From positions 2,696,230-2,760,229 of the forward strand of contig NZ_CM001775.1 of the NCBI RefSeq assembly GCF_000332235.1: DNA of 64,000 nt, in the 5' to 3' direction. The DNA comes from Geminocystis herdmanii PCC 6308 (GTDB taxonomy: Bacteria > Cyanobacteriota > Cyanobacteriia > Cyanobacteriales > Cyanobacteriaceae). Below the pieces are notes generated by a model. The model was not told where the DNA came from. It searched no databases and saw only the letters and a list, made by a program, of their open reading frames with translations. Each line of letters opens with the position of its first letter. Within the stretch, counting starts at the first letter, position 1. The position numbers and the translations under genes were made by a program. Below are positions 1-64,000 of this stretch, one piece after another.

Positions 1-334
1 TTCTAGTGCGATCGCGCAGCGCCGTTTCACGATCGAGCCTTAAAATATCTGCATAATTAGATTTATCCATTGCCAAAATTAAATCATAGTATTCCAGATC
101 AAAATCTTCAATTTGTCTAGCTTTTCCCTTTAATTCAATGCCTCTTTTTTTAGCGGCTAACTGCATTCTTTGATCAGGAGAAGCTCCAATATGGTATCTT
201 GATGTACCAGCAGAATCACACTCAAATTTTTCTGTTAAGCCTTCTTTTTCAATCAAATAATTCATGATGTTTTCTGCTGAAGGCGATCGACATATATTAC
301 CTAGACAAACAAAAAGTAACTTAGTTTTTTCCAT
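1..334 (-). CDS. Low-molecular-weight protein tyrosine phosphatase (C-terminal part outside window)
   Basis: The reverse strand from the ATG at 334 reads MEKTKLLFVCLGNICRSPSA, which holds the P-loop CxNxCRS (C-x5-R) of the low-molecular-weight phosphotyrosine phosphatase family near the N-terminus. These cytosolic enzymes remove phosphate from tyrosine residues (or act as arsenate reductases in related subfamilies). The frame stays open to base 1, so about 111 residues are visible of a usual 150-160 and the catalytic Asp (DPY motif) is not seen. Near the truncated end, after NYADILRL, the frame runs through a copy of the GCAGCGCC hairpin repeat (bases 9-36), which inserts an Arg-rich peptide, an oddity that may alter the C-terminal half. 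Confidence 0.88.
   Translation of the reverse strand, partial: MEKTKLLFVCLGNICRSPSAENIMNYLIEKEGLTEKFECDSAGTSRYHIGASPDQRMQLAAKKRGIELKGKARQIEDFDLEYYDLILAMDKSNYADILRLDRETALRDRTR
9..36. repeat. GCAGCGCC hairpin repeat, copy 1 (inside phosphatase gene)
   Basis: CGATCGC, then GCAGCGCC, then the small hairpin CGT-TTC-ACG, then GATCGA. The same layout with a different but still self-complementary stem occurs at 2725, 58441 and 61256. This copy lies in frame within the phosphatase coding sequence. Confidence 0.8.
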
Positions 335-383
335 AATCAAATTTAGCAATATCTCAAAAATTCCTCATTCCTGATTCCTAATT

Positions 384-734
384 TTACATTCCGGGTAAGC
401 CTAAATTACCAGTTAAAGATTCCATTCTTTCTCTCATAATATCCGTAGATTGTTGATAGGCATCTTTAACAACAGCGGTAACTAAAGTTGATAATTCTTC
501 CGCACTTTTGCCCACTAAGGCTTCTGGTTTAATATCTATACTAATGGGTTTTTGATCTCCAGTAACCTTCACGATGATAAAACCGTCTTCGCTTTGCGCT
601 TCAATTTCCATCGCCTCTAATTCTTCTTGAAGTTTTTTGGCATCTTCTTGTATTTGTTGAGCTTTTTGAAAGGCGGAAGCTAATTCTTTCATTTTGCCTA
701 AGCCGAAACCAAATCCTTTTCCTTGATTATTCAT
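384..734 (-). CDS. YbaB/EbfC family nucleoid-associated protein
   Basis: 116 residues, the usual length for the YbaB/EbfC family of small dimeric DNA-binding nucleoid proteins. An N-terminal Gly-rich stretch ([12 protein letters not shown]) is followed by a long helix (about residues 15-45, [19 protein letters not shown]), then a beta region with the family-type [15 protein letters not shown] segment and a C-terminal helix that ends in GNLGLPGM. It sits alone between the phosphatase and def, transcribed on the same strand as both. In other bacteria the gene pairs with dnaX/recR, which is not the case here. Family assignment is firm; the exact role in this organism is inferred. Confidence 0.92.
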
Positions 735-811
735 ATTTTTTTAGTTGATATTTTCAATATTATAGATTAACAATAAATGTTGATACTGCTTAAACAAAGT
801 ATCTTTTTATC

Positions 812-856
812 TCACGCAAAGGCGCAAAGGCGCAAAGACGCAAAGAAAGACGCAAA
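812..856. repeat. Heptamer tandem repeat, CGCAAAG type
   Basis: Degenerate tandem units of CGCAAAG/GCGCAAA (ACGCAAAGGCGCAAAGGCGC and on). Shorter copies of the same motif are at 17429-17454 and, in reverse orientation, 47175-47214. This matches the short tandemly repeated heptamers known from cyanobacterial intergenic DNA. Confidence 0.75.
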
Positions 857-886
857 AAATTTTACGTTGAGTAGCAATCCTTTATC

Positions 887-1447
887 TTAGCTTATGGGTT
901 GCACCGCAGAAAGAGAAAATCCTTTTTTGTTTAATTCTTCGGTTAAGGCAAAATTATTTTTTACTCTATCGACAAATAATACTCCATTAAGATGATCCAT
1001 TTCGTGTTGAATCACTCTCGATAATAACCCCATGGCTTTCATTTTTTGCTGTTTCCCATACTCATCTTTATACACCACTTCGATCGATCTTGGACGAGTC
1101 ACCTCTAAAAAAACACTAGGAATACTTAAACATCCTTCTTCCATCACACATAAATCTCTACTCATTTTTTTGATTTCAGGATTAATCAAAATCATCGGCG
1201 GTGTATCTGGATTATCTGGTTGACAATCAATGACAATTATCTGTTTATGAATACCAATTTGAGGCGCGGCTAAACCGATACCGTTTTCGCTATACATGGT
1301 TTGCAACATTTCCTTCGCTAATTGTCGAATACTATCATCTACTTTTGCCACTCTTTTGGCAGGTTGACGCAATACTTTATCTCCTAAATAGTGCATTTCC
1401 AAAGGAGATTTATTTAATTTTTCTTTTTCTATCAAGTTTACAGTCAT
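887..1447 (-). CDS. def: Peptide deformylase
   Basis: 186 residues. Removes the N-formyl group from the starting methionine of new proteins; an Fe/Zn metalloenzyme of the cytosol. All three signature motifs are visible: motif 1 GIGLAAPQIG (about residues 56-65), motif 2 EGCLSIP with the metal-binding Cys, and motif 3 QHEMDHLNG with the HExxDH metal site. Length and motif order are those of a bacterial type 1 enzyme. The start ATG at 1447 gives a short N-terminal extension (MTVNLIEKEKLNKSPLEMHY) before the conserved core, usual for cyanobacterial proteins. Not in an obvious operon with fmt. Confidence 0.96.
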   Translation of the reverse strand: MTVNLIEKEKLNKSPLEMHYLGDKVLRQPAKRVAKVDDSIRQLAKEMLQTMYSENGIGLAAPQIGIHKQIIVIDCQPDNPDTPPMILINPEIKKMSRDLCVMEEGCLSIPSVFLEVTRPRSIEVVYKDEYGKQQKMKAMGLLSRVIQHEMDHLNGVLFVDRVKNNFALTEELNKKGFSLSAVQPIS

Positions 1448-1695
1448 AACTTAATTGTAAATTAACAATAATTTTTTTCAATATGAAACTATAATAAAAT
1501 CTTAACCTGATTTTTGTCCTATTCGATCGATCTCAAGGAATAATTCACAATATATGGTGTATAATATGTATTAACTGCACTAGATATACTCACCATCGGA
1601 TGTAGAAGAGCCATAATCTTATATTGATGAAAGTATCTAATAGAAATATAACTTTAACAAAAAGGGCTTTAAAAGATGGGAAAAAAATTAATAAT

Positions 1696-1946
1696 TAGGG
1701 TCTGCTGAAAAAGTCTTTTGATGAAGGTAGGAGATAGGAGTTAGGAGACAGGAGATAGGAGAAATACTGAAACATCAAGGTTTTGATGCTGTTAATAGAT
1801 AGAATGAGTATAGTTGTATTTAAAAAAATAAGGTTAAAAGTGTTGAATTTTTGAATAAAAATCCTTAAAACTGCACACTTTTTGATTAATGTATTATGCC
1901 TAAACTGTTGATTTTAATAGCTTTCTGATTTATTCAGCAAACCCTA
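1696..1946. mobile_element. MITE-like element with GGGTYTGCTGAAWAA terminal inverted repeats
   Basis: The left end TAGGGTCTGCTGAAAAAGTC (from 1696) and the right end, read on the other strand as TAGGGTTTGCTGAATAAATC, form imperfect inverted repeats around about 250 bp with no ORF. Both ends are flanked by TAATTA. A left-end-like relic is at 37857 and a right-end-like relic at 51424. The parental insertion sequence is not in this window. The rest of the 1448-2105 gap shows no gene. Confidence 0.65.
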
Positions 1947-2105
1947 ATTATGGCTTAAAAAATCAAGTAAAAAACTGATAGGCATATTAAAAATTAATCC
2001 TTATCAAAATCATTCTTTAATATTAAAAATTGTTTAATTTAGTAGGGCGAAACTTACCCTTTTTTAATGAGGTTTTAGGGGAATTAATCTGCTAATTAAA
2101 AAATT

Positions 2106-2330
2106 CTAAACCTCAATTAAATTAATACTACTAGGATTAGGTAATGATTCTCCAGTAGCTTCATAAGCCAAAATTAAAGACTCTAATGCTTCCTCACCAT
2201 TAGCTACCGCTTCGGCATAAGTATCACCGTGAGTGCGCCATTTTTGCCCGATAAAATCAGGAAATCCGACTAAAAAACAGTTATCTTCATTACTCCATTC
2301 AATCACCATTTTATATTTATATTTACTCAT
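2106..2330 (-). CDS. hicB: HicB family antitoxin
   Basis: 74 residues with the HicB-type partial RNase H fold signature (MVIEWSNEDNCFLVGFPDF, then THGDTYAEAVANGEEALESL). It neutralises a HicA mRNA interferase. It lacks a C-terminal DNA-binding extension, so it belongs to the short form. It overlaps the upstream hicA by 8 bp on the same strand, the tight coupling usual for these pairs. Both genes look intact, unlike most other toxin-antitoxin modules in this window. Confidence 0.85.
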   Translation of the reverse strand: MSKYKYKMVIEWSNEDNCFLVGFPDFIGQKWRTHGDTYAEAVANGEEALESLILAYEATGESLPNPSSINLIEV

Positions 2331-2535
2331 TATTTGTCTCTTTTTTAACTTCTAAAATAGCTTGTTTAATTAATTTTTCTTGATATATTTTGGCATCAGC
2401 ACCATCATTTCCTGATACAGTAATTTTGCCCAGATAATTTTCGTGTATCCAGTTAGTATGACTACCTTTGCCCGGCACTTGTTTAAAACCTGCTTGGATT
2501 AACATTTTTTTCAATTCTCTAACTTTTTTGGGCAT
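2323..2535 (-). CDS. hicA: HicA family toxin (mRNA interferase)
   Basis: 70 residues with the double-stranded-RNA-binding-like HicA core: KKVRELKKMLIQAGFKQ, then GKGSHTNWIH, which holds the catalytic His typical of the family. HicA cleaves mRNA and is blocked by HicB. First gene of the pair; its stop overlaps the hicB start. No CGATCG occurs in either gene, which agrees with mobility but is weak evidence at this length. Confidence 0.87.
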   Translation of the reverse strand: MPKKVRELKKMLIQAGFKQVPGKGSHTNWIHENYLGKITVSGNDGADAKIYQEKLIKQAILEVKKETNNE

Positions 2536-2724
2536 TGTCCATATTATAGAGTTTTGTTAATAATTTTGATTATAACTTATTGGTATATAATTATCTTTTA
2601 CAATAGTTCGATCATCAGCCTTATCTCAACAAATGATTTATCACGACGAGAAGTAGAAGTAGTTTAAAATAAATTAAGTAAAATACAAGAGTTGAAAACC
2701 AGAAGATGATTAAAACATCATAGA

Positions 2725-2759
2725 GTTCGATCAAGCAGCGCCGCCTTTGGCGATCGAAC
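2725..2759. repeat. GCAGCGCC hairpin repeat, copy 2 (intergenic)
   Basis: The most symmetrical copy: GTTCGATC at the left and GATCGAAC at the right are exact inverted repeats. Between them lie AAGCAGCGCC and the hairpin CGCC-TTT-GGCG. It lies in the 330-bp gap between hicA and the transglutaminase-fold gene; the rest of that gap shows no gene. Confidence 0.82.
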
Positions 2760-2865
2760 TTTTAAGACACAAATATGGATTTTCGATCGAAATTTTCCTT
2801 AAAATACTAACTTATTAAAAATCACTGATGTATAATTAATAGCTATAGCAACTTAGTTATTACTC

Positions 2866-5208
2866 ATGGAAAACTCACCACAAATCCCTAGTTTTAAAGC
2901 CATTATCCAGCACATAGAATCTTTCCCTCTCCCCAAAACCGAAGAATCTATCCTCCTGCGCATCTTAGTGCAAACTATGGTTATTGTTGGTATTATCGCC
3001 ACGGATGTCGCCGCTAGAAGCGAATTTCCTATGAGTGTTTGGGCAATTCCTTTAAGTATTCTTGGAGGGTTTATTAGTTGGAGACGCAGAAAGTTACGCA
3101 ATATTAGCCTTAAATTTGGTTTAGCTATTGCCATGATCATAACCTTAGTGTTTTTTTTAGGCAATCTAGTGGAAAATATTTTTGATAATCGCTTAGTCTT
3201 AGCAGAATTTTTAGTACAATTGCAGGTTTTGCATAGCTTTGATTTACCCAGAAGAAAAGACTTAGGCTATTCTATGATTATCGGAGTAATCTTAATTGGG
3301 GTAGCCGCCACTTTATCTCAAACTTTAGCTTTTGCACCTTGGTTATTACTATTTTTACTCATTGCCATTCCTACTATGGTACTTGATTATCGATCGAGAA
3401 TGGGCTTAAAAACATGGGAGACAGAATATAAACAAATTCAAAGAGAGAAAAATGTTCAGAAAAAACAACTACGGTGGCAAAACTCTCCTTTATCCCCCAA
3501 AAAACTCTTTAGTTTTGTCTTAATTATTCTTTTATTGGGCTTATCTTTATTTGCCATTATGCCCCGTTATCCGGGTTACAAATTACAAAGTTTCCCCGTC
3601 AGAGCACCTGAAGGATTACAACAAAACTTTACACCGGGCGAGAAAGATAGAGGTATTGTTAACCCCGGTTATAACCGAGATGGTACTGTAAATGATAACT
3701 TAATGGGAGAAGGTAACGGACAAGGTAGTGGTAGTGATAATTCTTACTATGGTTTTAATACTATCATTAACCAAAATTTACACGGTGCAAATATTTTACA
3801 GAAAAAAATAGTTTTGAGAATACGCTCTCAAGCCCCCGGATTTTGGCGAGTTTTAGCGTTTGATCATTATACTGGACAAGGGTGGGAAATTTCTAGGGAA
3901 AATCAAACCATCGATATTAAACGCAATCCTTGGAATTATCAATTTAACTTAGATGTACCTTTTCTTAAAAGTGACACGAGAAAAATTATTCAGACTTATA
4001 CTGTAGTTTCTGATTTACCTAATATTATCCCAGTACTCAAATATCCTCAATATATCTATTTTCCCACAGAACAACTTGCTTTAGATGCTGAGGGTAGTTT
4101 ACGATCGCCTGCAGGGTTAATTGAAGGTTTAACTTACACCACAGTATCACGAGTTCCCTATCGCAGTCAAACAGATTTAAAACAAGCAGGAAATTCTTAT
4201 CCCGAATTAATCACAAAATATCATTTAACTATCCCCGATAAAATTAAAGCCACATTAAAACAAAAAGCCGAAGAATTATTAGCAAAATCTCCTAACAAAT
4301 TAGAATCTAACTATGAAAAAGCCTTATATTTAGCCCAAGCTATTAAACAAAATTATGAGATTAAAACCGATTTTCCTTTACTCAATAATAATGACGATTT
4401 AACTTTAGCATTCTTAGAAAATGGCGGGGGTTATCCTGATCATTTTGCTACAGTGTACACCATGATGTTAAGATCGATCGATATTCCCTCCCGTTTAGTT
4501 GTCGGTTTTGGCACAGGACAATTTAACCCCTTTACAGGTTACTATGTTGTACATAACACCGATGCCCACGCCTTAAGCGAAGTCTATTTTCCTGACTATG
4601 GATGGCATTATTTTGATCCTTTACCCAGTCATGAGATCATACCACCATCCTTTGAAGATGACAACACCTTCGGAGTTTTAGGGCAATTATGGAAGTGGGT
4701 TGCCAGTTGGTTGCCTTCTCCTATTACCGCTTTTATCACAGCTTTATTCACCAAAATATTTAATACCATTACTAACCTATTTGCCTCCAGTTGGTTAGGA
4801 AAATTATGGCAATTTTTAACAGGTAGTTTTGTCGGAATTTTAATGGGATTTTTAGGCTTAATTATCCTTGCTTTTCTTAGTTGGTTAGGGTTGAATTTTG
4901 CTCAAAAATTATTGTATCGTTTAAAATTAGCTAAACTCAATCCCCTCGAAAAATTATATCGAGAAATGTTAGACTTATTAGCAGAAAAAAATTATCCAAA
5001 AAATTCGGCTCAAACTCCTCTTGAATATGCCCATAGTTTAAGAGAGTTTTTATCGATCGAACAACTAGAAATTATTATTTTAATTACCAATAGTTATGTA
5101 CAATGGCGTTATGGCAATATTCCTGCTAATTTAGATTATTTACAATCACAATTTAATTTATTAAATCGTAGTTTTACCAGCAAAAATATAAGTTTAATTA
5201 GCAATTAA
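2866..5208 (+). CDS. DUF3488/transglutaminase-like membrane protein (TgpA type), catalytic Cys missing
   Basis: 780 residues. The N-terminal half has several hydrophobic segments (about residues 30-200, and ILLLGLSLFAIMP near 220), followed by a periplasmic part with a transglutaminase-like core and a C-terminal membrane helix (about 650-690) plus a short DUF4129-like tail. This is the DUF3488-transglutaminase architecture of TgpA-type proteins. In the core, the expected G-x-C-x-x-x-A is NGGGYPDHFAT, with Pro at about residue 524 in the Cys position. The His (TDAH, about 568) and Asp (FDP, about 584) of the triad are kept. Cysteine protease or transglutaminase activity is therefore doubtful and a binding or structural role is possible. 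The gene stands alone. Confidence 0.85.
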   Translation: MENSPQIPSFKAIIQHIESFPLPKTEESILLRILVQTMVIVGIIATDVAARSEFPMSVWAIPLSILGGFISWRRRKLRNISLKFGLAIAMIITLVFFLGNLVENIFDNRLVLAEFLVQLQVLHSFDLPRRKDLGYSMIIGVILIGVAATLSQTLAFAPWLLLFLLIAIPTMVLDYRSRMGLKTWETEYKQIQREKNVQKKQLRWQNSPLSPKKLFSFVLIILLLGLSLFAIMPRYPGYKLQSFPVRAPEGLQQNFTPGEKDRGIVNPGYNRDGTVNDNLMGEGNGQGSGSDNSYYGFNTIINQNLHGANILQKKIVLRIRSQAPGFWRVLAFDHYTGQGWEISRENQTIDIKRNPWNYQFNLDVPFLKSDTRKIIQTYTVVSDLPNIIPVLKYPQYIYFPTEQLALDAEGSLRSPAGLIEGLTYTTVSRVPYRSQTDLKQAGNSYPELITKYHLTIPDKIKATLKQKAEELLAKSPNKLESNYEKALYLAQAIKQNYEIKTDFPLLNNNDDLTLAFLENGGGYPDHFATVYTMMLRSIDIPSRLVVGFGTGQFNPFTGYYVVHNTDAHALSEVYFPDYGWHYFDPLPSHEIIPPSFEDDNTFGVLGQLWKWVASWLPSPITAFITALFTKIFNTITNLFASSWLGKLWQFLTGSFVGILMGFLGLIILAFLSWLGLNFAQKLLYRLKLAKLNPLEKLYREMLDLLAEKNYPKNSAQTPLEYAHSLREFLSIEQLEIIILITNSYVQWRYGNIPANLDYLQSQFNLLNRSFTSKNISLISN

Positions 5209-5351
5209 TTTTAGAATTTACTTTTTAAAAGTAAAGATTTTATATAGAACAAATACTTAATTTTAAAAGCATTAAAATAATTTTTTCTATAGTTTCAATC
5301 AATTATTATCATGAAATCATCAATTATCCCAAAATTAAAACAACAATAGTT

Positions 5352-5735
5352 ATGAATAAACCTTTAAATATCACCTTAAATTTACCTTCTCCATGGCTAG
5401 AAAAAATTGAAAGTTTAGCCCAAGACAAAAAACAGCCTTTAACAGACTTAATTACTGATATTATTGGTCAATATTTAGGGGATAATCTACAGAATAATAG
5501 GCTCGATCGACTGGAAAAACAAGATCAAGATTTAATTACCCGACTAACCATCTTAGAAAGTAAAGACTATGATATTGAAAATCTCAAACATCGTTTTGAA
5601 ATTATGGAGAAACTCATTGCCAGTCTGCAAACTCAAGTTATCCCTCGTCCTCTCGATCGTATAGGACATTCTATCATGACCCATGAAGAAATTGAAGACG
5701 AACCCGACGAAATTCTTACAGATTTTTTAGATTAA
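5352..5735 (+). CDS. Conserved hypothetical protein with coiled coil
   Basis: 127 residues, not assigned to a named family. Residues 1-45 (MNKPLNITLNLPSPWLEKIE and on to DIIGQYL) look like a ribbon-helix-helix-like N-terminus such as those that open CopG-type proteins. Residues 50-95 form a heptad-like coiled coil (RLDRLEKQDQDLITRLTILE). The tail is acidic (HEEIEDEPDEILTDFLD). It is between the transglutaminase-fold gene and rnpB with its own ATG after TAGTT. A DNA-binding role is possible but only a guess. Confidence 0.7.
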   Translation: MNKPLNITLNLPSPWLEKIESLAQDKKQPLTDLITDIIGQYLGDNLQNNRLDRLEKQDQDLITRLTILESKDYDIENLKHRFEIMEKLIASLQTQVIPRPLDRIGHSIMTHEEIEDEPDEILTDFLD

Positions 5736-5775
5736 CTCTTTCTATCTCCCTCACTACTAAGAGGATAAGATAAAA

Positions 5776-6161
5776 AAAGAGAGTAAGGAGTAAGCCGGGT
5801 TCTGTTCCTTTGGTAAACTATTAGTAAACTAAAGGGGTAGTTATCTATCTAGGATGAACATTACTGATCACCTCAAGCGGTACACCGAAGACGAAATCGG
5901 GAAAAGATCAACCGTAATTCCTCCGACCTTGCTCCCCACCGGGGTTTACCGAGCCAGTACCTCTCGATACTGCTGGTGCGCTCTTACCGACACCTTTGCA
6001 CCCTTACCCGAAAACGGGCGGTATTTTTCTGTGGCACTATCCTCACGCTCACGCGCACTGGGCGTTACCCAGCAAGTTTGATCTTTTGGGAGCCCGGACT
6101 TTCCTCAAACTAAACTTCACAGGAAAAGTTTAATTTGCAACTACCGCTCTTACTCTCTTTT
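5776..6161 (-). ncRNA. rnpB: RNase P RNA (bacterial class A)
   Basis: Read on the minus strand, the segment holds the universal GAGGAAAGTCCGGGCTCCC block near the 5' end and ends with AACAGAACCCGGCTTACTCC. The ends pair over about 12 bp (AAAGAGAGTAAG with CTTACTCTCTTT), giving helix P1 and fixing the span to roughly 386 nt, the usual length. This is the catalytic RNA that matures tRNA 5' ends. A reading frame inside it (5854-6081) is an artefact. An AT-rich TATTAT-like -10 lies just upstream at about 6165-6172. Confidence 0.97.
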
Positions 6162-6207
6162 CTATTCTATAATATCATAAATTGTTAAATTTTCAATTCG
6201 ACTTTCT

Positions 6208-6951
6208 TTAGGCTTTTTTGTCTGGAAAATGGCTAATTTCTGCCGTGCCATAAAAGACAAATTCTTTATCTTTAATTCTAGCTCGATCGACCCTTAAACG
6301 AGTTCCATCTAAAACAAATTTATCTAAATCTAAGAGGTTATTAACATGATCAATTAACGCTTTCCCTAATAATTGACTGTCATTATTACCTTGATATTGA
6401 GGATTCGTAAATTGAATTTTGGTTCTACCTTCTACTTCTAAATTAGCAATAATATTAATACTAACTATTTCTGAATTAATACCAATTTTTATATCGGCTT
6501 TAATACCCAAAGATTTATCTTCATTAACAGTAATTTGAGTATTTTGAAAATGTAGTGATTGCTCTTGATATTGTAACTTTTGTAATTTATCAACAATAAA
6601 AGGAGTATTAAAAGAAGTAGTTAAATCTTCCTCCGTCAACACAATTCTCAAAGTTGCTTGAGTAGGTTGTCTTAATTTAACTTTACCACTAAAAATGGAG
6701 CTAAAATCGATAGAAATAGCTTGGAGATATAATTCCATGGCTTCGATTCTCAAACCATTATACATTAACATTCCATTACCGATGAAGTCGAAACCATCCA
6801 CACTTCCTTGTAAAAGTTTAGCCACTGGTTCAACCCTGAGATTTGCTTGTAATTTGCCTGTTTTTTTAAACAAGGCTGCGATCGCCGTTGTGATAGCCTT
6901 ACTGGCGATTTGATCTCCACTTTGTCCCGAAAAAGGTAAATTACCAAACAC
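6208..6951 (-). CDS. DUF2993 (LmeA-like) family protein
   Basis: 247 residues. The pattern of an N-terminal FSGQSGDQIASKAITTAI followed by alternating beta strands (LRIEAMELYLQAISIDFSSI and TQATLRIVLTEEDLTTSFN) is that of the DUF2993 family, common in cyanobacteria and related to the mycobacterial lipoprotein LmeA, which binds phospholipid. No signal peptide is seen, so it may be cytoplasmic or peripherally membrane-bound. It is convergent with nothing close by and follows rnpB on the same strand. Substrate unknown. Confidence 0.82.
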   Translation of the reverse strand: MFGNLPFSGQSGDQIASKAITTAIAALFKKTGKLQANLRVEPVAKLLQGSVDGFDFIGNGMLMYNGLRIEAMELYLQAISIDFSSIFSGKVKLRQPTQATLRIVLTEEDLTTSFNTPFIVDKLQKLQYQEQSLHFQNTQITVNEDKSLGIKADIKIGINSEIVSINIIANLEVEGRTKIQFTNPQYQGNNDSQLLGKALIDHVNNLLDLDKFVLDGTRLRVDRARIKDKEFVFYGTAEISHFPDKKA

Positions 6952-7106
6952 AATTGTTGTTATCGTCCTGATTTACTTTTACAATAATCCATTTTAACAT
7001 TAAGAAATGTTAAAACCTGAGTAAATCATAAAATTGTTAATAAAAATCAGGTACAGGAGAAATACCGAATCTAGTTAAACAGCATAAAACAATACAGACA
7101 CCAAAT

Positions 7107-7366
7107 ATGAACTCGATCGATAAAAATACGATCGTATCCCAACTTTATTGTACAACGGGGAAACCCACCAATAATTTTTTACTTGCACCGCCGAACTACG
7201 TTTCCGATACTCCTTTGATGGAATATAACATGGAAAAAGCAAAGGAATTATTAGATAATGCAGGATAGAAAGACAGTAAAGGTGACGGTATTCGAGATAA
7301 AAACGGTGTCGAAATGAAAGTAGTATTTCAAACAACCGTTAATCCCTTACGTCAAAAAAACCCAAG
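7107..7366 (+). pseudogene. Remnant of a peptide/nickel ABC transporter substrate-binding protein
   Basis: The plus-strand frame from 7107 reads TIVSQLY..TGKPTNNFLLAPP, then NMEKAKELLDNAG, then KGDGIRDKNGVEMKV and VVFQTTVNPLRQK, which is the hallmark internal segment of family 5 (DppA/OppA-like) solute-binding proteins. There is an in-frame TAG where the family has Trp (AGW), and a +1 frameshift in an A tract (about 7351-7357) after NPLRQ. Only about 85 of more than 500 codons remain. Mobile element A follows within about 25 bp. Clearly non-functional; the family call is from recognition of conserved motifs. Confidence 0.85.
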
Positions 7367-7388
7367 AAATAAACAGAGTTGGCAATCT

Positions 7389-7780
7389 TTAGCTTCTGCA
7401 GTAAGAAGCCCCACGTCCGTATTTTTCGGTAAAAGAACACACATTAAAATCGGCGTAGGATAAATTACGGTCAAGATTTATGATATAATTTGATTAATCG
7501 GTGCTAGAGAGATGTAGCCGTAGTCGGCGAACTCCCCGTTGTAGAAAGGCTAGAGACTACCTATCAATAAATTGATAGCCCCAATGCTTCACTGTTCCTC
7601 TTATAAGCTATAAGCGTAAATGAACAAAGGCGGGTGAAAAACTAAATAGAATTACTACCTTCGGAACGAGGGATAAAGCCTATCGCCAGAGAGTAAGACT
7701 CAATAATCTACAAAGATTAAAAAGCGTTTCTTTGGGTAGGAAGCCAACACTGTAATTTTAATTCAGTATGAGTAGTTCAC
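7389..7780 (+). mobile_element. Non-autonomous IS200/IS605-like element carrying a structured RNA, copy A
   Basis: About 392 bp that match 21069-21454 in inverted orientation over their full length. Shared parts in order: left tag TTAGCTTCTGC, a palindromic left end (GTAAGAAGCCCCACG with TTACGG; partly decayed in this copy), a TATAAT box (7484-7489), a conserved structured stretch beginning CGGTGCTAGAGAGATGTAGC, and a right-end hairpin (here partly degraded, intact in B) followed by GTAGTTCAC. There is no transposase ORF. The architecture (subterminal hairpins, no target duplication) points to IS200/IS605-type single-strand transposition; that family label is inference. Confidence 0.68.
7496..7770 (+). 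ncRNA. Putative omega-RNA-like or HEARO-like structured RNA, copy A
   Basis: Begins a few bases after TATAAT. Visible pairings include GTAGTC with GACTAC, CTATCAAT with ATTGATAG, TTCAC...TGTTC with GAACA...GTGAA, and a variable hairpin AATCT/AGATT. In copy B the last hairpin is TTGTTACT/AGTAACAA, so sequence changes while pairing is kept. The conservation between copies is of RNA type, not coding. Whether it is a TnpB-type guide RNA, a HEARO RNA or another class cannot be settled by eye. Confidence 0.5.
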
Positions 7781-7840
7781 TATTTTTATTTTGAATAATT
7801 TATCTCGATAAACTAGGACTCATCAAACCCGATAATAGAT

Positions 7841-8473
7841 TTATAGACGGTGTGACATTGCCCATTCCCTAATTTTTTGACGAATTGTTCTTCTTCCTTG
7901 TAAACGATATTGATTAATAACATCTGGTATTTCTTGCACGGGTAAATCTGGAAAAACTAAACTTGATCCTGATGTTTCATAGGTTTCATCGGCTTGTAAT
8001 AAATAAATATTCAACTGTTCTTCATCATAACACCACAATTCAGGTATCCCTAAACGCGCATAAATAGGAAAACGATTTAAAGATTTACTGGTAAGATCAA
8101 TTTCTAAGGCAAGATCAGGAGGAGGGTCTTGGTTTAAATCATAATCTAATTTACCTCTTATTTTAGGCTCATTCTGAAAATAAAAACAGTTGTCAGGTTC
8201 AACCCCAGCCATTTTTGCCTGTTTACGCCAAGTTGTAGAGCCTAAACTTTCATAATCTCTCTCTAAAACTTCAGCAATGTCTTGAATTGCTGTACCAATA
8301 TTTTCTTTAAAGTACTCGTGTTCGGGTAAAGGACTCATAATTTCTAAAGTTCCATAATCATAAGCAATCCTAGCAGAACGGATTTGTCCCAAATCTATGA
8401 GGATATTTTCAAATTGTTGCCAATCTATATTATAAAGTAAGACTCGATCGGCTCTCTTTTTGGTAAGCATCAT
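7841..8473 (-). CDS. Uma2 family endonuclease-like protein (DUF820)
   Basis: 210 residues with the PD-(D/E)xK-type core of the Uma2/DUF820 family, which is strongly expanded in cyanobacteria: YDYGTLEIMSPLPEHE near the N-terminus, then PPDLALEIDLTSKSL with the presumed catalytic D, E and K, then IYARLGIPELWCYDEEQLNIY. Biological role is unknown; a nuclease role is inferred from fold. It lies next to mobile element A on the opposite strand, and a second, divergent Uma2 gene follows at 8721. Confidence 0.88.
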   Translation of the reverse strand: MMLTKKRADRVLLYNIDWQQFENILIDLGQIRSARIAYDYGTLEIMSPLPEHEYFKENIGTAIQDIAEVLERDYESLGSTTWRKQAKMAGVEPDNCFYFQNEPKIRGKLDYDLNQDPPPDLALEIDLTSKSLNRFPIYARLGIPELWCYDEEQLNIYLLQADETYETSGSSLVFPDLPVQEIPDVINQYRLQGRRTIRQKIREWAMSHRL

Positions 8474-8720
8474 TATTGACTTGTGAAGGGTTTACTAATA
8501 TCATAACTGGATTTTTTGTTCGATCGAACGGTTATTTTTTCGTTTAAAGTAATTATAGATTTATTTTTTGAATATTAAAATATTCCATCAAAATTATGAG
8601 AAAACTAAGTAAATTTTCAATTAATTCTTATTATTTTTTGCTGTAGTTATCGATCGTCTTCACCGCTAATTTTATAGCTACCTGAGATAGAATATAGAGA
8701 AAGTAATCTGGTTAAAAATT

Positions 8721-9461
8721 ATGACACAATCGAGCTTCAAACAAAGATACTCTTTCCCCCTTGATTCCCCCATAAAAAGATTAACTTTTGAAGAATACTT
8801 AAAGTACGAAGACAACACAGATACTAAATATGAACTTTATCGGGGGAAATTAATACCAATGGCGACACCAACAGGTTTACATACGAGAATTTGTAATTAT
8901 TTAGTATATCAATTTCAAGTGTTTTTTGCCTCTGTGGAACTTAATGTAGTGGCGATTAATGATGTGGGAGTGAGAACAGGAATTGATAGTTCTCGTATCC
9001 CAGATGTTATCATCAGCACAAGGGAATTATGGGAAAAAGTGTGCGATCGCAAAGGTTCGGGAGTGTTTGATTTACAAGAGACACCGAGATTAGTGGTAGA
9101 AGTATCTAGCGAAAATTGGCGAGAAGACTATATTTTAACAAGAGCCGAATATGCTTTGATTGAAATACCAGAATATTGGATTATAGATGCGAATAAACAA
9201 CGAATCAGAATTTTAACCCATCCCGAAGGGGAAGATGGTTACGAATATAATGATTTTGTATCGGGAGAAACAATTAACTCTTTGGAGTTTCCTGATTTAA
9301 GTTTATCCGTTGATGAATTACTTGCACCTCTAGTTGTAGAGGATTTAATCAAAGCACAACAGGTGGAACGTAAACAATTAGAATTACAACTAGAACAAGA
9401 ACGTCAACGTGCTGAAAAGTTGGAAAGACTCTTAAGGGAGAAAGGAATTAGCATCGAGTAA
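8721..9461 (+). CDS. Uma2 family endonuclease-like protein with C-terminal coiled coil
   Basis: 246 residues. Core motifs: LTFEEYLKYEDNTDTKYELY, IPDVIISTREL, PRLVVEVSSENWREDYILTR (catalytic-type E and surrounding) and YALIEIPEYWIIDANKQRIR. The last 40 residues form a charged coiled coil (KAQQVERKQLELQLEQERQR), a common tail on Uma2 proteins. Divergent from the 210-residue Uma2 gene; the two are only distantly similar, so this is not a recent duplication. Function unknown beyond fold. Confidence 0.88.
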   Translation: MTQSSFKQRYSFPLDSPIKRLTFEEYLKYEDNTDTKYELYRGKLIPMATPTGLHTRICNYLVYQFQVFFASVELNVVAINDVGVRTGIDSSRIPDVIISTRELWEKVCDRKGSGVFDLQETPRLVVEVSSENWREDYILTRAEYALIEIPEYWIIDANKQRIRILTHPEGEDGYEYNDFVSGETINSLEFPDLSLSVDELLAPLVVEDLIKAQQVERKQLELQLEQERQRAEKLERLLREKGISIE

Positions 9462-9631
9462 AAGAAAAAGAAGAAAAGCAATAAACATAAGTTTTTTATA
9501 AATTCTTTAACCTAATACCTAATACCTAACACCTTTCCTCATCAGAAGACGATGAGACAACCCCTAATCATTAATAGTTCGGAAACCCGTACAATCAAGG
9601 TACTTGCTATGGTCATAAATTTTCGGTTAAA

Positions 9632-9658
9632 TTAGCACTCGTAAGGTGAGAGCGCTAA
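9632..9658. promoter_or_regulatory. CIRCE operator (HrcA binding site)
   Basis: TTAGCACTC, nine bases, GAGCGCTAA: an almost perfect CIRCE inverted repeat (one mismatch from GAGTGCTAA). It stands 56 bp before groES, the standard position for heat-shock control of groESL by the HrcA repressor. Confidence 0.95.
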
Positions 9659-9713
9659 AAATAAAACGACTCACTGAAAAACCATAGTTAACTAAAAAAG
9701 GAGTAAACCATCA

Positions 9714-10025
9714 ATGGCAGCAATTACCATTAATGTATCAACAGTAAAGCCTTTAGGCGATCGAGTTTTCGTTAAAGTAAGTGAAGCAGAAGAAAAAACT
9801 GCGGGTGGAATCTACTTACCTGACAACGCCAAAGAGAAACCCCAAGTAGGAGAAGTCGTCACCGTTGGGGATGGAAAAGTAAACGATAAAGGAGAACGTA
9901 CTCCCGTTGAAGTAAAAGTTGGCGACAAAGTACTTTATTCCAAATATGCAGGTACAGACATCAAATTAGGTGGCGATGACTACGTTTTACTCTCCGAAAA
10001 AGACATCCTTGCAGTAGTTTCCTAA
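9714..10025 (+). CDS. groES: Co-chaperonin GroES
   Basis: 103 residues, full length. Forms the heptameric lid of the GroEL folding chamber in the cytosol. Recognised by [20 protein letters not shown], the mobile loop [14 protein letters not shown], and [20 protein letters not shown]. Good ribosome site (AAAAAAGGAG) upstream of the ATG. First gene of groESL, under the CIRCE operator at 9632; groEL follows after 111 bp. Confidence 0.98.
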
Positions 10026-10043
10026 CTCCGTAAATTTCATAGT

Positions 10044-10069
10044 AGGTTGGGTTGAGGTACGAAACCCAA
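10044..10069. other. Intercistronic hairpin in groESL
   Basis: GGTTGGGTT and AACCCAA pair around a short loop (GAGGTACGA). It lies between groES and groEL and has no T tract, so it is more likely an mRNA-stability or attenuation hairpin, or one of the dispersed GTTGGGTT palindromes. A related palindrome follows groEL at 11776. Confidence 0.5.
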
Positions 10070-10130
10070 ATAATCCGTTCGATCGTACCAAAAATTATTA
10101 CAAATTATACAAAAAAATCAAGAGAATTGA

Positions 10131-11762
<1,632 letters not shown>

Positions 11763-11775
11763 TCCTTGAAATTGT

Positions 11776-11843
11776 GTTGGGTTTCATTCTTCAACCCAAC
11801 CTACAAGATAAATAAATGGGTGGGCAATGCCCACCTTTTTTTT
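11776..11843 (+). terminator. Tandem hairpins ending groESL, rho-independent type
   Basis: First hairpin GTTGGGTT/AACCCAAC (11776-11800), second GGTGGGC/GCCCACC (11819-11835) followed at once by eight T. The second one is a good intrinsic terminator. The same GGTGGGCAATGCCCACC core also occurs at 39823-39839 and, as GGTGGGTATTGCCCACC, at 22855-22871. Confidence 0.8.
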
Positions 11844-11937
11844 GTGTAAAAATAAATATATTATTGTTTATAATTTCGTTAACTATTGAGGATATTAAAA
11901 ATGTTAGTATTATATTAATTAAGTCAAGGAGGTAGTT

Positions 11938-12789
11938 GTGGTCAAAATTTTTTCTCCAAAACAGCAAAATCCCAATTTTTTGTCAAATAAACTCATTGGT
12001 ATAGACGAGCAAAAAAAAATATTAGAAGCCTTTTGTAATTTTGTTTGGTCACAAGATTGGCAGGAACAATCTAAAACACTTCATTTTATGTCAACCATTT
12101 TATTATATGGTCCACCCGGAACGGGAAAAACATCATTGTTAAAAGAAGTTGCTAATAATTTTGAAATAAATGGTATTAAGTATTATCGAGAAAGTTTAGA
12201 CCTTTTGGTTGATAAAGAGTTAGGGGAAACATCAAAAGCAATTAAAGAGTTATTTGAGCAAATTATTGAACAGGGAAAATGTGGAAAAAAAGTATTTTTA
12301 CAGTTAGATGATATAGATTCTGTGTTATCTTCTCGTTTTATGAGTAATGAATCATCAGGGGTTAGACGAGGGGTTAATACCTTCTTGATACAATTAGATG
12401 AATTATTACAAATAGATTTTGAATACACTCCCGTGATTGCCGCTACAACAAATATGTTTTCAAATTTAGATTCAGCTATTAAAAGGAGATTTTCTTTAAA
12501 GATTAAAGTTGATCCTATTTTAAATAGAATACAACTTGAGGATTTGTTGAGTCCCATTGAAAAAATAATTGGTAGTCAATTACAAATTGATTATGATTTA
12601 ATAGAAAGTATTACTAAAGAAAAAAAATTTACTCCTTATGATATTATATTAGTTATGCAAAAGTTATTTTTAAATAGCTTAATTGGAAATGAAATTCAAT
12701 TTCAACAGTTTATTGACGAATTAAATAGTTCTGAATCATCAAAAGTGTCTTTTGAAAAACAAGAACAGGCTTATTCTTTACTTCAATAA
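11938..12789 (+). CDS. AAA-family ATPase, first gene of an unassigned four-gene cassette
   Basis: 283 residues. One AAA module: Walker A GPPGTGKT (residues 58-65), Walker B VFLQLDD (119-125, the usual catalytic Glu replaced by Asp), sensor 1 AATTN (168-172) and an Arg-finger-like KRRF (182-185), then a small helical lid. There is no second domain, so the partner function should come from the genes after it. The GTG start at 11938 is chosen because of a perfect AAGGAGG at 11926-11932. Three small genes follow with spacings of +9, -1 and +1 bp, each behind AAGGAG or AAAGGAG. No CGATCG is seen from about 11665 to 13877, unlike the flanks, so transfer is likely. Not recognised as a known system. 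Confidence 0.88.
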   Translation: MVKIFSPKQQNPNFLSNKLIGIDEQKKILEAFCNFVWSQDWQEQSKTLHFMSTILLYGPPGTGKTSLLKEVANNFEINGIKYYRESLDLLVDKELGETSKAIKELFEQIIEQGKCGKKVFLQLDDIDSVLSSRFMSNESSGVRRGVNTFLIQLDELLQIDFEYTPVIAATTNMFSNLDSAIKRRFSLKIKVDPILNRIQLEDLLSPIEKIIGSQLQIDYDLIESITKEKKFTPYDIILVMQKLFLNSLIGNEIQFQQFIDELNSSESSKVSFEKQEQAYSLLQ

Positions 12790-12798
12790 AGGAGAATT

Positions 12799-13026
12799 AT
12801 GACAGATACAAGAAGTTCGGGAAGGAAAACTATTGATTCATACATCAAACATGAGGATATGGTTGATAATGCGGTTAAATTAGGCGCAAAAAATGGTTTA
12901 AAAGTGGAAGCTACTACTGAGAATGACTCAAGAGGAGACATCAAAGTAGCAAAGGAAGATTCAAAAAAATATTTGGATTTACTCGGAGATACTATTGATA
13001 AAAATCAAGCAAGGAGAAATAAGTAA
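12799..13026 (+). CDS. Small charged protein of the AAA cassette
   Basis: 75 residues, very hydrophilic (SSGRKTIDSYIKHEDMVDNA and TTENDSRGDIKVAKEDSKKY). No membrane segment, signal or known motif is visible. The ribosome site AAAGGAG lies 6 bp before the ATG, and its stop codon overlaps the next start (TAATG). Tight coupling to the ATPase gene argues for a shared function, for instance as adaptor or substrate; that is inference. Confidence 0.75.
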   Translation: MTDTRSSGRKTIDSYIKHEDMVDNAVKLGAKNGLKVEATTENDSRGDIKVAKEDSKKYLDLLGDTIDKNQARRNK

Positions 13027-13250
13027 TGTCCGAAAATTCTGATTATATTGAAGTTAAAGCATATTCTTCCGCTATACCTCCAAGCAAAGCTAAAAAAATA
13101 GCTGAAAAAGGAGTTTCGGGGGTTATCTCAGGTGGACCTATATCGGATAAATCAAAAAAAATATTTAATGATCATGATATATGGTATCGAGAAAATGTTG
13201 AACCCAGTGATTTAGAATCTGAAAGTAGAGAAATAGAAAAGGAGAATTAA
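13026..13250 (+). CDS. Small alpha/beta protein of the AAA cassette
   Basis: 74 residues. Not recognised. The sequence YIEVKAYSSAIPPSKAKKIA followed by GVSGVISGGPISDKSKKIF and then IWYRENVEPSDL suggests a single helix-strand-helix-strand unit, like a fragment of a Rossmann-like or nuclease-like fold, but no catalytic motif can be named. The start overlaps the previous stop by one base, so translation is probably coupled. Confidence 0.75.
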   Translation: MSENSDYIEVKAYSSAIPPSKAKKIAEKGVSGVISGGPISDKSKKIFNDHDIWYRENVEPSDLESESREIEKEN

Positions 13251-13251
13251 T

Positions 13252-13656
13252 ATGGATTTTGACTTTTATGATAAAAAATTAAAACCAGTTGGAACAGTTA
13301 GTGTTGGAGCAGAATTAATGAAAAAAATTATGTCAACTACAACTATCCCTAAATTAGAAACTAATGGAGAACTTCCTCCAGATAGTTCTCTTGACAAAGA
13401 TGAACTCAGTGATTTGATTACATTGTCAACTATAGAAAAAGATTTTATTGGCAAAGAATTAAGTGAACTTTTATCAGGAGAATTTTATAAAGAAATTGAG
13501 GACAAAAAACGAAATTCAATATCAGATTATGGTGAAACAATACAAGAAAAAATTTCCGATGACAGCAATAACACTCATAAAAGCAACGCACAAGTTGTTG
13601 TAGAGTTACTTTCATATCTTGTAAATGACAACATTACTCATTTTCGTTTAGGTTAA
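13252..13656 (+). CDS. Hypothetical protein, last gene of the AAA cassette
   Basis: 134 residues, acidic and soluble. Helical segments at about 55-85 (DELSDLITLSTIEKDFIGKE) and 110-130 (AQVVVELLSYLVNDNITHF). No known family recognised. It has a strong AAAAGGAG site and begins one base after the previous stop. No clear terminator follows. In the gap after it (13690-13725), a short stretch resembles the inner part of the MITE at 1696 (GATAGGAAAAATACTTAAAA, then ATCAAGGTTTTG), which may mark the right edge of an insertion. Confidence 0.75.
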   Translation: MDFDFYDKKLKPVGTVSVGAELMKKIMSTTTIPKLETNGELPPDSSLDKDELSDLITLSTIEKDFIGKELSELLSGEFYKEIEDKKRNSISDYGETIQEKISDDSNNTHKSNAQVVVELLSYLVNDNITHFRLG

Positions 13657-13896
13657 TAAAATTTTTCTTATGTGATAGTTGATTACTGTAGAAGATAGGA
13701 AAAATACTTAAAAATCAAGGTTTTGTTATATGTAAACACAAATACACAAAAATCTTGTCAAAAAATTATGGCACAAGTTCGTCTAAGAATCTTTCAAGTG
13801 TTATTTAAAATATTATAAAAAGCATTCTTTCTTTCGTTTTGACGATAAAACAAACGATTGGTTTGTTTACTCTCAGATAAATCGATCGAACCTAAA

Positions 13897-14367
13897 CTAT
13901 TTAATTTCAAATTGTTTCCATAAAATTAAGGCATCTTCTCCAGTACTTTTATAATATTTTTTGCGTCTTCCTGCTTCTTTAAAACCAAATTTTTCATATA
14001 AACTCAAGGCTTTGATATTATTTTCTCCCACTTCTAAAGTCGCTCTTTCTAAAGATTTATTTTGCGCTTCTTTTAATAATTTAGTTAATAATAATTTACC
14101 AAAACCTTGCCCTTGAAAATCTGGATGAATCGCTAAAATAGTTAAATGTGCCTCCTCAAGAATTGACCAAAAACAACCTAAACCAATCACTTTTTCGGTA
14201 TTATTAATATCAATAGTTAGAACTAATAAACAACTATTAGGGCTTTCTATTTCTCTTTTATAACCGTCTAAACTCCATAAACCGCCAAAACAAAGATGAT
14301 CTAATTCTAAGACTTGATCTAGTTCTTTTTTGGTTAAATTCTTTATATTAATTATTTCTAAACTCAT
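13897..14367 (-). CDS. rimI: Ribosomal protein S18 alanine N-acetyltransferase RimI (GNAT)
   Basis: 156 residues, full-length GNAT fold. The acetyl-CoA loop is HPDFQGQGFGKLLLTKLL (Q/R-x-x-G-x-G/A), followed by RATLEVGENNIKALSLYEKF, the RimI-type motif with the catalytic-region Glu and Tyr, and the C-terminal GFKEAGRRKKYYKSTGEDAL. Acetylates the N-terminal Ala of ribosomal protein S18 in the family prototype; other N-terminal targets are possible. Monocistronic, facing the AAA cassette. Confidence 0.88.
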   Translation of the reverse strand: MSLEIINIKNLTKKELDQVLELDHLCFGGLWSLDGYKREIESPNSCLLVLTIDINNTEKVIGLGCFWSILEEAHLTILAIHPDFQGQGFGKLLLTKLLKEAQNKSLERATLEVGENNIKALSLYEKFGFKEAGRRKKYYKSTGEDALILWKQFEIK

Positions 14368-14447
14368 ATAAGTTAAGTATTAAATATTAACGAAGGATGA
14401 TGTTTTTCTGTGCATTATCTCGGTTAATTTTTTAGCTATTTATTAAT

Positions 14448-14756
14448 TTATATAATCCATTCGGAAGTTCGATCGCCCAAATCAAGGGAAAAACTAACGG
14501 CTTTACCCAAGCGTGGGCGACTTTTGGCTTCTTGAATACCATTTTCCACCTGAGAAATGACTCCCCAAGAGGTGATATAGTTGGCGATTTCGTCTAAATG
14601 TAGAAGATACTCTGATTCATTCCAATGAAAGGAGGCTTGTTCTAAATATTTCCACATTACCTGAAAATAGATTTTATCCTTAATATTGATCACTTGAATA
14701 TCATAGGAATATCCCCATTTATTGAAAATTAATTCTCTTAATTCTTTTCCTGTCAT
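14448..14756 (-). CDS. DUF3067 family protein
   Basis: 102 residues. The pattern MTGKELRELIFNKWGYSYDI, WKYLEQASFHWNESEYLLHL and KSRPRLGKAVSFSLDLGDR is that of DUF3067, a small soluble family found in cyanobacteria and plastid-bearing eukaryotes. Function unknown. Same strand as rimI and nadK but separated by more than 80 and 260 bp, so an operon is unlikely. Confidence 0.88.
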   Translation of the reverse strand: MTGKELRELIFNKWGYSYDIQVINIKDKIYFQVMWKYLEQASFHWNESEYLLHLDEIANYITSWGVISQVENGIQEAKSRPRLGKAVSFSLDLGDRTSEWII

Positions 14757-15017
14757 AAATAGACTTCTCCAAAGATATATTTTGACCTTTTTTGTGGTTT
14801 TTTCCCTTTTGCTCTTTGTTCCTTCGTTTCAATTAAAATATAGAAACATTTTACCTCATAAGGGTAGAAATTACAATAGATAATTTTGGTTCTGTTAAAG
14901 ATTCTTTAGTTTCTTCATCGATAATATTTTTTGATGATAAAATAAATTATCTCATTATCTATTTTCAAGTTAAATTGACTTTTTTTATTGATAGCTAAAA
15001 TTGCCCTATTCGGAGGT

Positions 15018-15938
15018 TTAATTACGGTGATTATTTTCACAATAAATTCTTGCTCCAGCCCATTGTAATTTTTCTCGTAAAGTTTTATAAAATGAATGTG
15101 CTTCCCTTAAAATAATAAATTGGGCTTGACATTGTGCCATACTTATACTTACCCATTGTCCGGGCCAAATAGAGGTAGCTAATACTCCATCCATCCATAG
15201 TTTATTATTCAATTCGTAATCTCCCAGTGTCCATATACTTACAACCGATCGAGGAGGTAATAATAAAGGGCGACTAGATAAACTCAAAGGACATATGGGG
15301 GTAACAGCGATCGCACTCATCCCCGGATGTATAATCGGGCCACTAGCAGAAGCAGTATAACAGGTTGAACCCGTAGGAGTAGAAACGATTAAACCATCAC
15401 CATGATACTGATCTACTACTTCTCCATCCACTTCCATTTCAAGGATAGCTGTGGGCATTCTATCCAAACAAGCAGGTTTAACACACATCTCATTTAAGCA
15501 AAAAAATCGATCGCTCACTGCTTCAATATCATTTTTATTTCTCTCCCATATTTGCGCTTCCAACATCATGCGCCTTTCTACGGCATATAAATCATTTTCA
15601 AGACGATACCACAGGTTTTCTGTATCCTGAAAAAGACTAAAAGGTTCAGTTAAAAATCCTAAATGTCCTCCCACATTAACCGCTAAAATGGGGATATTTT
15701 CTGGGGATAAATGACGGGCTGCAGCTAAAATTGTCCCGTCTCCCCCTAATATAATACCAAGATCGATCGACTGAGTAGCAGAAGCCAAAAATACAGGATA
15801 AGGATTATCTTTAAAACCACTAGGACCTAATAATACCTTACAATCACGGGCTTCCAACTCTTTAGCACATCTTTCCGCCCATGCTTTACTATCCCTATCC
15901 CCAGCTTTATAGGCAATAATTACTTGTTTTAACCGCAC
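15018..15938 (-). CDS. nadK: NAD(+) kinase
   Basis: 306 residues. Phosphorylates NAD to NADP. The signature GGDGT is present (LGIILGGDGTILAAARHL), with the second conserved region YHGDGLIVSTPTGSTCYTAS and later PICPLSLSSRPLLLPPRSVV. Length fits the cyanobacterial longer form (usually two nadK paralogues per genome; which one this is cannot be told). ATG at 15938 opens directly with MRLKQVIIAYKAGD, as in homologues. Divergent from ilvC. Confidence 0.94.
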   Translation of the reverse strand: MRLKQVIIAYKAGDRDSKAWAERCAKELEARDCKVLLGPSGFKDNPYPVFLASATQSIDLGIILGGDGTILAAARHLSPENIPILAVNVGGHLGFLTEPFSLFQDTENLWYRLENDLYAVERRMMLEAQIWERNKNDIEAVSDRFFCLNEMCVKPACLDRMPTAILEMEVDGEVVDQYHGDGLIVSTPTGSTCYTASASGPIIHPGMSAIAVTPICPLSLSSRPLLLPPRSVVSIWTLGDYELNNKLWMDGVLATSIWPGQWVSISMAQCQAQFIILREAHSFYKTLREKLQWAGARIYCENNHRN

Positions 15939-16099
15939 GATTTTTCTAATCTAATTTTTTTTATTTTATCCTAATGGGAAAAATCTCAACTTTGGATTTT
16001 TGGTAAAATGACGAAGTCTTAAATTGATTAAAGATTGAGACTGATTTTAGGATACAATACAAGGTTGCTCACTAAATTTAAAATTTTATACAGAGGTAA

Positions 16100-17098
<999 letters not shown>

Positions 17099-17140
17099 TC
17101 CCAAGGTTTTAGGTGTTAGGTTTTAGGTAATAAGAATACT

Positions 17141-17389
17141 ATGAAAAAATTACTAATTTTCCTCATTACTTTTTATCGTCGCTTCATTTCTCCTCTATTC
17201 CCTCCTAGTTGTCGGTTTATACCAACTTGTTCTCAATATGCTTTAGAGGCGATCGAGCGTCATGGTACAATCAAGGGTAGTTGTTTGAGTGTGCGCAGAG
17301 TTTGCCGTTGTCATCCTTTTCATCAAGGTGGTTATGATCCTGTTCCTTCATTATCGGATAATTTGACTTCTTTGCTCGATGGAGATTAA
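17141..17389 (+). CDS. yidD: Membrane protein insertion efficiency factor YidD
   Basis: 82 residues, full length. A small amphipathic helix at the N-terminus ([20 protein letters not shown]) is followed by the family signature with three Cys: [20 protein letters not shown], then [17 protein letters not shown]. Assists YidC-dependent membrane insertion. Only 42 bp after ilvC, so possibly read through from it, although the gap holds a TTTTAGGTGTTAGG-type repeat. Confidence 0.93.
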
Positions 17390-17428
17390 ATAGTAGTAGA
17401 GTTGTTACACCCTACTTTCTTTTTTTCT

Positions 17429-17454
17429 CACGCAAAGACGCAAAGGCACAAAGA
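17429..17454. repeat. Heptamer tandem repeat, CGCAAAG type (short copy)
   Basis: CACGCAAAGACGCAAAGGCACAAAG between yidD and rpmF; same motif as 812-856 and 47175-47214. Confidence 0.65.
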
Positions 17455-17458
17455 AATA

Positions 17459-17632
17459 CTATTCTTCTGTTTCTTCTTCCTCAGTAGGGTAAACAAAACT
17501 ATTGGATTTACCACTTAATACCGATTTACCTAATGCTAATGCTCTTTGGGCTTGTAATTCCGCTTTTTTAATCCAATGCGCTCGACGTTGATTTCTTTTC
17601 GATTTAGATGTTTTCTTCTTAGGTACTGCCAT
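17459..17632 (-). CDS. rpmF: Ribosomal protein bL32
   Basis: 57 residues read on the minus strand. The N-terminus [20 protein letters not shown] is diagnostic of bL32, a component of the large ribosomal subunit; [20 protein letters not shown] and an acidic [10 protein letters not shown] tail follow. The Cys pair of zinc-binding L32 forms is absent, usual for cyanobacteria. Convergent with yidD, with a heptamer repeat in the narrow gap. Confidence 0.95.
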
Positions 17633-17718
17633 GAATTTTTATATAATATTTTGATTATTGGACAATTTTACTATTCTAACCTGATTCGATCGATACTGAC
17701 AATATTAACATCTTAAAA

Positions 17719-17805
17719 GATAAAATAAGATATTTGACTAACGAAGAAGGAACAAAAACCGATGTTTTAGTGCCATTAGCTATCTGGAATAATCATCAGG
17801 AAGTT
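17719..17805 (+). pseudogene. Possible Phd/RelB-type antitoxin remnant
   Basis: Plus-strand frame reading IRYLTNEEGTKTDVLVPLAI, which resembles the N-terminal part of Phd-like antitoxins (x-Y-V-T-D-E-x-G-x-x-x-A-V-L-L-P-L). No ATG, no partner toxin, and the frame runs into the antisense of the downstream regulator gene. Low-confidence relic. Confidence 0.35.
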
Positions 17806-19016
17806 TCGCTTTTTAATTCCAGGGGAGAATCACCTGATTTAGAGGATTTTTTCCCACGAAAACATGATTTTATTTTAGCTAAAACTTTCTCTTGATCAAT
17901 GGGTTTTCCTAAAAAACCACTCGCCCCTACCAGTTTACTTCTCACTCGATCGATCATACCATCATTACTGGTTAAAATAATAATTGGGGTATCTTTTAAC
18001 GAAGAAACTCGACGAATTTGCGAACAAATTTCATAACCATTAACAATAGGCATGATTAAGTCTAAAAAAATTAAATCAGGCTTTCTTTTGAGAATTTCTG
18101 GTAAGGCTTTTAAAGGGTTTTGAATAGAGATATATTGATAACCAGCTTCTGTTACAATATGTTCCATAATTTGACAAACTTGGAGGCTATCGTCCACACA
18201 AAGTATCAATTGTTGATGAGTTGTTTTAGTTATTTTATAGTCATGATTAGTAACTCCAATTAAAGTGATTTCTACAGATTGATCTTTTATTTCTACTAAA
18301 GAAATTAGCCCCTGTTCAAAATAAGGTTTTAACCAAAGAGTTAGTTTAATAATAGTTAAATTTAATTTGTCTGCTAATTCTATTAAGGGAAATTTTCCAT
18401 TTAATAAAGATACTAATTTGCTATAAGTATTTTCTTTTCCTTTAAATTTTTGTTTTAATAAAAGAGGATTTTTAATAACTGGGGCATAATTGGGACTAAA
18501 AGAAGTTAAACCAAAGTTTTCCCATTGTTGCCACTGAGGCTCAACGGCTGTTAATACTGTTTCTATTTTTAATAATGTAATCGATACTTTTAAGCCTGAC
18601 TCCTCAGAAAAATTATCTTCTACTACCACCAAATCATAACTAAGTTTTTCTTGATTTTCTGCTTGATAAAGATCAAATAATATTTGTTTTATTCTCTCAT
18701 TAATTAAACATAAAGCCTGTTCTTTTGTAATTAAAAATCTTTGCAATAAAGACACCATTAAATAATAATTCCAACACTCAAATTTTTTAGCTTTATTAAT
18801 ATCAATAAAATGATGATCTAAATGAGGACAATATTTATTTAATAACCTTTCCCATGCTCTATAAGGATGATAACCTCCATCCGCCCAAATTAAACGACTT
18901 AGACAAAAATACAATCGCCATTCTTTTCCTTTGCTATTTTTAATGTCTATTCTGCCTGTAAACTTTTTTCCTTGGAGGGATTGCAGTTTTTGTTTTAGTA
19001 CTCCTGAACTACTCAT
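17796..19016 (-). CDS. PatA-like response regulator (PATAN/DUF4388 + REC)
   Basis: 406 residues. The N-terminal half is a PATAN-type DUF4388 domain (GKKFTGRIDIKNSKGKEWRL, then CLSRLIWADGGYHPYRAWER). The last 130 residues are a phosphoreceiver: acidic pair CVDDS, phospho-acceptor Asp in DLIFLDLIMPIVNGYE, Thr in IIILTSND, Lys in GFLGKPID. Cyanobacterial relatives (PatA, PixG, PilG-like) take part in heterocyst patterning, phototaxis and pilus control. Here no chemotaxis gene cluster adjoins, so the input and output are unknown. An output DNA-binding domain is absent. Confidence 0.88.
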   Translation of the reverse strand: MSSSGVLKQKLQSLQGKKFTGRIDIKNSKGKEWRLYFCLSRLIWADGGYHPYRAWERLLNKYCPHLDHHFIDINKAKKFECWNYYLMVSLLQRFLITKEQALCLINERIKQILFDLYQAENQEKLSYDLVVVEDNFSEESGLKVSITLLKIETVLTAVEPQWQQWENFGLTSFSPNYAPVIKNPLLLKQKFKGKENTYSKLVSLLNGKFPLIELADKLNLTIIKLTLWLKPYFEQGLISLVEIKDQSVEITLIGVTNHDYKITKTTHQQLILCVDDSLQVCQIMEHIVTEAGYQYISIQNPLKALPEILKRKPDLIFLDLIMPIVNGYEICSQIRRVSSLKDTPIIILTSNDGMIDRVRSKLVGASGFLGKPIDQEKVLAKIKSCFRGKKSSKSGDSPLELKSETS

Positions 19017-19488
19017 TGTTTCCCCTTGATGTTCTCACTTAAGTATATCCTCTTTTCGTCATCAACTATGAATTTCATCATCTACAATTTAACGAAAAAA
19101 TTTTGCTGATTTTCAGTTTACTCTTCAGTTACTCTAAAATAATCTCAATTAGCTATACAATTTATTGATGTTGATCAGGTGTATAGTTATTCTTGATCAG
19201 ACGATCGAGATTATCGATTAGACTTCTTGCAGAAGTTGAGTAATGAGTAATGAGTAATAAGTTAAGAAATTTATGTTTTTCACCCTAAAATAGATTTTAC
19301 TTTTTATTTTGCACTCGTGTCTATTATTATTATTTTAGTTCGATCGAACATTTTTATTTCTATGTTATTTTAGAGTAGAAAAGATCAGAAAAAATAAATT
19401 TGTTGACTTTCTTAATAAACACAAAAAGCAGTAAGGGTGTTAGGTTAAATTAAAATGATTAAGACTCTGTTATTTTGAGTGTGATAAA
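19017..19488. other. 472-bp gap without a recognised gene
   Basis: AT-rich. Contains a short tandem heptamer GAGTAAT (19231-19254), a TTCGATCGAA palindrome near 19340, and no frame with good coding character. It separates two divergently read genes, so the promoters of both should lie here, but no clear -35/-10 pair could be chosen. Confidence 0.5.
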
Positions 19489-21048
19489 TTGTTTCTAAAT
19501 CAATATATGTTAAATAAAGAGTGTTGTGTTGTCACTGCCAAACAAATGCAGGAAATTGAAAACCGAATGTTTGCGCAAGAAATGCCCGTAGCTAGTTTGA
19601 TGGAAAAAGCAGGTTTATTCTCCACTCAAAAAATTGTTGAAGAATATCCTCAAAATCAATATAAAAAAGTAGGATTTATCATCGGTTGTGGACATAATGG
19701 AGGAGATGGTTTAGTTATTGCTAGGGAATTGTGGCTACAAGGTTACGAAGTTTGGTTATATACTCCCCTAGCTGACAAGTCAAAGGAGTTAACACAACAA
19801 CATTTACACTATGCAAAGTTTTTAAATTTGCCTTTTGTCACTACCATTGAAGAATTAAAAAATTGTCATGTCATTATCGATTGTCTGTTTGGTTTTGGCT
19901 TAAATCGTCACATTAGCCACTCTTTAGCGGATGATGTCACTTTAGTTAATCAATGGCAAAAACCGATAGTTAGTATCGACATTCCCTCTGGGATTCATAC
20001 CAATACAGGGGAAGTTTTAGGAGTTGCCATCAAAGCTACTCTGACTTTATGTTTGGGATTATGGAAGTTAGGTTTATTTCAGTCTCCTGCGTGGGAATAT
20101 ACGGGAAAGTTAACAAAAATTGATATAGGTATTCCTAATCATATTGTTACTGATGTAATTAGTCAATCTCCAGCGGTAAGGGTGATAACGAGGGAAAAAG
20201 TTAAAGAAGTGTTACCCTTACCTCGTGCAGTGAATACTCACAAATATCGTCAAGGAAATGTCTTATTAATATGTGGCTCAAAACCCTATGGCGGTGCTGG
20301 TTTATTAGCTGGTTATGGTGCTAATATCAGTGGGGTGGGGATGTTAACCATGATTGTACCTCAATTTTTGCAACCTTTGATTAATGGTAATATTCCTTCG
20401 GCTTTGGTAATAGCTACCCCAGAAACGACAACGGGAGTGATGGATTTTTCTTCTTTACCTCCTATAGATTTTTCTAAGTATAGTTCGATCGTGCTTGGAA
20501 TGGGCATTAGTCGAGAAAAAATACCCTGTTTTCCTTTTCAAGAAATTTTGGCTACTCCTAGTATCTTAATTATCGATGCTGATGGTTTTAACTATCTAAC
20601 AGAAGATAACCTCCGAATTTTATCACAACGTCAATTTCCCACAATCTTAACTCCCCATGAGGGAGAATTTAAACGTTTATTCCCTGATATTGACTTAAAT
20701 AAAAATCGATTACAAGGATTACAGGAAGCCTCCCAAAGAATTAATAGTACTATTTTACTAAAAGGAGCTAAAACGATGGTAAGCCATCAGGGAAAATATA
20801 ATTGGATTATCAAAGAAGGCACTCCTGCTTTAGCTAGAGGAGGCAGTGGAGATGTATTGAGCGGTTTTTTGGGAGGATTACTGGCACAAATGGATTTAAG
20901 CAAATACTCTATAGAAGATGTGGTGGCTTCTGGAGGATGGTTACATCAACAGGGAGGAATTTTAGCTTCTCAAGATTTGACAGAATTAGGTGTTGATGGA
21001 GTCAGTTTAACTCGTTATATCTCTCGATCGATCGAACTTTTATTTTGA
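19489..21048 (+). CDS. nnr: Bifunctional NAD(P)HX epimerase / ADP-dependent NAD(P)HX dehydratase
   Basis: 519 residues. The N-terminal YjeF_N epimerase half (about 1-220) shows GFIIGCGHNGGDGLVIAREL and VSIDIPSGIHTNTG. The C-terminal carbohydrate-kinase-like dehydratase half (about 230-519) shows KYRQGNVLLICGSKPYGGAG, TPHEGEFKRL and the catalytic GTPALARGGSGDVLSGFLGG. Repairs hydrated NADH and NADPH. The TTG at 19489 and ATG at 19507 are both possible starts; neither has a strong ribosome site and homologues align best from VTAKQMQEIE. Element B follows 20 bp after the stop. Confidence 0.94.
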   Translation: MFLNQYMLNKECCVVTAKQMQEIENRMFAQEMPVASLMEKAGLFSTQKIVEEYPQNQYKKVGFIIGCGHNGGDGLVIARELWLQGYEVWLYTPLADKSKELTQQHLHYAKFLNLPFVTTIEELKNCHVIIDCLFGFGLNRHISHSLADDVTLVNQWQKPIVSIDIPSGIHTNTGEVLGVAIKATLTLCLGLWKLGLFQSPAWEYTGKLTKIDIGIPNHIVTDVISQSPAVRVITREKVKEVLPLPRAVNTHKYRQGNVLLICGSKPYGGAGLLAGYGANISGVGMLTMIVPQFLQPLINGNIPSALVIATPETTTGVMDFSSLPPIDFSKYSSIVLGMGISREKIPCFPFQEILATPSILIIDADGFNYLTEDNLRILSQRQFPTILTPHEGEFKRLFPDIDLNKNRLQGLQEASQRINSTILLKGAKTMVSHQGKYNWIIKEGTPALARGGSGDVLSGFLGGLLAQMDLSKYSIEDVVASGGWLHQQGGILASQDLTELGVDGVSLTRYISRSIELLF

Positions 21049-21068
21049 GAGTCAGTAATTAGTGTCTG

Positions 21069-21454
21069 GTGAACTACCGACACTGAATTAAAATTACAGT
21101 GTTGACTTCCTACCCAAAGAAATGCTTGTTACTCCAAGAAGTAACAAGTCTTATTCTCTGGCGATAGGCTTTATCCCTCGTTCCGAAGGTCTTGTAATTC
21201 TGTTTAGTTTTTCACCCGCCTTTGTTCATTTACGCTTATGCTTACAAGAGGAACAGTGAAGCATTGGGGCTATCAATTGATTGATAGGTAGTCTCTAGCC
21301 TTTCTACAACGGGGAGTTCGCCGACTACGGCTACATCTCTCTAGCACCGATTAATGAAATTATATCATAAATCTTGACCGTAATTCATCCCACGCTTGTT
21401 TAATTTTTTTTTTCAACGAAAACTAAGCGTGGGGCTTCTTACGGCAGAAGCTAA
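21069..21454 (-). mobile_element. Non-autonomous IS200/IS605-like element carrying a structured RNA, copy B
   Basis: About 386 bp, inverted copy of 7389-7780 and better preserved. Its left end is a strong interrupted palindrome (CCGTAA...CCACGCTT paired with AAGCGTGG...TTACGG). The right end is the hairpin CACTG-taattttaatt-CAGTG followed by GTAGTTCAC. The TATAAT box is at 21359-21364 (minus strand). The left end supplies the last 13 codons and stop of the ketosynthase gene. No transposase gene is present; parentage to IS200/IS605 is inferred from structure. Confidence 0.7.
21078..21352 (-). ncRNA. Putative omega-RNA-like or HEARO-like structured RNA, copy B
   Basis: Starts about 7 bases after TATAAT with CGGTGCTAGAGAGATGTAGC and runs to the right-end hairpin. 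Hairpin TTGTTACT/AGTAACAA replaces AATCT/AGATT of copy A. Internal blocks such as GGGATAAAGCCTATCGCC and CCTTCGGAACGAGG are identical between copies. If it is a TnpB-type RNA, the guide would be the flank after GTAGTTCAC (from 21068 leftwards). Class uncertain. Confidence 0.5.
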
Positions 21455-22588
21455 CTTTTTTCTCCTCTCTCCTATACAAATTACCGCATTTTGTCCGCCG
21501 AAACCGAAGCTAAAACAAAGTATTTTCTTTACAGGGTATTTCTCTGGTTTAATACAAAAATTCAAATCAAATTCTGAAGGAGAAAGCCTTGTATTGGGTA
21601 ACAGAGTTTGTCTGTCTAAGGAAAATAAACTTAAAGCGGTGGCGATCGCACCTGAAGCACCTAAAGTATGCCCTGTAATTCCTTTAGTGGAACTAACTTT
21701 GGGATTATGAGGGAATAAATGATCAATAATTTTAGCTTCCCGTTGATCATTTAAGATTGTACCAGTACCGTGGGCGTGAATATAATCGATGTCTTGAGGT
21801 TTAGTTTGGCTACGTTGTAAACACTGTTCGATCGATTTTATGGCAGTATAACCTTCTTTTTCAGGCGCTGTCATTCCTTGAGCATCGCAAGTCATACCCC
21901 ATGCCAAGATTTCTCCATAAATTTTAGCTTGACGACTTTTTGCTAAGGCTTCGGTTTCTAACATCAACATTGCGCCTCCTTCCCCTAACACAAAGCCATC
22001 CCTTGTTTTTCCAAATGGGTCACATCCTATAAGACTCAAGGCTTTCATTTGCCTAAATCCCGTCATGGTTAGGGGGGTAATGGGAGTTTCCACAGCACCA
22101 ACAATCACCCTTTCACAGCGTTGTTGTTTAATTAATTCGTACCCCTGCGCTATGGCAACTAACCCCGTAGCACAGGCATTGGTAGGAGAAAGCACGATCG
22201 AACTACTTTGAATATAATTAGCTACTATCAAGGATGGTTGACAGGGTAAAGTCTCTAACCAAGGAGGTGAAAAATGAGGTTTATCAGAGGAAAGAAATAT
22301 TTCCCAATCCCCCTGACAACCACGACTCGAACCCATTACCACACCAGTATCTGTCAAGGGTAGCTCAAGGTTCGATCGATCGAGCAAATCTCGAATTAAT
22401 ATAGAAGTGACATCCCCCATAAAAGCGGGATGAGAGTTAATTAAAGCAAGAGGTAAAGGGGGAAAATAATCAAAAGGTTGCCTAAACTGAATGCCAGAGA
22501 CACCATTTATTACCCCCTGCCAAGTAGCTTCTGTATCTCCTAAACTCGAAACAATACTAATACCGGTGACGACAACTTTAACCATCAA
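21413..22588 (-). CDS. Beta-ketoacyl-ACP synthase, FabF-like; C-terminus supplied by mobile element
   Basis: 391 residues. Condensing enzyme with the complete Cys-His-His set: SPTNACATGLVAIAQGYELI, HAHGTGT and STKGITGHTLGASGA, so it should be catalytic. The gene opens VKVVVTGISIVSSLGDTEATW. The natural end of the fold is FSFGFGGQNAVICI; the last residues LASAVRSPTLSFR are encoded by element B, which inserted at the 3' end without destroying the core. The enzyme is shorter than FabF (about 415), more like the divergent second ketosynthase that many cyanobacteria carry. Role in fatty-acid or specialised-lipid synthesis is inferred. Confidence 0.88.
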   Translation of the reverse strand: MMVKVVVTGISIVSSLGDTEATWQGVINGVSGIQFRQPFDYFPPLPLALINSHPAFMGDVTSILIRDLLDRSNLELPLTDTGVVMGSSRGCQGDWEIFLSSDKPHFSPPWLETLPCQPSLIVANYIQSSSIVLSPTNACATGLVAIAQGYELIKQQRCERVIVGAVETPITPLTMTGFRQMKALSLIGCDPFGKTRDGFVLGEGGAMLMLETEALAKSRQAKIYGEILAWGMTCDAQGMTAPEKEGYTAIKSIEQCLQRSQTKPQDIDYIHAHGTGTILNDQREAKIIDHLFPHNPKVSSTKGITGHTLGASGAIATALSLFSLDRQTLLPNTRLSPSEFDLNFCIKPEKYPVKKILCFSFGFGGQNAVICIGERRKKLASAVRSPTLSFR

Positions 22589-22599
22589 TTAACAATCAG

Positions 22600-22655
22600 G
22601 GGAGATAGGGAGATAGGGAGATAGGGAGATAGAGAGATAAGGAGATAGGGAGATT
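22600..22655. repeat. Octamer tandem repeat GGGAGATA (about 7 units)
   Basis: Seven head-to-tail units of GGGAGATA with a few changes (GAGAGATA, AGGAGATA), immediately upstream of the ketosynthase start. Phase-variable length is possible; an effect on expression is speculation. Confidence 0.8.
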
Positions 22656-22854
22656 AAACTTTGTTAATTCTCAATTCTCAATTGCAATAAACTTCTGGGA
22701 AACATTGGTAAAATAAGGGTTTAGTAGTATTCAACCCCTACGAAATATTTTCTGGAGATGTGTAATAGTCGCTTTAGCAGACTTGTGCTGTTAGCATTGA
22801 AATTTATTTCAATGTGAGTTATTGATTAACACCTTAACCCTATTTGTGGTGGTT

Positions 22855-22871
22855 GGTGGGTATTGCCCACC
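22855..22871. other. Palindrome GGTGGG-TATTG-CCCACC
   Basis: Member of the dispersed GGTGGGCAATGCCCACC family (also 11819 and 39823). Here just downstream of the cyclophilin gene on the minus strand; no T tract follows, so termination is possible but not shown. Confidence 0.5.
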
Positions 22872-22885
22872 CTACTAAACTGAAA

Positions 22886-23680
22886 TTATTTTAAGTTTTC
22901 TGCACCAGCAATAACTTCCGCCGATTCAATGCGATCGCCCTGTTTAATTGTTTCTACTATATCCATACCTTCGATAACTCTACCAAAAACAGCGTAATCA
23001 CCATCAAGAAAAGGAAGATCAGCTAAGGTAAAATAAAATTGAGAAGATGCAGAATCAGGCATTTGCGATCGAGCCATAGCAATTACACCATAATCATGTT
23101 TTAATTGAGGTGTATCATTGATCGTTTTACTATAGGAGATGGGAGGCGCTACCGCATTTTCTTTGGTGTCGTCATATTGGGGGCGAATTTCTAAAGGGAT
23201 ATAACGAGGAGTGTTGGTGGTAGGATCAACGTAACTACCCGTACCTAAAGCAGAAACAGGGAAGTTAGGATTTTTACCTTGGGGATCGCCACCTTGTACT
23301 ACAAATGGAGAAGGGTCTTTAACTACACGATGAAAAACTACGCCATTATAAACACCTTTTTTGACTAAATCGACAAAGTTTCCTGCGGTGATGGGTGCAT
23401 TATTGCCATCAACTTCAATGGTGATGGATTGCCCATTGACTTTCATTACAACCGTAGCTTTGCCTTCTAAACGTGGTAAATTCATTAAATTTTCATTATT
23501 TTTTTGACTCTCAGTATTTTCGACTATTTCTGATGTTTGATCAATAGGGGGAGGAGTGTCATTTTGTACTGTTTCTTGAGTTGTTGTACCGTTGTTTTCC
23601 CCTCCTGTGTTGGCTTCTAACTGTTGACACCCCGTTAAACTAAGAGCGGTTATCAGAAACAAAATTAATATAATATTCAT
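22886..23680 (-). CDS. Cyclophilin-type peptidyl-prolyl isomerase, lipoprotein
   Basis: 264 residues. A lipoprotein signal peptide with lipobox LTGC at about residues 15-18 (ALSLTGCQQ) is followed by a Thr/Glu/Pro-rich linker to about 65, then a cyclophilin domain: NAPITAGNFVDLVKKGVYNG, VVFHRVVKDPSPFVVQGGDP, MPDSASSQFYFTLADLPFLD and YAVFGRVIEGMDIV. Catalyses proline isomerisation in the periplasm, attached to a membrane. Same strand as the ketosynthase, but the 300-bp gap with repeats argues against an operon. Confidence 0.93.
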   Translation of the reverse strand: MNIILILFLITALSLTGCQQLEANTGGENNGTTTQETVQNDTPPPIDQTSEIVENTESQKNNENLMNLPRLEGKATVVMKVNGQSITIEVDGNNAPITAGNFVDLVKKGVYNGVVFHRVVKDPSPFVVQGGDPQGKNPNFPVSALGTGSYVDPTTNTPRYIPLEIRPQYDDTKENAVAPPISYSKTINDTPQLKHDYGVIAMARSQMPDSASSQFYFTLADLPFLDGDYAVFGRVIEGMDIVETIKQGDRIESAEVIAGAENLK

Positions 23681-23824
23681 TCTTTGTAATTTTTAAATTA
23701 AAGTAAACCAATTTGTTTTCAATTTTACTAGACTTATGGGAAAAATTAAATTTTTTATACCTAAAACTATTGTAGAGACGTAAAATTTTACGTCTTTAGC
23801 TAAAATATAGTATCTGTCTAATAT

Positions 23825-25081
23825 TTATGGTAATTTTGGAATATTTAAGGTAAAACAACTACCTTGATTTTCCTCTGAAATTAGGGTAATATCTCCGCCG
23901 TGAAGTCTCGCTAATTCACGAGAAATAACTAATCCTAATCCTGTACCTTTACATTGTTTATGTAAATGGGTATTTAATTGAGAAAACGGTTGAAATAATT
24001 TTGTTTGTGATTCTTTTTTGATACCAATTCCTGTATCAATAACCCTAAAAAATAAATTACTCTTATCTTGTTTTACTTCTAAGGTAATTGAGCCTTTTTC
24101 AGTAAATTTTACTGCATTGGATAATAAATTTACTAACACTTGTTTGATACGGCGCTCATCAATATAACAATATTTTATGTTAGGTTCGATCGAGCAAATC
24201 AAATCTAATTTTCTTTCTTCTGCTTTGGTTTTAATTAAGGCTATCGCTGATTCGCACAACTCCTTGACGAATACTTTTTCTATATATAAATTTTCTTTTT
24301 TTGCCTCTATTTTTGATAAGTCTAATAAATCACTAATTAAATCTAATAAATATTTTCCTGATTGATAAATTGCATCAATATATTGAGCTTGTTTCGGATT
24401 TAATTCACCGTACAATCGTTGTTGTAACATTTTAGAAAATCCAATTACCGCAGAAATAGGGGTTCGTAATTCATGATTCATGTGAGATAAATATTGACTT
24501 TGATTAATCTTATTTTGATTTAATATTTCTTGCTTTTTTTTTAGCTCATTTTCTTGAAATTCTAATTGTTTTTGATAAAGATAAATAGCAAGATATTTTC
24601 CCAGAATAATTAAAACTTTTTTCATGTCATCTTCTGGAATAAAAAATATATCAATATCTATCAATAAATTTCCTAAATATTTTCCCTTAAAATGTAATGG
24701 GAGTAAGTATAAATAATTTAGATTATTTTCTTGTAAGTTTTGATTAACATTACTATATTTATTAAAGTTTTGAGCAACATAAGGATTAAAATTATCATCT
24801 AAAATACCATTATTAGAGGTAATTAAATCATCAATAATTGATAAATATTCTGGTGTTTTTGTCTGATTAATATTTTGATAAACAATTTCAATTGTCTCAT
24901 TATTTTCTTGAAAAATTCCGATGATAAAACCATGTAATCGCATCCATTTAGAAAGTAACTGATAACATGATTGAGCAAAATTATCAATGTTATCAGCAGT
25001 TTCTAATAAATCTAGGAAATTATGATGAATTTCTCTGGGGTTAAATTTTTCTATAATGGGATTGTTTTCCATAGTATTCAA
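23825..25081 (-). CDS. GAF-domain sensor histidine kinase
   Basis: 418 residues, soluble. Residues about 20-165 look like a GAF-type sensor (WMRLHGFIIGIFQENNETIE). A short coiled coil follows, then HisKA with the phospho-acceptor His in SHMNHELRTPISAVIGFSKM and HATPase_c with NLLSNAVKFTEKG (N box), VIDTGIGIK (G1) and GTGLGLVISRELARLHGGDI (G2). A complete kinase core. The partner response regulator is not adjacent; the upstream gene is an ABC permease 18 bp away on the same strand, which may be co-transcribed. No conserved bilin-binding Cys was recognised. Confidence 0.9.
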   Translation of the reverse strand: MNTMENNPIIEKFNPREIHHNFLDLLETADNIDNFAQSCYQLLSKWMRLHGFIIGIFQENNETIEIVYQNINQTKTPEYLSIIDDLITSNNGILDDNFNPYVAQNFNKYSNVNQNLQENNLNYLYLLPLHFKGKYLGNLLIDIDIFFIPEDDMKKVLIILGKYLAIYLYQKQLEFQENELKKKQEILNQNKINQSQYLSHMNHELRTPISAVIGFSKMLQQRLYGELNPKQAQYIDAIYQSGKYLLDLISDLLDLSKIEAKKENLYIEKVFVKELCESAIALIKTKAEERKLDLICSIEPNIKYCYIDERRIKQVLVNLLSNAVKFTEKGSITLEVKQDKSNLFFRVIDTGIGIKKESQTKLFQPFSQLNTHLHKQCKGTGLGLVISRELARLHGGDITLISEENQGSCFTLNIPKLP

Positions 25082-25099
25082 AGTTTTTTGATTAAACTT

Positions 25100-25873
25100 T
25101 TAGAATTGACGACGGGAAAATATAGTGATGGTAATGGTTAACAAAAGAGTTATATATAAAATGCCATAAATTAAGCTATTGACCAATTCTCCTGTATTGG
25201 GCAAAATATTATAAACTGCTTCATTTTTTAAGTTTAATCTTTCTAAGTCTGGCAAAATTAAAAATAGTGTTTTTGTTATTCTCTCTATCCCCGCATTCTC
25301 AGTAATTTTACCTAATTGTAACAAATCTCTACTTAAATGTCCCATAATATACACTCCAAAACTTAGAAGTGTTGCTAAAATGGAACTGGTAAATACGCCA
25401 AAAGTCATAGCGATGGCGGTTAAGAGCATTAATTCTAGGAGAATATACCCAATGGCAATCAATAAACTTTGTAAAGGATAATTCATCCCCAATAGACTCA
25501 TCAAGGCAAAATAAAACCCTGTCATGGTGGCGACTAAGACAATTAAAACTCCTGATAAGCCTAGGTGTTTGCCGATGATAAATTCTGCACTGGTAAGGGG
25601 TTTTGGTACTAAAATTAAGACTGTTCTTTTTTCGATTTCTTTGTTAATTAATCCTGTACCAACAAAAATTGCGACGATCGCACCTAATAAACTTATAGCA
25701 CCAATACCTAAATCTAAAAAAATTTTTTCGTCAGCACTGACGGCAATGGGAGGTAAAATACGAGAAGCAAGGACAAGTAAGAGAACAAAAAAACCAAGTA
25801 CATATAGAATACGATCTCTAATTACTTCCCGAAAACCATTAGTTGCGATGGCAAAAATACGAGTTAGATTCAT
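25100..25873 (-). CDS. ABC-2 type transporter permease subunit
   Basis: 257 residues with about six hydrophobic segments (YVLGFFVLLLVLASRILPPI, IGAISLLGAIVAIFVGTGLI, LSGVLIVLVATMTGFYFALM and later). The motif INKEIEKRTVLILVPKPLTS after the second segment is typical of ABC-2 permeases of the cyanobacterial Ycf38-like/NatB type. No ATPase gene adjoins, so its partner is encoded elsewhere. Substrate unknown. The downstream kinase gene is only 18 bp away. Confidence 0.85.
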   Translation of the reverse strand: MNLTRIFAIATNGFREVIRDRILYVLGFFVLLLVLASRILPPIAVSADEKIFLDLGIGAISLLGAIVAIFVGTGLINKEIEKRTVLILVPKPLTSAEFIIGKHLGLSGVLIVLVATMTGFYFALMSLLGMNYPLQSLLIAIGYILLELMLLTAIAMTFGVFTSSILATLLSFGVYIMGHLSRDLLQLGKITENAGIERITKTLFLILPDLERLNLKNEAVYNILPNTGELVNSLIYGILYITLLLTITITIFSRRQF

Positions 25874-26177
25874 AAAAAATTTAAAATAAACGATTCTTGA
25901 TTATTTATTGATCCATATTTTACCTTTAATGTCGGTTGAATGCCCCCGTTGAATTTGACAACAAAAAAACATCCGTAGGATGACCCACAAAGGTGATAAC
26001 TGACTTGGAAGACAGGCAGACAGGCAGACAGGGATTATATTTCTTATGAATCAATAAAATTCTCTCAAAAATATACAAATATTGAAAATTTTTCTTCCTG
26101 TCCACTTGTCCACTTGTCCACCTGTCTCGTCTTCACCATTTTTCTTCTGTCGAACTGAGGTAAAATTTCATTAACCC

Positions 26178-27971
26178 TTATACTGCAGTGGGAAATTTGG
26201 GAATAGAAGCAATCAGTTTGCGAGTATATTCCCGTTGGGGATTGTCGATAATTTGTTTAGCGGTGGACATTTCTTCGATTTTACCTCGATTCATCACCAT
26301 AATTCGATCGCTCATAAACTTAACGACACTTAAATCATGGGAGATGAAAATATAGGTTAAACCAAACTCTTGTTGTAACTCTTTGAGAAGATTTAACACT
26401 TGGGCTTGAATAGAAACATCTAAGGCAGATACGGATTCATCACAAATAATCAGTTGCGGATTTAAAGCCAAAGCTCTTGCAATACATACTCTCTGACGTT
26501 GTCCTCCCGATAATTCATGGGGAAATCGATCGAACCAATTGGGATTTAAACCGACTCTATCTAAAAGGTATCTTACCCTTTCTCGGCGTTTAGTGCCATT
26601 ACCACCCATGGCATGAATTACCATTGGTTCAGCGATCGTATTACCAATACTGATACGAGGATTAAGGGAATTATAGGGATTTTGAAAGACAATTTGTAAC
26701 TCTTTGCGTAACTGCCTTAAACGTTGACTACGGGGAGGTAAAGCCGTCAAATCTTGATTTAAAAATTCAATTTTACCAGAGTGGGTGGGAATAAGCCTTA
26801 AAATAGTTCGGGCAAGGGTAGATTTACCACAACCAGACTCTCCCACCAAGCCTAAAGTTTCCCCAGCAAACAACTGAAAACTAACATCATCTACTGCCCA
26901 AAAATACTCTTTTTGCCAAGGTAAACCGCCTTTTTTGACAAATCCGACTTTTAACTCATTTACTCTCAATAAAGGTTCATTTAGCTTAATTTCTCTGGGA
27001 TTAGGGGCAGAAAAAGCAGGAGTCTCTTGATTATTACCCATAAAATCGGCAACGGTGGGAAGATAAGTTCTAGTTTCCTCTAAACGAGGACGACAGGCAA
27101 GTAAACCTTGAGTATAGGCTTGTTGAGGGTTAAATAAAATATCCCTGATGTTGCCATATTCCACAATTTTCCCTTGATACATCACCGCCAAACTATCAGC
27201 AATATTCGCAACTACGGCTAAGTCATGGGTAATAAAAATTAAGGACATTTGCCGACTGCGACACAATTCCTTTAATAATTCCAAAATCGTAGCTTGAACA
27301 GTTACATCAAGAGCTGTAGTTGGTTCATCCGCAATTAAGATGCTTGGTTGACAAGAAATAGCGATGGCGATCATTACTCTTTGTAGTTGTCCTCCACTCA
27401 TCTCATGGGGAAAGCGTTTTAAGATCGATCGTTTTTTGTTGTTAAGATAAATAGCAATATCTTTATCCGTAGAGGTTTTATCCTGATTTTGTTGTAAAAA
27501 TTCTTGGGTTAAATCCTTATCACTAGGTAAAAGTCTTACTTCTTGTAACAAGTTGATCGCTTTTCGTTTTGCCTCGGATTCAGAGATATTTTGATGTAAA
27601 CGTATTGCTTCGGTGATCTGAAAACCGATATTATAAACAGGATTAAGTGAACTCATGGGTTCTTGAAATATCATCGCAATCTTACCACCACGATAATCTC
27701 TTTTTTGTTTCGAGGTAAGAGTAACAAGGTTTATCGGCGGTGAGTCTTCTTTGTCTTGAAAGTTAATTTCACCATGAATAATTTTTCCCGTAGCAGGAAG
27801 TAAACCCATCATAGCAAGGGATGTAACCGATTTTCCTGAACCTGACTCTCCCACAATGCCCAGAATTTCGCCTTTTTGTAAGGAAAAAGAAATTTTATCT
27901 ACTGCGGTCGAACTCTTTCCTTCATCATCAGTGAAAACTACTTGTAAATTTTGAACATCGAGGATAGTCAT
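26178..27971 (-). CDS. Fused dipeptide/oligopeptide ABC transporter ATP-binding protein (DppD-DppF type)
   Basis: About 597 residues with two complete ATPase modules: first Walker A GESGSGKS with signature MSGGQLQRV and Walker [13 protein letters not shown]; second Walker A GESGCGKS, signature LSGGQRQRV and [12 protein letters not shown]. This is the fused form of the peptide/nickel importer ATPases (GsiA/YejF-like). The ATG at 27971 ([10 protein letters not shown]) is preferred over the upstream in-frame ATG at 28007, whose extra 12 residues lie outside the domain. No permease adjoins, but the pseudogene at 7107 was a binding protein of this transporter class. Confidence 0.92.
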
Positions 27972-28166
27972 TGAGGAATAAATCTTTTGAGTGGTTATTG
28001 TCCACATTTTACCGAAAAAACCTAAACAATTTTCATAATTATCCGAGTTAACCTTAGTGAAATATAACAGTGAGCCTGAAAATAATGTAAAATAAGTGTT
28101 TTGTCCTGATTCATAATTTTTATCTAATAAATAAACCTTACGATTAATTATTAATTATCAATTATT

Positions 28167-28553
28167 ATGCGTATCTTACACACCATGGTGCGGGTGGGAA
28201 ATCTTGAAAAATCCCTTGATTTTTATTGCAATGTTTTAGAGATGAAACTTTTACGTCAAAAAGACTATCCTACAGGAAAATTTACCCTTGCTTTTGTGGG
28301 TTATGGAGAGGAAGCCGATAACACCGTCATCGAATTAACCCATAATTGGGACACTGATAGTTATGATATTGGTACTGGTTATGGTCATATTGCTTTAGGA
28401 GTTGATGATATTTACGCTACTTGCGATCGAATTAAATTATTAGGTGGTAAAGTAACTAGAGAACCGGGCGCTATGAAACATGGTACAACAGTAATTGCAT
28501 TTGTGGAAGACCCCGACGGCTATAAAATAGAGTTAATACAAACAACCTTGTAA
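28167..28553 (+). CDS. gloA: Lactoylglutathione lyase (glyoxalase I)
   Basis: 128 residues, the bacterial Ni-dependent form by length. Detoxifies methylglyoxal with glutathione. Metal ligands visible: His in [17 protein letters not shown], Glu in [11 protein letters not shown], His in [12 protein letters not shown] and Glu in [10 protein letters not shown]. Monocistronic; followed by the long CTTAATT heptamer repeat. Confidence 0.96.
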
Positions 28554-28622
28554 ATAAAAAGTAATGAGTAAGAAGTAACAAGTAGTGAATAATTTTTCAT
28601 TCTTAATTCTTAATTTTTCATT

Positions 28623-28672
28623 CTTAATTCTTAATTCTTAATTCTTAATTCTTAATTCTTAATTCTTAATTC
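28623..28672. repeat. Heptamer tandem repeat CTTAATT (seven perfect units)
   Basis: Seven uninterrupted CTTAATT units, with several degenerate units just upstream (28599-28622), ending 6 bp before the ATG of the next gene. The placement would put the repeat in its 5' leader and replace a normal ribosome site. Confidence 0.85.
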
Positions 28673-28678
28673 TTTTTT

Positions 28679-29131
28679 ATGACAAACACAAGTCCAAAAC
28701 CCAAACTCAGTACAAAAGACATTTTTAAGAAAGGTTTTATTATTATCTCAGGGGGGGCTTTTGTTTGGTTTTCCATTGCGGGGGTAATCAAAATGATGAC
28801 TCAACCTGCCACACCTCCTGCTAACACCCAAAATCAAGAAGAATTGTCGCCAGAGGCAAGGTTAGAAAAAGAAATGCAGGGTTATCAATTAGTATTGGAT
28901 AAAGAGCCTAATAACGTTTTTGCTTTAGAAAAATTAGTGGAAGTTAATCTACAATTAGGTAATTTGGCAACGGCACTACCCTTAACGGAAAAATTAGTGG
29001 CATTACAACCAACTAATCAACGCTATCAAGACGTTTTGAAGATTATTAAACAAGGTTTAGAAGCAGAGAAAACTCAAACCCCTCCCCCTTCGGATTCTTC
29101 TAATATTCCTGATAAGAATGAGAAGAAATAG
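28679..29131 (+). CDS. Membrane-anchored TPR-like protein
   Basis: 150 residues: one N-terminal membrane helix (GFIIISGGAFVWFSIAGVIK, about 18-38), a Pro-rich linker, then two TPR-like helix pairs (about 58-125: LEKEMQGYQLVLDKEPNNVF, then NLQLGNLATALPLTEKLVAL and LQPTNQRYQDVLKI) and a charged tail. Probably a membrane-bound protein-interaction module; no enzyme motif. The start is right after the CTTAATT repeat and has no visible Shine-Dalgarno. Confidence 0.8.
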   Translation: MTNTSPKPKLSTKDIFKKGFIIISGGAFVWFSIAGVIKMMTQPATPPANTQNQEELSPEARLEKEMQGYQLVLDKEPNNVFALEKLVEVNLQLGNLATALPLTEKLVALQPTNQRYQDVLKIIKQGLEAEKTQTPPPSDSSNIPDKNEKK

Positions 29132-29179
29132 TGTAAACTCAAAGGTTAGTCTTTGTTACTTCTTCATCGCAACCTCGAA

Positions 29180-30325
29180 ATGAAAATTCCTGTTCTTGAT
29201 TTAAAGCGTCAATATCAACAACTAAAAGGAGAAATTGACACCGCTATCGATCGTGTTTTAGAATCAACTCAATTTGTATTAGGTCCTGAAGTTCAACTTT
29301 TAGAACAAGAAATTTCTCAGTATTTGGGAGTAAAACATTCGATCGCCGTCAATTCTGGTACAGATGCTCTAATTATTGCCTTACGAGCTTTAAATATCGG
29401 GGCTGGAGACGAAGTTATCACAACCTCTTTTTCATTTTATGCCACCGCCGAATCCGTGAGTTTAGTGGGTGCAAAACCTATTTTTGTTGATATTAATCCT
29501 TGTAGCTTTAATATTGACACTGACGCTATTAAAGACAAGATAACCGATAAAACTAAGGCTATTATACCAGTTCACCTTTACGGACTACCTGCACCGATGA
29601 CGCAGATAATGACGATCGCACAGGAATATGGCTTAAAAGTAATTGAAGACTGCGCTCAGGCTTTTGGAGCGGTGTATTATGGGGATTGTGCAGAGTGTAA
29701 TAAAGCCTGTGATGACTGTCAAAGAGAAACTTTAACAGGAAAATATGTCGGCGGTATTGGTGATGTGGGTGCTTATTCCTTTTATCCTACCAAAAATTTA
29801 GGTGCTTATGGGGATGGCGGTATGATAGTCACCAATAATGATTCGATCGCCGAATTAGCGAAAATGTTGCATCTTCACGGTGCAAAGAAAAATTATCACA
29901 ACGAATTATTAGGTTATAACTCCCGTTTAGACAGTTTACAAGCCTGTATTTTACGCATCAAATTAAAGTATATAGATCAATGGAATCAAGGGAGAAGAAA
30001 TATTGCACAAACCTATAATCAACTATTAGCAAATAATCCTAATATTATTACACCCACGATCACAAAAGGACACGTTTTTCATCAATATACCCTGAGAGTT
30101 ACCAATGGAAAAAGAGACGAATTGAAGGAATACTTAGCAAACTTAGGTATTGGCAGTATGATTTATTATCCCATTCCCCAAGATCAATTACCAGTGTATC
30201 AAGGACAATATATTCCTAATCCTATATCCATGAAACTAGCCCAAGAAGTATTGAGTTTGCCCATTTATCCCGAATTATCCCTGGAAAATGTGGAAGCCGT
30301 TGCCGAAGCAATTAACAATTTTTAA
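29180..30325 (+). CDS. DegT/DnrJ/EryC1/StrS family sugar aminotransferase
   Basis: About 381 residues. PLP-dependent transamination of nucleotide-linked keto sugars, for cell-surface polysaccharide. Seen: AVNSGTDALIIALRALNIG, the family ED-AQAFGA segment (VIEDCAQAFGAVYYGD), and the PLP Lys in YSFYPTKNLGAYGDGGM. The ATG at 29180 (MKIPVLDLKRQYQQLKGEID) is the natural start. Odd: an insert with CAECNKACDDC (C-x2-C-x3-C-x2-C) between AQAFGA and VGGIGDVG, which could bind a metal. No sugar-nucleotide genes adjoin; argS follows. Confidence 0.93.
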   Translation: MKIPVLDLKRQYQQLKGEIDTAIDRVLESTQFVLGPEVQLLEQEISQYLGVKHSIAVNSGTDALIIALRALNIGAGDEVITTSFSFYATAESVSLVGAKPIFVDINPCSFNIDTDAIKDKITDKTKAIIPVHLYGLPAPMTQIMTIAQEYGLKVIEDCAQAFGAVYYGDCAECNKACDDCQRETLTGKYVGGIGDVGAYSFYPTKNLGAYGDGGMIVTNNDSIAELAKMLHLHGAKKNYHNELLGYNSRLDSLQACILRIKLKYIDQWNQGRRNIAQTYNQLLANNPNIITPTITKGHVFHQYTLRVTNGKRDELKEYLANLGIGSMIYYPIPQDQLPVYQGQYIPNPISMKLAQEVLSLPIYPELSLENVEAVAEAINNF

Positions 30326-30433
30326 AATAAATTCGTTTTTCTTATGATTTACTCAGGTCTAATTAAGGTTTTCTTACCCATTAATGATAAAATATTTCGT
30401 TATATTTATTGTATATATTAATTTTATTTTTTG

Positions 30434-32191
30434 ATGATTGAAAAACTTAGAAATATTTTTATTACGGGTTTAACTCAGGCTTTTGGCAAAAATATCACTT
30501 TTATTGAACCTTTAATTGTACCTGCAAGTAATGCAAAATTTGGTGATTATCAATGTAACGTTGCTTTATCCTTAGGGAAAACTTTAAAACAGCCCCCCAG
30601 ATCGATCGCTCAAACAATTATTGATAATATTAATATAGATAATATAGCGGATTTTTGTGAACCTTTACAAATCGCTGGAGCAGGTTTTATTAACATTACT
30701 ATTAAACCTAAATATATCAGTCAACAAATTAATTTAGTTTATCAAGATGAGCGTTTAGGAGTTGTGAAAACCGATAAACCTCAAACTACTATTGTTGATT
30801 TTTCTAGCCCAAATATTGCCAAAGAAATGCACGTTGGTCATCTTCGATCGACTATTATAGGAGATAGTATCGCCAGAATATTAGAGTTTAGAGGACATGA
30901 AGTTTTAAGACTAAATCATGTGGGAGATTGGGGTACTCAATTCGGGATGTTAATTGCTTATTTACGGTTAGAAAAACCCGAAGTTTTAACTACTGCTAAT
31001 GCAGTGGAGATAGGAGATTTAGTTACTTTATATAAACAGGCAAAATTAAAGTTCGATCGAGATGTAGAATTTCAAGAAACAGCTAGAAATGAAGTAGTTA
31101 AACTGCAAAGTAAAGATGCTGAAAGTATCAAAGCATGGACATTATTATGTGAGCAATCTCGCAAAGAGTTTGAAGTTATTTATCGGTTATTAGACATTAA
31201 ATTAACGGAAAGAGGAGAATCTTTTTATAATCCCTTTTTACCTCAAGTAATTGAAGACTTAGAAACTGCCAATATTTTAACAGAAGATCAAGGGGCAAAA
31301 TGTGTATTTCTTGATGGTTTTGTGAATAAAGAAGGCAACCCCTTACCCTTAATTGTCCAAAAAACTGACGGCGGTTATAACTATGCCACTACTGACTTAG
31401 CGGGTTTAAAATATCGAGTAACTCAAGATAAAGCAACTCGCATAATTTATGTGACTGATGCAGGGCAATCTAATCATTTTACCCAAGTTTTTCAAGTAGC
31501 AAAAAAAGCTAATTTTATTCCTGATAATGTGGATTTAGTTCATGTACCTTTTGGTTTAGTTTTAGCAGAAGATGGAAAAAAAATCAAAACTCGATCGGGC
31601 GAAACCATCCGTTTAAAAGATTTGTTAGATGAAGCGATAATTCGATCGAAAAAAGACTTAGAAAATCGTTTAGAAACGGAGGGAAGAAATGAAAGTGAAG
31701 ACTTCATTAATCAGGTAAGTAAAATAGTCGGTTTAAGTGCCGTAAAATATGCCGATTTAAGCCAAAATCGCACTACTGATTATAAATTTAGTTTCGATAA
31801 AATGTTAGCCCTTCAAGGCAATACAGCACCCTATCTTTTATATGCCTATGTGCGGGTACAAGGTATCAGTAGAAAAGGTAATATTGACTTAAATAATTTA
31901 ATTTCTGATGATAATATTATTCTCACAGAAGATAGCGAATTAGTGTTAGCAAAACATCTTTTACAATTAGACTTTATTCTGCAAGAAGTAGAAAAAGATT
32001 TATTACCTAATCGCCTTTGTTTATACTTGTTTGAATTAAGTCAAAAATTTAATCAATTTTATGATCAATGTCCTATTTTACAAGCCGAAGAAAAGGTAAA
32101 ACTATCTCGTTTAGTCTTAGCAGATTTAACCGCAAAAGTGCTTAAACAAGGCTTATCTTTATTAGGTATTTCTGTTTTAGAAAGAATGTAA
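30434..32191 (+). CDS. argS: Arginyl-tRNA synthetase
   Basis: 585 residues, class I. Charges tRNA-Arg. The N-terminal Add1 domain is followed by the HIGH-type motif in [20 protein letters not shown], then [13 protein letters not shown] and [14 protein letters not shown] (KMSKS-like region), and a C-terminal anticodon-binding domain that ends VLERM. The ATG at 30434 is taken; a TTG three bases upstream is an unlikely start. Stands apart from its neighbours by about 110 bp. Confidence 0.97.
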
Positions 32192-32219
32192 CTGATAGAA
32201 TATTTTAAAAACTTCCTAG

Positions 32220-32240
32220 GGGTTGAATACTATTCAACCC
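32220..32240. other. Perfect palindrome GGGTTGAATA-C-TATTCAACCC
   Basis: 21-bp perfect inverted repeat after argS. Relatives are at 53929, 60640 and, degenerate, 22713. The family sits at gene ends, so a terminator or mRNA 3'-end role is likely; no T run follows here. Confidence 0.55.
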
Positions 32241-32407
32241 AAAACACCAATATTATTCAATCCTGAAAGAGTTTTAACCTTCTTAAATTCTAAAAATTAA
32301 AGAAAATGGAGATTGCTTGTGTCTCAGAATCACAAAATATCTAAAAAAAATAGTAATTTTATCGATTATAATAGATGGGGATTCATTATATGTGTGGATT
32401 TAAACTT

Positions 32408-32806
32408 ATGGACAAAAAATCTTTAACTTTACCTAAAAGTTTGTTGCAAGAAGTAGAAAAATACGCTATAAATCAAGGTGTATCGATCGAACAATTTATT
32501 TTATGGGCAATTGCAGAAAAAATAGGAATTTTAAGCCAATCTTTAATCAATACTAAATTTCCTAATATTGCCTATTTTAAAGGGGCTAGTGGAAAAGTTT
32601 TTCCAGTAATAAAAAATACATCTATAAGAATTCAAACAATTATTATCGCCCATTATCAATGGGAATTATCAATTAGTGAAATAGCGAAAGAATACGATTT
32701 AAACAAAGAATTAATCAAAGAGGCTTTAAAATTCTATCACACGAATAAAACAGAAATTGATCAAATGATTTCCGCAGAACGGGGATTAGAATTGGCTTAT
32801 GTCTAA
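32408..32806 (+). CDS. DUF433 family antitoxin
   Basis: 132 residues from the ATG at 32408 (MDKKSLTLPKSLLQEVEKYA); the longer in-frame start at 32375 adds residues with no homologue-like features. An N-terminal ribbon-helix-helix-like part precedes a DUF433 helix-turn-helix (PVIKNTSIRIQTIIIAHYQW, then LSISEIAKEYDL). DUF433 proteins are the usual antitoxin partners of DUF5615 PIN-like toxins; such a toxin gene follows with 8 bp overlap, but is frameshifted. Confidence 0.82.
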   Translation: MDKKSLTLPKSLLQEVEKYAINQGVSIEQFILWAIAEKIGILSQSLINTKFPNIAYFKGASGKVFPVIKNTSIRIQTIIIAHYQWELSISEIAKEYDLNKELIKEALKFYHTNKTEIDQMISAERGLELAYV

Positions 32807-33156
32807 AATACGACTTCATTTAGATGCCGATACTTCTCTCAAAGCCTTACAAAATGCCTTAGTTAATCTAGGACATGATGTAACTAGAACCCCTACTGAC
32901 TGGATGCCATTTGATGCCTCTGATAAACAACAATTATTAGGTGCTTCCGCTAAAGGTAGATGTATATTTACTTTTAATATTAGTGATTTTTTTAGTTTTA
33001 GCACAACAATATCCTAACCATAAAGGCATTATTTTAGCGGCTCAAAGTAGTTGGAATTTAAGTAGCTTAATTAAAGCCTTAGATTTGTTTTTATCCACAG
33101 AAAATTCAGAGGAATTTATCAATCAAATTAGATGGTTAAATCAATGGAAGAATTAA
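32799..33156 (+). pseudogene. DUF5615 PIN-like toxin, frameshifted in a T tract
   Basis: The first frame reads MSKIRLHLDADTSLKALQNA, then GRCIFTFNISDF and runs to a stop at 33017. The rest of the protein, LVLAQQYPNHKGIILAAQSS to RWLNQWKN (stop 33156), is in another frame. With six T instead of seven in the run at about 32988-32994 the frame becomes SDFLVLAQQY and the whole protein of about 118 residues is restored, so a single +1 event broke it. Acidic residues of the PIN core (DAD, TFNISD) are present. Assembly error or transcript slippage are alternatives to true loss. Confidence 0.8.
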
Positions 33157-33166
33157 TTATAATTAT

Positions 33167-33454
33167 ATGAACTTAGAAAAACTGAGAGAATATCGATCGA
33201 GCATTATAGCATTAGCCCAGCAATATCATGCTCATAATATTAGAGTATTCGGTTCAATTATCAAAGATGAAAATGATGAAAATAGTGACATAGATTTTTT
33301 AATTGTGCCTACTCCTGAACAGGATTTATTTGATATAATTCGTTTACGAAGATCATTAAAAGAATTGCTTAATTGTGATGTTGATATTGTTCATGAAACA
33401 GCTTTACATCATACTATTAAAGAAGCAATTTTATCCTCTGCAATTCCTTTATGA
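33167..33454 (+). CDS. MntA-like minimal nucleotidyltransferase (antitoxin type)
   Basis: 95 residues. The nucleotidyltransferase signature is VFGSIIKDENDENSDIDFLI (G-S...D-x-D), followed by a third acidic residue in NCDVDIVHE. In known MntA-HepT modules this protein AMPylates and silences the HepT (HEPN) RNase. Its stop overlaps (ATGA) the start of what remains of a hepT gene. The GSxxxxxxxxxSDID spacing fits the family. Ten bp after the broken DUF5615 gene. Confidence 0.85.
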   Translation: MNLEKLREYRSSIIALAQQYHAHNIRVFGSIIKDENDENSDIDFLIVPTPEQDLFDIIRLRRSLKELLNCDVDIVHETALHHTIKEAILSSAIPL

Positions 33455-33608
33455 ATAAAACTCCTAAATCTCCCCTTTTTTTTCTCCATATTATTGGTCG
33501 ATCGATTTAGAAACTGTTTGGAATATTATAGATAATCCAGAAAAATTGCCTGATTTAAGAGAGAAAATTCAACTTTGTATCAAAGAATTAAATGATACAC
33601 TAAATTAA
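33451..33608 (+). pseudogene. HepT (HEPN RNase) toxin remnant
   Basis: The ATG overlapping the MntA stop opens a frame of only 19 codons. Then, in another frame, YWSIDLETVWNIIDNPEKLP continues to LREKIQLCIKELNDTLN and a stop at 33608, which is the C-terminal end of HepT (x-Y-x-x-V-D-x-x-x-V-W-x-I-I). The central part with the R-x4-6-H active site is deleted. Non-functional. Confidence 0.75.
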
Positions 33609-33673
33609 ACTTTTATAAGTTAAAATAATTACAATTTACCCTAAAATAAATTTTTATAAATAAAGTTCAAAAT

Positions 33674-34618
33674 ATGCGTATTTTTATTACAGGTGGTGGT
33701 GGTTGTATTGGTCATTATATTGCTGATTCATTAATTAAAAATACCGAGCATGAATTGTTTTTTTTAGTCAGAAACCCTAGCAAAATAAAATTTGATTATA
33801 ATTATCGTCAGGGTATCAATATCATTGAAGGAGATTTGGTAAAAATTCTCGATTATCAAGAATTATTAAGTACCATGAATATCGCAATTTTAGCCGCTAC
33901 TTGTTGGGGGGGAGAAGAAGAATCCTATCAAATAAATGTGGAAGCAAATATTAACTTAATTAACAGTTTAAATCCCGATAATTGTCAACAAATAATCTAC
34001 TTTTCTACCGCTAGTATTTTGAACCAAAATAATCAACTTTTACCCCAAGCTGGAGAAATTGGTACTGATTATATTAGGACAAAATATCAATGTTATAATA
34101 AACTATCGGAGTTAAAATTGTTCGATCGAATTATTACTGTTTATCCTACCCTTGTTTTTGGTGGAGACGACGATAAACCCTATTCTCATTTATCCGCAGG
34201 ATTAAAAGATTTACCTAAATTAATTAACCTCATTCGTTGGTTTCAAGCCGATGGTAGTTTCCATTTTATTCATGGCAAAGATATTGCTACGGTTATCAGT
34301 TACTTAGTCGAAAATGGTACTAATTTAGATGAAAGTTTCGATAAAAAATTGGTGTTGGCTAACCCTTCTTTAAAAGTAAATCAAGCGATTAAAGAAATTA
34401 GTAATTATTTCGAGAAAAAAGTTTATTTTCAAATTCCTTTATCAATTTTGTTAGCTAAGTTTTTTATTAAAGTTTTTAATGTACAAATGGCAGAATGGGA
34501 TTATTTTTGTTTAAATTATCGTCATTTTGTTCATAAAAAATTTGTGAATCCTCATACTTTTAATTTAGAATCTTTTGCACCTAATTTAACTTCACTTCTG
34601 AAAGTTTCTCAAGTTTAA
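33674..34618 (+). CDS. NAD-dependent epimerase/dehydratase family protein (SDR)
   Basis: 314 residues. Extended short-chain dehydrogenase: the N-terminal Rossmann motif is MRIFITGGGGCIGHYIADSL (TGGxGxxG), and the active-site region is FSTASILNQNN...YIRTKYQCYNKL with the Tyr-x3-Lys equivalent present as YIRTKYQCYNK. Substrate is unknown; the family acts on nucleotide sugars and similar small molecules. Stands alone. Confidence 0.85.
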   Translation: MRIFITGGGGCIGHYIADSLIKNTEHELFFLVRNPSKIKFDYNYRQGINIIEGDLVKILDYQELLSTMNIAILAATCWGGEEESYQINVEANINLINSLNPDNCQQIIYFSTASILNQNNQLLPQAGEIGTDYIRTKYQCYNKLSELKLFDRIITVYPTLVFGGDDDKPYSHLSAGLKDLPKLINLIRWFQADGSFHFIHGKDIATVISYLVENGTNLDESFDKKLVLANPSLKVNQAIKEISNYFEKKVYFQIPLSILLAKFFIKVFNVQMAEWDYFCLNYRHFVHKKFVNPHTFNLESFAPNLTSLLKVSQV

Positions 34619-34867
34619 AACTATACTTTAAACTAATCAAATAATGGAAGATAATAATCAAATATGAATCTATAGAAATCCTAAACCATTGTAAATTAAT
34701 TAAGTAGTTAAAAAAAACAATGAAACCTTTATAAAACCCAATACCTAAACTCCTAATACCTAAAACCTTTCAACACCATTTTTTTACACAAATCATTTAG
34801 GACTGCTATATATGCCTAATTTGTGAAATAATTGAATGTGAAGGATTCTTAAAAAAATTATATAATC

Positions 34868-35968
34868 ATGAAACTTACTAAGTGGAAATCTATAGTAAAA
34901 CTTGCTATTACCACCATCTCTATTTTTATCATTTCGATCGTATTCAATCCTTACGGTATGCAAAACGCCTATGCTTTCTTAGCTCAAGGTGATGCTATAA
35001 CCGATCCTGAAGCCATTTTACGCTATGCTCTACCTATTGATAATAAATATATCCGTGAAATTCAAGGGGATATTGAGAAAATAGGCAAAGATTTAAGAAC
35101 AAAAAGATGGGCTTTAGTGACAAAAAGAGTTAAAAATGCTGGATTTGTGCTAAAATTACATCAAGATGATCTCATTGCCAGTGTACCCGAACCATTGCAA
35201 ACAAAAGCAAAAGAATTGGTAACAGCCATTGCCGAGGATGTCTCTAAAATACAAGAATTAGTTGAAAGAGAAGATAGAGAACAAATTTATGCTCTCAGAA
35301 GTGCTATCTTAGACAATATCACTGTCTTAGAAGAAGATATGGTAACGGGTTTTCCTTTTACTGTACCCGAAGAATATGCTAACCTACCTCAATTATTAGG
35401 ACGAGCTAAAGTAGAAGTAAAAACTACTCAAGGTGACTTGGTGATTGTGGTGGATGGTTATAGCGCCCCCGTGACTGGCGGTAACTTCGTTGATTTAGTT
35501 AATCGTAAATTCTATGATGGTTTACCTTTCTCTCGTGCTGAAGATTTTTATGTACTTCAAACAGGTGATCCCATTGGCGAGGAAGAGGGTTTTATTGATC
35601 CAAATACAAAAGAATACAGAGGGATTCCTTTAGAAATATTAGTACAGGGAGAATCTGAACCCATTTACGGCTTAACAACAGAAGATTTAGGGATGTACTT
35701 AGCTCAACCCGTATTGCCCTTTAACGCTTATGGAGCGGTAGCTTTGGCTCGTCCTACAAGTGATCCTAACGGTGGTTCATCGCAATTTTTCTTCTTTAAA
35801 TTCGATACCGAAGTCACCCCTCCGGGTTATAACCTCATGGATGGAAGATTTGCTGTATTTGGTTATGTTACCGAAGGAGCAGAGGTTTTAGATAAACTCA
35901 CCGCCGATGACAAAATTATTTCTATGAAAGTTATCGAAGGGCAAAAGCAATTAACTGTTAACAATTAA
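34868..35968 (+). CDS. TLP40-type thylakoid-lumen peptidyl-prolyl isomerase
   Basis: 366 residues. The N-terminal signal has a long hydrophobic segment (LAITTISIFIISIVF, cleavage probably after NAYA), followed by an alpha-helical segment (about 45-165, similar to PsbQ-like helices: LRYALPIDNKYIREIQGDIE) and a C-terminal cyclophilin domain with GYSAPVTGGNFVDLVNRKFY and PNGGSSQFFFFKFDTEVTPP. This is the layout of plant TLP40 and its cyanobacterial homologue, linked to photosystem II maintenance. Divergent from the shorter cyclophilin at 22886. Confidence 0.93.
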   Translation: MKLTKWKSIVKLAITTISIFIISIVFNPYGMQNAYAFLAQGDAITDPEAILRYALPIDNKYIREIQGDIEKIGKDLRTKRWALVTKRVKNAGFVLKLHQDDLIASVPEPLQTKAKELVTAIAEDVSKIQELVEREDREQIYALRSAILDNITVLEEDMVTGFPFTVPEEYANLPQLLGRAKVEVKTTQGDLVIVVDGYSAPVTGGNFVDLVNRKFYDGLPFSRAEDFYVLQTGDPIGEEEGFIDPNTKEYRGIPLEILVQGESEPIYGLTTEDLGMYLAQPVLPFNAYGAVALARPTSDPNGGSSQFFFFKFDTEVTPPGYNLMDGRFAVFGYVTEGAEVLDKLTADDKIISMKVIEGQKQLTVNN

Positions 35969-36121
35969 TCAAAGAAGGGTTAAAACCCCTACTACAAACG
36001 GATAAAAATAAGTTTTTAGTAATGGTTTTAGCCATTTATTGATAAGTCTTAAAAAGTCCGAAATTGATATAACCTCTAACTCTTGACTGTCATTTCGATC
36101 GAACAATAATCATTTAAAAAT

Positions 36122-37855
36122 ATGATAGAATACAAATTACCTAGTCAGCGTTGGAAATTTTATCCCCAAAATCCTAGTTTGACGAAGGAGTTAGTGGAAA
36201 AATTGGGGTTATCTCCCGTTGTAGCTCAAATTATTATTAATCGTGGCATGGTTAATCTGGATGAGGTACAAGGTTATGTTAATCCCGAAATTATTGATTT
36301 GCCTTCCCCCCTAACAGAATTTCCCGATTTACCTAAAAGTATTGCCATTCTTCAAAGTTCGATCGAGCTTCAGCAAAAAATCGCTATTTGTGGCGACTAT
36401 GACGCTGACGGTATGACTAGCACAGCCCTTTTATTAAGAGCATTTCGGCACTTAGGGGCGAATGTTGATTATGCTATCCCTAGTCGCATGAAAGACGGCT
36501 ACGGTATCAATAAGCGCATCGTAGAGGAGTTTAAACAGGAGGGAGTTAGTCTAATTTTGACTGTTGACAATGGTATTTCTGCCTATGATGCCATTGCCCA
36601 CGCTAAGGAATTAGGGTTACAAGTAATTATCACAGATCATCATGATTTACCGCCCATTTTACCTCCGGCGGATGCTATTTTAAACCCGAAATTATTACCT
36701 AAAACTTCCCCATATTATGGGTTGGCAGGGGTGGGCGTTGCCTATGTTTTAGCCGTCACCCTCGCCCAAAGTTTGAACAAATTACAAGGTTTGACAAAAC
36801 CTCTTTTAGAATTATATACCGTAGGTACGATCGCCGATCTTGCACCCTTAACGGGAGTTAATCGCCGTTGGTTGAAAAGAGGCTTAAAATTATTACCAAA
36901 ATCTGATATTTTAGGGATAAAAAAACTTAGTAATTTAGCAGAAATAGAAAGTAAAAAAAAGCTCTTAAATGCTGAAGATATAGGCTTTAAAATTGGTCCT
37001 AGAATTAATGCGATCGGACGTATTGGTGATCCACAAATTGTTATAGACTTGTTAACTACTGATGATGAGGGTATTGCTATCACAAGAGCAATGCAGTGTG
37101 ATCAAAATAATAAGCAAAGGAAACTTATTCAGAATAATATTGAACAAGAAGCAATAAAATTAATTGAAGAAACTCCTATTAATTGGAAAGAAGATCGAGT
37201 ATTATTAGTCATTAAAGAAAATTGGCATCATGGAGTAATTGGAATAGTCGCCTCTCATTTAGTAGAAAGATATGGAGTTCCTGTTTTTATCGGTACTTAT
37301 GAAGAAGAAAATCCAGATATAATAAGAGGTTCAGCCAGAGGAATCGAAGAATTTAACGTGTTTTTAGCTTTACAAAATTGTGATGATTTATTAGGGAAAT
37401 ATGGAGGACATAAAGCGGCAGGAGGTTTTAGTTTTCCTACCAAAAATTTGCCTTTAATTCACGATCGATTAAGAGAATTTGCTCATCAAACATTAATCCC
37501 CGAATATTTAAAGCCTTTAATTAAGATAGATGCGGAAATTAATTTTCAAGATATTAACTTTAAATTATTACAAGAAATAGATAGTTTATACCCTTGGGGC
37601 ATTGAAAATAATGAGCCTATTTTTTCTAGTATAAATGTTCAAATATCTTCTCAAAAATTAACCAAAACAGGAGAACATTTACAACTAACATTTATGCAAA
37701 ATAATTTAGAATTAAAAGGCATTGCTTGGCGTTGGCATCAATATTATCCCTTACCCCCTGCTGTGGATATAGCCTATAAACTCAATGAAAATGACTGGAA
37801 TGGCAAAAAATCTATTCAATTAAACATTCTTGGTGTGAGGAAAAGTCAGGAATAA
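36122..37855 (+). CDS. recJ: Single-stranded-DNA-specific exonuclease RecJ
   Basis: 577 residues. A 5'-3' exonuclease on single-stranded DNA, used in recombination and repair. DHH-family motifs: ICGDYDADGMTSTALLLRA (motif I with DxD), ILTVDNGISAYDAIAHAKEL, IITDHHDLPPILPPADAILN (DHH), and the DHHA1 part YGGHKAAGGFSF with GGHxxAxG. The C-terminal OB-like domain is present (LELKGIAWRWHQYYPLPP). Full length. A MITE-type end begins right after the stop. Confidence 0.95.
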   Translation: MIEYKLPSQRWKFYPQNPSLTKELVEKLGLSPVVAQIIINRGMVNLDEVQGYVNPEIIDLPSPLTEFPDLPKSIAILQSSIELQQKIAICGDYDADGMTSTALLLRAFRHLGANVDYAIPSRMKDGYGINKRIVEEFKQEGVSLILTVDNGISAYDAIAHAKELGLQVIITDHHDLPPILPPADAILNPKLLPKTSPYYGLAGVGVAYVLAVTLAQSLNKLQGLTKPLLELYTVGTIADLAPLTGVNRRWLKRGLKLLPKSDILGIKKLSNLAEIESKKKLLNAEDIGFKIGPRINAIGRIGDPQIVIDLLTTDDEGIAITRAMQCDQNNKQRKLIQNNIEQEAIKLIEETPINWKEDRVLLVIKENWHHGVIGIVASHLVERYGVPVFIGTYEEENPDIIRGSARGIEEFNVFLALQNCDDLLGKYGGHKAAGGFSFPTKNLPLIHDRLREFAHQTLIPEYLKPLIKIDAEINFQDINFKLLQEIDSLYPWGIENNEPIFSSINVQISSQKLTKTGEHLQLTFMQNNLELKGIAWRWHQYYPLPPAVDIAYKLNENDWNGKKSIQLNILGVRKSQE

Positions 37856-37856
37856 G

Positions 37857-37900
37857 TAATTAGGGTTTGCTGAAAAAGTCTTGAGATGAGGAGAGTTGTT
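37857..37900. repeat. Solo MITE end, left-end type
   Basis: TAATTAGGGTTTGCTGAAAAAGTCTT, matching the left end of the element at 1696 (one change in the first 25 bases). No opposite end is seen within 500 bp. Confidence 0.6.
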
Positions 37901-38028
37901 AGGTAAAATACAATTATAAATTTATGACAATTGCATTTTTAAAATACTAAAACTATTATAGATCAAAGGTTTTATTCGTTATTTATTATTAATTTGTCAT
38001 AACTATTGTAGAAGAATCATTTTCATTT

Positions 38029-39354
38029 CTAAGAGAAAATAAAGTCTAGGATTATTTGCCAATTATTATTGTGTTCATTAATGGGAATAATTTTAATTGT
38101 TTTGATAAATTCTCGGAGATAAAAACGACATTCAGCAGATGATAAATCTGTCCAAAATTGAGGATTAGATAAAGCCGTAGAAATTTTTGTTAGGTTATCG
38201 GGAGGTAATTGTGCTATTTTTTGCTTAATTTTACCTATTTCTTGATAAATTTTATAGTTTCTAATATTTCCTGTTTCTTTATCTAAAATATTCTCTTTAA
38301 CTAATTGCTTTATTTGTAATAATATTTTTTCTTTTTCTTCTATTTGTTTTTCTAATTCTCTTTTTATAATTTGAGGATTTGGAGCTTGAAAATTTTGTGT
38401 TAATAAGGGTAATTGTTCACAAATTTTGTTAATAGTTTCTTGAAAAATTAGGTCATATTTAAGGGCTTTACAAGTATTTTCTCTAGGGCATTGACTGGGT
38501 ATTAAGTATAAATATTTATCTTGATATTTTTTCTTATTAATATGACTAATTCTTAAAGATGATGAGCATTGTTGACATTTTACTAAACCTGCTAAGGCAT
38601 AATTAGCGGAAGCACTACGAGGTTTTACTAAACGATGACTTTTTAAAATTCGATCGATCTGAGCTGATTCTTCTCTGGTTATAATAGCGGTATGGGTATC
38701 AGGAATTATCTCTTGATTTTTATAGGCTAAATCTCCTCGATAAATGGGATTTTTTAACCAATAATGGGCAGTAGATAAGGCAATTTTTTTGTTAAATTTT
38801 TCTTCAATATATCTCACACTATCCGCTAATGAACCGTATAATAAAAATCGATCGAAAAACTCTCTGACTATAAATATAGTCGATCGATTCACAATATAAC
38901 CATCTTTACCTCTGATATATCCGAAGGGTGCTTTTCCGGGGGGCGGTAAGATTTTTAAACGGTTATTTCCATGGGCTTTTCTCAACTTTCTCTGTTGAAT
39001 TTTTTGCTCTATTTCTTGACAAATATTAACGAATAATTCTCTTGTTTTGCTATCTTTAATTATTCTAAATTTACTGCTATTATAGTTTTCTTCGATCGAG
39101 ATGATTTCAATATTAAAACCTTCGATTTTAGCAATTAATTGGGTCACTTCTCCTAAACTATTTCCTAACTCTGATAAACTACGAATTAAGAGATAATTAG
39201 GCGGTGTTTTATGACAATCTTTGAATAATTTTTTTAACTCTTTTTTCTCCCCTATATCCTGATAAACTCGATCGACTTCACAACCCCAAAAAAAAGCATC
39301 AGGGACTTTTTCAATCACTGGTTCTGTATAAGTATAAGCGATAATTAAAGGCAC
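38029..39354 (-). CDS. Large serine recombinase-like protein with degenerate catalytic domain
   Basis: 441 residues. Architecture of a large serine recombinase (XisF-like): a resolvase-like N-terminal domain (about 1-125, with LLIRSLSELGNSLGEV matching the kLDRLgRs motif), a recombinase domain (PPPGKAPFGYIRGKDGYIVN, then YWLKNPIYRGDL), a zinc ribbon (CQQCSSSL and CPRENTCKAL) and a coiled coil (LEKQIEEKEKILLQIKQLVK). The nucleophilic Ser expected in AYxRVS is replaced: here IAYTYTEP. Strand-exchange activity is therefore doubtful. Such proteins are widespread single copies in cyanobacteria, so a vertical regulatory role is possible. Confidence 0.8.
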   Translation of the reverse strand: MPLIIAYTYTEPVIEKVPDAFFWGCEVDRVYQDIGEKKELKKLFKDCHKTPPNYLLIRSLSELGNSLGEVTQLIAKIEGFNIEIISIEENYNSSKFRIIKDSKTRELFVNICQEIEQKIQQRKLRKAHGNNRLKILPPPGKAPFGYIRGKDGYIVNRSTIFIVREFFDRFLLYGSLADSVRYIEEKFNKKIALSTAHYWLKNPIYRGDLAYKNQEIIPDTHTAIITREESAQIDRILKSHRLVKPRSASANYALAGLVKCQQCSSSLRISHINKKKYQDKYLYLIPSQCPRENTCKALKYDLIFQETINKICEQLPLLTQNFQAPNPQIIKRELEKQIEEKEKILLQIKQLVKENILDKETGNIRNYKIYQEIGKIKQKIAQLPPDNLTKISTALSNPQFWTDLSSAECRFYLREFIKTIKIIPINEHNNNWQIILDFIFS

Positions 39355-39474
39355 AGTTAAACCTCAATAAAGTGTATAAATAAAGACTAAAAATTAGCCA
39401 TATACTTTTTGAATTATTTGTCAATAGGTAAGTTCTAATTATTTAACCTGTTTTTTGTGATTATTTAACTTGTT

Positions 39475-39681
39475 TTAAAATGATAATTCACGTTTGTTAT
39501 TTACACAATATTGAAGGTATAAATTAATTAATTCTTCATAAGAAATTTCTTTTTCTTTTGCTTTTTTATCAAAATATTCTATTACTTCAATTCCCAAAGG
39601 TTAATTCACTTGTTGCTTCAGTTTTTTTGCATAAGGATTAGGACAACTTTTCATTTTAGTTAGATCATATTCTAGTTTCAT
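39475..39681 (-). pseudogene. BrnA/CopG-type antitoxin, interrupted
   Basis: Minus strand from the ATG at 39681: MKLEYDLTKMKSCPNPYAKK then LKQQVN and a stop, after which PLGIEVIEYFDKKAKEKEIS and YEELINLYLQYC continue in the same frame. Related antitoxins read KKQVTINLG-x-VIxYF there, so a small deletion or substitution has broken the gene. Confidence 0.75.
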
Positions 39682-39685
39682 AATT

Positions 39686-39810
39686 TTATTTTCTATACTG
39701 TTGACTTTCCTTTTTAGTTGCTTTACGAGCTGAAATTATCCTGATTTCGGATTCTTTTTCTCGGTAACAATGAACTATTAATAATAATCGCATTTTTGAA
39801 CTCATACCAA
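39686..39810 (-). pseudogene. BrnT toxin, C-terminal remnant
   Basis: Minus strand MSSKMRLLLIVHCYREKESE followed by IRIISARKATKKESQQYRK and stop. This is the C-terminal third of BrnT toxins (GxSxxGRLLxVxHxxR, RIISARKATxxE). The N-terminal two thirds are missing; a GGTGGGC palindrome (39823-39839) and the end of parA lie directly at the break. Confidence 0.8.
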
Positions 39811-39822
39811 GTAATAAATTTT

Positions 39823-39839
39823 GGTGGGCAATGCCCACC
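39823..39839. other. Palindrome GGTGGGCAATGCCCACC
   Basis: Identical to the terminator core after groEL (11819-11835). It sits at the end of the parA-like gene on the minus strand, where it may act as a terminator; the BrnT remnant is truncated at this point. Confidence 0.55.
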
Positions 39840-39845
39840 CTACAA

Positions 39846-40436
39846 TTATTTTAAAATTTCTTTGCCTACAGCCTGATATTTTTTCCATGCTTGTTTAGCA
39901 CGAGAATCATTATAATCTTTCACAGTTTTTCCATTTTGAGATGCTTTTTCAAAAGCAATTAATAAGGGAATTTCTGTTTTAAATACAGGCAAATTGTCTT
40001 TCTCTAAAAACAATTTTGCAGTTTTGCTATTCGTGGTTCTTGAATCAACTTTTGTCAAGAGAATTTTATAATTATTAATATTATTCTCTCTGAAAATTTC
40101 CACCGCTCGAATAGTCGCATTCAAATCCAAATGATTAGGAGTAGTGGGAATGATAATTAAATCATTGCCCTTGGCTAACTCCAAAAGCTCCTCATTTTCG
40201 GGTCCTGCTTTCATATCTGTTACGATATGATGGTGTTTAGCAATAAATGCTGTTGCCCCTGCCTGAGATGACACCACAAAGGGAAGATGATCTTCTCTAG
40301 CCCATAATAAAGCAGATCGGTTTCGATCGGCATCAATTAATAAAGTCGGTTTATCTGTATGTAAATAAGTCGATAAATGTACTGCTGTGGTGGTTTTTCC
40401 TACGCCACCTTTTAAGGAAACAATGCCAATCAACAT
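39846..40436 (-). CDS. Orphan ParA/Soj-like ATPase
   Basis: 196 residues from the ATG at 40436 (MLIGIVSLKGGVGKTTTAVH); an in-frame ATG 12 bp upstream is less likely. The deviant Walker A KGGVGKTT and LLIDADRNRSALLW (A' motif) are intact, with DLIIIPTTPNHLDLNA. The short length matches plasmid-type ParA or cargo-positioning ATPases. No parB follows; neighbours are BrnT/BrnA relics and a binding protein, so an origin from a plasmid or integrated element is plausible. It could position a cargo other than DNA. Confidence 0.85.
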   Translation of the reverse strand: MLIGIVSLKGGVGKTTTAVHLSTYLHTDKPTLLIDADRNRSALLWAREDHLPFVVSSQAGATAFIAKHHHIVTDMKAGPENEELLELAKGNDLIIIPTTPNHLDLNATIRAVEIFRENNINNYKILLTKVDSRTTNSKTAKLFLEKDNLPVFKTEIPLLIAFEKASQNGKTVKDYNDSRAKQAWKKYQAVGKEILK

Positions 40437-40498
40437 AATAATTAACAATTAACAATTAATAATGAACAATGAACAATTAACACCCTAACTCCTCATTC

Positions 40499-41821
40499 CT
40501 AATTACTAACAAGAGGCATAACCTGATCAATGACTTCTAAACTACCATCTTGTTTGACGCGCCAAACATCATAAACTCCCACAACGTCACCATTTTCATC
40601 AATGTCCACGTTACCACTTGCACCCTGATAATTGATTTTCTCTCCTTTACGCAATAACTCCATCGCCTGACAAGCATCGGTAACTTCTGTACCGTCTCCT
40701 CCTGCCACTTCCCTAACTTTATTTTTAATTCCTTCTCCTGTATTCTCTCCTGATGCCTGAGCTGCTAACATCAACAATACTGTAGCATCCCATGTGTGAG
40801 GTACGAAGGCGCTAACAGGTTTATCTCCTGTTTTTTCTTTCCATAGGGCGGTAAATTCTTCTAATGCCTTACCATCTTCCGCTCCCGGTACTGTACCCAA
40901 TGCCCCTGCAATAATCGAATTACCGTCGGCGGTTTTGCCTACTTGTTTGGTAAAGTCTTCCGAATATACTCCATCAGTCAACAAAACGGTAGTATTATTC
41001 ATTAAGCCTTGTTTAAAGGCTGCTTGTAAGAGTAAACTTCCTGTTTCTGCGTATAATACCGCCATCACGGCATCGGGCTGATTGGCAAAAGCTAATCCAG
41101 CTTCACTGTCTAGGGTTGTAGCTTTGGGATCGTGGCGCACTGGTTTATCTTTATTGATGATAGTACCTCCTGCGGTGGTAAAAGCGTTAACGAATTGTTC
41201 CTCAAAGGCTACTCCGTAATCGTTGTTAATCACTACTGTCGAAACGTTTTTAAAGCCTTCTTTTTCTGCTAAGGCGGCTAAGGCTTGGGCTTGATAGGTG
41301 TCGGGAGGGGCTGTGCGCGCCCAAAATCCGTTAAATTCTCCTTTTTTGGCTCGATCGGTAAATATAGGGCTTGTGCTACCCGGAGAGATCATCATGACGT
41401 TATTTCTGACGGCAACATCTAAGGCGGCGGTGGAAACACTACTGGCGAAAGAACCCACTACTCCAGAAACTTTGTCAACTTCTGCTAACTTAGTCATGGC
41501 GGCAGTACCAGCGACAGGATCGGTTTGATCATCTTCTTTAACTAAAGTTACGGGTTGTCCATTTACTCCACCACAGGCGTTGATGGTATCCACGGCTAAT
41601 TGAGCGGCAATGGGCATATTCTGTCCGATCGAAGATAAATCGCCAGTAATAGGGAATAATGAGCCTAATTTTAAGCCTTCACTACCAGTCGGGGCATTAT
41701 TCTCAGTATTGCTCGGTGTGTTTGTGGTATCTTCTGTTGTGCCAAAAAGGGTACATCCGACAGTGAACCAGTTGAGACTAATTAATAAACTTAAAAATAG
41801 TTTTATTTGACGGTTTTTCAT
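40499..41821 (-). CDS. Branched-chain amino-acid ABC transporter substrate-binding lipoprotein (LivK/NatB-like)
   Basis: 440 residues. A signal peptide with lipobox-like TVGC at about 20-23 (LNWFTVGCTLFG), a Thr/Asn-rich linker, then a periplasmic binding fold of family 6: LKLGSLFPITGDLSSIGQNM, VSGVVGSFASSVSTAALDVA, MMISPGSTSPIFTD and ALGTVPGAEDGKALEEF. Captures amino acids outside the inner membrane for an ABC importer; permease and ATPase genes are not here. Cyanobacterial homologues belong to the neutral amino-acid system N-I. Confidence 0.9.
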   Translation of the reverse strand: MKNRQIKLFLSLLISLNWFTVGCTLFGTTEDTTNTPSNTENNAPTGSEGLKLGSLFPITGDLSSIGQNMPIAAQLAVDTINACGGVNGQPVTLVKEDDQTDPVAGTAAMTKLAEVDKVSGVVGSFASSVSTAALDVAVRNNVMMISPGSTSPIFTDRAKKGEFNGFWARTAPPDTYQAQALAALAEKEGFKNVSTVVINNDYGVAFEEQFVNAFTTAGGTIINKDKPVRHDPKATTLDSEAGLAFANQPDAVMAVLYAETGSLLLQAAFKQGLMNNTTVLLTDGVYSEDFTKQVGKTADGNSIIAGALGTVPGAEDGKALEEFTALWKEKTGDKPVSAFVPHTWDATVLLMLAAQASGENTGEGIKNKVREVAGGDGTEVTDACQAMELLRKGEKINYQGASGNVDIDENGDVVGVYDVWRVKQDGSLEVIDQVMPLVSN

Positions 41822-41955
41822 GGTATTTTTTTATAGGAACTTGAGTTTAAATTAAAATCATACCTTACCTTTTCAAATTTATAGCGTTTTCATGGTTTTA
41901 AGGTAGAGATAAAAAAACTAAGTCCTTTTACATAAGGTTCACTCAGGTTAAATCA

Positions 41956-42504
41956 ATGGTTGTAAAATATTTCTTCCCTTTCTTCTTAATCTGTCTTTTT
42001 CTATTGGGTTGTGAGACAAATCAAACAAATTCTCCCATTGTTGAACCTAATAGTATTATTCCTGTTAATACGGAATCGATCGAGCTACCTTCAGATTTTA
42101 AGGCAGTTACAGGACAACTAATTTACTTACCAATTTACTCTAATATTTATCATTCTAATCAACGCCGTTTGCATAATTTAGGCATAACGGTTACTTTTCA
42201 TAATACTGATTTAGAAAATTCTATTATTATTAAGTCGATCGAATATTATGATACTGAAGGTAATTTAATCGAAAATTTTTTAACCTCTCCAGTGAGTTTA
42301 AAACCCCTTGCCTCCACTAATTTTTTTATCCCCGATAACGACACTAGAGGGGGAATCGGTGCTAATTTGTTAATTGAATGGGTAGCGGATAAAAAAGTAT
42401 TTAGTCCGATCGCAGAAGCGATAATGCTTAGTACGGCTAGTACTCAAGGAATTTCTTTTACTACTCAAGGAAAAGTTGTAAAAGAATTAAGAATTAAGAA
42501 TTAA
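41956..42504 (+). CDS. DUF3124 lipoprotein
   Basis: 182 residues. Lipobox LLGC at about 16-19 (FLLGCETNQTNSP), then the DUF3124 fold: TGQLIYLPIYSNIYHSNQRR, HNLGITVTFHNTDLENSI and LASTNFFIPDNDTRGGIGAN. Probably exported and lipid-anchored. Function unknown. Divergent from the amino-acid binding protein and convergent with rsmA. Confidence 0.86.
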   Translation: MVVKYFFPFFLICLFLLGCETNQTNSPIVEPNSIIPVNTESIELPSDFKAVTGQLIYLPIYSNIYHSNQRRLHNLGITVTFHNTDLENSIIIKSIEYYDTEGNLIENFLTSPVSLKPLASTNFFIPDNDTRGGIGANLLIEWVADKKVFSPIAEAIMLSTASTQGISFTTQGKVVKELRIKN

Positions 42505-42567
42505 GAGTTTATTGGTTTGTAGTGAGGGTTAAAACCCTCTCCCGATAATCTTAATTACACACAAAAA

Positions 42568-43392
42568 TTATGAGGTAACTTTATCTAAATGGTTACTTAA
42601 ATTAATCCATTCTCTGAGGCTTAAATTTTCTGCTCTAGCTTGATCATTGATACCTAATTCTGTTAAAATTTCTGTTAATTTTTCAGGTTCAATAACTGGT
42701 TTTAAGTTATTTTTTAACATTTTTCTTCTACTAGCAAATCCTTGTTTAATTAAACTGTCTAAAAACTTAGGATTATGGGCAGGATTTTCAACATTTCTAG
42801 GGGTTATTTTTACTACCACTGAATCAACTTTTGGCTTAGGATAAAAGTCTCTTGCAGGTACATCGCAAACGATTTCACAATCTGCTAAATACTGGACTTT
42901 GACGGTTAATGCTCCATATACTTTATTATTCGGAGTTGCTACAAGTCGATCGCCCACTTCTTTTTGAACTAATAGTACGATCGAATCTAAGGGTTTTTCT
43001 GCAGGTTTACTGATTCTACCCAGTAATTTTTCGATAATAGGTCCTGTGATATTATAAGGAATATTAGCAACCACTTTATTAAAGTTATTAAAGTTAGGAA
43101 AACTTTGTAACATTTCTGGTAAATTTAACTCTAAAAAATCCCCTTCTAATAATAAAAAATTATCGATTTTGCCATATTTTGCCACTAATTTTTTACATAA
43201 ATCTCGATCGATTTCTACCGCTAAAAGTTTGTCCACATAGGGAAAAATTCTCTCGGTTAACACCCCTAAACCCGGTCCTATTTCTAAGACTCGATCGAGC
43301 TTATTGAGTTGTGCTGATATAATAATTTGATCAAGGACTTGTTGATTTTTTAACCAATGTTGTCCAAACTGTTTTCTAGGTCTAAAACTCAT
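42568..43392 (-). CDS. rsmA: 16S rRNA dimethyladenosine transferase
   Basis: 274 residues. Dimethylates the two adjacent adenines near the 3' end of 16S rRNA. SAM-binding motif VLEIGPGLGVLTERIFPYV, the catalytic NIPY (VVANIPYNITGPIIEKLL), the N-terminal PRKQFGQHWLKNQQVLDQII and the C-terminal FASRRKMLKNNLKPV are all typical of KsgA/RsmA. Full length; a MITE lies upstream. Confidence 0.96.
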   Translation of the reverse strand: MSFRPRKQFGQHWLKNQQVLDQIIISAQLNKLDRVLEIGPGLGVLTERIFPYVDKLLAVEIDRDLCKKLVAKYGKIDNFLLLEGDFLELNLPEMLQSFPNFNNFNKVVANIPYNITGPIIEKLLGRISKPAEKPLDSIVLLVQKEVGDRLVATPNNKVYGALTVKVQYLADCEIVCDVPARDFYPKPKVDSVVVKITPRNVENPAHNPKFLDSLIKQGFASRRKMLKNNLKPVIEPEKLTEILTELGINDQARAENLSLREWINLSNHLDKVTS

Positions 43393-43511
43393 TAATTTTT
43401 TATATAATTATTTTGATATAACAAGACTAAATATACATTGATAAGAAATATAGGCATTTTTTACAAAAAATCAATTATTATTAAAAATCATGATATTTTT
43501 TAGAAAAATTG

Positions 43512-43679
43512 AGTTCAATTCATTGAAAGGTATCTATTAGACATATAATTTATTACACGTTTTTGTTAATTTTAGCCTGAAAAACAACTTTTAATTAATG
43601 GAAATTAATGGAATTGTGCCATTAACCCACTTCGCAATAAATTGACGAAGCTAACAGTTTTCGTTCAATGAATTGAACT
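43512..43679. mobile_element. 168-bp MITE with perfect 16-bp terminal inverted repeats
   Basis: Left end AGTTCAATTCATTGAA (43512-43527) and right end TTCAATGAATTGAACT (43664-43679) are exact reverse complements. The inside is non-coding, with further palindromes (CTTCG...CGAAG at 43630-43650; TTAATGG...CCATTAA). No clear target duplication is visible. It fills the 305-bp gap between rsmA and mltA. Confidence 0.75.
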
Positions 43680-43697
43680 AATAAAATACAATGTAGG

Positions 43698-44900
43698 CTA
43701 TTTTAACAATAAATAGTATAAATCTCCTGTCCAATCCACTAATCCTGCTTTGGCTTTAGCAACGTCTCCCGTGCCAAAAAATATATCGACTCTACCAGCA
43801 CCTTTAATAGCACTACCTGTATCTTGATCTAACACATAACGGCTCACGATGGGAGTAATCATTTGGTTGTTATTATCAACTTGGGGAATACGAGTATAAA
43901 TCAATGCTAACGCCCCCGGAGGCATGAGGGATTTATCTGTAGCGATCGAGCGTTCATCGGTAACAGGAACATTTAAACTACCCGTTGCGGGTTGCCCTCC
44001 TGTTTCTTTAAAGAAGATAAAGCGATTATTACGGGGTAAATAGATGTTTAACTCGTCGGGGTTGTTTTCCAGATAGGACATCAAACGGGGAAGACTCATT
44101 TCATCGGCAGGAATTTTGCCGTCTTGGATTAACTCTTTACCTAAGCTGACATAGGGATAATCCGTTGCCCCATTATAACCGATAGTCATAATTTTACCAT
44201 CCGTTAACTGTAATTGCGCCGAACCTTGCACCTGCACGAGATAGGCTTGAAGTCGATCGCTCAACCAAACTAACTCATTTCCTCGTAAAATACTATTGTT
44301 GCCTAACCCGTCTTTTCCTTCAATCTCTTTTCTAGTAGGGTGAGGATTTTGCCAAGAATCGAAGTTAGAAGGCTTTACATAGAGAGGATAGCGATAAATA
44401 TCTGTTTTTTGACGACTTGCTTTATAAATTGGCTGAAAATAACCTGTAAAAGATACTGTACCTTCTCCATCATAACCGATCGATCGGTAAAACCGAAATT
44501 CCTTTTCTACGGCATTTTGTAACTGTTGCGCACTGGTAGAATTAACCAATAATTGACGAAAACGTCTTAAAGAAGCGATTACCCGTTCACGACTAAACTC
44601 AGGTATGGGATAATTGGCATAAACAGTTTTTGCTTTATCTGTATTGAGATATTTTAAACTATGATCGATCGATCTAATTAAGGCTTGTTTATCTTTAGTA
44701 AATAATTGTTCATCTACTATTTTAACAGGTAAATTATCAATGGGTTTTAAAGGTATTGATTGAGCTAATAAAGGATTAGTGAATAATAAATTTAAGCTCA
44801 TATTTACTAGAAATAAACTAAAAATATGTTTAGATTTTTTAATCTGTTTTAATGACTTATAATCGGCACAATAATTATTTTTAACTTGATTTAAAAACAT
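43698..44900 (-). CDS. mltA: Membrane-bound lytic murein transglycosylase A (MltA)
   Basis: 400 residues. Cuts peptidoglycan glycan strands to anhydromuramic ends. Signal segment at about 28-47 (FSLFLVNMSLNLLFTNPLLA), then the MltA domain: VSFTGYFQPIYKASRQKTD, LVWLSDRLQAYLVQVQGSAQ, and the 3D domain with catalytic Asp: ALALIYTRIP, DQDTGSAIKGAGRVDIFFG. The 3D (DxGxAIxGxRxDxFxG) motif is clear. Divergent from the dehydrogenase gene at 44935. Confidence 0.93.
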   Translation of the reverse strand: MFLNQVKNNYCADYKSLKQIKKSKHIFSLFLVNMSLNLLFTNPLLAQSIPLKPIDNLPVKIVDEQLFTKDKQALIRSIDHSLKYLNTDKAKTVYANYPIPEFSRERVIASLRRFRQLLVNSTSAQQLQNAVEKEFRFYRSIGYDGEGTVSFTGYFQPIYKASRQKTDIYRYPLYVKPSNFDSWQNPHPTRKEIEGKDGLGNNSILRGNELVWLSDRLQAYLVQVQGSAQLQLTDGKIMTIGYNGATDYPYVSLGKELIQDGKIPADEMSLPRLMSYLENNPDELNIYLPRNNRFIFFKETGGQPATGSLNVPVTDERSIATDKSLMPPGALALIYTRIPQVDNNNQMITPIVSRYVLDQDTGSAIKGAGRVDIFFGTGDVAKAKAGLVDWTGDLYYLLLK

Positions 44901-44934
44901 AATAAATTAACTAAAATTGGCAATAAATAAAACT

Positions 44935-45789
44935 ATGAATAAAATAGCAGTTTTGGGTATGGGATTAATGGGAAACCCCATGACTTTAAGATTAGCAAAA
45001 GCGAATATTCCTGTTATCGCCTATAATCGAACTCCTGCAAAATTAGAACCTTTAAAAGAGGTAAGTGTTCCCGTTACTACCAATATACAAGAAGCCCTAG
45101 AGTTTGCTGATTGTTTGATATTGATGTTAGCGGATTTTCGTGCTATTCAAGAAGTGATTTTCTCCTCTGACGCAGATTTGACGGGAAAAACCATTATTCA
45201 AATGGGTACAATTGCACCCGATGAGAGTAAAAAACTATTAGTTGAAGTGGAAACCAGAGGGGGAGAATATTTAGAAGCGCCCGTGTTGGGAAGCATTCCC
45301 GAAGCGAAAACAGGAGAATTATTAGTGATGGTGGGGGCGACTTCCTCGCAGTTTGCAAAATGGGAAGGGTTGTTAAAAAATTATAGTCCGAATCCTCTCT
45401 TAATTGGGGAAGTGGGCAAGGCTTCAGCGTTGAAATTAGCTTTAAATCAGATGATAGCAGGGTTAACGGCTACTTTTGCCCTTAGTTTGAGCTTTTTACA
45501 ACAACAAGAGGTGAATATCGATATTTTTATGGATATTTTGCGTAGTAGTGCTTTATATGCTCCTACTTTTGATAAAAAATTGTCACGGATGCTCGATCGT
45601 AATTATGATAATCCTAATTTTCCCACAAAACACCTCGAAAAAGATATTAATTTATTCTTGGCTTCCTCTCAAAATCTGGGCTTAAATACAGAAGGTTTAG
45701 ATGGGATAAGTTCGATCGTACTTTCTGCTATTAAAAAAGGTTTTGCTGATGGGGATTATTCTGCTTTAATCGAAGGAATAAAAAATTAG
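44935..45789 (+). CDS. NAD(P)-dependent beta-hydroxyacid dehydrogenase
   Basis: 284 residues from the ATG at 44935 (MNKIAVLGMGLMGNPMTLRL); an upstream TTG start would only add MAINKT. Rossmann motif GMGLMG, substrate motif EAPVLGSIPEAKTGELLVMV (D/E-A-P-V-x-G) and catalytic Lys in GKASALKLALNQMIAGLTA. Relatives reduce glyoxylate or succinic semialdehyde, or oxidise 3-hydroxyisobutyrate; the substrate cannot be decided here. Confidence 0.9.
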   Translation: MNKIAVLGMGLMGNPMTLRLAKANIPVIAYNRTPAKLEPLKEVSVPVTTNIQEALEFADCLILMLADFRAIQEVIFSSDADLTGKTIIQMGTIAPDESKKLLVEVETRGGEYLEAPVLGSIPEAKTGELLVMVGATSSQFAKWEGLLKNYSPNPLLIGEVGKASALKLALNQMIAGLTATFALSLSFLQQQEVNIDIFMDILRSSALYAPTFDKKLSRMLDRNYDNPNFPTKHLEKDINLFLASSQNLGLNTEGLDGISSIVLSAIKKGFADGDYSALIEGIKN

Positions 45790-45822
45790 GAATTACAAAT
45801 TAGCAAGTTAAAAGAGGTTAAT

Positions 45823-46236
45823 TTAATTTTTTTTTACATCAAAAAATAATTGAGAACGATAAAAACAAATATCAAACTCTAAGAAAAAATTAACTTGTCC
45901 TAAAATAATAGAAATATTATCCGCTTTTGTCCACGCAAAAGCTAATTTAACAGAGGGAAAATTATTGATTTGTCCTTTTAAGAGAACTGCTTTTGCTTCA
46001 TAATTAGCCAAGTTTCCTGTTAAATTAATCGATATTTTTTGACTGTCCCAATCTAGTCCTAAATTTTCTCCAAAATGATAGGGTAAAACATTAACAGTCG
46101 CGCCTGTATCTAGTAAACCAGATGCGAGTAAAGTCTGATTATTATTAATTAAAGTAATCGGTAAAAAAGGAAGATAACTAGCTTCTCCAATAGTTTGATT
46201 AACCTGTTGATAAAAAAATCTTTGACTGTTACTCAT
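45823..46236 (-). CDS. Retropepsin-like aspartyl protease domain protein
   Basis: 137 residues. A single copy of the aspartyl-protease motif LLDTGATVNVLPYHFG (DTGA), followed by a strand and the hydrophobic segment ISIILGQVNFFLEF (hydrophobic-G motif), as in retropepsins that work as dimers. No pro-region or signal. It overlaps the small gene upstream (46229-46438) by 8 bp. Many bacterial members of this family are uncharacterised; proteolysis is inferred. Confidence 0.75.
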   Translation of the reverse strand: MSNSQRFFYQQVNQTIGEASYLPFLPITLINNNQTLLASGLLDTGATVNVLPYHFGENLGLDWDSQKISINLTGNLANYEAKAVLLKGQINNFPSVKLAFAWTKADNISIILGQVNFFLEFDICFYRSQLFFDVKKN

Positions 46237-46438
46237 TATCTTTATTTTCTGCCAATAATTTTAATAAAGTATCCCCTGCGGAAAAAGTATCTAGTGGTGA
46301 ATAAATAGGATATTCTTGATTCCCACGAAATAAACTATTTTCTTCTTCAGCTAATTGATTAATTATTGTCTGTAATAAATAAATTTTTTCTTGTTTATTT
46401 AGAGTGTTAATTACTGGTAATATTTGAGTTAAAGTCAT
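46229..46438 (-). CDS. Small protein coupled to the aspartyl-protease-like gene
   Basis: 69 residues, not assigned. The N-terminal helix (MTLTQILPVINTLNKQEKIY, then LLQTIINQLAEEE) resembles helical leaders of small antitoxin-like cyanobacterial proteins (LxxxEKxxLLQxLxxxL). The 8-bp overlap with the protease-like gene suggests coupled translation and joint function. Confidence 0.7.
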   Translation of the reverse strand: MTLTQILPVINTLNKQEKIYLLQTIINQLAEEENSLFRGNQEYPIYSPLDTFSAGDTLLKLLAENKDNE

Positions 46439-46534
46439 TTTTTATTCTCATTAATTATTTATATATTAAAATATGGACAAAATTTATTTTAATAAGTAAC
46501 TATTATATCTTATCATAATGTTCTAAAATTTTTA

Positions 46535-47137
46535 CTAATCTGGTTTTACTATCTTTATGTAAGAACAAAAATTAATAGGCGTTTCTAGGGTGGAATTTAG
46601 TAAGGCTTTCGCAACTCCTTTCACGGTTATACTATGTCCTATTAATAATAAATTTCCTTTAAATTGTGCTGTTAAAATATTCGTAATTTTTTTGATTCTT
46701 TCTAAGGCTATTACTTCGGTTTCAGGATAAATTGGGGTTAAGTTCGATCGAAATTCCCAATCAATCAAAGGGTAAAATAATCTTAATTCTTCGGGGGGAT
46801 GAATAAGAGGTTTTTCTGTCATCCAATCAGGATTATGCCATTCCCCTAAACCTTCTTCTAATTTGATGGATAAATTCAAAATTTCTGCAATGATATGACC
46901 AGTTTGAATCGTTCTCAAAAAAGGTGATACAATGATGTGTTCGATCGACTCATTTTTCAATTCTAAACCCAACTTTTGAGCTTGAATTTTACCCAATGCT
47001 GATAAAGGGGGATCATAACGTCTTAAAGCAGTATTAAACCATTGAGGGTAAGCAAAGTCAAATCTATGTCCATGTCTTGCTACCCAAATAGTTGAAGTCA
47101 GCTTATCGGAGGGAAATGTATCCTTCATAATATTCAA
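46535..47137 (-). CDS. Histidine phosphatase family protein
   Basis: 200 residues. Phosphoglycerate-mutase-like fold with the active His in TIWVARHGHRFDFAYPQW (RHG), second catalytic region VSPFLRTIQTGHIIAEIL (Arg) and LLIGHSITVKGVAKAL (His). Similar proteins act on phosphorylated metabolites or phosphoproteins; the substrate is unknown. Start at 47137 or at the downstream Met (MKDTFPSDK). Confidence 0.88.
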   Translation of the reverse strand: MNIMKDTFPSDKLTSTIWVARHGHRFDFAYPQWFNTALRRYDPPLSALGKIQAQKLGLELKNESIEHIIVSPFLRTIQTGHIIAEILNLSIKLEEGLGEWHNPDWMTEKPLIHPPEELRLFYPLIDWEFRSNLTPIYPETEVIALERIKKITNILTAQFKGNLLLIGHSITVKGVAKALLNSTLETPINFCSYIKIVKPD

Positions 47138-47174
47138 CCTTATATCAAGTTCGGATAATCACTTATGATAAAAC

Positions 47175-47214
47175 TTTGCGTCCTTGTATCTTTGCGTCTT
47201 TGCGCCTTTGCGTG
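47175..47214. repeat. Heptamer tandem repeat, CTTTGCG type (reverse of CGCAAAG)
   Basis: TTTGCGTCCTTGTATCTTTG then CGTCTTTGCGCCTTTGCGTG: the reverse complement of the motif at 812-856, between the phosphatase gene and pdxJ. Confidence 0.7.
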
Positions 47215-47303
47215 AAATTTTACCACAAATATTGAACCGAACCTAATATTAATTAAAGTGAAAATTTTTGAAAATGGTTTTATTTCTCATTCTCCATTCT
47301 CCA

Positions 47304-48044
47304 TTAATTTGTCATGGCTTGTTTCATTTCTCTGACAGCTCGTTCTAAACCAACTAAAACGGCTCGACTAATGATACTATGACCTATATTCAACTCCTCC
47401 ATACCCGAAATACACGCCACAGGATAAACATTCCAATAGGTTAAACCGTGTCCTGCATTTACCCTTAAGCCCAATTCTAAAGCCTGTTTTGTGCCTTTTT
47501 GTAAAGCGATTAACTCTTGTTGTCGAGTTTCTTCTTTCACTGCATCGGCATATTTACCAGTATGTAATTCGATGAATTTAGCTTGAGTTTTCGCTGCTGC
47601 CTCAATTTGTCTTTCATCAGCATCAATAAACCAACTCACGGGAATATCTGCCGATTGCAGTTTATCCACTACGGCGGTGAATTTGTCGAGATTCTTTACT
47701 ATATCGATACCGCCTTCCGTTGTCACTTCTTCCCTTTTCTCTGGTACTAGGGTAACATAATCGGGTTTTATCTCTAGTGCGATCGAAATCATTTCTTCTG
47801 TGGCTGCCATTTCTAAATTCAGATGAGTACGGACAGTTTCCCGTAAAATACGCACATCTCGATCGCAAATATGTCGTCTATCTTCTCGTAAATGAGTTGT
47901 AATGCCGTCTGCACCCCCTAACTCAGCTAATACAGCCGCCGCTACGGGATCAGGTTCGACTGTACGTCTTGCTTGACGAATGGTGGCTACATGGTCAATA
48001 TTAACGCCTAATGTTAACAATGGTTTCTTCTCCTTTCTAATCAT
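47304..48044 (-). CDS. pdxJ: Pyridoxine 5'-phosphate synthase
   Basis: 246 residues. Joins 1-deoxyxylulose-5-phosphate with aminoacetone phosphate, the last ring-forming step of DXP-dependent vitamin B6 synthesis. Seen: [54 protein letters not shown], and the C-terminal [20 protein letters not shown] with [15 protein letters not shown]. Full length, single gene. Confidence 0.97.
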
Positions 48045-48067
48045 TTTTAATTCCTAATTCCCCATTC

Positions 48068-48217
48068 TTAATTATTCGTAGATTTGTTGACTTGAATTTG
48101 ATGTAAGAGAAGCTCTAATTCTGCCTCTAAACTCATATATTTGAGTTGTTGATCCGCTTGGTAGGCTTTTTGTAATTGTTCTAAATTATAGTTTTTGTTT
48201 TTAACTTGAGTGGTCAT
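48068..48217 (-). CDS. Small conserved-type protein, 49 residues
   Basis: MTTQVKNKNYNLEQLQKAYQ, then ADQQLKYMSLEAELELLLHQ, entirely helical. Lies upstream of pdxJ on the same strand, 23 bp from its start. The composition and start/stop context look like a real small gene; no family recognised. Confidence 0.55.
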   Translation of the reverse strand: MTTQVKNKNYNLEQLQKAYQADQQLKYMSLEAELELLLHQIQVNKSTNN

Positions 48218-48430
48218 GAGTATAAATGCTTATTATTATTTTAATATTAAAACACTAATCTTAACTTAAATTTACATATTATGGGAACGATCGAGCTAAA
48301 TTAATTTTTATGGGCTTCTAGGAAAAATTAAATTTTTGATGTCTAAAACTATTGTTGAGAGGTACATTTTTTCCTCTTTACCGAAAATTTAGAACAAATG
48401 TTAAAAAAAGTAACAATTTAGACAGATAAC

Positions 48431-48457
48431 TTGACAAAGTTGCGGTTTTAATATCCA
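48431..48457 (+). promoter_or_regulatory. Putative nblA promoter
   Basis: TTGACA at 48431-48436 and a TATCCA/CATATG region about 15-19 bases on. It lies 50-75 bp before the nblA start. No GTA-N8-TAC NtcA site was found by eye. The -10 choice is uncertain. Confidence 0.3.
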
Positions 48458-48505
48458 TATGTTAGGTTAAATATTATCTAATCAATTGATTGAGGAGTCA
48501 AACTA

Positions 48506-48673
48506 ATGGAAACACCTACTAAACTCAGTTTAGAACAACAATTTAAGTTGGAAGTTCTGAAAGATCAAGTTAAAAAGTTAAGTCAAGAACAAGCACAAGA
48601 ATATTTAATTGAGGTATTTCGTCAGATGATGGTGAAAGATAACTTAATGAAACAATTATTCAAAAATGCTTAA
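48506..48673 (+). CDS. nblA: Phycobilisome degradation protein NblA
   Basis: 55 residues. Starts phycobilisome breakdown under nutrient stress by linking the antenna to the ClpC protease. The family pattern is clear: LSLEQQFKLEVLKDQVKKLS, QEQAQEYLIEVFRQMMVKDN, LMKQLFK. A GGAG ribosome site precedes the ATG. This is direct evidence of a phycobilisome-bearing cyanobacterium. Confidence 0.93.
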   Translation: METPTKLSLEQQFKLEVLKDQVKKLSQEQAQEYLIEVFRQMMVKDNLMKQLFKNA

Positions 48674-48885
48674 TCTTTTTTAGACGTTGTTGTAGAATTG
48701 ATGATCATTGTATTTATTTTCGGCAATGAGATTCCCTGTTAACTTTTATATAAATTCGATTTTCTTAATTTTTACCTCAGCAACGTCTTTCACATCATAG
48801 ATCGATCGAACATAGTTCAACTCATAATTTTGGAGAAGAATGTTAAAATTATTGGTCAATCATGCACAATTAATCTTTAACACCA

Positions 48886-50160
48886 GTGAATGAAACAAAA
48901 AATCTCGATTGGTTTCTCATTACCTTAGTTATTGGCATCAGTAGTTTTGGTAGTTTAATAATTTATAGTACTCAAATTTATAAAAACGGCACAGATTGGC
49001 AAAATCAATTAATCATGGTTGTCATTGGTAGTCTGGTTTTACTAGGGTTATCTCAATGGCGTTATGAACTATTACTAAAGTTTCACTGGTTAATCTATGG
49101 CGTTACAAATCTGCTTTTAGTGGCAGTTATTTTTTTTGGACAAACCGTCAATGGAGCGCAAAGTTGGATTAATATACTAGGGTTTCAATTTCAACCTTCA
49201 GAATTTGCCAAAGTTGGCTTAATTATTTCCTTATCTGCTTTGTTGCATTATCAAGATGCCTCGAAAATATCCCGTTTGTTACCTGTTGTCGCTACAGTTG
49301 GTTTGCCTTGGGTATTGATTATGGTTCAACCCGATTTAGGTACTGGTTTAGTCTTTGGAGCAATTACCTTAACAATGCTATATTGGGCTAATGCAAACTT
49401 AGGTTGGATTTTACTGATTTTATCTCCCCTCGTATCAGCATTTTTATTTAATATTGTGTTGCCGATATGGTTTATTTTTGTGATTGCCATGATTTTGATT
49501 GCATGGTTTACTTTACCCTATAACTTTAAGCATATTTGGGCATTAGTTACTTTATTTGTCAATTATATGGCGGGAAAATTGGGAGATATTTTATGGGATT
49601 TATTAAAACCTTATCAAAAAGATCGCTTAACTTTATTTCTTACTCCTGAAAAAGATCCCCTCGGAGGAGGTTATCATTTAATACAGTCGAGAATTGCCAT
49701 TGGTTCGGGTAAAATGTATGGCAATGGTTTCCTTGAGGCTACCCAAACCCATCTTAATTTTGTCCCAGAACAACATACCGATTTCATCTATAGTGCGATC
49801 GCTGATCAATTCGGTTTTATCGGGGGTATAGTAATTATCCTCATTTATTGGTTAATCTGTTGGCGTTTAGTCATGATTGCACTTCGATCGAGAGACAACT
49901 TTGGTTCATTATTAGCTATGGGAGTATTAGCCATGATTGCCTTTCAAACGGTAATTAATATTGGGATGACAATGGGATTAGCACCCATTACAGGAATACC
50001 TCTACCTTTTCTTAGCTATGGTAGATCATCTTTACTAACAAATTTTATTGCCTTTGGCTTAGTGGAAGCAGTGGCAAACGCTAGAATAATGAAGAAAGTA
50101 AAACCTCGTCGTTTTTCTTCTACTCATCGTATTAGAAGTATTAGAGGAATTAACCATTAA
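48886..50160 (+). CDS. rodA: Rod-shape/peptidoglycan glycosyltransferase RodA (SEDS family)
   Basis: 424 residues with about ten membrane helices. Polymerises glycan strands from lipid II. SEDS motifs: NGAQSWINILGFQFQPSEFA, VQPDLGTGLVFG (with the conserved Asp region), HTDFIYSAIADQFGFIGGI and GLAPITGIPLPFLSYGRSS. The GTG at 48886 (VNETKNLDWF) fits the family start; the nearby ATG at 48890 is out of frame. Followed after 32 bp by an ABC permease on the same strand. Confidence 0.94.
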   Translation: MNETKNLDWFLITLVIGISSFGSLIIYSTQIYKNGTDWQNQLIMVVIGSLVLLGLSQWRYELLLKFHWLIYGVTNLLLVAVIFFGQTVNGAQSWINILGFQFQPSEFAKVGLIISLSALLHYQDASKISRLLPVVATVGLPWVLIMVQPDLGTGLVFGAITLTMLYWANANLGWILLILSPLVSAFLFNIVLPIWFIFVIAMILIAWFTLPYNFKHIWALVTLFVNYMAGKLGDILWDLLKPYQKDRLTLFLTPEKDPLGGGYHLIQSRIAIGSGKMYGNGFLEATQTHLNFVPEQHTDFIYSAIADQFGFIGGIVIILIYWLICWRLVMIALRSRDNFGSLLAMGVLAMIAFQTVINIGMTMGLAPITGIPLPFLSYGRSSLLTNFIAFGLVEAVANARIMKKVKPRRFSSTHRIRSIRGINH

Positions 50161-50192
50161 CAATTAAAAGTCTCCCTTATTCATTATTCATT

Positions 50193-51410
50193 ATGAAATT
50201 TTCCGATAGTATCAAAATGGCGATTACTACCCTACTAGCAAATAAAATGCGTAGTAGCTTAACCATGTTAGGGATTATTATCGGTAACGCTTCCGTTATT
50301 TCTATGATCGGAATCGGTCAAGCTGCGCAACAATTAGCAGAGGAGCAATTTGAGTCTTTAGGTGCGAATGTGTTATTTGTTGTACCGGGTAGCCGAGAAT
50401 CTCGCCGTACTTCCTTTGAGAATCCGAATACCCTAGTGTTAGCTGATGCAGAAGCCATCGCATCTCAAGTGCCGACAGTAACAGAAGTTGCTCCTCAAAT
50501 TAACTCTCGTCTTTTGGTAAGTTATGGTAGTAAAAATAATAATGTCTCAATTATTGGCACAACTCCTGAATTTTTAACGGTGCGTAGTTTTGATGTTTCT
50601 CAAGGAAGGTTTATCACTCCTTTAGATTTGAGACGTAATAATAAAGTAGTGGTATTAGGTTCACAAATTGTCGATGACTTTTTCCCCAACGAAAACCCTA
50701 TAGGAAAGCGTTTAAGAATCAAAAACGTTTCTTTTGAAGTAATCGGCATTATGGAGTCAAAAGGCTCATTTCTAGGCACAAATCAGGACGAAACTTTATA
50801 TATCCCCCTAACCACAATGGCTAATCAAATTGTGGGGAAAACCTCCCAATATGGCTTAGAGTTGAGTTTTATCTCTATTTCTGCCAGAAATGCTCAAGAT
50901 ATATTTGCCGCCAGATTTCAGATTGAAAATTTACTGCGTTTAAGACACAAAATTGTCGGAGAAGATGATTTTCGGGTAGAAACTCAAAAGGATATTTTAA
51001 GTATTGTCGGGACTGTCACCAGTGGACTTACTATGATGTTGGGTGCGATCGCAGCTATTTCTTTGTTAGTAGGCGGTATTGGTGTTATGAATATTATGTT
51101 AGTCTCTGTGAGTGAAAGGACTCAAGAAATTGGTTTAAGGAAGGCGATCGGTGCTACAGAAAACAATATACTATCTCAATTTCTCATCGAAGCCATAATT
51201 ATTTCAGCTACGGGAGGAGTATTTGGTACACTGTTAGGAGTTGGAGTTTTAACCACTATCGGCATTATTTCACCTTTACCTACCACCGTTTCTATGACAA
51301 CTATCACTTTAGCGGTGGGAGTTTCAGGAGGTATTGGTTTATTTTTTGGTGTCGTACCTGCACAACAAGCGGCTAAATTAGATCCTATTATAGCGTTAAG
51401 AAGTGCTTAA
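50193..51410 (+). CDS. MacB/FtsX-like ABC transporter permease
   Basis: 405 residues. One N-terminal membrane helix (SSLTMLGIIIGNASVISMIG), a periplasmic MacB-type domain (about 50-240), then three C-terminal helices (LLVGGIGVMNIMLVSVSERT, followed by EIGLRKAIGATENNILSQFL, the FtsX core, and IGLFFGVVPAQQAAKLDPI). Family members form mechanotransmission exporters (MacB, DevC-like). No ATPase or membrane-fusion gene adjoins here. Its proximity to rodA may be accidental. Confidence 0.9.
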   Translation: MKFSDSIKMAITTLLANKMRSSLTMLGIIIGNASVISMIGIGQAAQQLAEEQFESLGANVLFVVPGSRESRRTSFENPNTLVLADAEAIASQVPTVTEVAPQINSRLLVSYGSKNNNVSIIGTTPEFLTVRSFDVSQGRFITPLDLRRNNKVVVLGSQIVDDFFPNENPIGKRLRIKNVSFEVIGIMESKGSFLGTNQDETLYIPLTTMANQIVGKTSQYGLELSFISISARNAQDIFAARFQIENLLRLRHKIVGEDDFRVETQKDILSIVGTVTSGLTMMLGAIAAISLLVGGIGVMNIMLVSVSERTQEIGLRKAIGATENNILSQFLIEAIIISATGGVFGTLLGVGVLTTIGIISPLPTTVSMTTITLAVGVSGGIGLFFGVVPAQQAAKLDPIIALRSA

Positions 51411-51423
51411 GCTAGGGCGATAA

Positions 51424-51485
51424 ATAGGGTTTGCTGAATAACTCAGAAAGCTATTAAAATCAAGGATTTAGACATATTACATTAA
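51424..51485. repeat. Solo MITE end, right-end type
   Basis: TAGGGTTTGCTGAATAACTC, then AGAAAGCTATTAAAATCAAG and onward match, over about 60 bp, the reverse complement of the right end of the element at 1885-1946. It abuts the rtcB stop codon at 51482. Confidence 0.65.
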
Positions 51486-53629
51486 CCTTTGACACAAACC
51501 ACCTGTTTAAGGGTTGCCACTATTTCTACTAAATCCGTTTGTTGATTCATTACCTCCTCGATCGATTTATATGCACTAGGGATTTCATCAATAACACCTG
51601 CATCCTTACGGCATTCGATACCCTCCGTTTGCATCACCAAATCATGGACATCAAAGCGTTTTTTAGCTTGACTACGAGACATTGTACGACCAGCACCATG
51701 AGAACAACTACAAAAACTATCATGATTACCCTTACCCTTGACAATAAAGGATTTTGCTCCCATTGAACCGGGTATGATACCATAATCTTCTTGGGTTGCC
51801 CTTACCGCGCCTTTACGGGTGACATAGACATCCTCCCCAAAATGATGCTCTTTTTCGGCGTAATTATGATGACAATTTACGGTTAGTAAGGGTTTTGTTG
51901 TCTTACCGCCGTTTAAATGTTTTTCCACAATGGCTTTAAAACGACTCATCATCACATCTCGATTAAAACGCGCGTAGTTTTGCGCCCATTGTAAATCTCG
52001 CCAATAAGCCTCAAATTCTGGCGTTCCTGCGATAAAATAGGCTAAATCAGGATCAGGTAATCTAATATTAGCTAATTTCGCTAATTGTTTTCCTGTTTTG
52101 ATATGACAGTCTGCTAATTGATTTCCGATATGGCGAGAGCCTGAGTGTAACATCAGCCACACCTGATTTTCCGTATCTAAGCACAATTCGATAAAGTGAT
52201 TACCTCCTCCTAATGAGCCAAGTTGCTTAATTGCTTTACCTTCTAGCCTTTGCACTCCTAAATGTAAATCTTTGAAACCTTGCCAACCTTGCCAGTTAGT
52301 TACTTTGGTTTCTGCGTCTTTGTTTTCGTTAAAACCAACGGGAATATTTGCCTCAATATCTAAACGGATTTTTTTTAACTTCCCTTCTAATTGATCGGCA
52401 TTGAATGGCAATTTGATTGCAGACATACCGCAATTATGAACAAAAACCCCTGCTTTTAGGGCAAAATTATGATATTCGGGAACACTTAAACAATAAACAT
52501 CTTGAGTTTCATTTAAAGGTATAACGGCAACGACTTTATGATTATAACCATGTTTACTTTTACGATGATTATGTAATCCGATCGGACTTTTTACTTCTTC
52601 GCCACAGGTTTCACAGGTATAAAGTCGATTGGCAATTTCTTTACTTTTTTCTTTACCTTTTTCACTCTGATTATATTTGATTAAATATTCTTTACCTCTT
52701 TTTCCATTATCTTTGACAGATTCTCTAAAATGCTCAGGAGATTCTGTCATATATTTGAGAATATTTTTTTTGCCTCTTTCGGCATAATATTCATAACCTT
52801 CAGGAGTTTTCGCTTTAGCAGATAATGCTTCAATTCTTTTTTGTTCAAATTCTGGCGATTGCCAATGGCTATTTTGTTCGACTAATGAGCGATGATATTT
52901 AGAATGATCTTTATCTCCCATAAAAACTAAATTATGGGGCATATTATCACTTTTGTTAAAATTTTGATGATGAATAATGGTTTTTTGATCTTTAAATTTA
53001 GGTACTTCCCCTAATAACTTCGATCGAGCTATAATCCAATGGGCTTTTTGCCATCTGCCTGAATAATTTTGTTGAATTAAAGTATAACCATCTCGATCGA
53101 GCTTAGAATAAAAAGGCATTAAAGAAGTCTCAGGCAATAAATTTTGAGCTTCTTGATATTCACCATTGCGAGTCATAAATAAGTGATCAGGAGTACACTT
53201 AATTTCTTCGCCATTATCAAGAATTACCTTAACTAAAGGTGCTTTATGACGAGTTAATCGAGCTAATGCTTCTGTTGCCACTATTTTTCCACTTGGTGTA
53301 CAAGAATAGACAAAAATAGAGCTACCTTTTTTCGCTAACTCTCCGATAGGATAAGATTTTCCATCAACCAAAGGAATTAAGGTATCCCCAGTAAAACAAC
53401 CAATATCAACTCCGACGGCGGCAGGAATTATAGCATCTTTTGTAGCGATAACTGAGCCAACTAACGCCCCTTTTCCTAAATGTACATCGGGCATCAGGGC
53501 AACGTGTTTATAAACAAAGGGTAAAGAAGCTACATTTTTTGCCATGTGAGTTTCTTCAAAACCTAACTCATGATTTGCCCATGATAAGACGGGTTTGGTA
53601 TTGGAAAAGTTTAATTCTTCGTACGGCAT
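51482..53629 (-). CDS. rtcB: RNA ligase RtcB interrupted by an HNH intein
   Basis: 715 residues encoded; about 393 would remain after splicing. RtcB joins 3'-phosphate to 5'-hydroxyl RNA ends with Mn and GTP. Extein motifs: VALMPDVHLGKGALVGSVIA, AAVGVDIG|C|GMSAIKL with the active Cys, SLGGGNHFIELCLD, CHHNYAEKEHHFGEDVYVTR with Mn-binding His, and HGAGRTMSRSQAKKRF with the guanylated His. The intein starts at Cys78 and ends at Asn399, exactly before the active-site Cys, so ligase activity needs splicing. Monocistronic; the partner archease is not here. Confidence 0.96.
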   Translation of the reverse strand: MPYEELNFSNTKPVLSWANHELGFEETHMAKNVASLPFVYKHVALMPDVHLGKGALVGSVIATKDAIIPAAVGVDIGCFTGDTLIPLVDGKSYPIGELAKKGSSIFVYSCTPSGKIVATEALARLTRHKAPLVKVILDNGEEIKCTPDHLFMTRNGEYQEAQNLLPETSLMPFYSKLDRDGYTLIQQNYSGRWQKAHWIIARSKLLGEVPKFKDQKTIIHHQNFNKSDNMPHNLVFMGDKDHSKYHRSLVEQNSHWQSPEFEQKRIEALSAKAKTPEGYEYYAERGKKNILKYMTESPEHFRESVKDNGKRGKEYLIKYNQSEKGKEKSKEIANRLYTCETCGEEVKSPIGLHNHRKSKHGYNHKVVAVIPLNETQDVYCLSVPEYHNFALKAGVFVHNCGMSAIKLPFNADQLEGKLKKIRLDIEANIPVGFNENKDAETKVTNWQGWQGFKDLHLGVQRLEGKAIKQLGSLGGGNHFIELCLDTENQVWLMLHSGSRHIGNQLADCHIKTGKQLAKLANIRLPDPDLAYFIAGTPEFEAYWRDLQWAQNYARFNRDVMMSRFKAIVEKHLNGGKTTKPLLTVNCHHNYAEKEHHFGEDVYVTRKGAVRATQEDYGIIPGSMGAKSFIVKGKGNHDSFCSCSHGAGRTMSRSQAKKRFDVHDLVMQTEGIECRKDAGVIDEIPSAYKSIEEVMNQQTDLVEIVATLKQVVCVKG
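52433..53398 (-). other. Intein in RtcB (322 residues, with HNH homing-endonuclease-like core and zinc finger)
   Basis: Residues 78-399 of the precursor. Splicing blocks: N-terminal CFTGDTLIPLVDG (block A), EEIKCTPDHLFMT (block B, TxxH), C-terminal VYCLSVPEYHNFALKAG (block F) and VFVHN followed by Cys (block G). Between them lie IIHHQNFNKSDNMPHNLVFM with DKDHSKYH, an HNH-nuclease-like motif, and a C2H2-like CETCGEEV...GLHNHRKSKH. All residues needed for class 1 splicing are present. The segment contains several CGATCG sites (for example about 53022 and 53094), so it is long resident. Confidence 0.93.
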
Positions 53630-53725
53630 ATCAGTTCAAAAATTTGACGATTTTTCCATGATAATCTATTCCTTTAAAAATAAAGTGCTGTACAATGGAA
53701 TGTTAAATTATTGTAAGAAATTATT

Positions 53726-53896
53726 ATGACGACTCATTTTATTACGGCAGAAATTGATTTGAAAGAACATCCTTTGACTTTGAAAAAAGACATCGAGGAA
53801 AGATTAAATCAAGAGGGAAAACCTTTGCGCTGGGCGATTACTAATGTCTATAAAAGTGAACAGAAAGCTCAAGTGGAGGCGATTGTCACTAAATAG
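53726..53896 (+). CDS. Small conserved-type protein, 56 residues
   Basis: MTTHFITAEIDLKEHPLTLK, then DIEERLNQEGKPLRWAITNV and YKSEQKAQVEAIVTK. Compact alpha/beta composition. Divergent from rtcB with a 96-bp promoter gap; followed by a good terminator at 53926. Not a named family, but start, stop, terminator and composition support a real gene. Confidence 0.65.
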   Translation: MTTHFITAEIDLKEHPLTLKKDIEERLNQEGKPLRWAITNVYKSEQKAQVEAIVTK

Positions 53897-53925
53897 ACTT
53901 CTGGAGAAAATATTTTTTATTTGTA

Positions 53926-53958
53926 GGAGTTGAATAATATTCAACCCTTATTTTTTTT
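53926..53958 (+). terminator. Intrinsic terminator after the 56-residue gene
   Basis: GTTGAATA-A-TATTCAAC (53929-53945) followed within 6 bases by a run of eight T. The same GTTGAATA palindrome core is seen at 32220 and, degenerate, 60640. Confidence 0.75.
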
Positions 53959-53961
53959 AAT

Positions 53962-54031
53962 ACTTAACAATTCTTAATATAATAGCTCGATCGAACTTGC
54001 ATAAATTCCTGAAGTCACAGTGATAATTAAA
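53962..54031. repeat. 70-bp direct repeat, left copy, flanking the DUF6883/DUF4926 pair
   Basis: Ungapped match, about 62 of 70 identical by eye, to 54730-54799, same orientation. Shared parts include AATTCTTAAT, GCTCGATCGA, CTTGCATAAATT and GATAATTAAA. Confidence 0.8.
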
Positions 54032-54042
54032 CCTCCTCCCTA

Positions 54043-54276
54043 TTAAACAGGAATAGGAGTTAACCATTGTTCAGTTTTAGAACTCCATACCACAATAAAT
54101 TTATCTTGAGAAATAGAACATATAGCAGTAGCTTCACCTTTTTTATTAGCAAATTCTACTTCAAAAATACCGTCTTGATAGTCTTCGATAATTGTGCCTT
54201 GCTCACCTTTTCTGAGACTAAATTTAGGAATATCAACTAATAATTCAATAACGTCTAATAATTCAGGTTTATTCAT
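54043..54276 (-). CDS. DUF4926 family protein
   Basis: 77 residues. The pattern LDVIELLVDIPKFSLRKGEQ, then GTIIEDYQDGIFEVEFANKK (an SH3-like G-x-I-V-E motif) is typical of DUF4926. Translation is coupled to the upstream DUF6883 gene through a 4-bp overlap (ATGA). Such pairs recur in cyanobacteria and look like toxin-antitoxin or toxin-immunity modules, but activity is unproven. Confidence 0.82.
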   Translation of the reverse strand: MNKPELLDVIELLVDIPKFSLRKGEQGTIIEDYQDGIFEVEFANKKGEATAICSISQDKFIVVWSSKTEQWLTPIPV

Positions 54277-54620
54277 CTTTCTATAATATATAAGGTTGTT
54301 AATTGAGCTATGTTACTTTCTGGTTTTACTATCCATCCTGTTCTAACGGTTTCCTTTTGCCCTTCATAGTTACCGAATATCTGTAAGTCAACTTGAAAGA
54401 TTCTCCCGTGTTCATTCGATGGACATTCGATCGCATTAGCGGTTAATGCCATTTCTTCTATTTGCTCGATCAGAAAAGCATAATTATCTTGAGTATATCC
54501 CAAATGCTTTTTAAACATATAGGCTTTATCTCTACCGCTAGGGTGGTTTAGCTTTAGTGCGTAACCTGTTATTTTTGTTAGTGGGATATGAATTTGACTG
54601 ACAATATCTTTTAATTTCAT
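54273..54620 (-). CDS. DUF6883 family protein
   Basis: 115 residues. Recognised by ITGYALKLNHPSGRDKAYMF (K/L-x-x-x-Y-x-L-N-x-x-H-P-x-x-x-x-K-A), KHLGYTQDNYAFLIEQIEEM and TVRTGWIVKPESNIAQLTTL. DUF6883 resembles the C-terminal toxin domains of some polymorphic toxins, found here as a free-standing protein with a DUF4926 partner. First gene of the pair; the pair is bracketed by 70-bp direct repeats. Confidence 0.8.
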   Translation of the reverse strand: MKLKDIVSQIHIPLTKITGYALKLNHPSGRDKAYMFKKHLGYTQDNYAFLIEQIEEMALTANAIECPSNEHGRIFQVDLQIFGNYEGQKETVRTGWIVKPESNIAQLTTLYIIER

Positions 54621-54689
54621 GATGGTTAAATGTCAATAAAGTTATTACTAATTTAAGACTTACGCATTTATACCAAAAATTAAGGTTAT

Positions 54690-54716
54690 TGAGATTGCTT
54701 CGTGCCTCGCAATGAC
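54690..54716. repeat. GATTGCTTCG-type dispersed repeat
   Basis: GAGATTGCTTCGTGCCTCGC then AATGACA, a motif common as a dispersed intergenic repeat in many bacteria. A decayed relative is at 32311-32336 (GAGATTGCTTGTGTCTCAGA). The remaining gap to the kinase gene holds a 30-codon frame (54835-54927) of doubtful value. Confidence 0.45.
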
Positions 54717-54729
54717 ACTATAGAATTTG

Positions 54730-54799
54730 ACTTAATAATTCTTAATCTAATGGCTCGATCGATCTTGCATAAATTTCTAAAGTCACCCTGATAATTAAA
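54730..54799. repeat. 70-bp direct repeat, right copy
   Basis: See 53962-54031; together they enclose 698 bp that hold the DUF6883 and DUF4926 genes and the GATTGCTTCG repeat. Confidence 0.8.
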
Positions 54800-54985
54800 T
54801 AGAAAGGAAATTATCACACAATGGAAAATTTATCATGAGTTTTGAACCTGAACCAAATATATACGCTTTACAGCAAGACGTGTTAACCCTTCTTACTAAC
54901 GTTGATGCCCCCGAATCAGATTGTTAGACATTCTCCATTAGAAAATAATTTATATCACATTAAATAGTATTTTTATATAGATAAA

Positions 54986-57193
54986 ATGAATAATAAATTC
55001 TTATTCAAAATCTTAGAAGGGCAAAATATCGACAATAAATATTACCTAAAAAGTCTCTTAGGTACAGGAGGATTTGGCGGAGTTTATTTAGCCGATGAAG
55101 TAGTAAGAGATAGATTTATTCGGGAATTAGCAGTTAAATTAATTATCACTGATAACCCTGATAAACAGTTAGATGAATTGATTTTTTCTACTACCTTAAA
55201 ACAAGCTAATTTACTCGATTGTTATACCTGCGGAGAGTGCCAATTAAATAACCTTGATTTCCTTTATTTATTGATGGAAAAAGCAGATTATAGTCTCGAA
55301 GATAAATTAACAGAGGATAAATTATCGGAAGAAGAAGTTAAACAATTAGTATTAGATATAAGCAACGGATTAGATTATTTACACAGTCAAAAACCTGTCA
55401 TTGTGCATCGAGATTTAAAACCCGGAAATATTTTAAGGGTAGGAGATAAATGGAAAATCTCCGACTTTGGTTTAGTCAGAAGTGTGCAAAATAATTCCAC
55501 TGAAACTACTACGTTGATGGGTTCGATGGGATACGCACCGCCAGAAGCCTATCAGGGAAAAATATCTTCGGCATGGGATATGTGGTCATTAGGCATTATC
55601 ATTTATGAAGTGTTAACGGGAGAATTGCCCTTTAAAAATGATACTCCTTTAGCGTTAATGCAGGAAGTAATTAATCACGAGCCTGATTTAAACATTATTC
55701 CCAAAAATTGGCAAGAGATAGTAAATAATTGTCTCAAAAAAGACGAAAAACAAAGATTAATTGCTCAAAATTTAATTAATAATCTACAGTCAAACACTGC
55801 CATTAAATCCAATGAAGATGCGTCTAGTTATTATAATCGTGGTTATAATTATGGAAAATTAAAAGAGTATGAAAAAGCTATTATTGATTTTACAAAAGTC
55901 ATTGAATTAGAACCTAGTTATACTAATGCTTATTATTATCGAGGAGTTGCTTACGATAAATTAAAACAATATAAAAAAGTCATTATTGACTATACAAAAA
56001 CTATTGAATTAGATGCTAATTATACAAATGCTTATAATGGACGAGGTAATGCTTATTTTGATTTAAAACAGTATAAAAAAGCCATTCTTGACTATGATAA
56101 AGCTATTGAATTAGATGCTAATCATACTTATGCTTATTATAATCGTGGTAATGCTTATCGAGAATTAAAACAATATGAAAAAGCCATTCTTGACTATAAT
56201 AAAGCTATTGAAGTAGCTCCTAATTATACCAATGCTTATCATAATCGTGGTCTTGTTTACTCTGAATTAAAAGAGTATGAAAAAGCCATTATTGACTTTA
56301 ATAACGCTATTCAATTAGACTTAAATTATATATTATCTTATAATGGTCTTGGTGTTATTTACTATAAATTAAAAGAATATGAAAAAGCTATTATTAACTA
56401 TACAAAAACTATTGAATTAAATTCTAATTATACCATAGCTTATTATAATCGTGGTAATGCTTATCGGGAATTAAAAGAGTATGAAAAAGCTATTATTGAC
56501 TATACAAAAATCATTAAATTAGACTCTAATTATACCATAGCTTATTATAATCGTGGTAATGCTTATCGGGAATTAAAACAATATCAAAAAGCTATTATTG
56601 ACTATACTAAGGCTATTGAATTAAATCCTAATTATATCGGTGCTTATAATAATCGTGGTAATGCTTATCAAGAATTAAAAGAATATGAAAAAGCTATTAT
56701 TGACTATACCAAAGCTATTGAATTAAATCCAAATCATACCAATGCTTATTATAATCGTGGTAATGCTTATCAAGAACTAAAACAGTATGAAAAAGCTATT
56801 ATTGACTATAATAAAGCTATTCAATTAGACTCAAATTATACCAATGCTTATTATCATCGTGGTTTTGCTTATTATCAATTAAAAGAGTATGAAAAAGCTA
56901 TTATAGACTATACAAAAATCATTGAATTAGACTCCAATTATACCAATGCTTATTATAATCGTGGTGTTGCTTATGGAGAATTAAAACAGCATGAAAAAGC
57001 TATTATAGACTATACCAAAGCTATTGAATTAGACTCTAATTATGCAAATGCTTATAATAATCGTGGTGTTGCTTATGAGAATTTAAAACAGTATGAAAAA
57101 GCGATTATTGATTATAATAAAGTAATAGAATTAGAGCCTAATGATCAACTTGCTATTAATAATAAAAATGCTTTAGAAGCAAAAATGAAATAA
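54986..57193 (+). CDS. Serine/threonine protein kinase with about 13 TPR repeats
   Basis: 735 residues. Hanks-type kinase at 1-270: Gly loop GTGGFGGVYLAD, Lys51 in LAVKLI, catalytic HRDLKPGN (141-148), DFG (160-162), activation segment STETTTLMGSMGYAPPEA. From about 281 to the end are 13 head-to-tail 34-residue TPR units of the type YNRGNAYRELKQYEKAIIDY. There is no membrane helix. The repeat DNA is also near-identical in tandem (102-bp period). No CGATCG is seen in this 2.2-kb gene, unlike its neighbours, so recent expansion or transfer is possible. Substrates unknown. Confidence 0.92.
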   Translation: MNNKFLFKILEGQNIDNKYYLKSLLGTGGFGGVYLADEVVRDRFIRELAVKLIITDNPDKQLDELIFSTTLKQANLLDCYTCGECQLNNLDFLYLLMEKADYSLEDKLTEDKLSEEEVKQLVLDISNGLDYLHSQKPVIVHRDLKPGNILRVGDKWKISDFGLVRSVQNNSTETTTLMGSMGYAPPEAYQGKISSAWDMWSLGIIIYEVLTGELPFKNDTPLALMQEVINHEPDLNIIPKNWQEIVNNCLKKDEKQRLIAQNLINNLQSNTAIKSNEDASSYYNRGYNYGKLKEYEKAIIDFTKVIELEPSYTNAYYYRGVAYDKLKQYKKVIIDYTKTIELDANYTNAYNGRGNAYFDLKQYKKAILDYDKAIELDANHTYAYYNRGNAYRELKQYEKAILDYNKAIEVAPNYTNAYHNRGLVYSELKEYEKAIIDFNNAIQLDLNYILSYNGLGVIYYKLKEYEKAIINYTKTIELNSNYTIAYYNRGNAYRELKEYEKAIIDYTKIIKLDSNYTIAYYNRGNAYRELKQYQKAIIDYTKAIELNPNYIGAYNNRGNAYQELKEYEKAIIDYTKAIELNPNHTNAYYNRGNAYQELKQYEKAIIDYNKAIQLDSNYTNAYYHRGFAYYQLKEYEKAIIDYTKIIELDSNYTNAYYNRGVAYGELKQHEKAIIDYTKAIELDSNYANAYNNRGVAYENLKQYEKAIIDYNKVIELEPNDQLAINNKNALEAKMK
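55826..57151 (+). repeat. Tandem 102-bp coding repeats (TPR array)
   Basis: About 13 units of 102 bp; many share long identical stretches (such as CTTATTATAATCGTGGTAAT and GAAAAAGCTATTATTGACTA). The DNA-level identity suggests recent unit duplication or gene conversion, so the array may vary in length between strains. Confidence 0.85.
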
Positions 57194-57333
57194 GGGTTAA
57201 AACCCTTACGACAAACAAGAGTAAATATCTTTTTTGAAGAAGTTTAATGATCTAATCTGTATAATAATTGAATTGCACGATCGAACTGAGTTAGGTATCA
57301 TCACGAAAAAGAGAAAATAATGTTAGACTTCGG

Positions 57334-58812
57334 TTAACCTCCGCCGAAAACTTGAATATTGGTGAAGGCACAGACGGGGGAAGCATGACCAACTCTGATA
57401 GACTGGTTAGGTTCACCTTTACCACAATAGGGAGTACCATAACATTCTCTGGTGGCTTCGTCTCCCACAAAGGCTAAATTATGCCAAAAATGTTGGGTTA
57501 CGCCTCGATAATTGGGGTTGCGTAAGGTTTTTGTTAGTTTGCCATTCTCGATTAATCGAGCATATTCACAACCAAATTGAAATTTGTTGCGGTAGTCGTC
57601 GATCGACCACGATCGATTAGACTGCATATAGACACCATGCTCGATCGAACTTATAATCTCATTAAAGCTACTATGTCCCGATTCTAAGTTTAAGTTAGCC
57701 ATGCGATCGATGGAAGGGCGATTCCATGAACTCGATCGAAAATTAGCAACTCCTAGTACATTTGCTCTAATTTGACTTTCTAAACTCCCTAATCCTCTCA
57801 ATAAAATCCCGTCTTTGATGAGGTATTCTTTTTCGGCTTTCAATCCAGCATCATCAAAACCATAACTAGCTAATTCCCCTTGCACAGTGGGATCAAAGGT
57901 GATATTCATTAAAGATGAGCCATAGGCTAAAGTGCCGAAGTCTGACAATTTCACAAAACTACTTCCTGCATAATTGCGCTCATCCCCCAAAATTCGATCG
58001 ATTTCTAAAGGATGCCCGATGCTTTCATGGATTTGTAGCATCATCTGATCAGGTGCTAAAACTAAAGTAGTGGTCATATCAGGGCATTCCTGAGCATATA
58101 ATAATTCTACGGCTTCCTGTCCAATTTGTTTAGCTCGATCGAACGTCAAATCAGGGTTTAAGATTTCCATACCCCCTTGATAACATCTCGCCATCATGCC
58201 GTTATCTGTGCGTTTTTGCACAATATTCCCGAATTGAGCTGTAGCTTCGTAATCGGTGGAAACGAGGGAAAATTCTTGTTGAATATTTGCACCATTACTA
58301 CTGACAAAATGATGTTGAATCTCGCTAATTTGGGCGACAGCAGTAGCTTTGACTATTTTTTCTGAGACTTTTAAACTATGGCAAGTTTGAATTAATAAAT
58401 CATTCAATTCCTTACTACTAAAGATGTTATCACTTTTTGAGTTCGATCGCGCAGCGCCACTGAAAAGTGATCGAGCAGTGCTACGAAGTGATCGATAGCT
58501 ACCCTGAGCAGGAGGGCGAATATCCCTATTAAAAGCAAAAATACCCCAATCAGAAGCACTTTTTGCCTGTTTTTGAGCGATTTCTGTGGCTAATTGAATA
58601 CTCTCTTGATCTAATCTATTCGTAGCACAATATCCTAATTGCCCATTCACCATGACTTCTACCATCACCCCATTAGTATATTTTCTTCCATTACTTTGAG
58701 GTTTTCCATCTCGAAACATATTAGTAGTAGTGGATTCCGTCACTTGTCTTAATCCTATCCAATCAGCAGAAACATTGAGATTATTTAAGGTTTTTTCTAA
58801 ATTAAACTTCAT
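57334..58812 (-). CDS. tldD: TldD-type metalloprotease, with an in-frame repeat insertion
   Basis: 492 residues. The zinc motif is HESIGHPLEIDRILGDERNY (HExxxH), with a further conserved block GSSLMNITFDPTVQGELASY and the C-terminal RVGHASPVCAFTNIQVFGGG. TldD works with TldE/PmbA to process peptides. Between RPPAQGSYRS and SDNIFSSKEL there is an extra segment SLRSTARSLFSGAARSNSK that is encoded by a double copy of the GCAGCGCC hairpin repeat (58441-58497). It lies in a loop-like stretch and leaves the frame open, so the protein is probably active. A pmbA partner gene is not nearby. Confidence 0.92.
   Translation of the reverse strand: MKFNLEKTLNNLNVSADWIGLRQVTESTTTNMFRDGKPQSNGRKYTNGVMVEVMVNGQLGYCATNRLDQESIQLATEIAQKQAKSASDWGIFAFNRDIRPPAQGSYRSLRSTARSLFSGAARSNSKSDNIFSSKELNDLLIQTCHSLKVSEKIVKATAVAQISEIQHHFVSSNGANIQQEFSLVSTDYEATAQFGNIVQKRTDNGMMARCYQGGMEILNPDLTFDRAKQIGQEAVELLYAQECPDMTTTLVLAPDQMMLQIHESIGHPLEIDRILGDERNYAGSSFVKLSDFGTLAYGSSLMNITFDPTVQGELASYGFDDAGLKAEKEYLIKDGILLRGLGSLESQIRANVLGVANFRSSSWNRPSIDRMANLNLESGHSSFNEIISSIEHGVYMQSNRSWSIDDYRNKFQFGCEYARLIENGKLTKTLRNPNYRGVTQHFWHNLAFVGDEATRECYGTPYCGKGEPNQSIRVGHASPVCAFTNIQVFGGG
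58441..58497. repeat. GCAGCGCC hairpin repeat, copy 3 (tandem double, inside tldD)
   Basis: GTTCGATCGCGCAGCGCC, hairpin CACT-GAAA-AGTG, ATCGA, then a second unit GCAGTGCT, ACGAAGT, GATCGA. The coding strand gives GAARSN and related residues. In the second unit GCAGCGCC has changed to GCAGTGCT. Confidence 0.8.
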
Positions 58813-58906
58813 AGGTTTTCAAAATCGGGTACTTAAACAGAGGAGAAAAAAGATAGTTTACGCTATCATAACAATAATTATGATTTATGATTAAGGAGTT
58901 ATATCG

Positions 58907-59089
58907 ATGACTTTTTGTGAAATTGTTGAATCGGTGACAAAACTATCAACAGAAGAAAAAGAGGAAATTAAATCATTGGTTGAACATTATTTAATAGAAG
59001 AAAAAAGAGAGGAAATTTACACAAATTATTTACTTAGTCAAAAAAGAGAAAAAGAAGGTAAATTAAAGTTTTATTTCGATATAAATTAA
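58907..59089 (+). CDS. Small antitoxin-like protein, probably shortened
   Basis: 60 residues: MTFCEIVESVTKLSTEEKEE, then LIEEKREEIYTNYLLSQKRE and KEGKLKFYFDIN. The REEIYTNYL...GKLKF pattern is that of small antitoxins paired with RelE/ParE-type toxins in cyanobacteria, but those usually continue after GKLKFSxDIxELK; this one stops. A 24-codon relic follows at 59113. Confidence 0.6.
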   Translation: MTFCEIVESVTKLSTEEKEEIKSLVEHYLIEEKREEIYTNYLLSQKREKEGKLKFYFDIN

Positions 59090-59112
59090 TTAATAAATTC
59101 TTTAGAATAATA

Positions 59113-59187
59113 ATGATAAAAGTAAGTTTTTCAGAAGAAAATAAGGCAATTTTTATTGATATTGGCAATCACAATCAAGTTTATTAA
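59113..59187 (+). pseudogene. Possible RelE/ParE-type toxin N-terminal relic
   Basis: MIKVSFSEENKAIFIDIGNH then NQVY and stop. The opening MIKVSFSxExK resembles the first strand of RelE/ParE toxins; the rest of the domain is absent. Weak evidence by itself, supported by the antitoxin-like gene directly upstream. Confidence 0.4.
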
Positions 59188-59193
59188 AATAAT

Positions 59194-59436
59194 ATGAATC
59201 AAACTATTATCACCAAAATTAACCTAGAGAATTTAGTCAAATCGGCTAAACAAGAGACTGAACTAATGTTAGAAAATGGAATCGATATTAACGATAACTC
59301 GATTATAACTCCTTTAGAATCAATCGCTAATCAATATCCAGAAATAGCTCAATTATGTAATCAGTTGTTAATAGAATTGATTAGAGAACACATGATAAAC
59401 TATCAAAATGAACCTGAAATTATCAACGAATTTTAA
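59194..59436 (+). CDS. Small helical hypothetical protein
   Basis: 80 residues, acidic and helical (NLENLVKSAKQETELMLENG, then ITPLESIANQYPEIAQLCNQ). No known family. It ends 3 bp before the start of the permease gene, so the two may be co-transcribed. A role in transport is not implied. Confidence 0.6.
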   Translation: MNQTIITKINLENLVKSAKQETELMLENGIDINDNSIITPLESIANQYPEIAQLCNQLLIELIREHMINYQNEPEIINEF

Positions 59437-59439
59437 CTT

Positions 59440-60240
59440 ATGAACAATTCTAATTCTGTTTTTAAAATATTCAGCTTTTTGATCCTTTTTTTCGGGTTAA
59501 TTCTGGTTTTATCCCCTTTATTTATTGTTATTTATACATCTTTTTTTGATAATTCTTTACAGCATAATTTTACTTTAAAATATTATCAAAGTGCATGGCA
59601 ACAAGGTAATTTTTTATTGGCTTTTTCTAATTCTGCTTTGGTTTCGATCGCCGTCACAATTTTACAAATAATTACCTCGACTTTAGCAGGATATGCCCTA
59701 GCAAGATTAGATTTTAAGGGAAAAAATTTAGTTTTATTATTAATAATAACTACTTTAGTTATTCCCTTTCAAATATTAGTAATTCCGATTTTTTTAGTTT
59801 TAAAATGGGGACATTTAATTAATACTTATTGGGCGTTAATTTTACCAACGGGGGCGAGTGGATTTGGTATCTTTTTAATGCGTCAATATTTTATGAGTAT
59901 TCCTGTTGAATTAGAACAAGCAGGGGAGTTAGATGGGGCAAATCGTTTACAAGTAGTTTGGTATATCCTCTTTCCCTTAGCTAAACCTGCGGTAATTACT
60001 CTGTCTTTGTTTACTTTTATCGGCGAGTGGAATGATTTATTTAAACCCCTTGTATTTACTAATAATCCACAGTTAACGACAGTACAACTATCTTTAGCTT
60101 CATTTCAAGAACAGTTTACCAGTAATTGGTCTTTACTCATGGCGGCGGTGGTGATTGCCACTATTCCTGTGATTCTTCTATTCATTATCGGACAAAAACA
60201 GTTCATTCAAGGAGTTAGTACTACGGGAATTAAAAATTAG
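59440..60240 (+). CDS. Carbohydrate ABC transporter permease (MalG/UgpE-like)
   Basis: 266 residues with six membrane helices. The family EAA loop is PVELEQAGELDGANRLQVVW (E-x-x-x-A-x-x-D-G-A), followed by the helix YILFPLAKPAVITLSLFTFI. Second permease type of a CUT1 sugar importer. The partner MalF-like permease, binding protein and ATPase are absent here, as is often the case in cyanobacteria where transporter genes are scattered. Sugar unknown. Confidence 0.9.
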   Translation: MNNSNSVFKIFSFLILFFGLILVLSPLFIVIYTSFFDNSLQHNFTLKYYQSAWQQGNFLLAFSNSALVSIAVTILQIITSTLAGYALARLDFKGKNLVLLLIITTLVIPFQILVIPIFLVLKWGHLINTYWALILPTGASGFGIFLMRQYFMSIPVELEQAGELDGANRLQVVWYILFPLAKPAVITLSLFTFIGEWNDLFKPLVFTNNPQLTTVQLSLASFQEQFTSNWSLLMAAVVIATIPVILLFIIGQKQFIQGVSTTGIKN

Positions 60241-60304
60241 TGAAGATTTAGCTCGATCGAGTTAAAATAAACAATATCGATCAAATTCAGTAATTTATCA
60301 AACT

Positions 60305-60628
60305 ATGTTACCTAAAATAAAAGTTCTTAGACCTGAAGGTATTTTTGACAACACAAAATCAACTCAGTTTCGTCAACAAATTAGTGAGTTAATTAGTCAG
60401 GGTGTCAATGTTGTTCTTATTGATTTAAAAAAAGTAACTTTTATGGATAGTTCTGGTTTAGGTGCATTAGTCTTAATTTTGAAAATGATTCGCAATGCTA
60501 GTGGCAGACTTTTCTTGATGTCTTTAAATGATCAAGTAAAAATGTTGTTTGATTTAACTAATATGGGCAATTTATTTGAGGTGATTGAAGATAAATCTGA
60601 ATTGGAAGAAAGATTAAAAAATCCCTAA
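60305..60628 (+). CDS. STAS-domain anti-sigma-factor antagonist
   Basis: 107 residues, one STAS domain. The phospho-acceptor motif is VTFMDSSGLGALVLILKMIR (D-S-S-G-L-G), with LFLMSLNDQVKMLFDLTNMG after it. By family it binds an anti-sigma kinase and is controlled by Ser phosphorylation. No kinase or phosphatase partner adjoins. It is followed by a GGGTTGA/TCAACCC hairpin. Confidence 0.92.
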   Translation: MLPKIKVLRPEGIFDNTKSTQFRQQISELISQGVNVVLIDLKKVTFMDSSGLGALVLILKMIRNASGRLFLMSLNDQVKMLFDLTNMGNLFEVIEDKSELEERLKNP

Positions 60629-60639
60629 AAAAACCCTAG

Positions 60640-60663
60640 AGGGTTGACTAAATATTCAACCCT
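60640..60663. terminator. GGGTTGA...TCAACCC hairpin between convergent genes
   Basis: AGGGTTGA-ctaaatat-TCAACCCT. Placed between the STAS gene and a convergent gene, so it may serve as a bidirectional terminator. Member of the same palindrome class as 32220 and 53929. Confidence 0.5.
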
Positions 60664-60694
60664 GACAAACCCCTAAAAAATCTTTTCTAAAGTG

Positions 60695-61168
60695 TCAAAC
60701 AATTTGAGAGCTATTAGCATTAATAAAATTAGTTAAGGTTTGTTGAATGGCAGTTTGTAACTTTTCACAATAAATTTCTTTACTTTGTTGATAGTTTTCT
60801 GGTTTTTCCACAAAAATAACGCTATCAACTCCTTTCATGGTGAACATTTGGAATAATATTTGACTAACAGGAACTTCTTGTGCCACTAAGTTAGCATCGT
60901 TATCTTTACTGTCAGGAAATTCGGCGGCATCTTCTACGGTAGGAAAAGCATAGATAACTTTTTTCTCTATGTCAGGATTTTTATCTGAACCGAGAATAGT
61001 TAAAATTAAATTATCTTCCAAATTTTGTCTTAAATAATAAGAACTATAATCTAGTTGATGAGCATAGGCACTAATTACGGGAATAACACCTTGTTCCATA
61101 ATAATGGCAGGTACTCCATATTCAGGAGCTTCATTGATCAAATTTATTAATTGTTGGTCTAAATCCAT
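60695..61168 (-). CDS. Conserved hypothetical protein
   Basis: 157 residues, soluble alpha/beta: MDLDQQLINLINEAPEYGVP, then AIIMEQGVIPVISAYAHQLD, LTILGSDKNPDIEKKVIYAF and PVSQILFQMFTMKGVDSVIF. I do not recognise a named family; no catalytic motif or signal. Upstream of it (40 bp) is the carbonic anhydrase gene on the same strand, so co-transcription is possible. Confidence 0.75.
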   Translation of the reverse strand: MDLDQQLINLINEAPEYGVPAIIMEQGVIPVISAYAHQLDYSSYYLRQNLEDNLILTILGSDKNPDIEKKVIYAFPTVEDAAEFPDSKDNDANLVAQEVPVSQILFQMFTMKGVDSVIFVEKPENYQQSKEIYCEKLQTAIQQTLTNFINANSSQIV

Positions 61169-61207
61169 AATTTTTAGAGCTTTTCTTATTTATTCCTATT
61201 TTATACC

Positions 61208-62047
61208 TTATGTTGAACCTCGATAAATTCTTTGCTCTTGTTCTGGAGAAAGGCGGTTCGATCGAGCAGCGCCACTTCGTGATCGAGGTAAATTAGGATT
61301 AATAGTTTGTGGTATAGGCTCAGATGGTTGAACTTTGTCATCATTCTCATCAGGAATGCCGTAAAACATAGATTTAGCCACAGAACAACTAGGGTGTAAA
61401 TTATAAATATATTCAGAATTATCCGTTCTACTTTCCAAGTTAACAAAATCATGAACTTTGGGATCGTAGGTTAAAACTTCTCCTGTTTCAATGCCATAAA
61501 TCCAACCATGGAGAGATAATCTTCCTTGATGCAAACGACTGCGCACAATAGGATAAGTATTTAAGTTCTCTAATTGAGTTAAAACATTTTCCGCTACGGT
61601 AATTTGTAATAATTCTTCCCCTTCCAGATGACTATAGTTATCGATAATTAAGCGACGGGTTGCCTCGGCTTGTTTTAGCCACTCATAGACTAAGGGCATT
61701 TTATCCGCTAATTTCGACATTTTTAATAAACCTTTCATCGCCCCACAATGGGAATGTCCACATACGATCACTTGTTCTATATCTAAAGCTGTAATGGCAT
61801 ATTCGATCGAAGCTCCTTCACCGCCATTAGTTGCCCCAAAGGGGGGGATAATATTTCCTGCGTTACGGATAACAAATAATTCCCCGACATTGGCTTGGGT
61901 GATCAAATTAGGATCAATACGAGAATCTGAACAGGTAATAAATAAGATACGGGGGTGTTGCCCGTGAGAGAGTTGTTCAAATAAATCTCGATGACTCTCA
62001 AAATAACCCGCCTGAAACCGATGCAACCCCTCAATAATTTTTTTCAT
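61208..62047 (-). CDS. ccaA: Beta-carbonic anhydrase (CcaA/IcfA type)
   Basis: 279 residues. Interconverts CO2 and bicarbonate; the cyanobacterial CcaA type acts in the carboxysome. Zinc ligands: Cys and Asp-Arg pair in FITCSDSRIDPNLI, His and Cys in VIVCGHSHCGAMKGLL. The long C-terminal tail beyond residue 205 is typical of CcaA, but near its end PRSRSGAARSNRL is encoded by a GCAGCGCC hairpin repeat (61256-61286). Carboxysome location is inferred from the family. Confidence 0.93.
   Translation of the reverse strand: MKKIIEGLHRFQAGYFESHRDLFEQLSHGQHPRILFITCSDSRIDPNLITQANVGELFVIRNAGNIIPPFGATNGGEGASIEYAITALDIEQVIVCGHSHCGAMKGLLKMSKLADKMPLVYEWLKQAEATRRLIIDNYSHLEGEELLQITVAENVLTQLENLNTYPIVRSRLHQGRLSLHGWIYGIETGEVLTYDPKVHDFVNLESRTDNSEYIYNLHPSCSVAKSMFYGIPDENDDKVQPSEPIPQTINPNLPRSRSGAARSNRLSPEQEQRIYRGST
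61256..61286. repeat. GCAGCGCC hairpin repeat, copy 4 (inside carbonic anhydrase tail)
   Basis: GTTCGATCGAGCAGCGCC, hairpin CAC-TTC-GTG, ATCGA. On the coding strand it gives RSRSGAARSN, closely similar to the peptide in TldD. Confidence 0.82.
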
Positions 62048-62163
62048 AACTAGAGATACAGACTTTGTAGATCAGCAAAATTATACTAGAATCTCGCATC
62101 TGTATCAATAGTGAATGGTGAATAGTAATTTTTAATTCTCCATTCTCAATTTTCAATTCTCCA

Positions 62164-63096
62164 TTAATTAAGTACTTGCATGGAAATAGTAGCAACGCCA
62201 CTACTTTTTACACCGATCGCACGGGCAGCACCGGCGGATAAGTCGATAATACGTCCTCTCACATGGGGTCCTCGATCGTTGATGCGAACTACTACAGAAC
62301 GACCATTTCTTACATTAGTAACTTTAACTCTTGTACCAAAGGGAAGACTACGGTGAGCCGCAGTTAAAGCGTGTTGGTTAAATCGTTCACCACTAGCGGT
62401 TCTGCGTCCATGAAAACCCGGTCCATACCAAGAAGCGATACCACGAGCCGCTTTACGGAGACTTTTCACTCCAGCCCCTGCTAAATTGTCCATTCTGCTA
62501 TCAGCTTGAACAATTTGTTTACCTTGAACTTGGGTTAAAGGTTCGGCATTGCCCATGAGGCGACGAAGGCGATTAGTTGCTTGTAAAGCGTCATGGGTTT
62601 TGTTTCTAGTAGCATCGGGTAAGATGACATTATTATTGATACGGATTAATTCTTCTTGTTGGAACTTGAGAGAGTAGTCTTTCGTCTCAGAATTCCATGA
62701 CACATTAATAGTATTTGCGTCAATGTTTTGGGTTGATAATTGATCAAGACGTTGTGCTAATTTTGTGGCTTGTTCGATCGCACTGTGTTCTGGACTATCT
62801 AAAAATGTTAGTAAGGGAAGGTTTTGAAAATGTAGGGTGACGGCGCTTTTATTTTTGTGTTGATGGGGATAGAGTTTGACGGTGAGAAATTGTTGTGTGT
62901 TACCAGTAAAACTTTTGGCAACGACGTTATTTACTGATGATAATGCTGTTTGAGCTTGAGTTTGGTGAGAATCAGCTTTGACATTAGGGGCGAAGAAAAA
63001 TCCAGTAGTTCCTAATCCTAAAATAGTTGTTAAAGCCGAAATGACAGCCTTTTTCCAAGTGTTGTTACGCATAATTTTTCTAGTAATTGAATACAA
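62164..63096 (-). CDS. RlpA-type septal ring lytic transglycosylase family protein
   Basis: 310 residues. Signal segment at about 17-42 ([20 protein letters not shown]), a middle region of unknown fold, then a C-terminal double-psi beta-barrel RlpA domain: [40 protein letters not shown] and [20 protein letters not shown] with the conserved Asp. Homologues cleave denuded glycan strands or bind the wall in the periplasm. An in-frame ATG at 63072 ([10 protein letters not shown]) gives a more usual signal peptide and may be the true start. Confidence 0.9.
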
Positions 63097-63713
63097 AAAA
63101 CCTTTAATGTTAGGTGTTTCGGTGTCTTTACTCCTCGTAAAATTTAATAAAATAAGTATTTTTGCTTGTTTGCTTAAACTAAATTAACATAGGATTTTTC
63201 ATCGTGGGATTATTATTTCTTATTGAAAATTAAGTGTATTATTTAATCTCCTTATTTTTGTGGTTATTTTTAAAATTTAAAGTTATAATTATAAGTTTAT
63301 GATTTTGTAAAGTGACTATTTATGTTTTGAAAAACTAATGAATAAATAGAATATTTGTATTAATAAATTGTAAAATCAGAAAAATTAAAGGGGGTTAAAA
63401 TCCCCAAAAAATAAATCTTTGACAAAAAAGAAATTGCGACAAAATAAGGAAGGTTAGATCGAGCTATTTTTGACTATATACTAGGGTTATCAGGGGAGAG
63501 ATTGATGAAAAAACCTATTAATGACTAAAAATCTATTCCCCTCAAAACAAGGGTAAGCTAGGGATTTTAGGAGATGAAAAAAGCAGATAAAGATGATATG
63601 ATTTGTAACGAAGCTATCAATTTTACAGGAAAAAATCCTATAAGAAAATTTGATCAGTTCATCAAAGACAATTCGATCGATAGTAAAAAATTATCAAAGA
63701 GACTTATCAAAAT
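63097..63713. other. Intergenic region before purM, no gene recognised
   Basis: About 600 bp, AT-rich. Contains a GGGGTT/AATCCCC hairpin (63387-63405) and an open frame from 63574 that overlaps purM by 100 bp in another frame and is not convincing. Confidence 0.5.
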
Positions 63714-64000
63714 ATGGATTATAAACAGGCAGGAGTTGACGTTGAAGCAGGTAGAGAGTTTGTCAAAAAAATCACCGATAATGTGGCAAGTACTTATAGA
63801 AAAGGGGTTTTAGGTGGATTAGGTGGCTTTGGTGGTTGTTTTGAAATTCCTGAAGGTTATCAACAGCCTGTATTAATTTCAGGTACGGATGGAGTCGGCA
63901 CTAAGTTAAAGATTGCCCATGAATTAAATCGTCACGATACTGTAGGGGTTGATTTAGTGGCAATGTGTGTAAATGATATTTTAACCAGTGGCGCCGAGCC
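63714..64000 (+). CDS. purM: Phosphoribosylformylglycinamidine cyclo-ligase (PurM), N-terminal part
   Basis: Runs off the right edge; 95 codons visible. Closes the imidazole ring in purine synthesis. [60 protein letters not shown] and [17 protein letters not shown] are the classic PurM N-terminal motifs (DGVGTK with nucleotide-binding Lys, and the D-L-V-A-M-x-V-N-D metal motif). The ATG at 63714 is set by the universal MDYK start of the family. Confidence 0.96.

Follow-up and report, generated by a model that had tools for sequence, protein, structure and literature searches.

The 64,000-nucleotide stretch of the Geminocystis herdmanii PCC 6308 genome analysed here (the window) carries two copies of one element of about 390 bases that has no open reading frame (ORF). 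Judging from its sequence, it likely belongs to the IS200/IS605 family as a non-autonomous member whose only encoded product would be a TnpB-type guide RNA (omega-RNA or reRNA). A sequence-only reading had suggested that an RNA and two ends make up a minimal IS200/IS605 element, served in trans by either TnpB or IscB. The TnpB branch fits, since the ends match those of an insertion sequence (IS), the fold is shared with tnpB-coded right ends, pseudoknot letters match, a promoter-like hexamer recurs and paired positions covary. The IscB/HEARO branch is not supported.

Two ORF-less copies and their resident relatives

Copy 1 lies at 7389-7780 on the forward strand and copy 2 at 21069-21454 on the reverse strand. 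Searched against the genome by BLAST, copy 1 finds copy 2 at 89% over 1-392 (E 1e-141), and a global alignment of the two is identical at 353 of 383 aligned positions. The longest stop-free runs, 43 aa in copy 1 and 55 aa in copy 2, do not exceed those of shuffled sequence (mean 62 in 200 copy-1 shuffles), so there is no long decayed ORF. Both copies lack a transposase or any other ORF, as do PATE-like non-autonomous IS200/IS605 elements. BLAST, alignment and ORF scan thus bear out what had been read from the letters, two inverted matching copies without a transposase. The match claimed over the full length holds for the element, except that the first two bases, TT (7389-7390; 21453-21454), are probably target, because TT precedes all 15 left ends printed. 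The element proper of copy 1 would then begin at about 7391. The right flanks of the two copies are unrelated, as are their sites.

The left end (7391-7462, +) has the palindrome reported earlier, GCTTCT/AGAAGC at 7392-7397/7404-7409 in copy 1, and a second inverted repeat (CCCACG.../...CGTAGG) that is imperfect in this copy. It resembles the left end of a resident IS605-type IS (L231/L234). This IS200/IS605 element, with Y1 TnpA (149 aa ORF, PF01797 E 8e-44) and TnpB (457 aa ORF), is present at two places in the genome. Its ends match those of the copies, which therefore share subterminal palindromes and ends with a Y1-TnpA element. A second resident TnpB, of 393 aa with OrfB_IS605 and TNB domains, is encoded by an element that carries tnpB only. 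The last 124 nt of the copies are homologous to the 3' end of this tnpB together with the right end of its element. Aligned with the 3' halves of the copies, this stretch agrees at 99 of 120 positions in copy 1 and at 94 of 118 in copy 2. The suggested search for full-length relatives thus yielded both a TnpA plus TnpB IS and a TnpB-only element.

Signs of mobility come from genome G009, where three copies 99-100% identical occupy unrelated places. Several sites per genome are used, and flanks are unrelated right up to GTAGTTCAC. A family search with the copy-2 region, a search of G009 and a script recovered no empty site; the flanking genes were found apart, not adjacent. The exact ends and target therefore rest on comparison of copies.

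A right end resembling the TnpB omega-RNA scaffold

Of 388 genomes from the order Cyanobacteriales, 37 have the element, as recognized by its 5' domain; they belong to several families, and the elements show five right-end types. Twelve of 61 loci lacked a right end by the first regex, and two of these (L001, L124) were recovered; the other ten (contig ends, decayed copies and a partial copy) were left out, giving 51 measured elements. Plasmids and phages gave no element match by blastn, nor did viral contigs by exact pattern. DNA-pattern matches in actinobacteria and others (15 of 25 loci) appeared by eye to be chance in GC-rich coding DNA and were dropped.

The putative omega-RNA scaffold is the right end (7657-7780, +). 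It comprises stem 1 (CCTTCG/CGAGGG, 7658-7663/7667-7672, +) with a GAA loop (7664-7666), then stem 2 (CCTATC/GGTAGG, 7679-7684/7735-7740, +), followed by the right-end hairpin. The terminal GTTCAC (7775-7780, +) contains a TTC (7776-7778) complementary to the GAA loop. A joint fold of 12 ORF-less and nine tnpB-coded right ends, the latter with a zinc-ribbon motif upstream in nine of nine, has 29 pairs, 15 of them with two-sided changes. The scaffold thus sits at the right end and is homologous to that of tnpB-carrying elements, as in TnpB omega-RNA. A pairing-preserving hairpin change between the copies, noticed in the sequence-only reading, was confirmed in the 3' half, enclosed by stem columns 33-37/85-89; it is not itself a pair of the joint consensus. 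The tnpB-coded scaffolds are about 12 nt longer than the ORF-less ones, so acceptance of the short RNA by the 393-aa TnpB is not certain.

The RNA is not encoded with tnpB or overlapping it. From the 5' domain to the right end, none of the 51 elements exceeds about 400 nt, which leaves no room for tnpB; the RNA is accordingly filed as a stand-alone omega-RNA variant. None of 55 element loci matched a regex for TnpB zinc ribbons. A stricter regex, however, recovered just 8 of the genome's 20 PF07282 loci; given this low sensitivity, element length is what the argument relies on. TnpB genes were present in 16 of 16 element-bearing genomes searched (of the 37), with 5-150 matches each; TnpB is so common in the genomes compared, element-bearing ones and named controls, that its presence is weak evidence.

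A putative pseudoknot of the 3' terminus with a 5'-side hairpin loop is seen as sequence complementarity. The terminal trinucleotide is UUC (UUU in one case) or GUC, and in 48 of the 51 ORF-less elements it complements the loop of a distal hairpin, mostly GAA, GAC or GGC, with G-U allowed (GUC:GGC requires a G-U pair). This loop lies 115-233 nt from the right end. The near GAA, by comparison, is complementary to the terminus in only 26 of 51. Cryo-EM of ISDra2 TnpB describes just such a distal pairing of terminus and loop (PMC10097598). The three exceptions are L076, a mismatch, and L078 and L098, where an insert places the hairpin beyond the searched region; a mechanical hairpin search found a GAA loop in both. 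L124 is among the 48, and its loop letters may be misread.

Loop contexts for this count were written by hand, whereas the mechanical search took the three best hairpins per element. It found a GAA loop in 23 of 26 elements of the UUC/UUU class and GAC/GGC in 5, compared with GAC/GGC in 20 of 25 of the GUC class and GAA in 4. Six elements had neither loop, and two had only the letters of the other class. As the 51 elements fall into five right-end classes, the pseudoknot changes represent few independent events. The covarying terminus and distal loop point to selection on the RNA.

A promoter-like hexamer and a conserved 5' RNA domain

The TATAAT reported for both copies was seen at 7484-7489 (+) and 21359-21364 (-). 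Of 31 distinct upstreams, 26 have a similar -10-like hexamer, against a shuffle mean of 6.0 and a maximum of 13 over 200 runs; looked for further upstream, it occurs in 3 of 31. Behind it is a conserved 5' RNA domain, at 7496-7580 (+) in copy 1 (model R1 match 7504-7561) and 21287-21344 (-) in copy 2 (R1 match, G000:C1:2717516-2717573). The 5' half forms a conserved RNA domain of its own, beyond what the earlier reading saw. It sits where tnpB would be, and the resident tnpB-carrying relative L233 lacks it.

The self-complementary blocks noted earlier are present here: GTAGTC/GACTAC (7520-7525/7555-7560, +), which forms the covarying helix of the domain, and the hairpin CTATCAAT/ATTGATAG (7561-7568/7571-7578, +). 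A candidate middle hairpin, TTCAC-TGTTC ... GAACA ... GTGAA (7588-7638, +), was read directly from the letters. The helix is 99.1% paired, with two-sided changes in four of six pairs. Its covariation score was reached by 0 of 500 shuffles, its number of pairs with two-sided changes by 13 and its number of pair types by 134. Covariance across more copies, which the sequence-only reading had asked for, is thus found both in this helix and in the joint right-end fold. Single-sequence folds of three RNAs disagree in the 5' domain, which leaves covariation as the support for the helix. When 36 full-length RNAs were given to RNAalifold, the consensus was poor, since their middle parts resist alignment.

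Three further candidate structures were rejected. For a pseudoknot within the domain (UAGCC with GGCUA), three pairs are invariant and the other two fail in 11 and 10 of 18 distinct rows. A small helix, 31-33/41-43, has no two-sided change. The AGCGG at the 5' end could, on inspection, pair with a CCGCU further downstream in some elements; in others this fails, and it was left uncounted.

Alternative readings, proposed mechanism and meaning

The closest known system is the ISDra2 TnpB omega-RNA (reRNA), which has the same right-end position, a loop complementary to the terminal trinucleotide, a right-end hairpin and, by analogy, a guide from the right flank (PMC8612924, PMC10097598). Unlike it, the element RNA lies outside any tnpB gene, with its own -10-like hexamer and an extra conserved 5' domain. 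RAGATH-18, the reRNA of IS607 TnpB, is likewise a TnpB guide RNA, but its context is IS607 and the copies have no Rfam match. In the part of that work compared, 64% of RAGATH-18 RNAs (10,258/16,029) adjoin IS607 tnpB, so the remainder may include stand-alone copies (PMC11061315).

A rival reading is a plain PATE or MITE, in which only the DNA ends matter, for TnpA, and the interior is passive, its RNA without a role. Haloquadratum PATEs, known from IS605-rich genomes, also lack a transposase and have subterminal palindromes as in IS605-type transposons (PMC3119063), and the ends here match a resident TnpA element. Some of those PATEs are repeat-mediated core deletions, and the portion of that account compared mentions no internal RNA (PMC3119063), whereas this element has a structured RNA that is kept across the order. 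A passive interior is unlikely. Between the window copies the 5' domain is better kept (86/88) than the left end (58/68) or the right 124 nt (107/122); across the order it covaries and sits behind a recurrent -10. The right terminus, moreover, covaries with the distant loop and not with the proximal GAA. An element decayed from tnpB, with a chance conserved stretch, would explain the homology of the 3' half to a tnpB 3' end. The stop-free runs, no longer than in shuffles, the shared architecture of 51 elements over several families and the compensatory changes leave this reading, already disfavoured, hardly credible.

HEARO, the IscB omega-RNA, is also a guide RNA within an IS200/IS605-type element, and stand-alone HEARO copies exist. 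An IscB/IsrB guide-RNA element would share the type of ends and a general resemblance. The proposed Rfam check went against it: neither copy matched any model at gathering score or E up to 10, including HEARO (RF02033). By the same search, a group I intron or IStron was rejected. Within the own genome, RF02033 and RRXRR also gave no match, which is weak as proof of absence since the controls were silent too. As right end and fold match tnpB-coded right ends, we give this reading, already disfavoured, almost no weight. TldR-type TnpB relatives are the model for a domesticated regulatory guide RNA, whose guide would repress or cut a chosen host target. By eye, at least three pairs of elements (L112/L113, L114/L115, L118/L121) do share a position between two genomes. 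The window and G009 copies, however, are at unrelated sites with unrelated right flanks, and the next ORF to the right is on the same strand in 27 cases and the other in 22 (49 found, 54 loci). This makes domestication very improbable.

For the guide-RNA-only element we infer mobilisation by a TnpA, and loading by a TnpB, that other elements supply in trans. The RNA would start after the internal -10, run through 5' domain and scaffold and continue past the right end. Its guide would be the first ~16 nt of the right flank, by analogy with ISDra2 (PMC8612924); the predicted guides are 7781-7796 (+, 16 nt) for copy 1 and 21053-21068 (-) for copy 2. Y1 TnpA from another element would peel the element out and paste it in elsewhere. 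TnpB, also from another element, would bind the element RNA and cut the empty donor site left by excision, and repair from the sister chromosome would restore the element there. On this view the element would live as a parasite on other parasites, with its own guide and both enzymes borrowed. The 5' domain, which replaces the tnpB ORF, most likely folds and shields the 5' portion of the transcript or makes it accessible to processing, although this step is a guess.

In the literature compared, known TnpB guide RNAs come from tnpB transcripts or from beside tnpB. In this element the guide RNA by itself, with a promoter-like hexamer, makes up the cargo. Covariation of the pseudoknot letters across ORF-less elements argues that this RNA still works in trans. 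It is quite possible, though we hold it tentatively, that guide-RNA-only transposons are an old self-sustaining selfish class of cyanobacteria. Their lineages would have outlived the lost tnpB, followed several TnpB types by joint change of scaffold and pseudoknot, and added a 5' RNA domain (a protein-binding, processing or ribozyme module, none in Rfam) to compete for TnpB in trans. That domain is a new RNA conserved over several cyanobacterial families, without known function. The element probably borrows the transposing enzyme and the RNA-guided nuclease of related elements in the same cell; if so, the borrowed nuclease would protect it. This opens a question to test, whether a non-autonomous element uses a foreign RNA-guided nuclease for its own retention. 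It also offers a natural route for guide RNA and nuclease to become separate genes, as in CRISPR-Cas12.

Two inverted copies and their relation to tnpB

The ORF-less element lies at 7389-7780 (+) (copy 1) and 21069-21454 (-) (copy 2). The sequence-only reading had claimed two inverted copies of one element, and this was borne out. The copies have opposite orientation, match at 89% over 1-392 by BLAST, and are identical at 353 of 383 globally aligned positions. Long ORFs are absent from both. In a segment-wise alignment, the promoter stretch is identical (28/28), followed by the 5' domain (86/88), the middle segment (74/77), the last 124 nt (107/122), and the left end, which is least similar (58/68). 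An Rfam check on both copies gave no match better than E 2. The single match at gathering score in the window, a Class A RNase P RNA at 5775-6157 (-) (RF00010, 256.7 bits), is unrelated to them.

A ketoacyl-synthase-like ORF (FabF by eye; 21413-22588, -) crosses into copy 2 through the element's left end, and the element supplies the C-terminal residues and stop codon of this ORF. The left flank of copy 1 (about 7200-7388) resembles, by eye, what remains of a gene for a transporter substrate-binding protein, interrupted by an in-frame stop. Elsewhere in the genome are a copy of the 3' half without the 5' domain (264891-265088, L003) and a tiny relic that keeps the promoter, the first part of the 5' domain and GTAGTTCAC (1891867-1891905, L010).

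The two ends of the element recur in a resident TnpB-only element (L233; 393 aa; PF01385, PF07282 and PF12323). By BLAST, copy 1 and the left end of L233 are 82% identical over 71 nt. When the 3' end of the L233 tnpB, together with the right end, is aligned to the final 124 nt of copy 1, 99 of 120 positions agree. We aligned 21 right ends, 12 ORF-less and 9 tnpB-coded (A5), the latter all with a zinc-ribbon motif upstream (9/9). The joint fold has four stems and 29 pairs, 15 of them with two-sided changes. In the stem-3 region, about 12 nt of the tnpB-coded scaffolds are absent from the ORF-less ones. Loci L078 and L098 carry a palindromic insert of about 70 nt within the scaffold (GAAGGGGCGAC...CGCCCCTT).

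Co-change of the terminus and the distal loop

The cryo-EM study of ISDra2 TnpB reports that, in its omega-RNA, the pairing partner of -5U to -3C is -103A to -105G and not the closer -30A to -32G (PMC10097598). The trinucleotide at -5 to -3 was compared in 51 ORF-less elements with a right end (49 of 61 loci by regular expression, plus L001 and L124). It is UUC in 25 elements, GUC in another 25 and UUU in the remaining one. Located via hand-written sequence contexts, the distal loop reads GAA in 20 of the UUC elements and in the UUU one; with GUC it reads GAC (12) or GGC (13). It is complementary to the terminus in 48 of 51, G-U allowed. Every one of the 51 has GAA as its proximal trinucleotide, which is complementary in only 26. 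Locus L076 is a mismatch, and the loop letters of L124 were possibly misread. In L078 and L098 the insert displaced the hairpin beyond the searched region; a mechanical search finds a GAA loop in both. That search, restricted to the three best hairpins per element, gave GAA in 23 and GAC/GGC in 5 of the 26 UUC/UUU elements, GAC/GGC in 20 and GAA in 4 of the 25 GUC elements, and neither loop in 6 elements. It places the loop 115 to 233 nt from the element end (49 elements). Because the change from UUC to GUC is answered in the distal loop and not in the near GAA, it would not be accounted for by TnpA recognition of the DNA end. We read the co-change as pointing to selection on the RNA, with independent events few, about one per right-end class.

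A conserved 5' domain behind a promoter-like hexamer

A DNA search gave any match in 19 of 100 relatives, mostly to the tnpB-3'-end part alone. A covariance model of the 5' domain (R1, 58 positions) finds it in 37 of 388 genomes of the order, this one included, and in 10 of 386 in a phylum sample overlapping the order set, one of these outside the order. A pattern scan gave 10 holder loci of 25, all cyanobacterial (Xenococcaceae MO_167.B27 and MO_234.B1, Prochloraceae MO_167.B41 and MO_167.B51, and T3Sed10_376R1m); the other 15 were discarded as chance matches. Across 18 distinct sequences, the main helix is paired in 99.1% of cells, and 4 of its 6 pairs change on both sides (UA/AU, GC/AU, GC/AU, GC/CG), against at most one pair in slid controls. 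Its covariation score or percentage paired was reached by 0 of 500 shuffles, its two-sided pair number by 13 and its pair-type number by 134. A pseudoknot within the domain was tested and failed.

Upstream, little is conserved apart from a hexamer that agrees with TATAAT at five or six of its six positions. Clustering 56 loci at 80% left 31 distinct upstreams, and 26 of these have such a hexamer beginning 37 to 21 nt ahead of GATGTAGCC, against a mean of 6.0 and a maximum of 13 in 200 shuffle runs and 3 of 31 in the stretch further upstream. Five right-end kinds accompany the domain (GTAGTTCAC, GTACTTCAC, GTATGTCAC, GTACGTCAC and GTGTCAA), and all 51 elements are too short to hold tnpB.

Mobility and a possible guide-RNA function

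Y1 transposase matches fall at three sites in the genome (one contig, 4.26 Mb). Two lie in L231 and L234, copies of one IS whose TnpA has 149 aa and whose divergent TnpB has 457 aa, by the ORFs and Pfam domains of L231. Seen from the tnpA side, the IS has TT-AGCTTCTTCGGTGAGAAGCCCCACGC as left end and GAAGCC-hairpin-GGGTAGTTCAC at the close of its right end; the window copies have TT-AGCTTCTGC.GTAAGAAGCCCCACG and GAAGYC-hairpin-GTAGTTCAC. L231 and L234 diverge directly left of TTAG, and TT immediately precedes 15 of 15 left ends compared. Given these shared ends and junctions, the TnpA of this IS is the likely mover of the ORF-less element. Genomes hold several copies, three of them 99-100% identical in genome G009. 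No empty site was found in a family search with the copy-2 region, a G009 search or a scripted search. By eye, flanks place the element at the same site in pairs of genomes, each pair within one genus: L112 (G327)/L113 (G324), L114 (G345)/L115 (G254) and L118 (G298)/L121 (G282). This suggests long residence.

Other loci appear, by eye, to be a second type of guide-RNA-only element (L043, L044, L048, L050, L053, L055, and L007 at 2059697-2059821 of the same genome). They share the omega-type right end and have a different 5' half marked GGCGAAAACCAAGCC or close variants; a motif search found no zinc ribbon in L043, L048 or L053. A third type (L154, L157 and L161, in genome G210) ends in GGGTACGTCAC. 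L157 and L161 have the 5' part GTTGACC...GGTCAAACG, to which that of L154 is related. The ORFs listed over 3 kb for L154 and L157 include, by eye, none resembling TnpB.

HEARO loci standing alone are known for IscB, and Geobacillus has ORF-less IS605 relatives with a guide RNA. PATEs are IS605 relatives without transposase (PMC3119063). TnpB guide RNAs made from tnpB transcripts are well known (PMC8612924, PMC10097598), and 64% of RAGATH-18 guide RNAs adjoin IS607 tnpB, so the others stand apart from it (PMC11061315). For the present element, transcription would run through the right end, and about 16 nt of right flank would serve as the guide, as in ISDra2 (PMC8612924). The RNA would be loaded into TnpB supplied by another element, and the empty donor site would be cut and then repaired from the sister copy. 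Possible helpers are present, but TnpB copies are so numerous in these genomes that co-occurrence proves little. In ISDra2, nucleotides -231 to -117 are reported to be unnecessary for cleavage (PMC10097598). As whatever lies 5' of stem 1 is dispensable there, the conserved 5' domain here calls for an extra function; we guess that it helps to fold the 5' end, stabilise the RNA or process it, since the transcript cannot start from a tnpB mRNA. Among the titles and abstract openings of the literature matches listed, with few subscription journals, neither a guide-RNA-only TnpB element family nor this cyanobacterial 5' domain is described. On its sequence, we call the element a candidate TnpB guide-RNA element that stands alone, carries a new 5' domain and shows signs of long-term selection.
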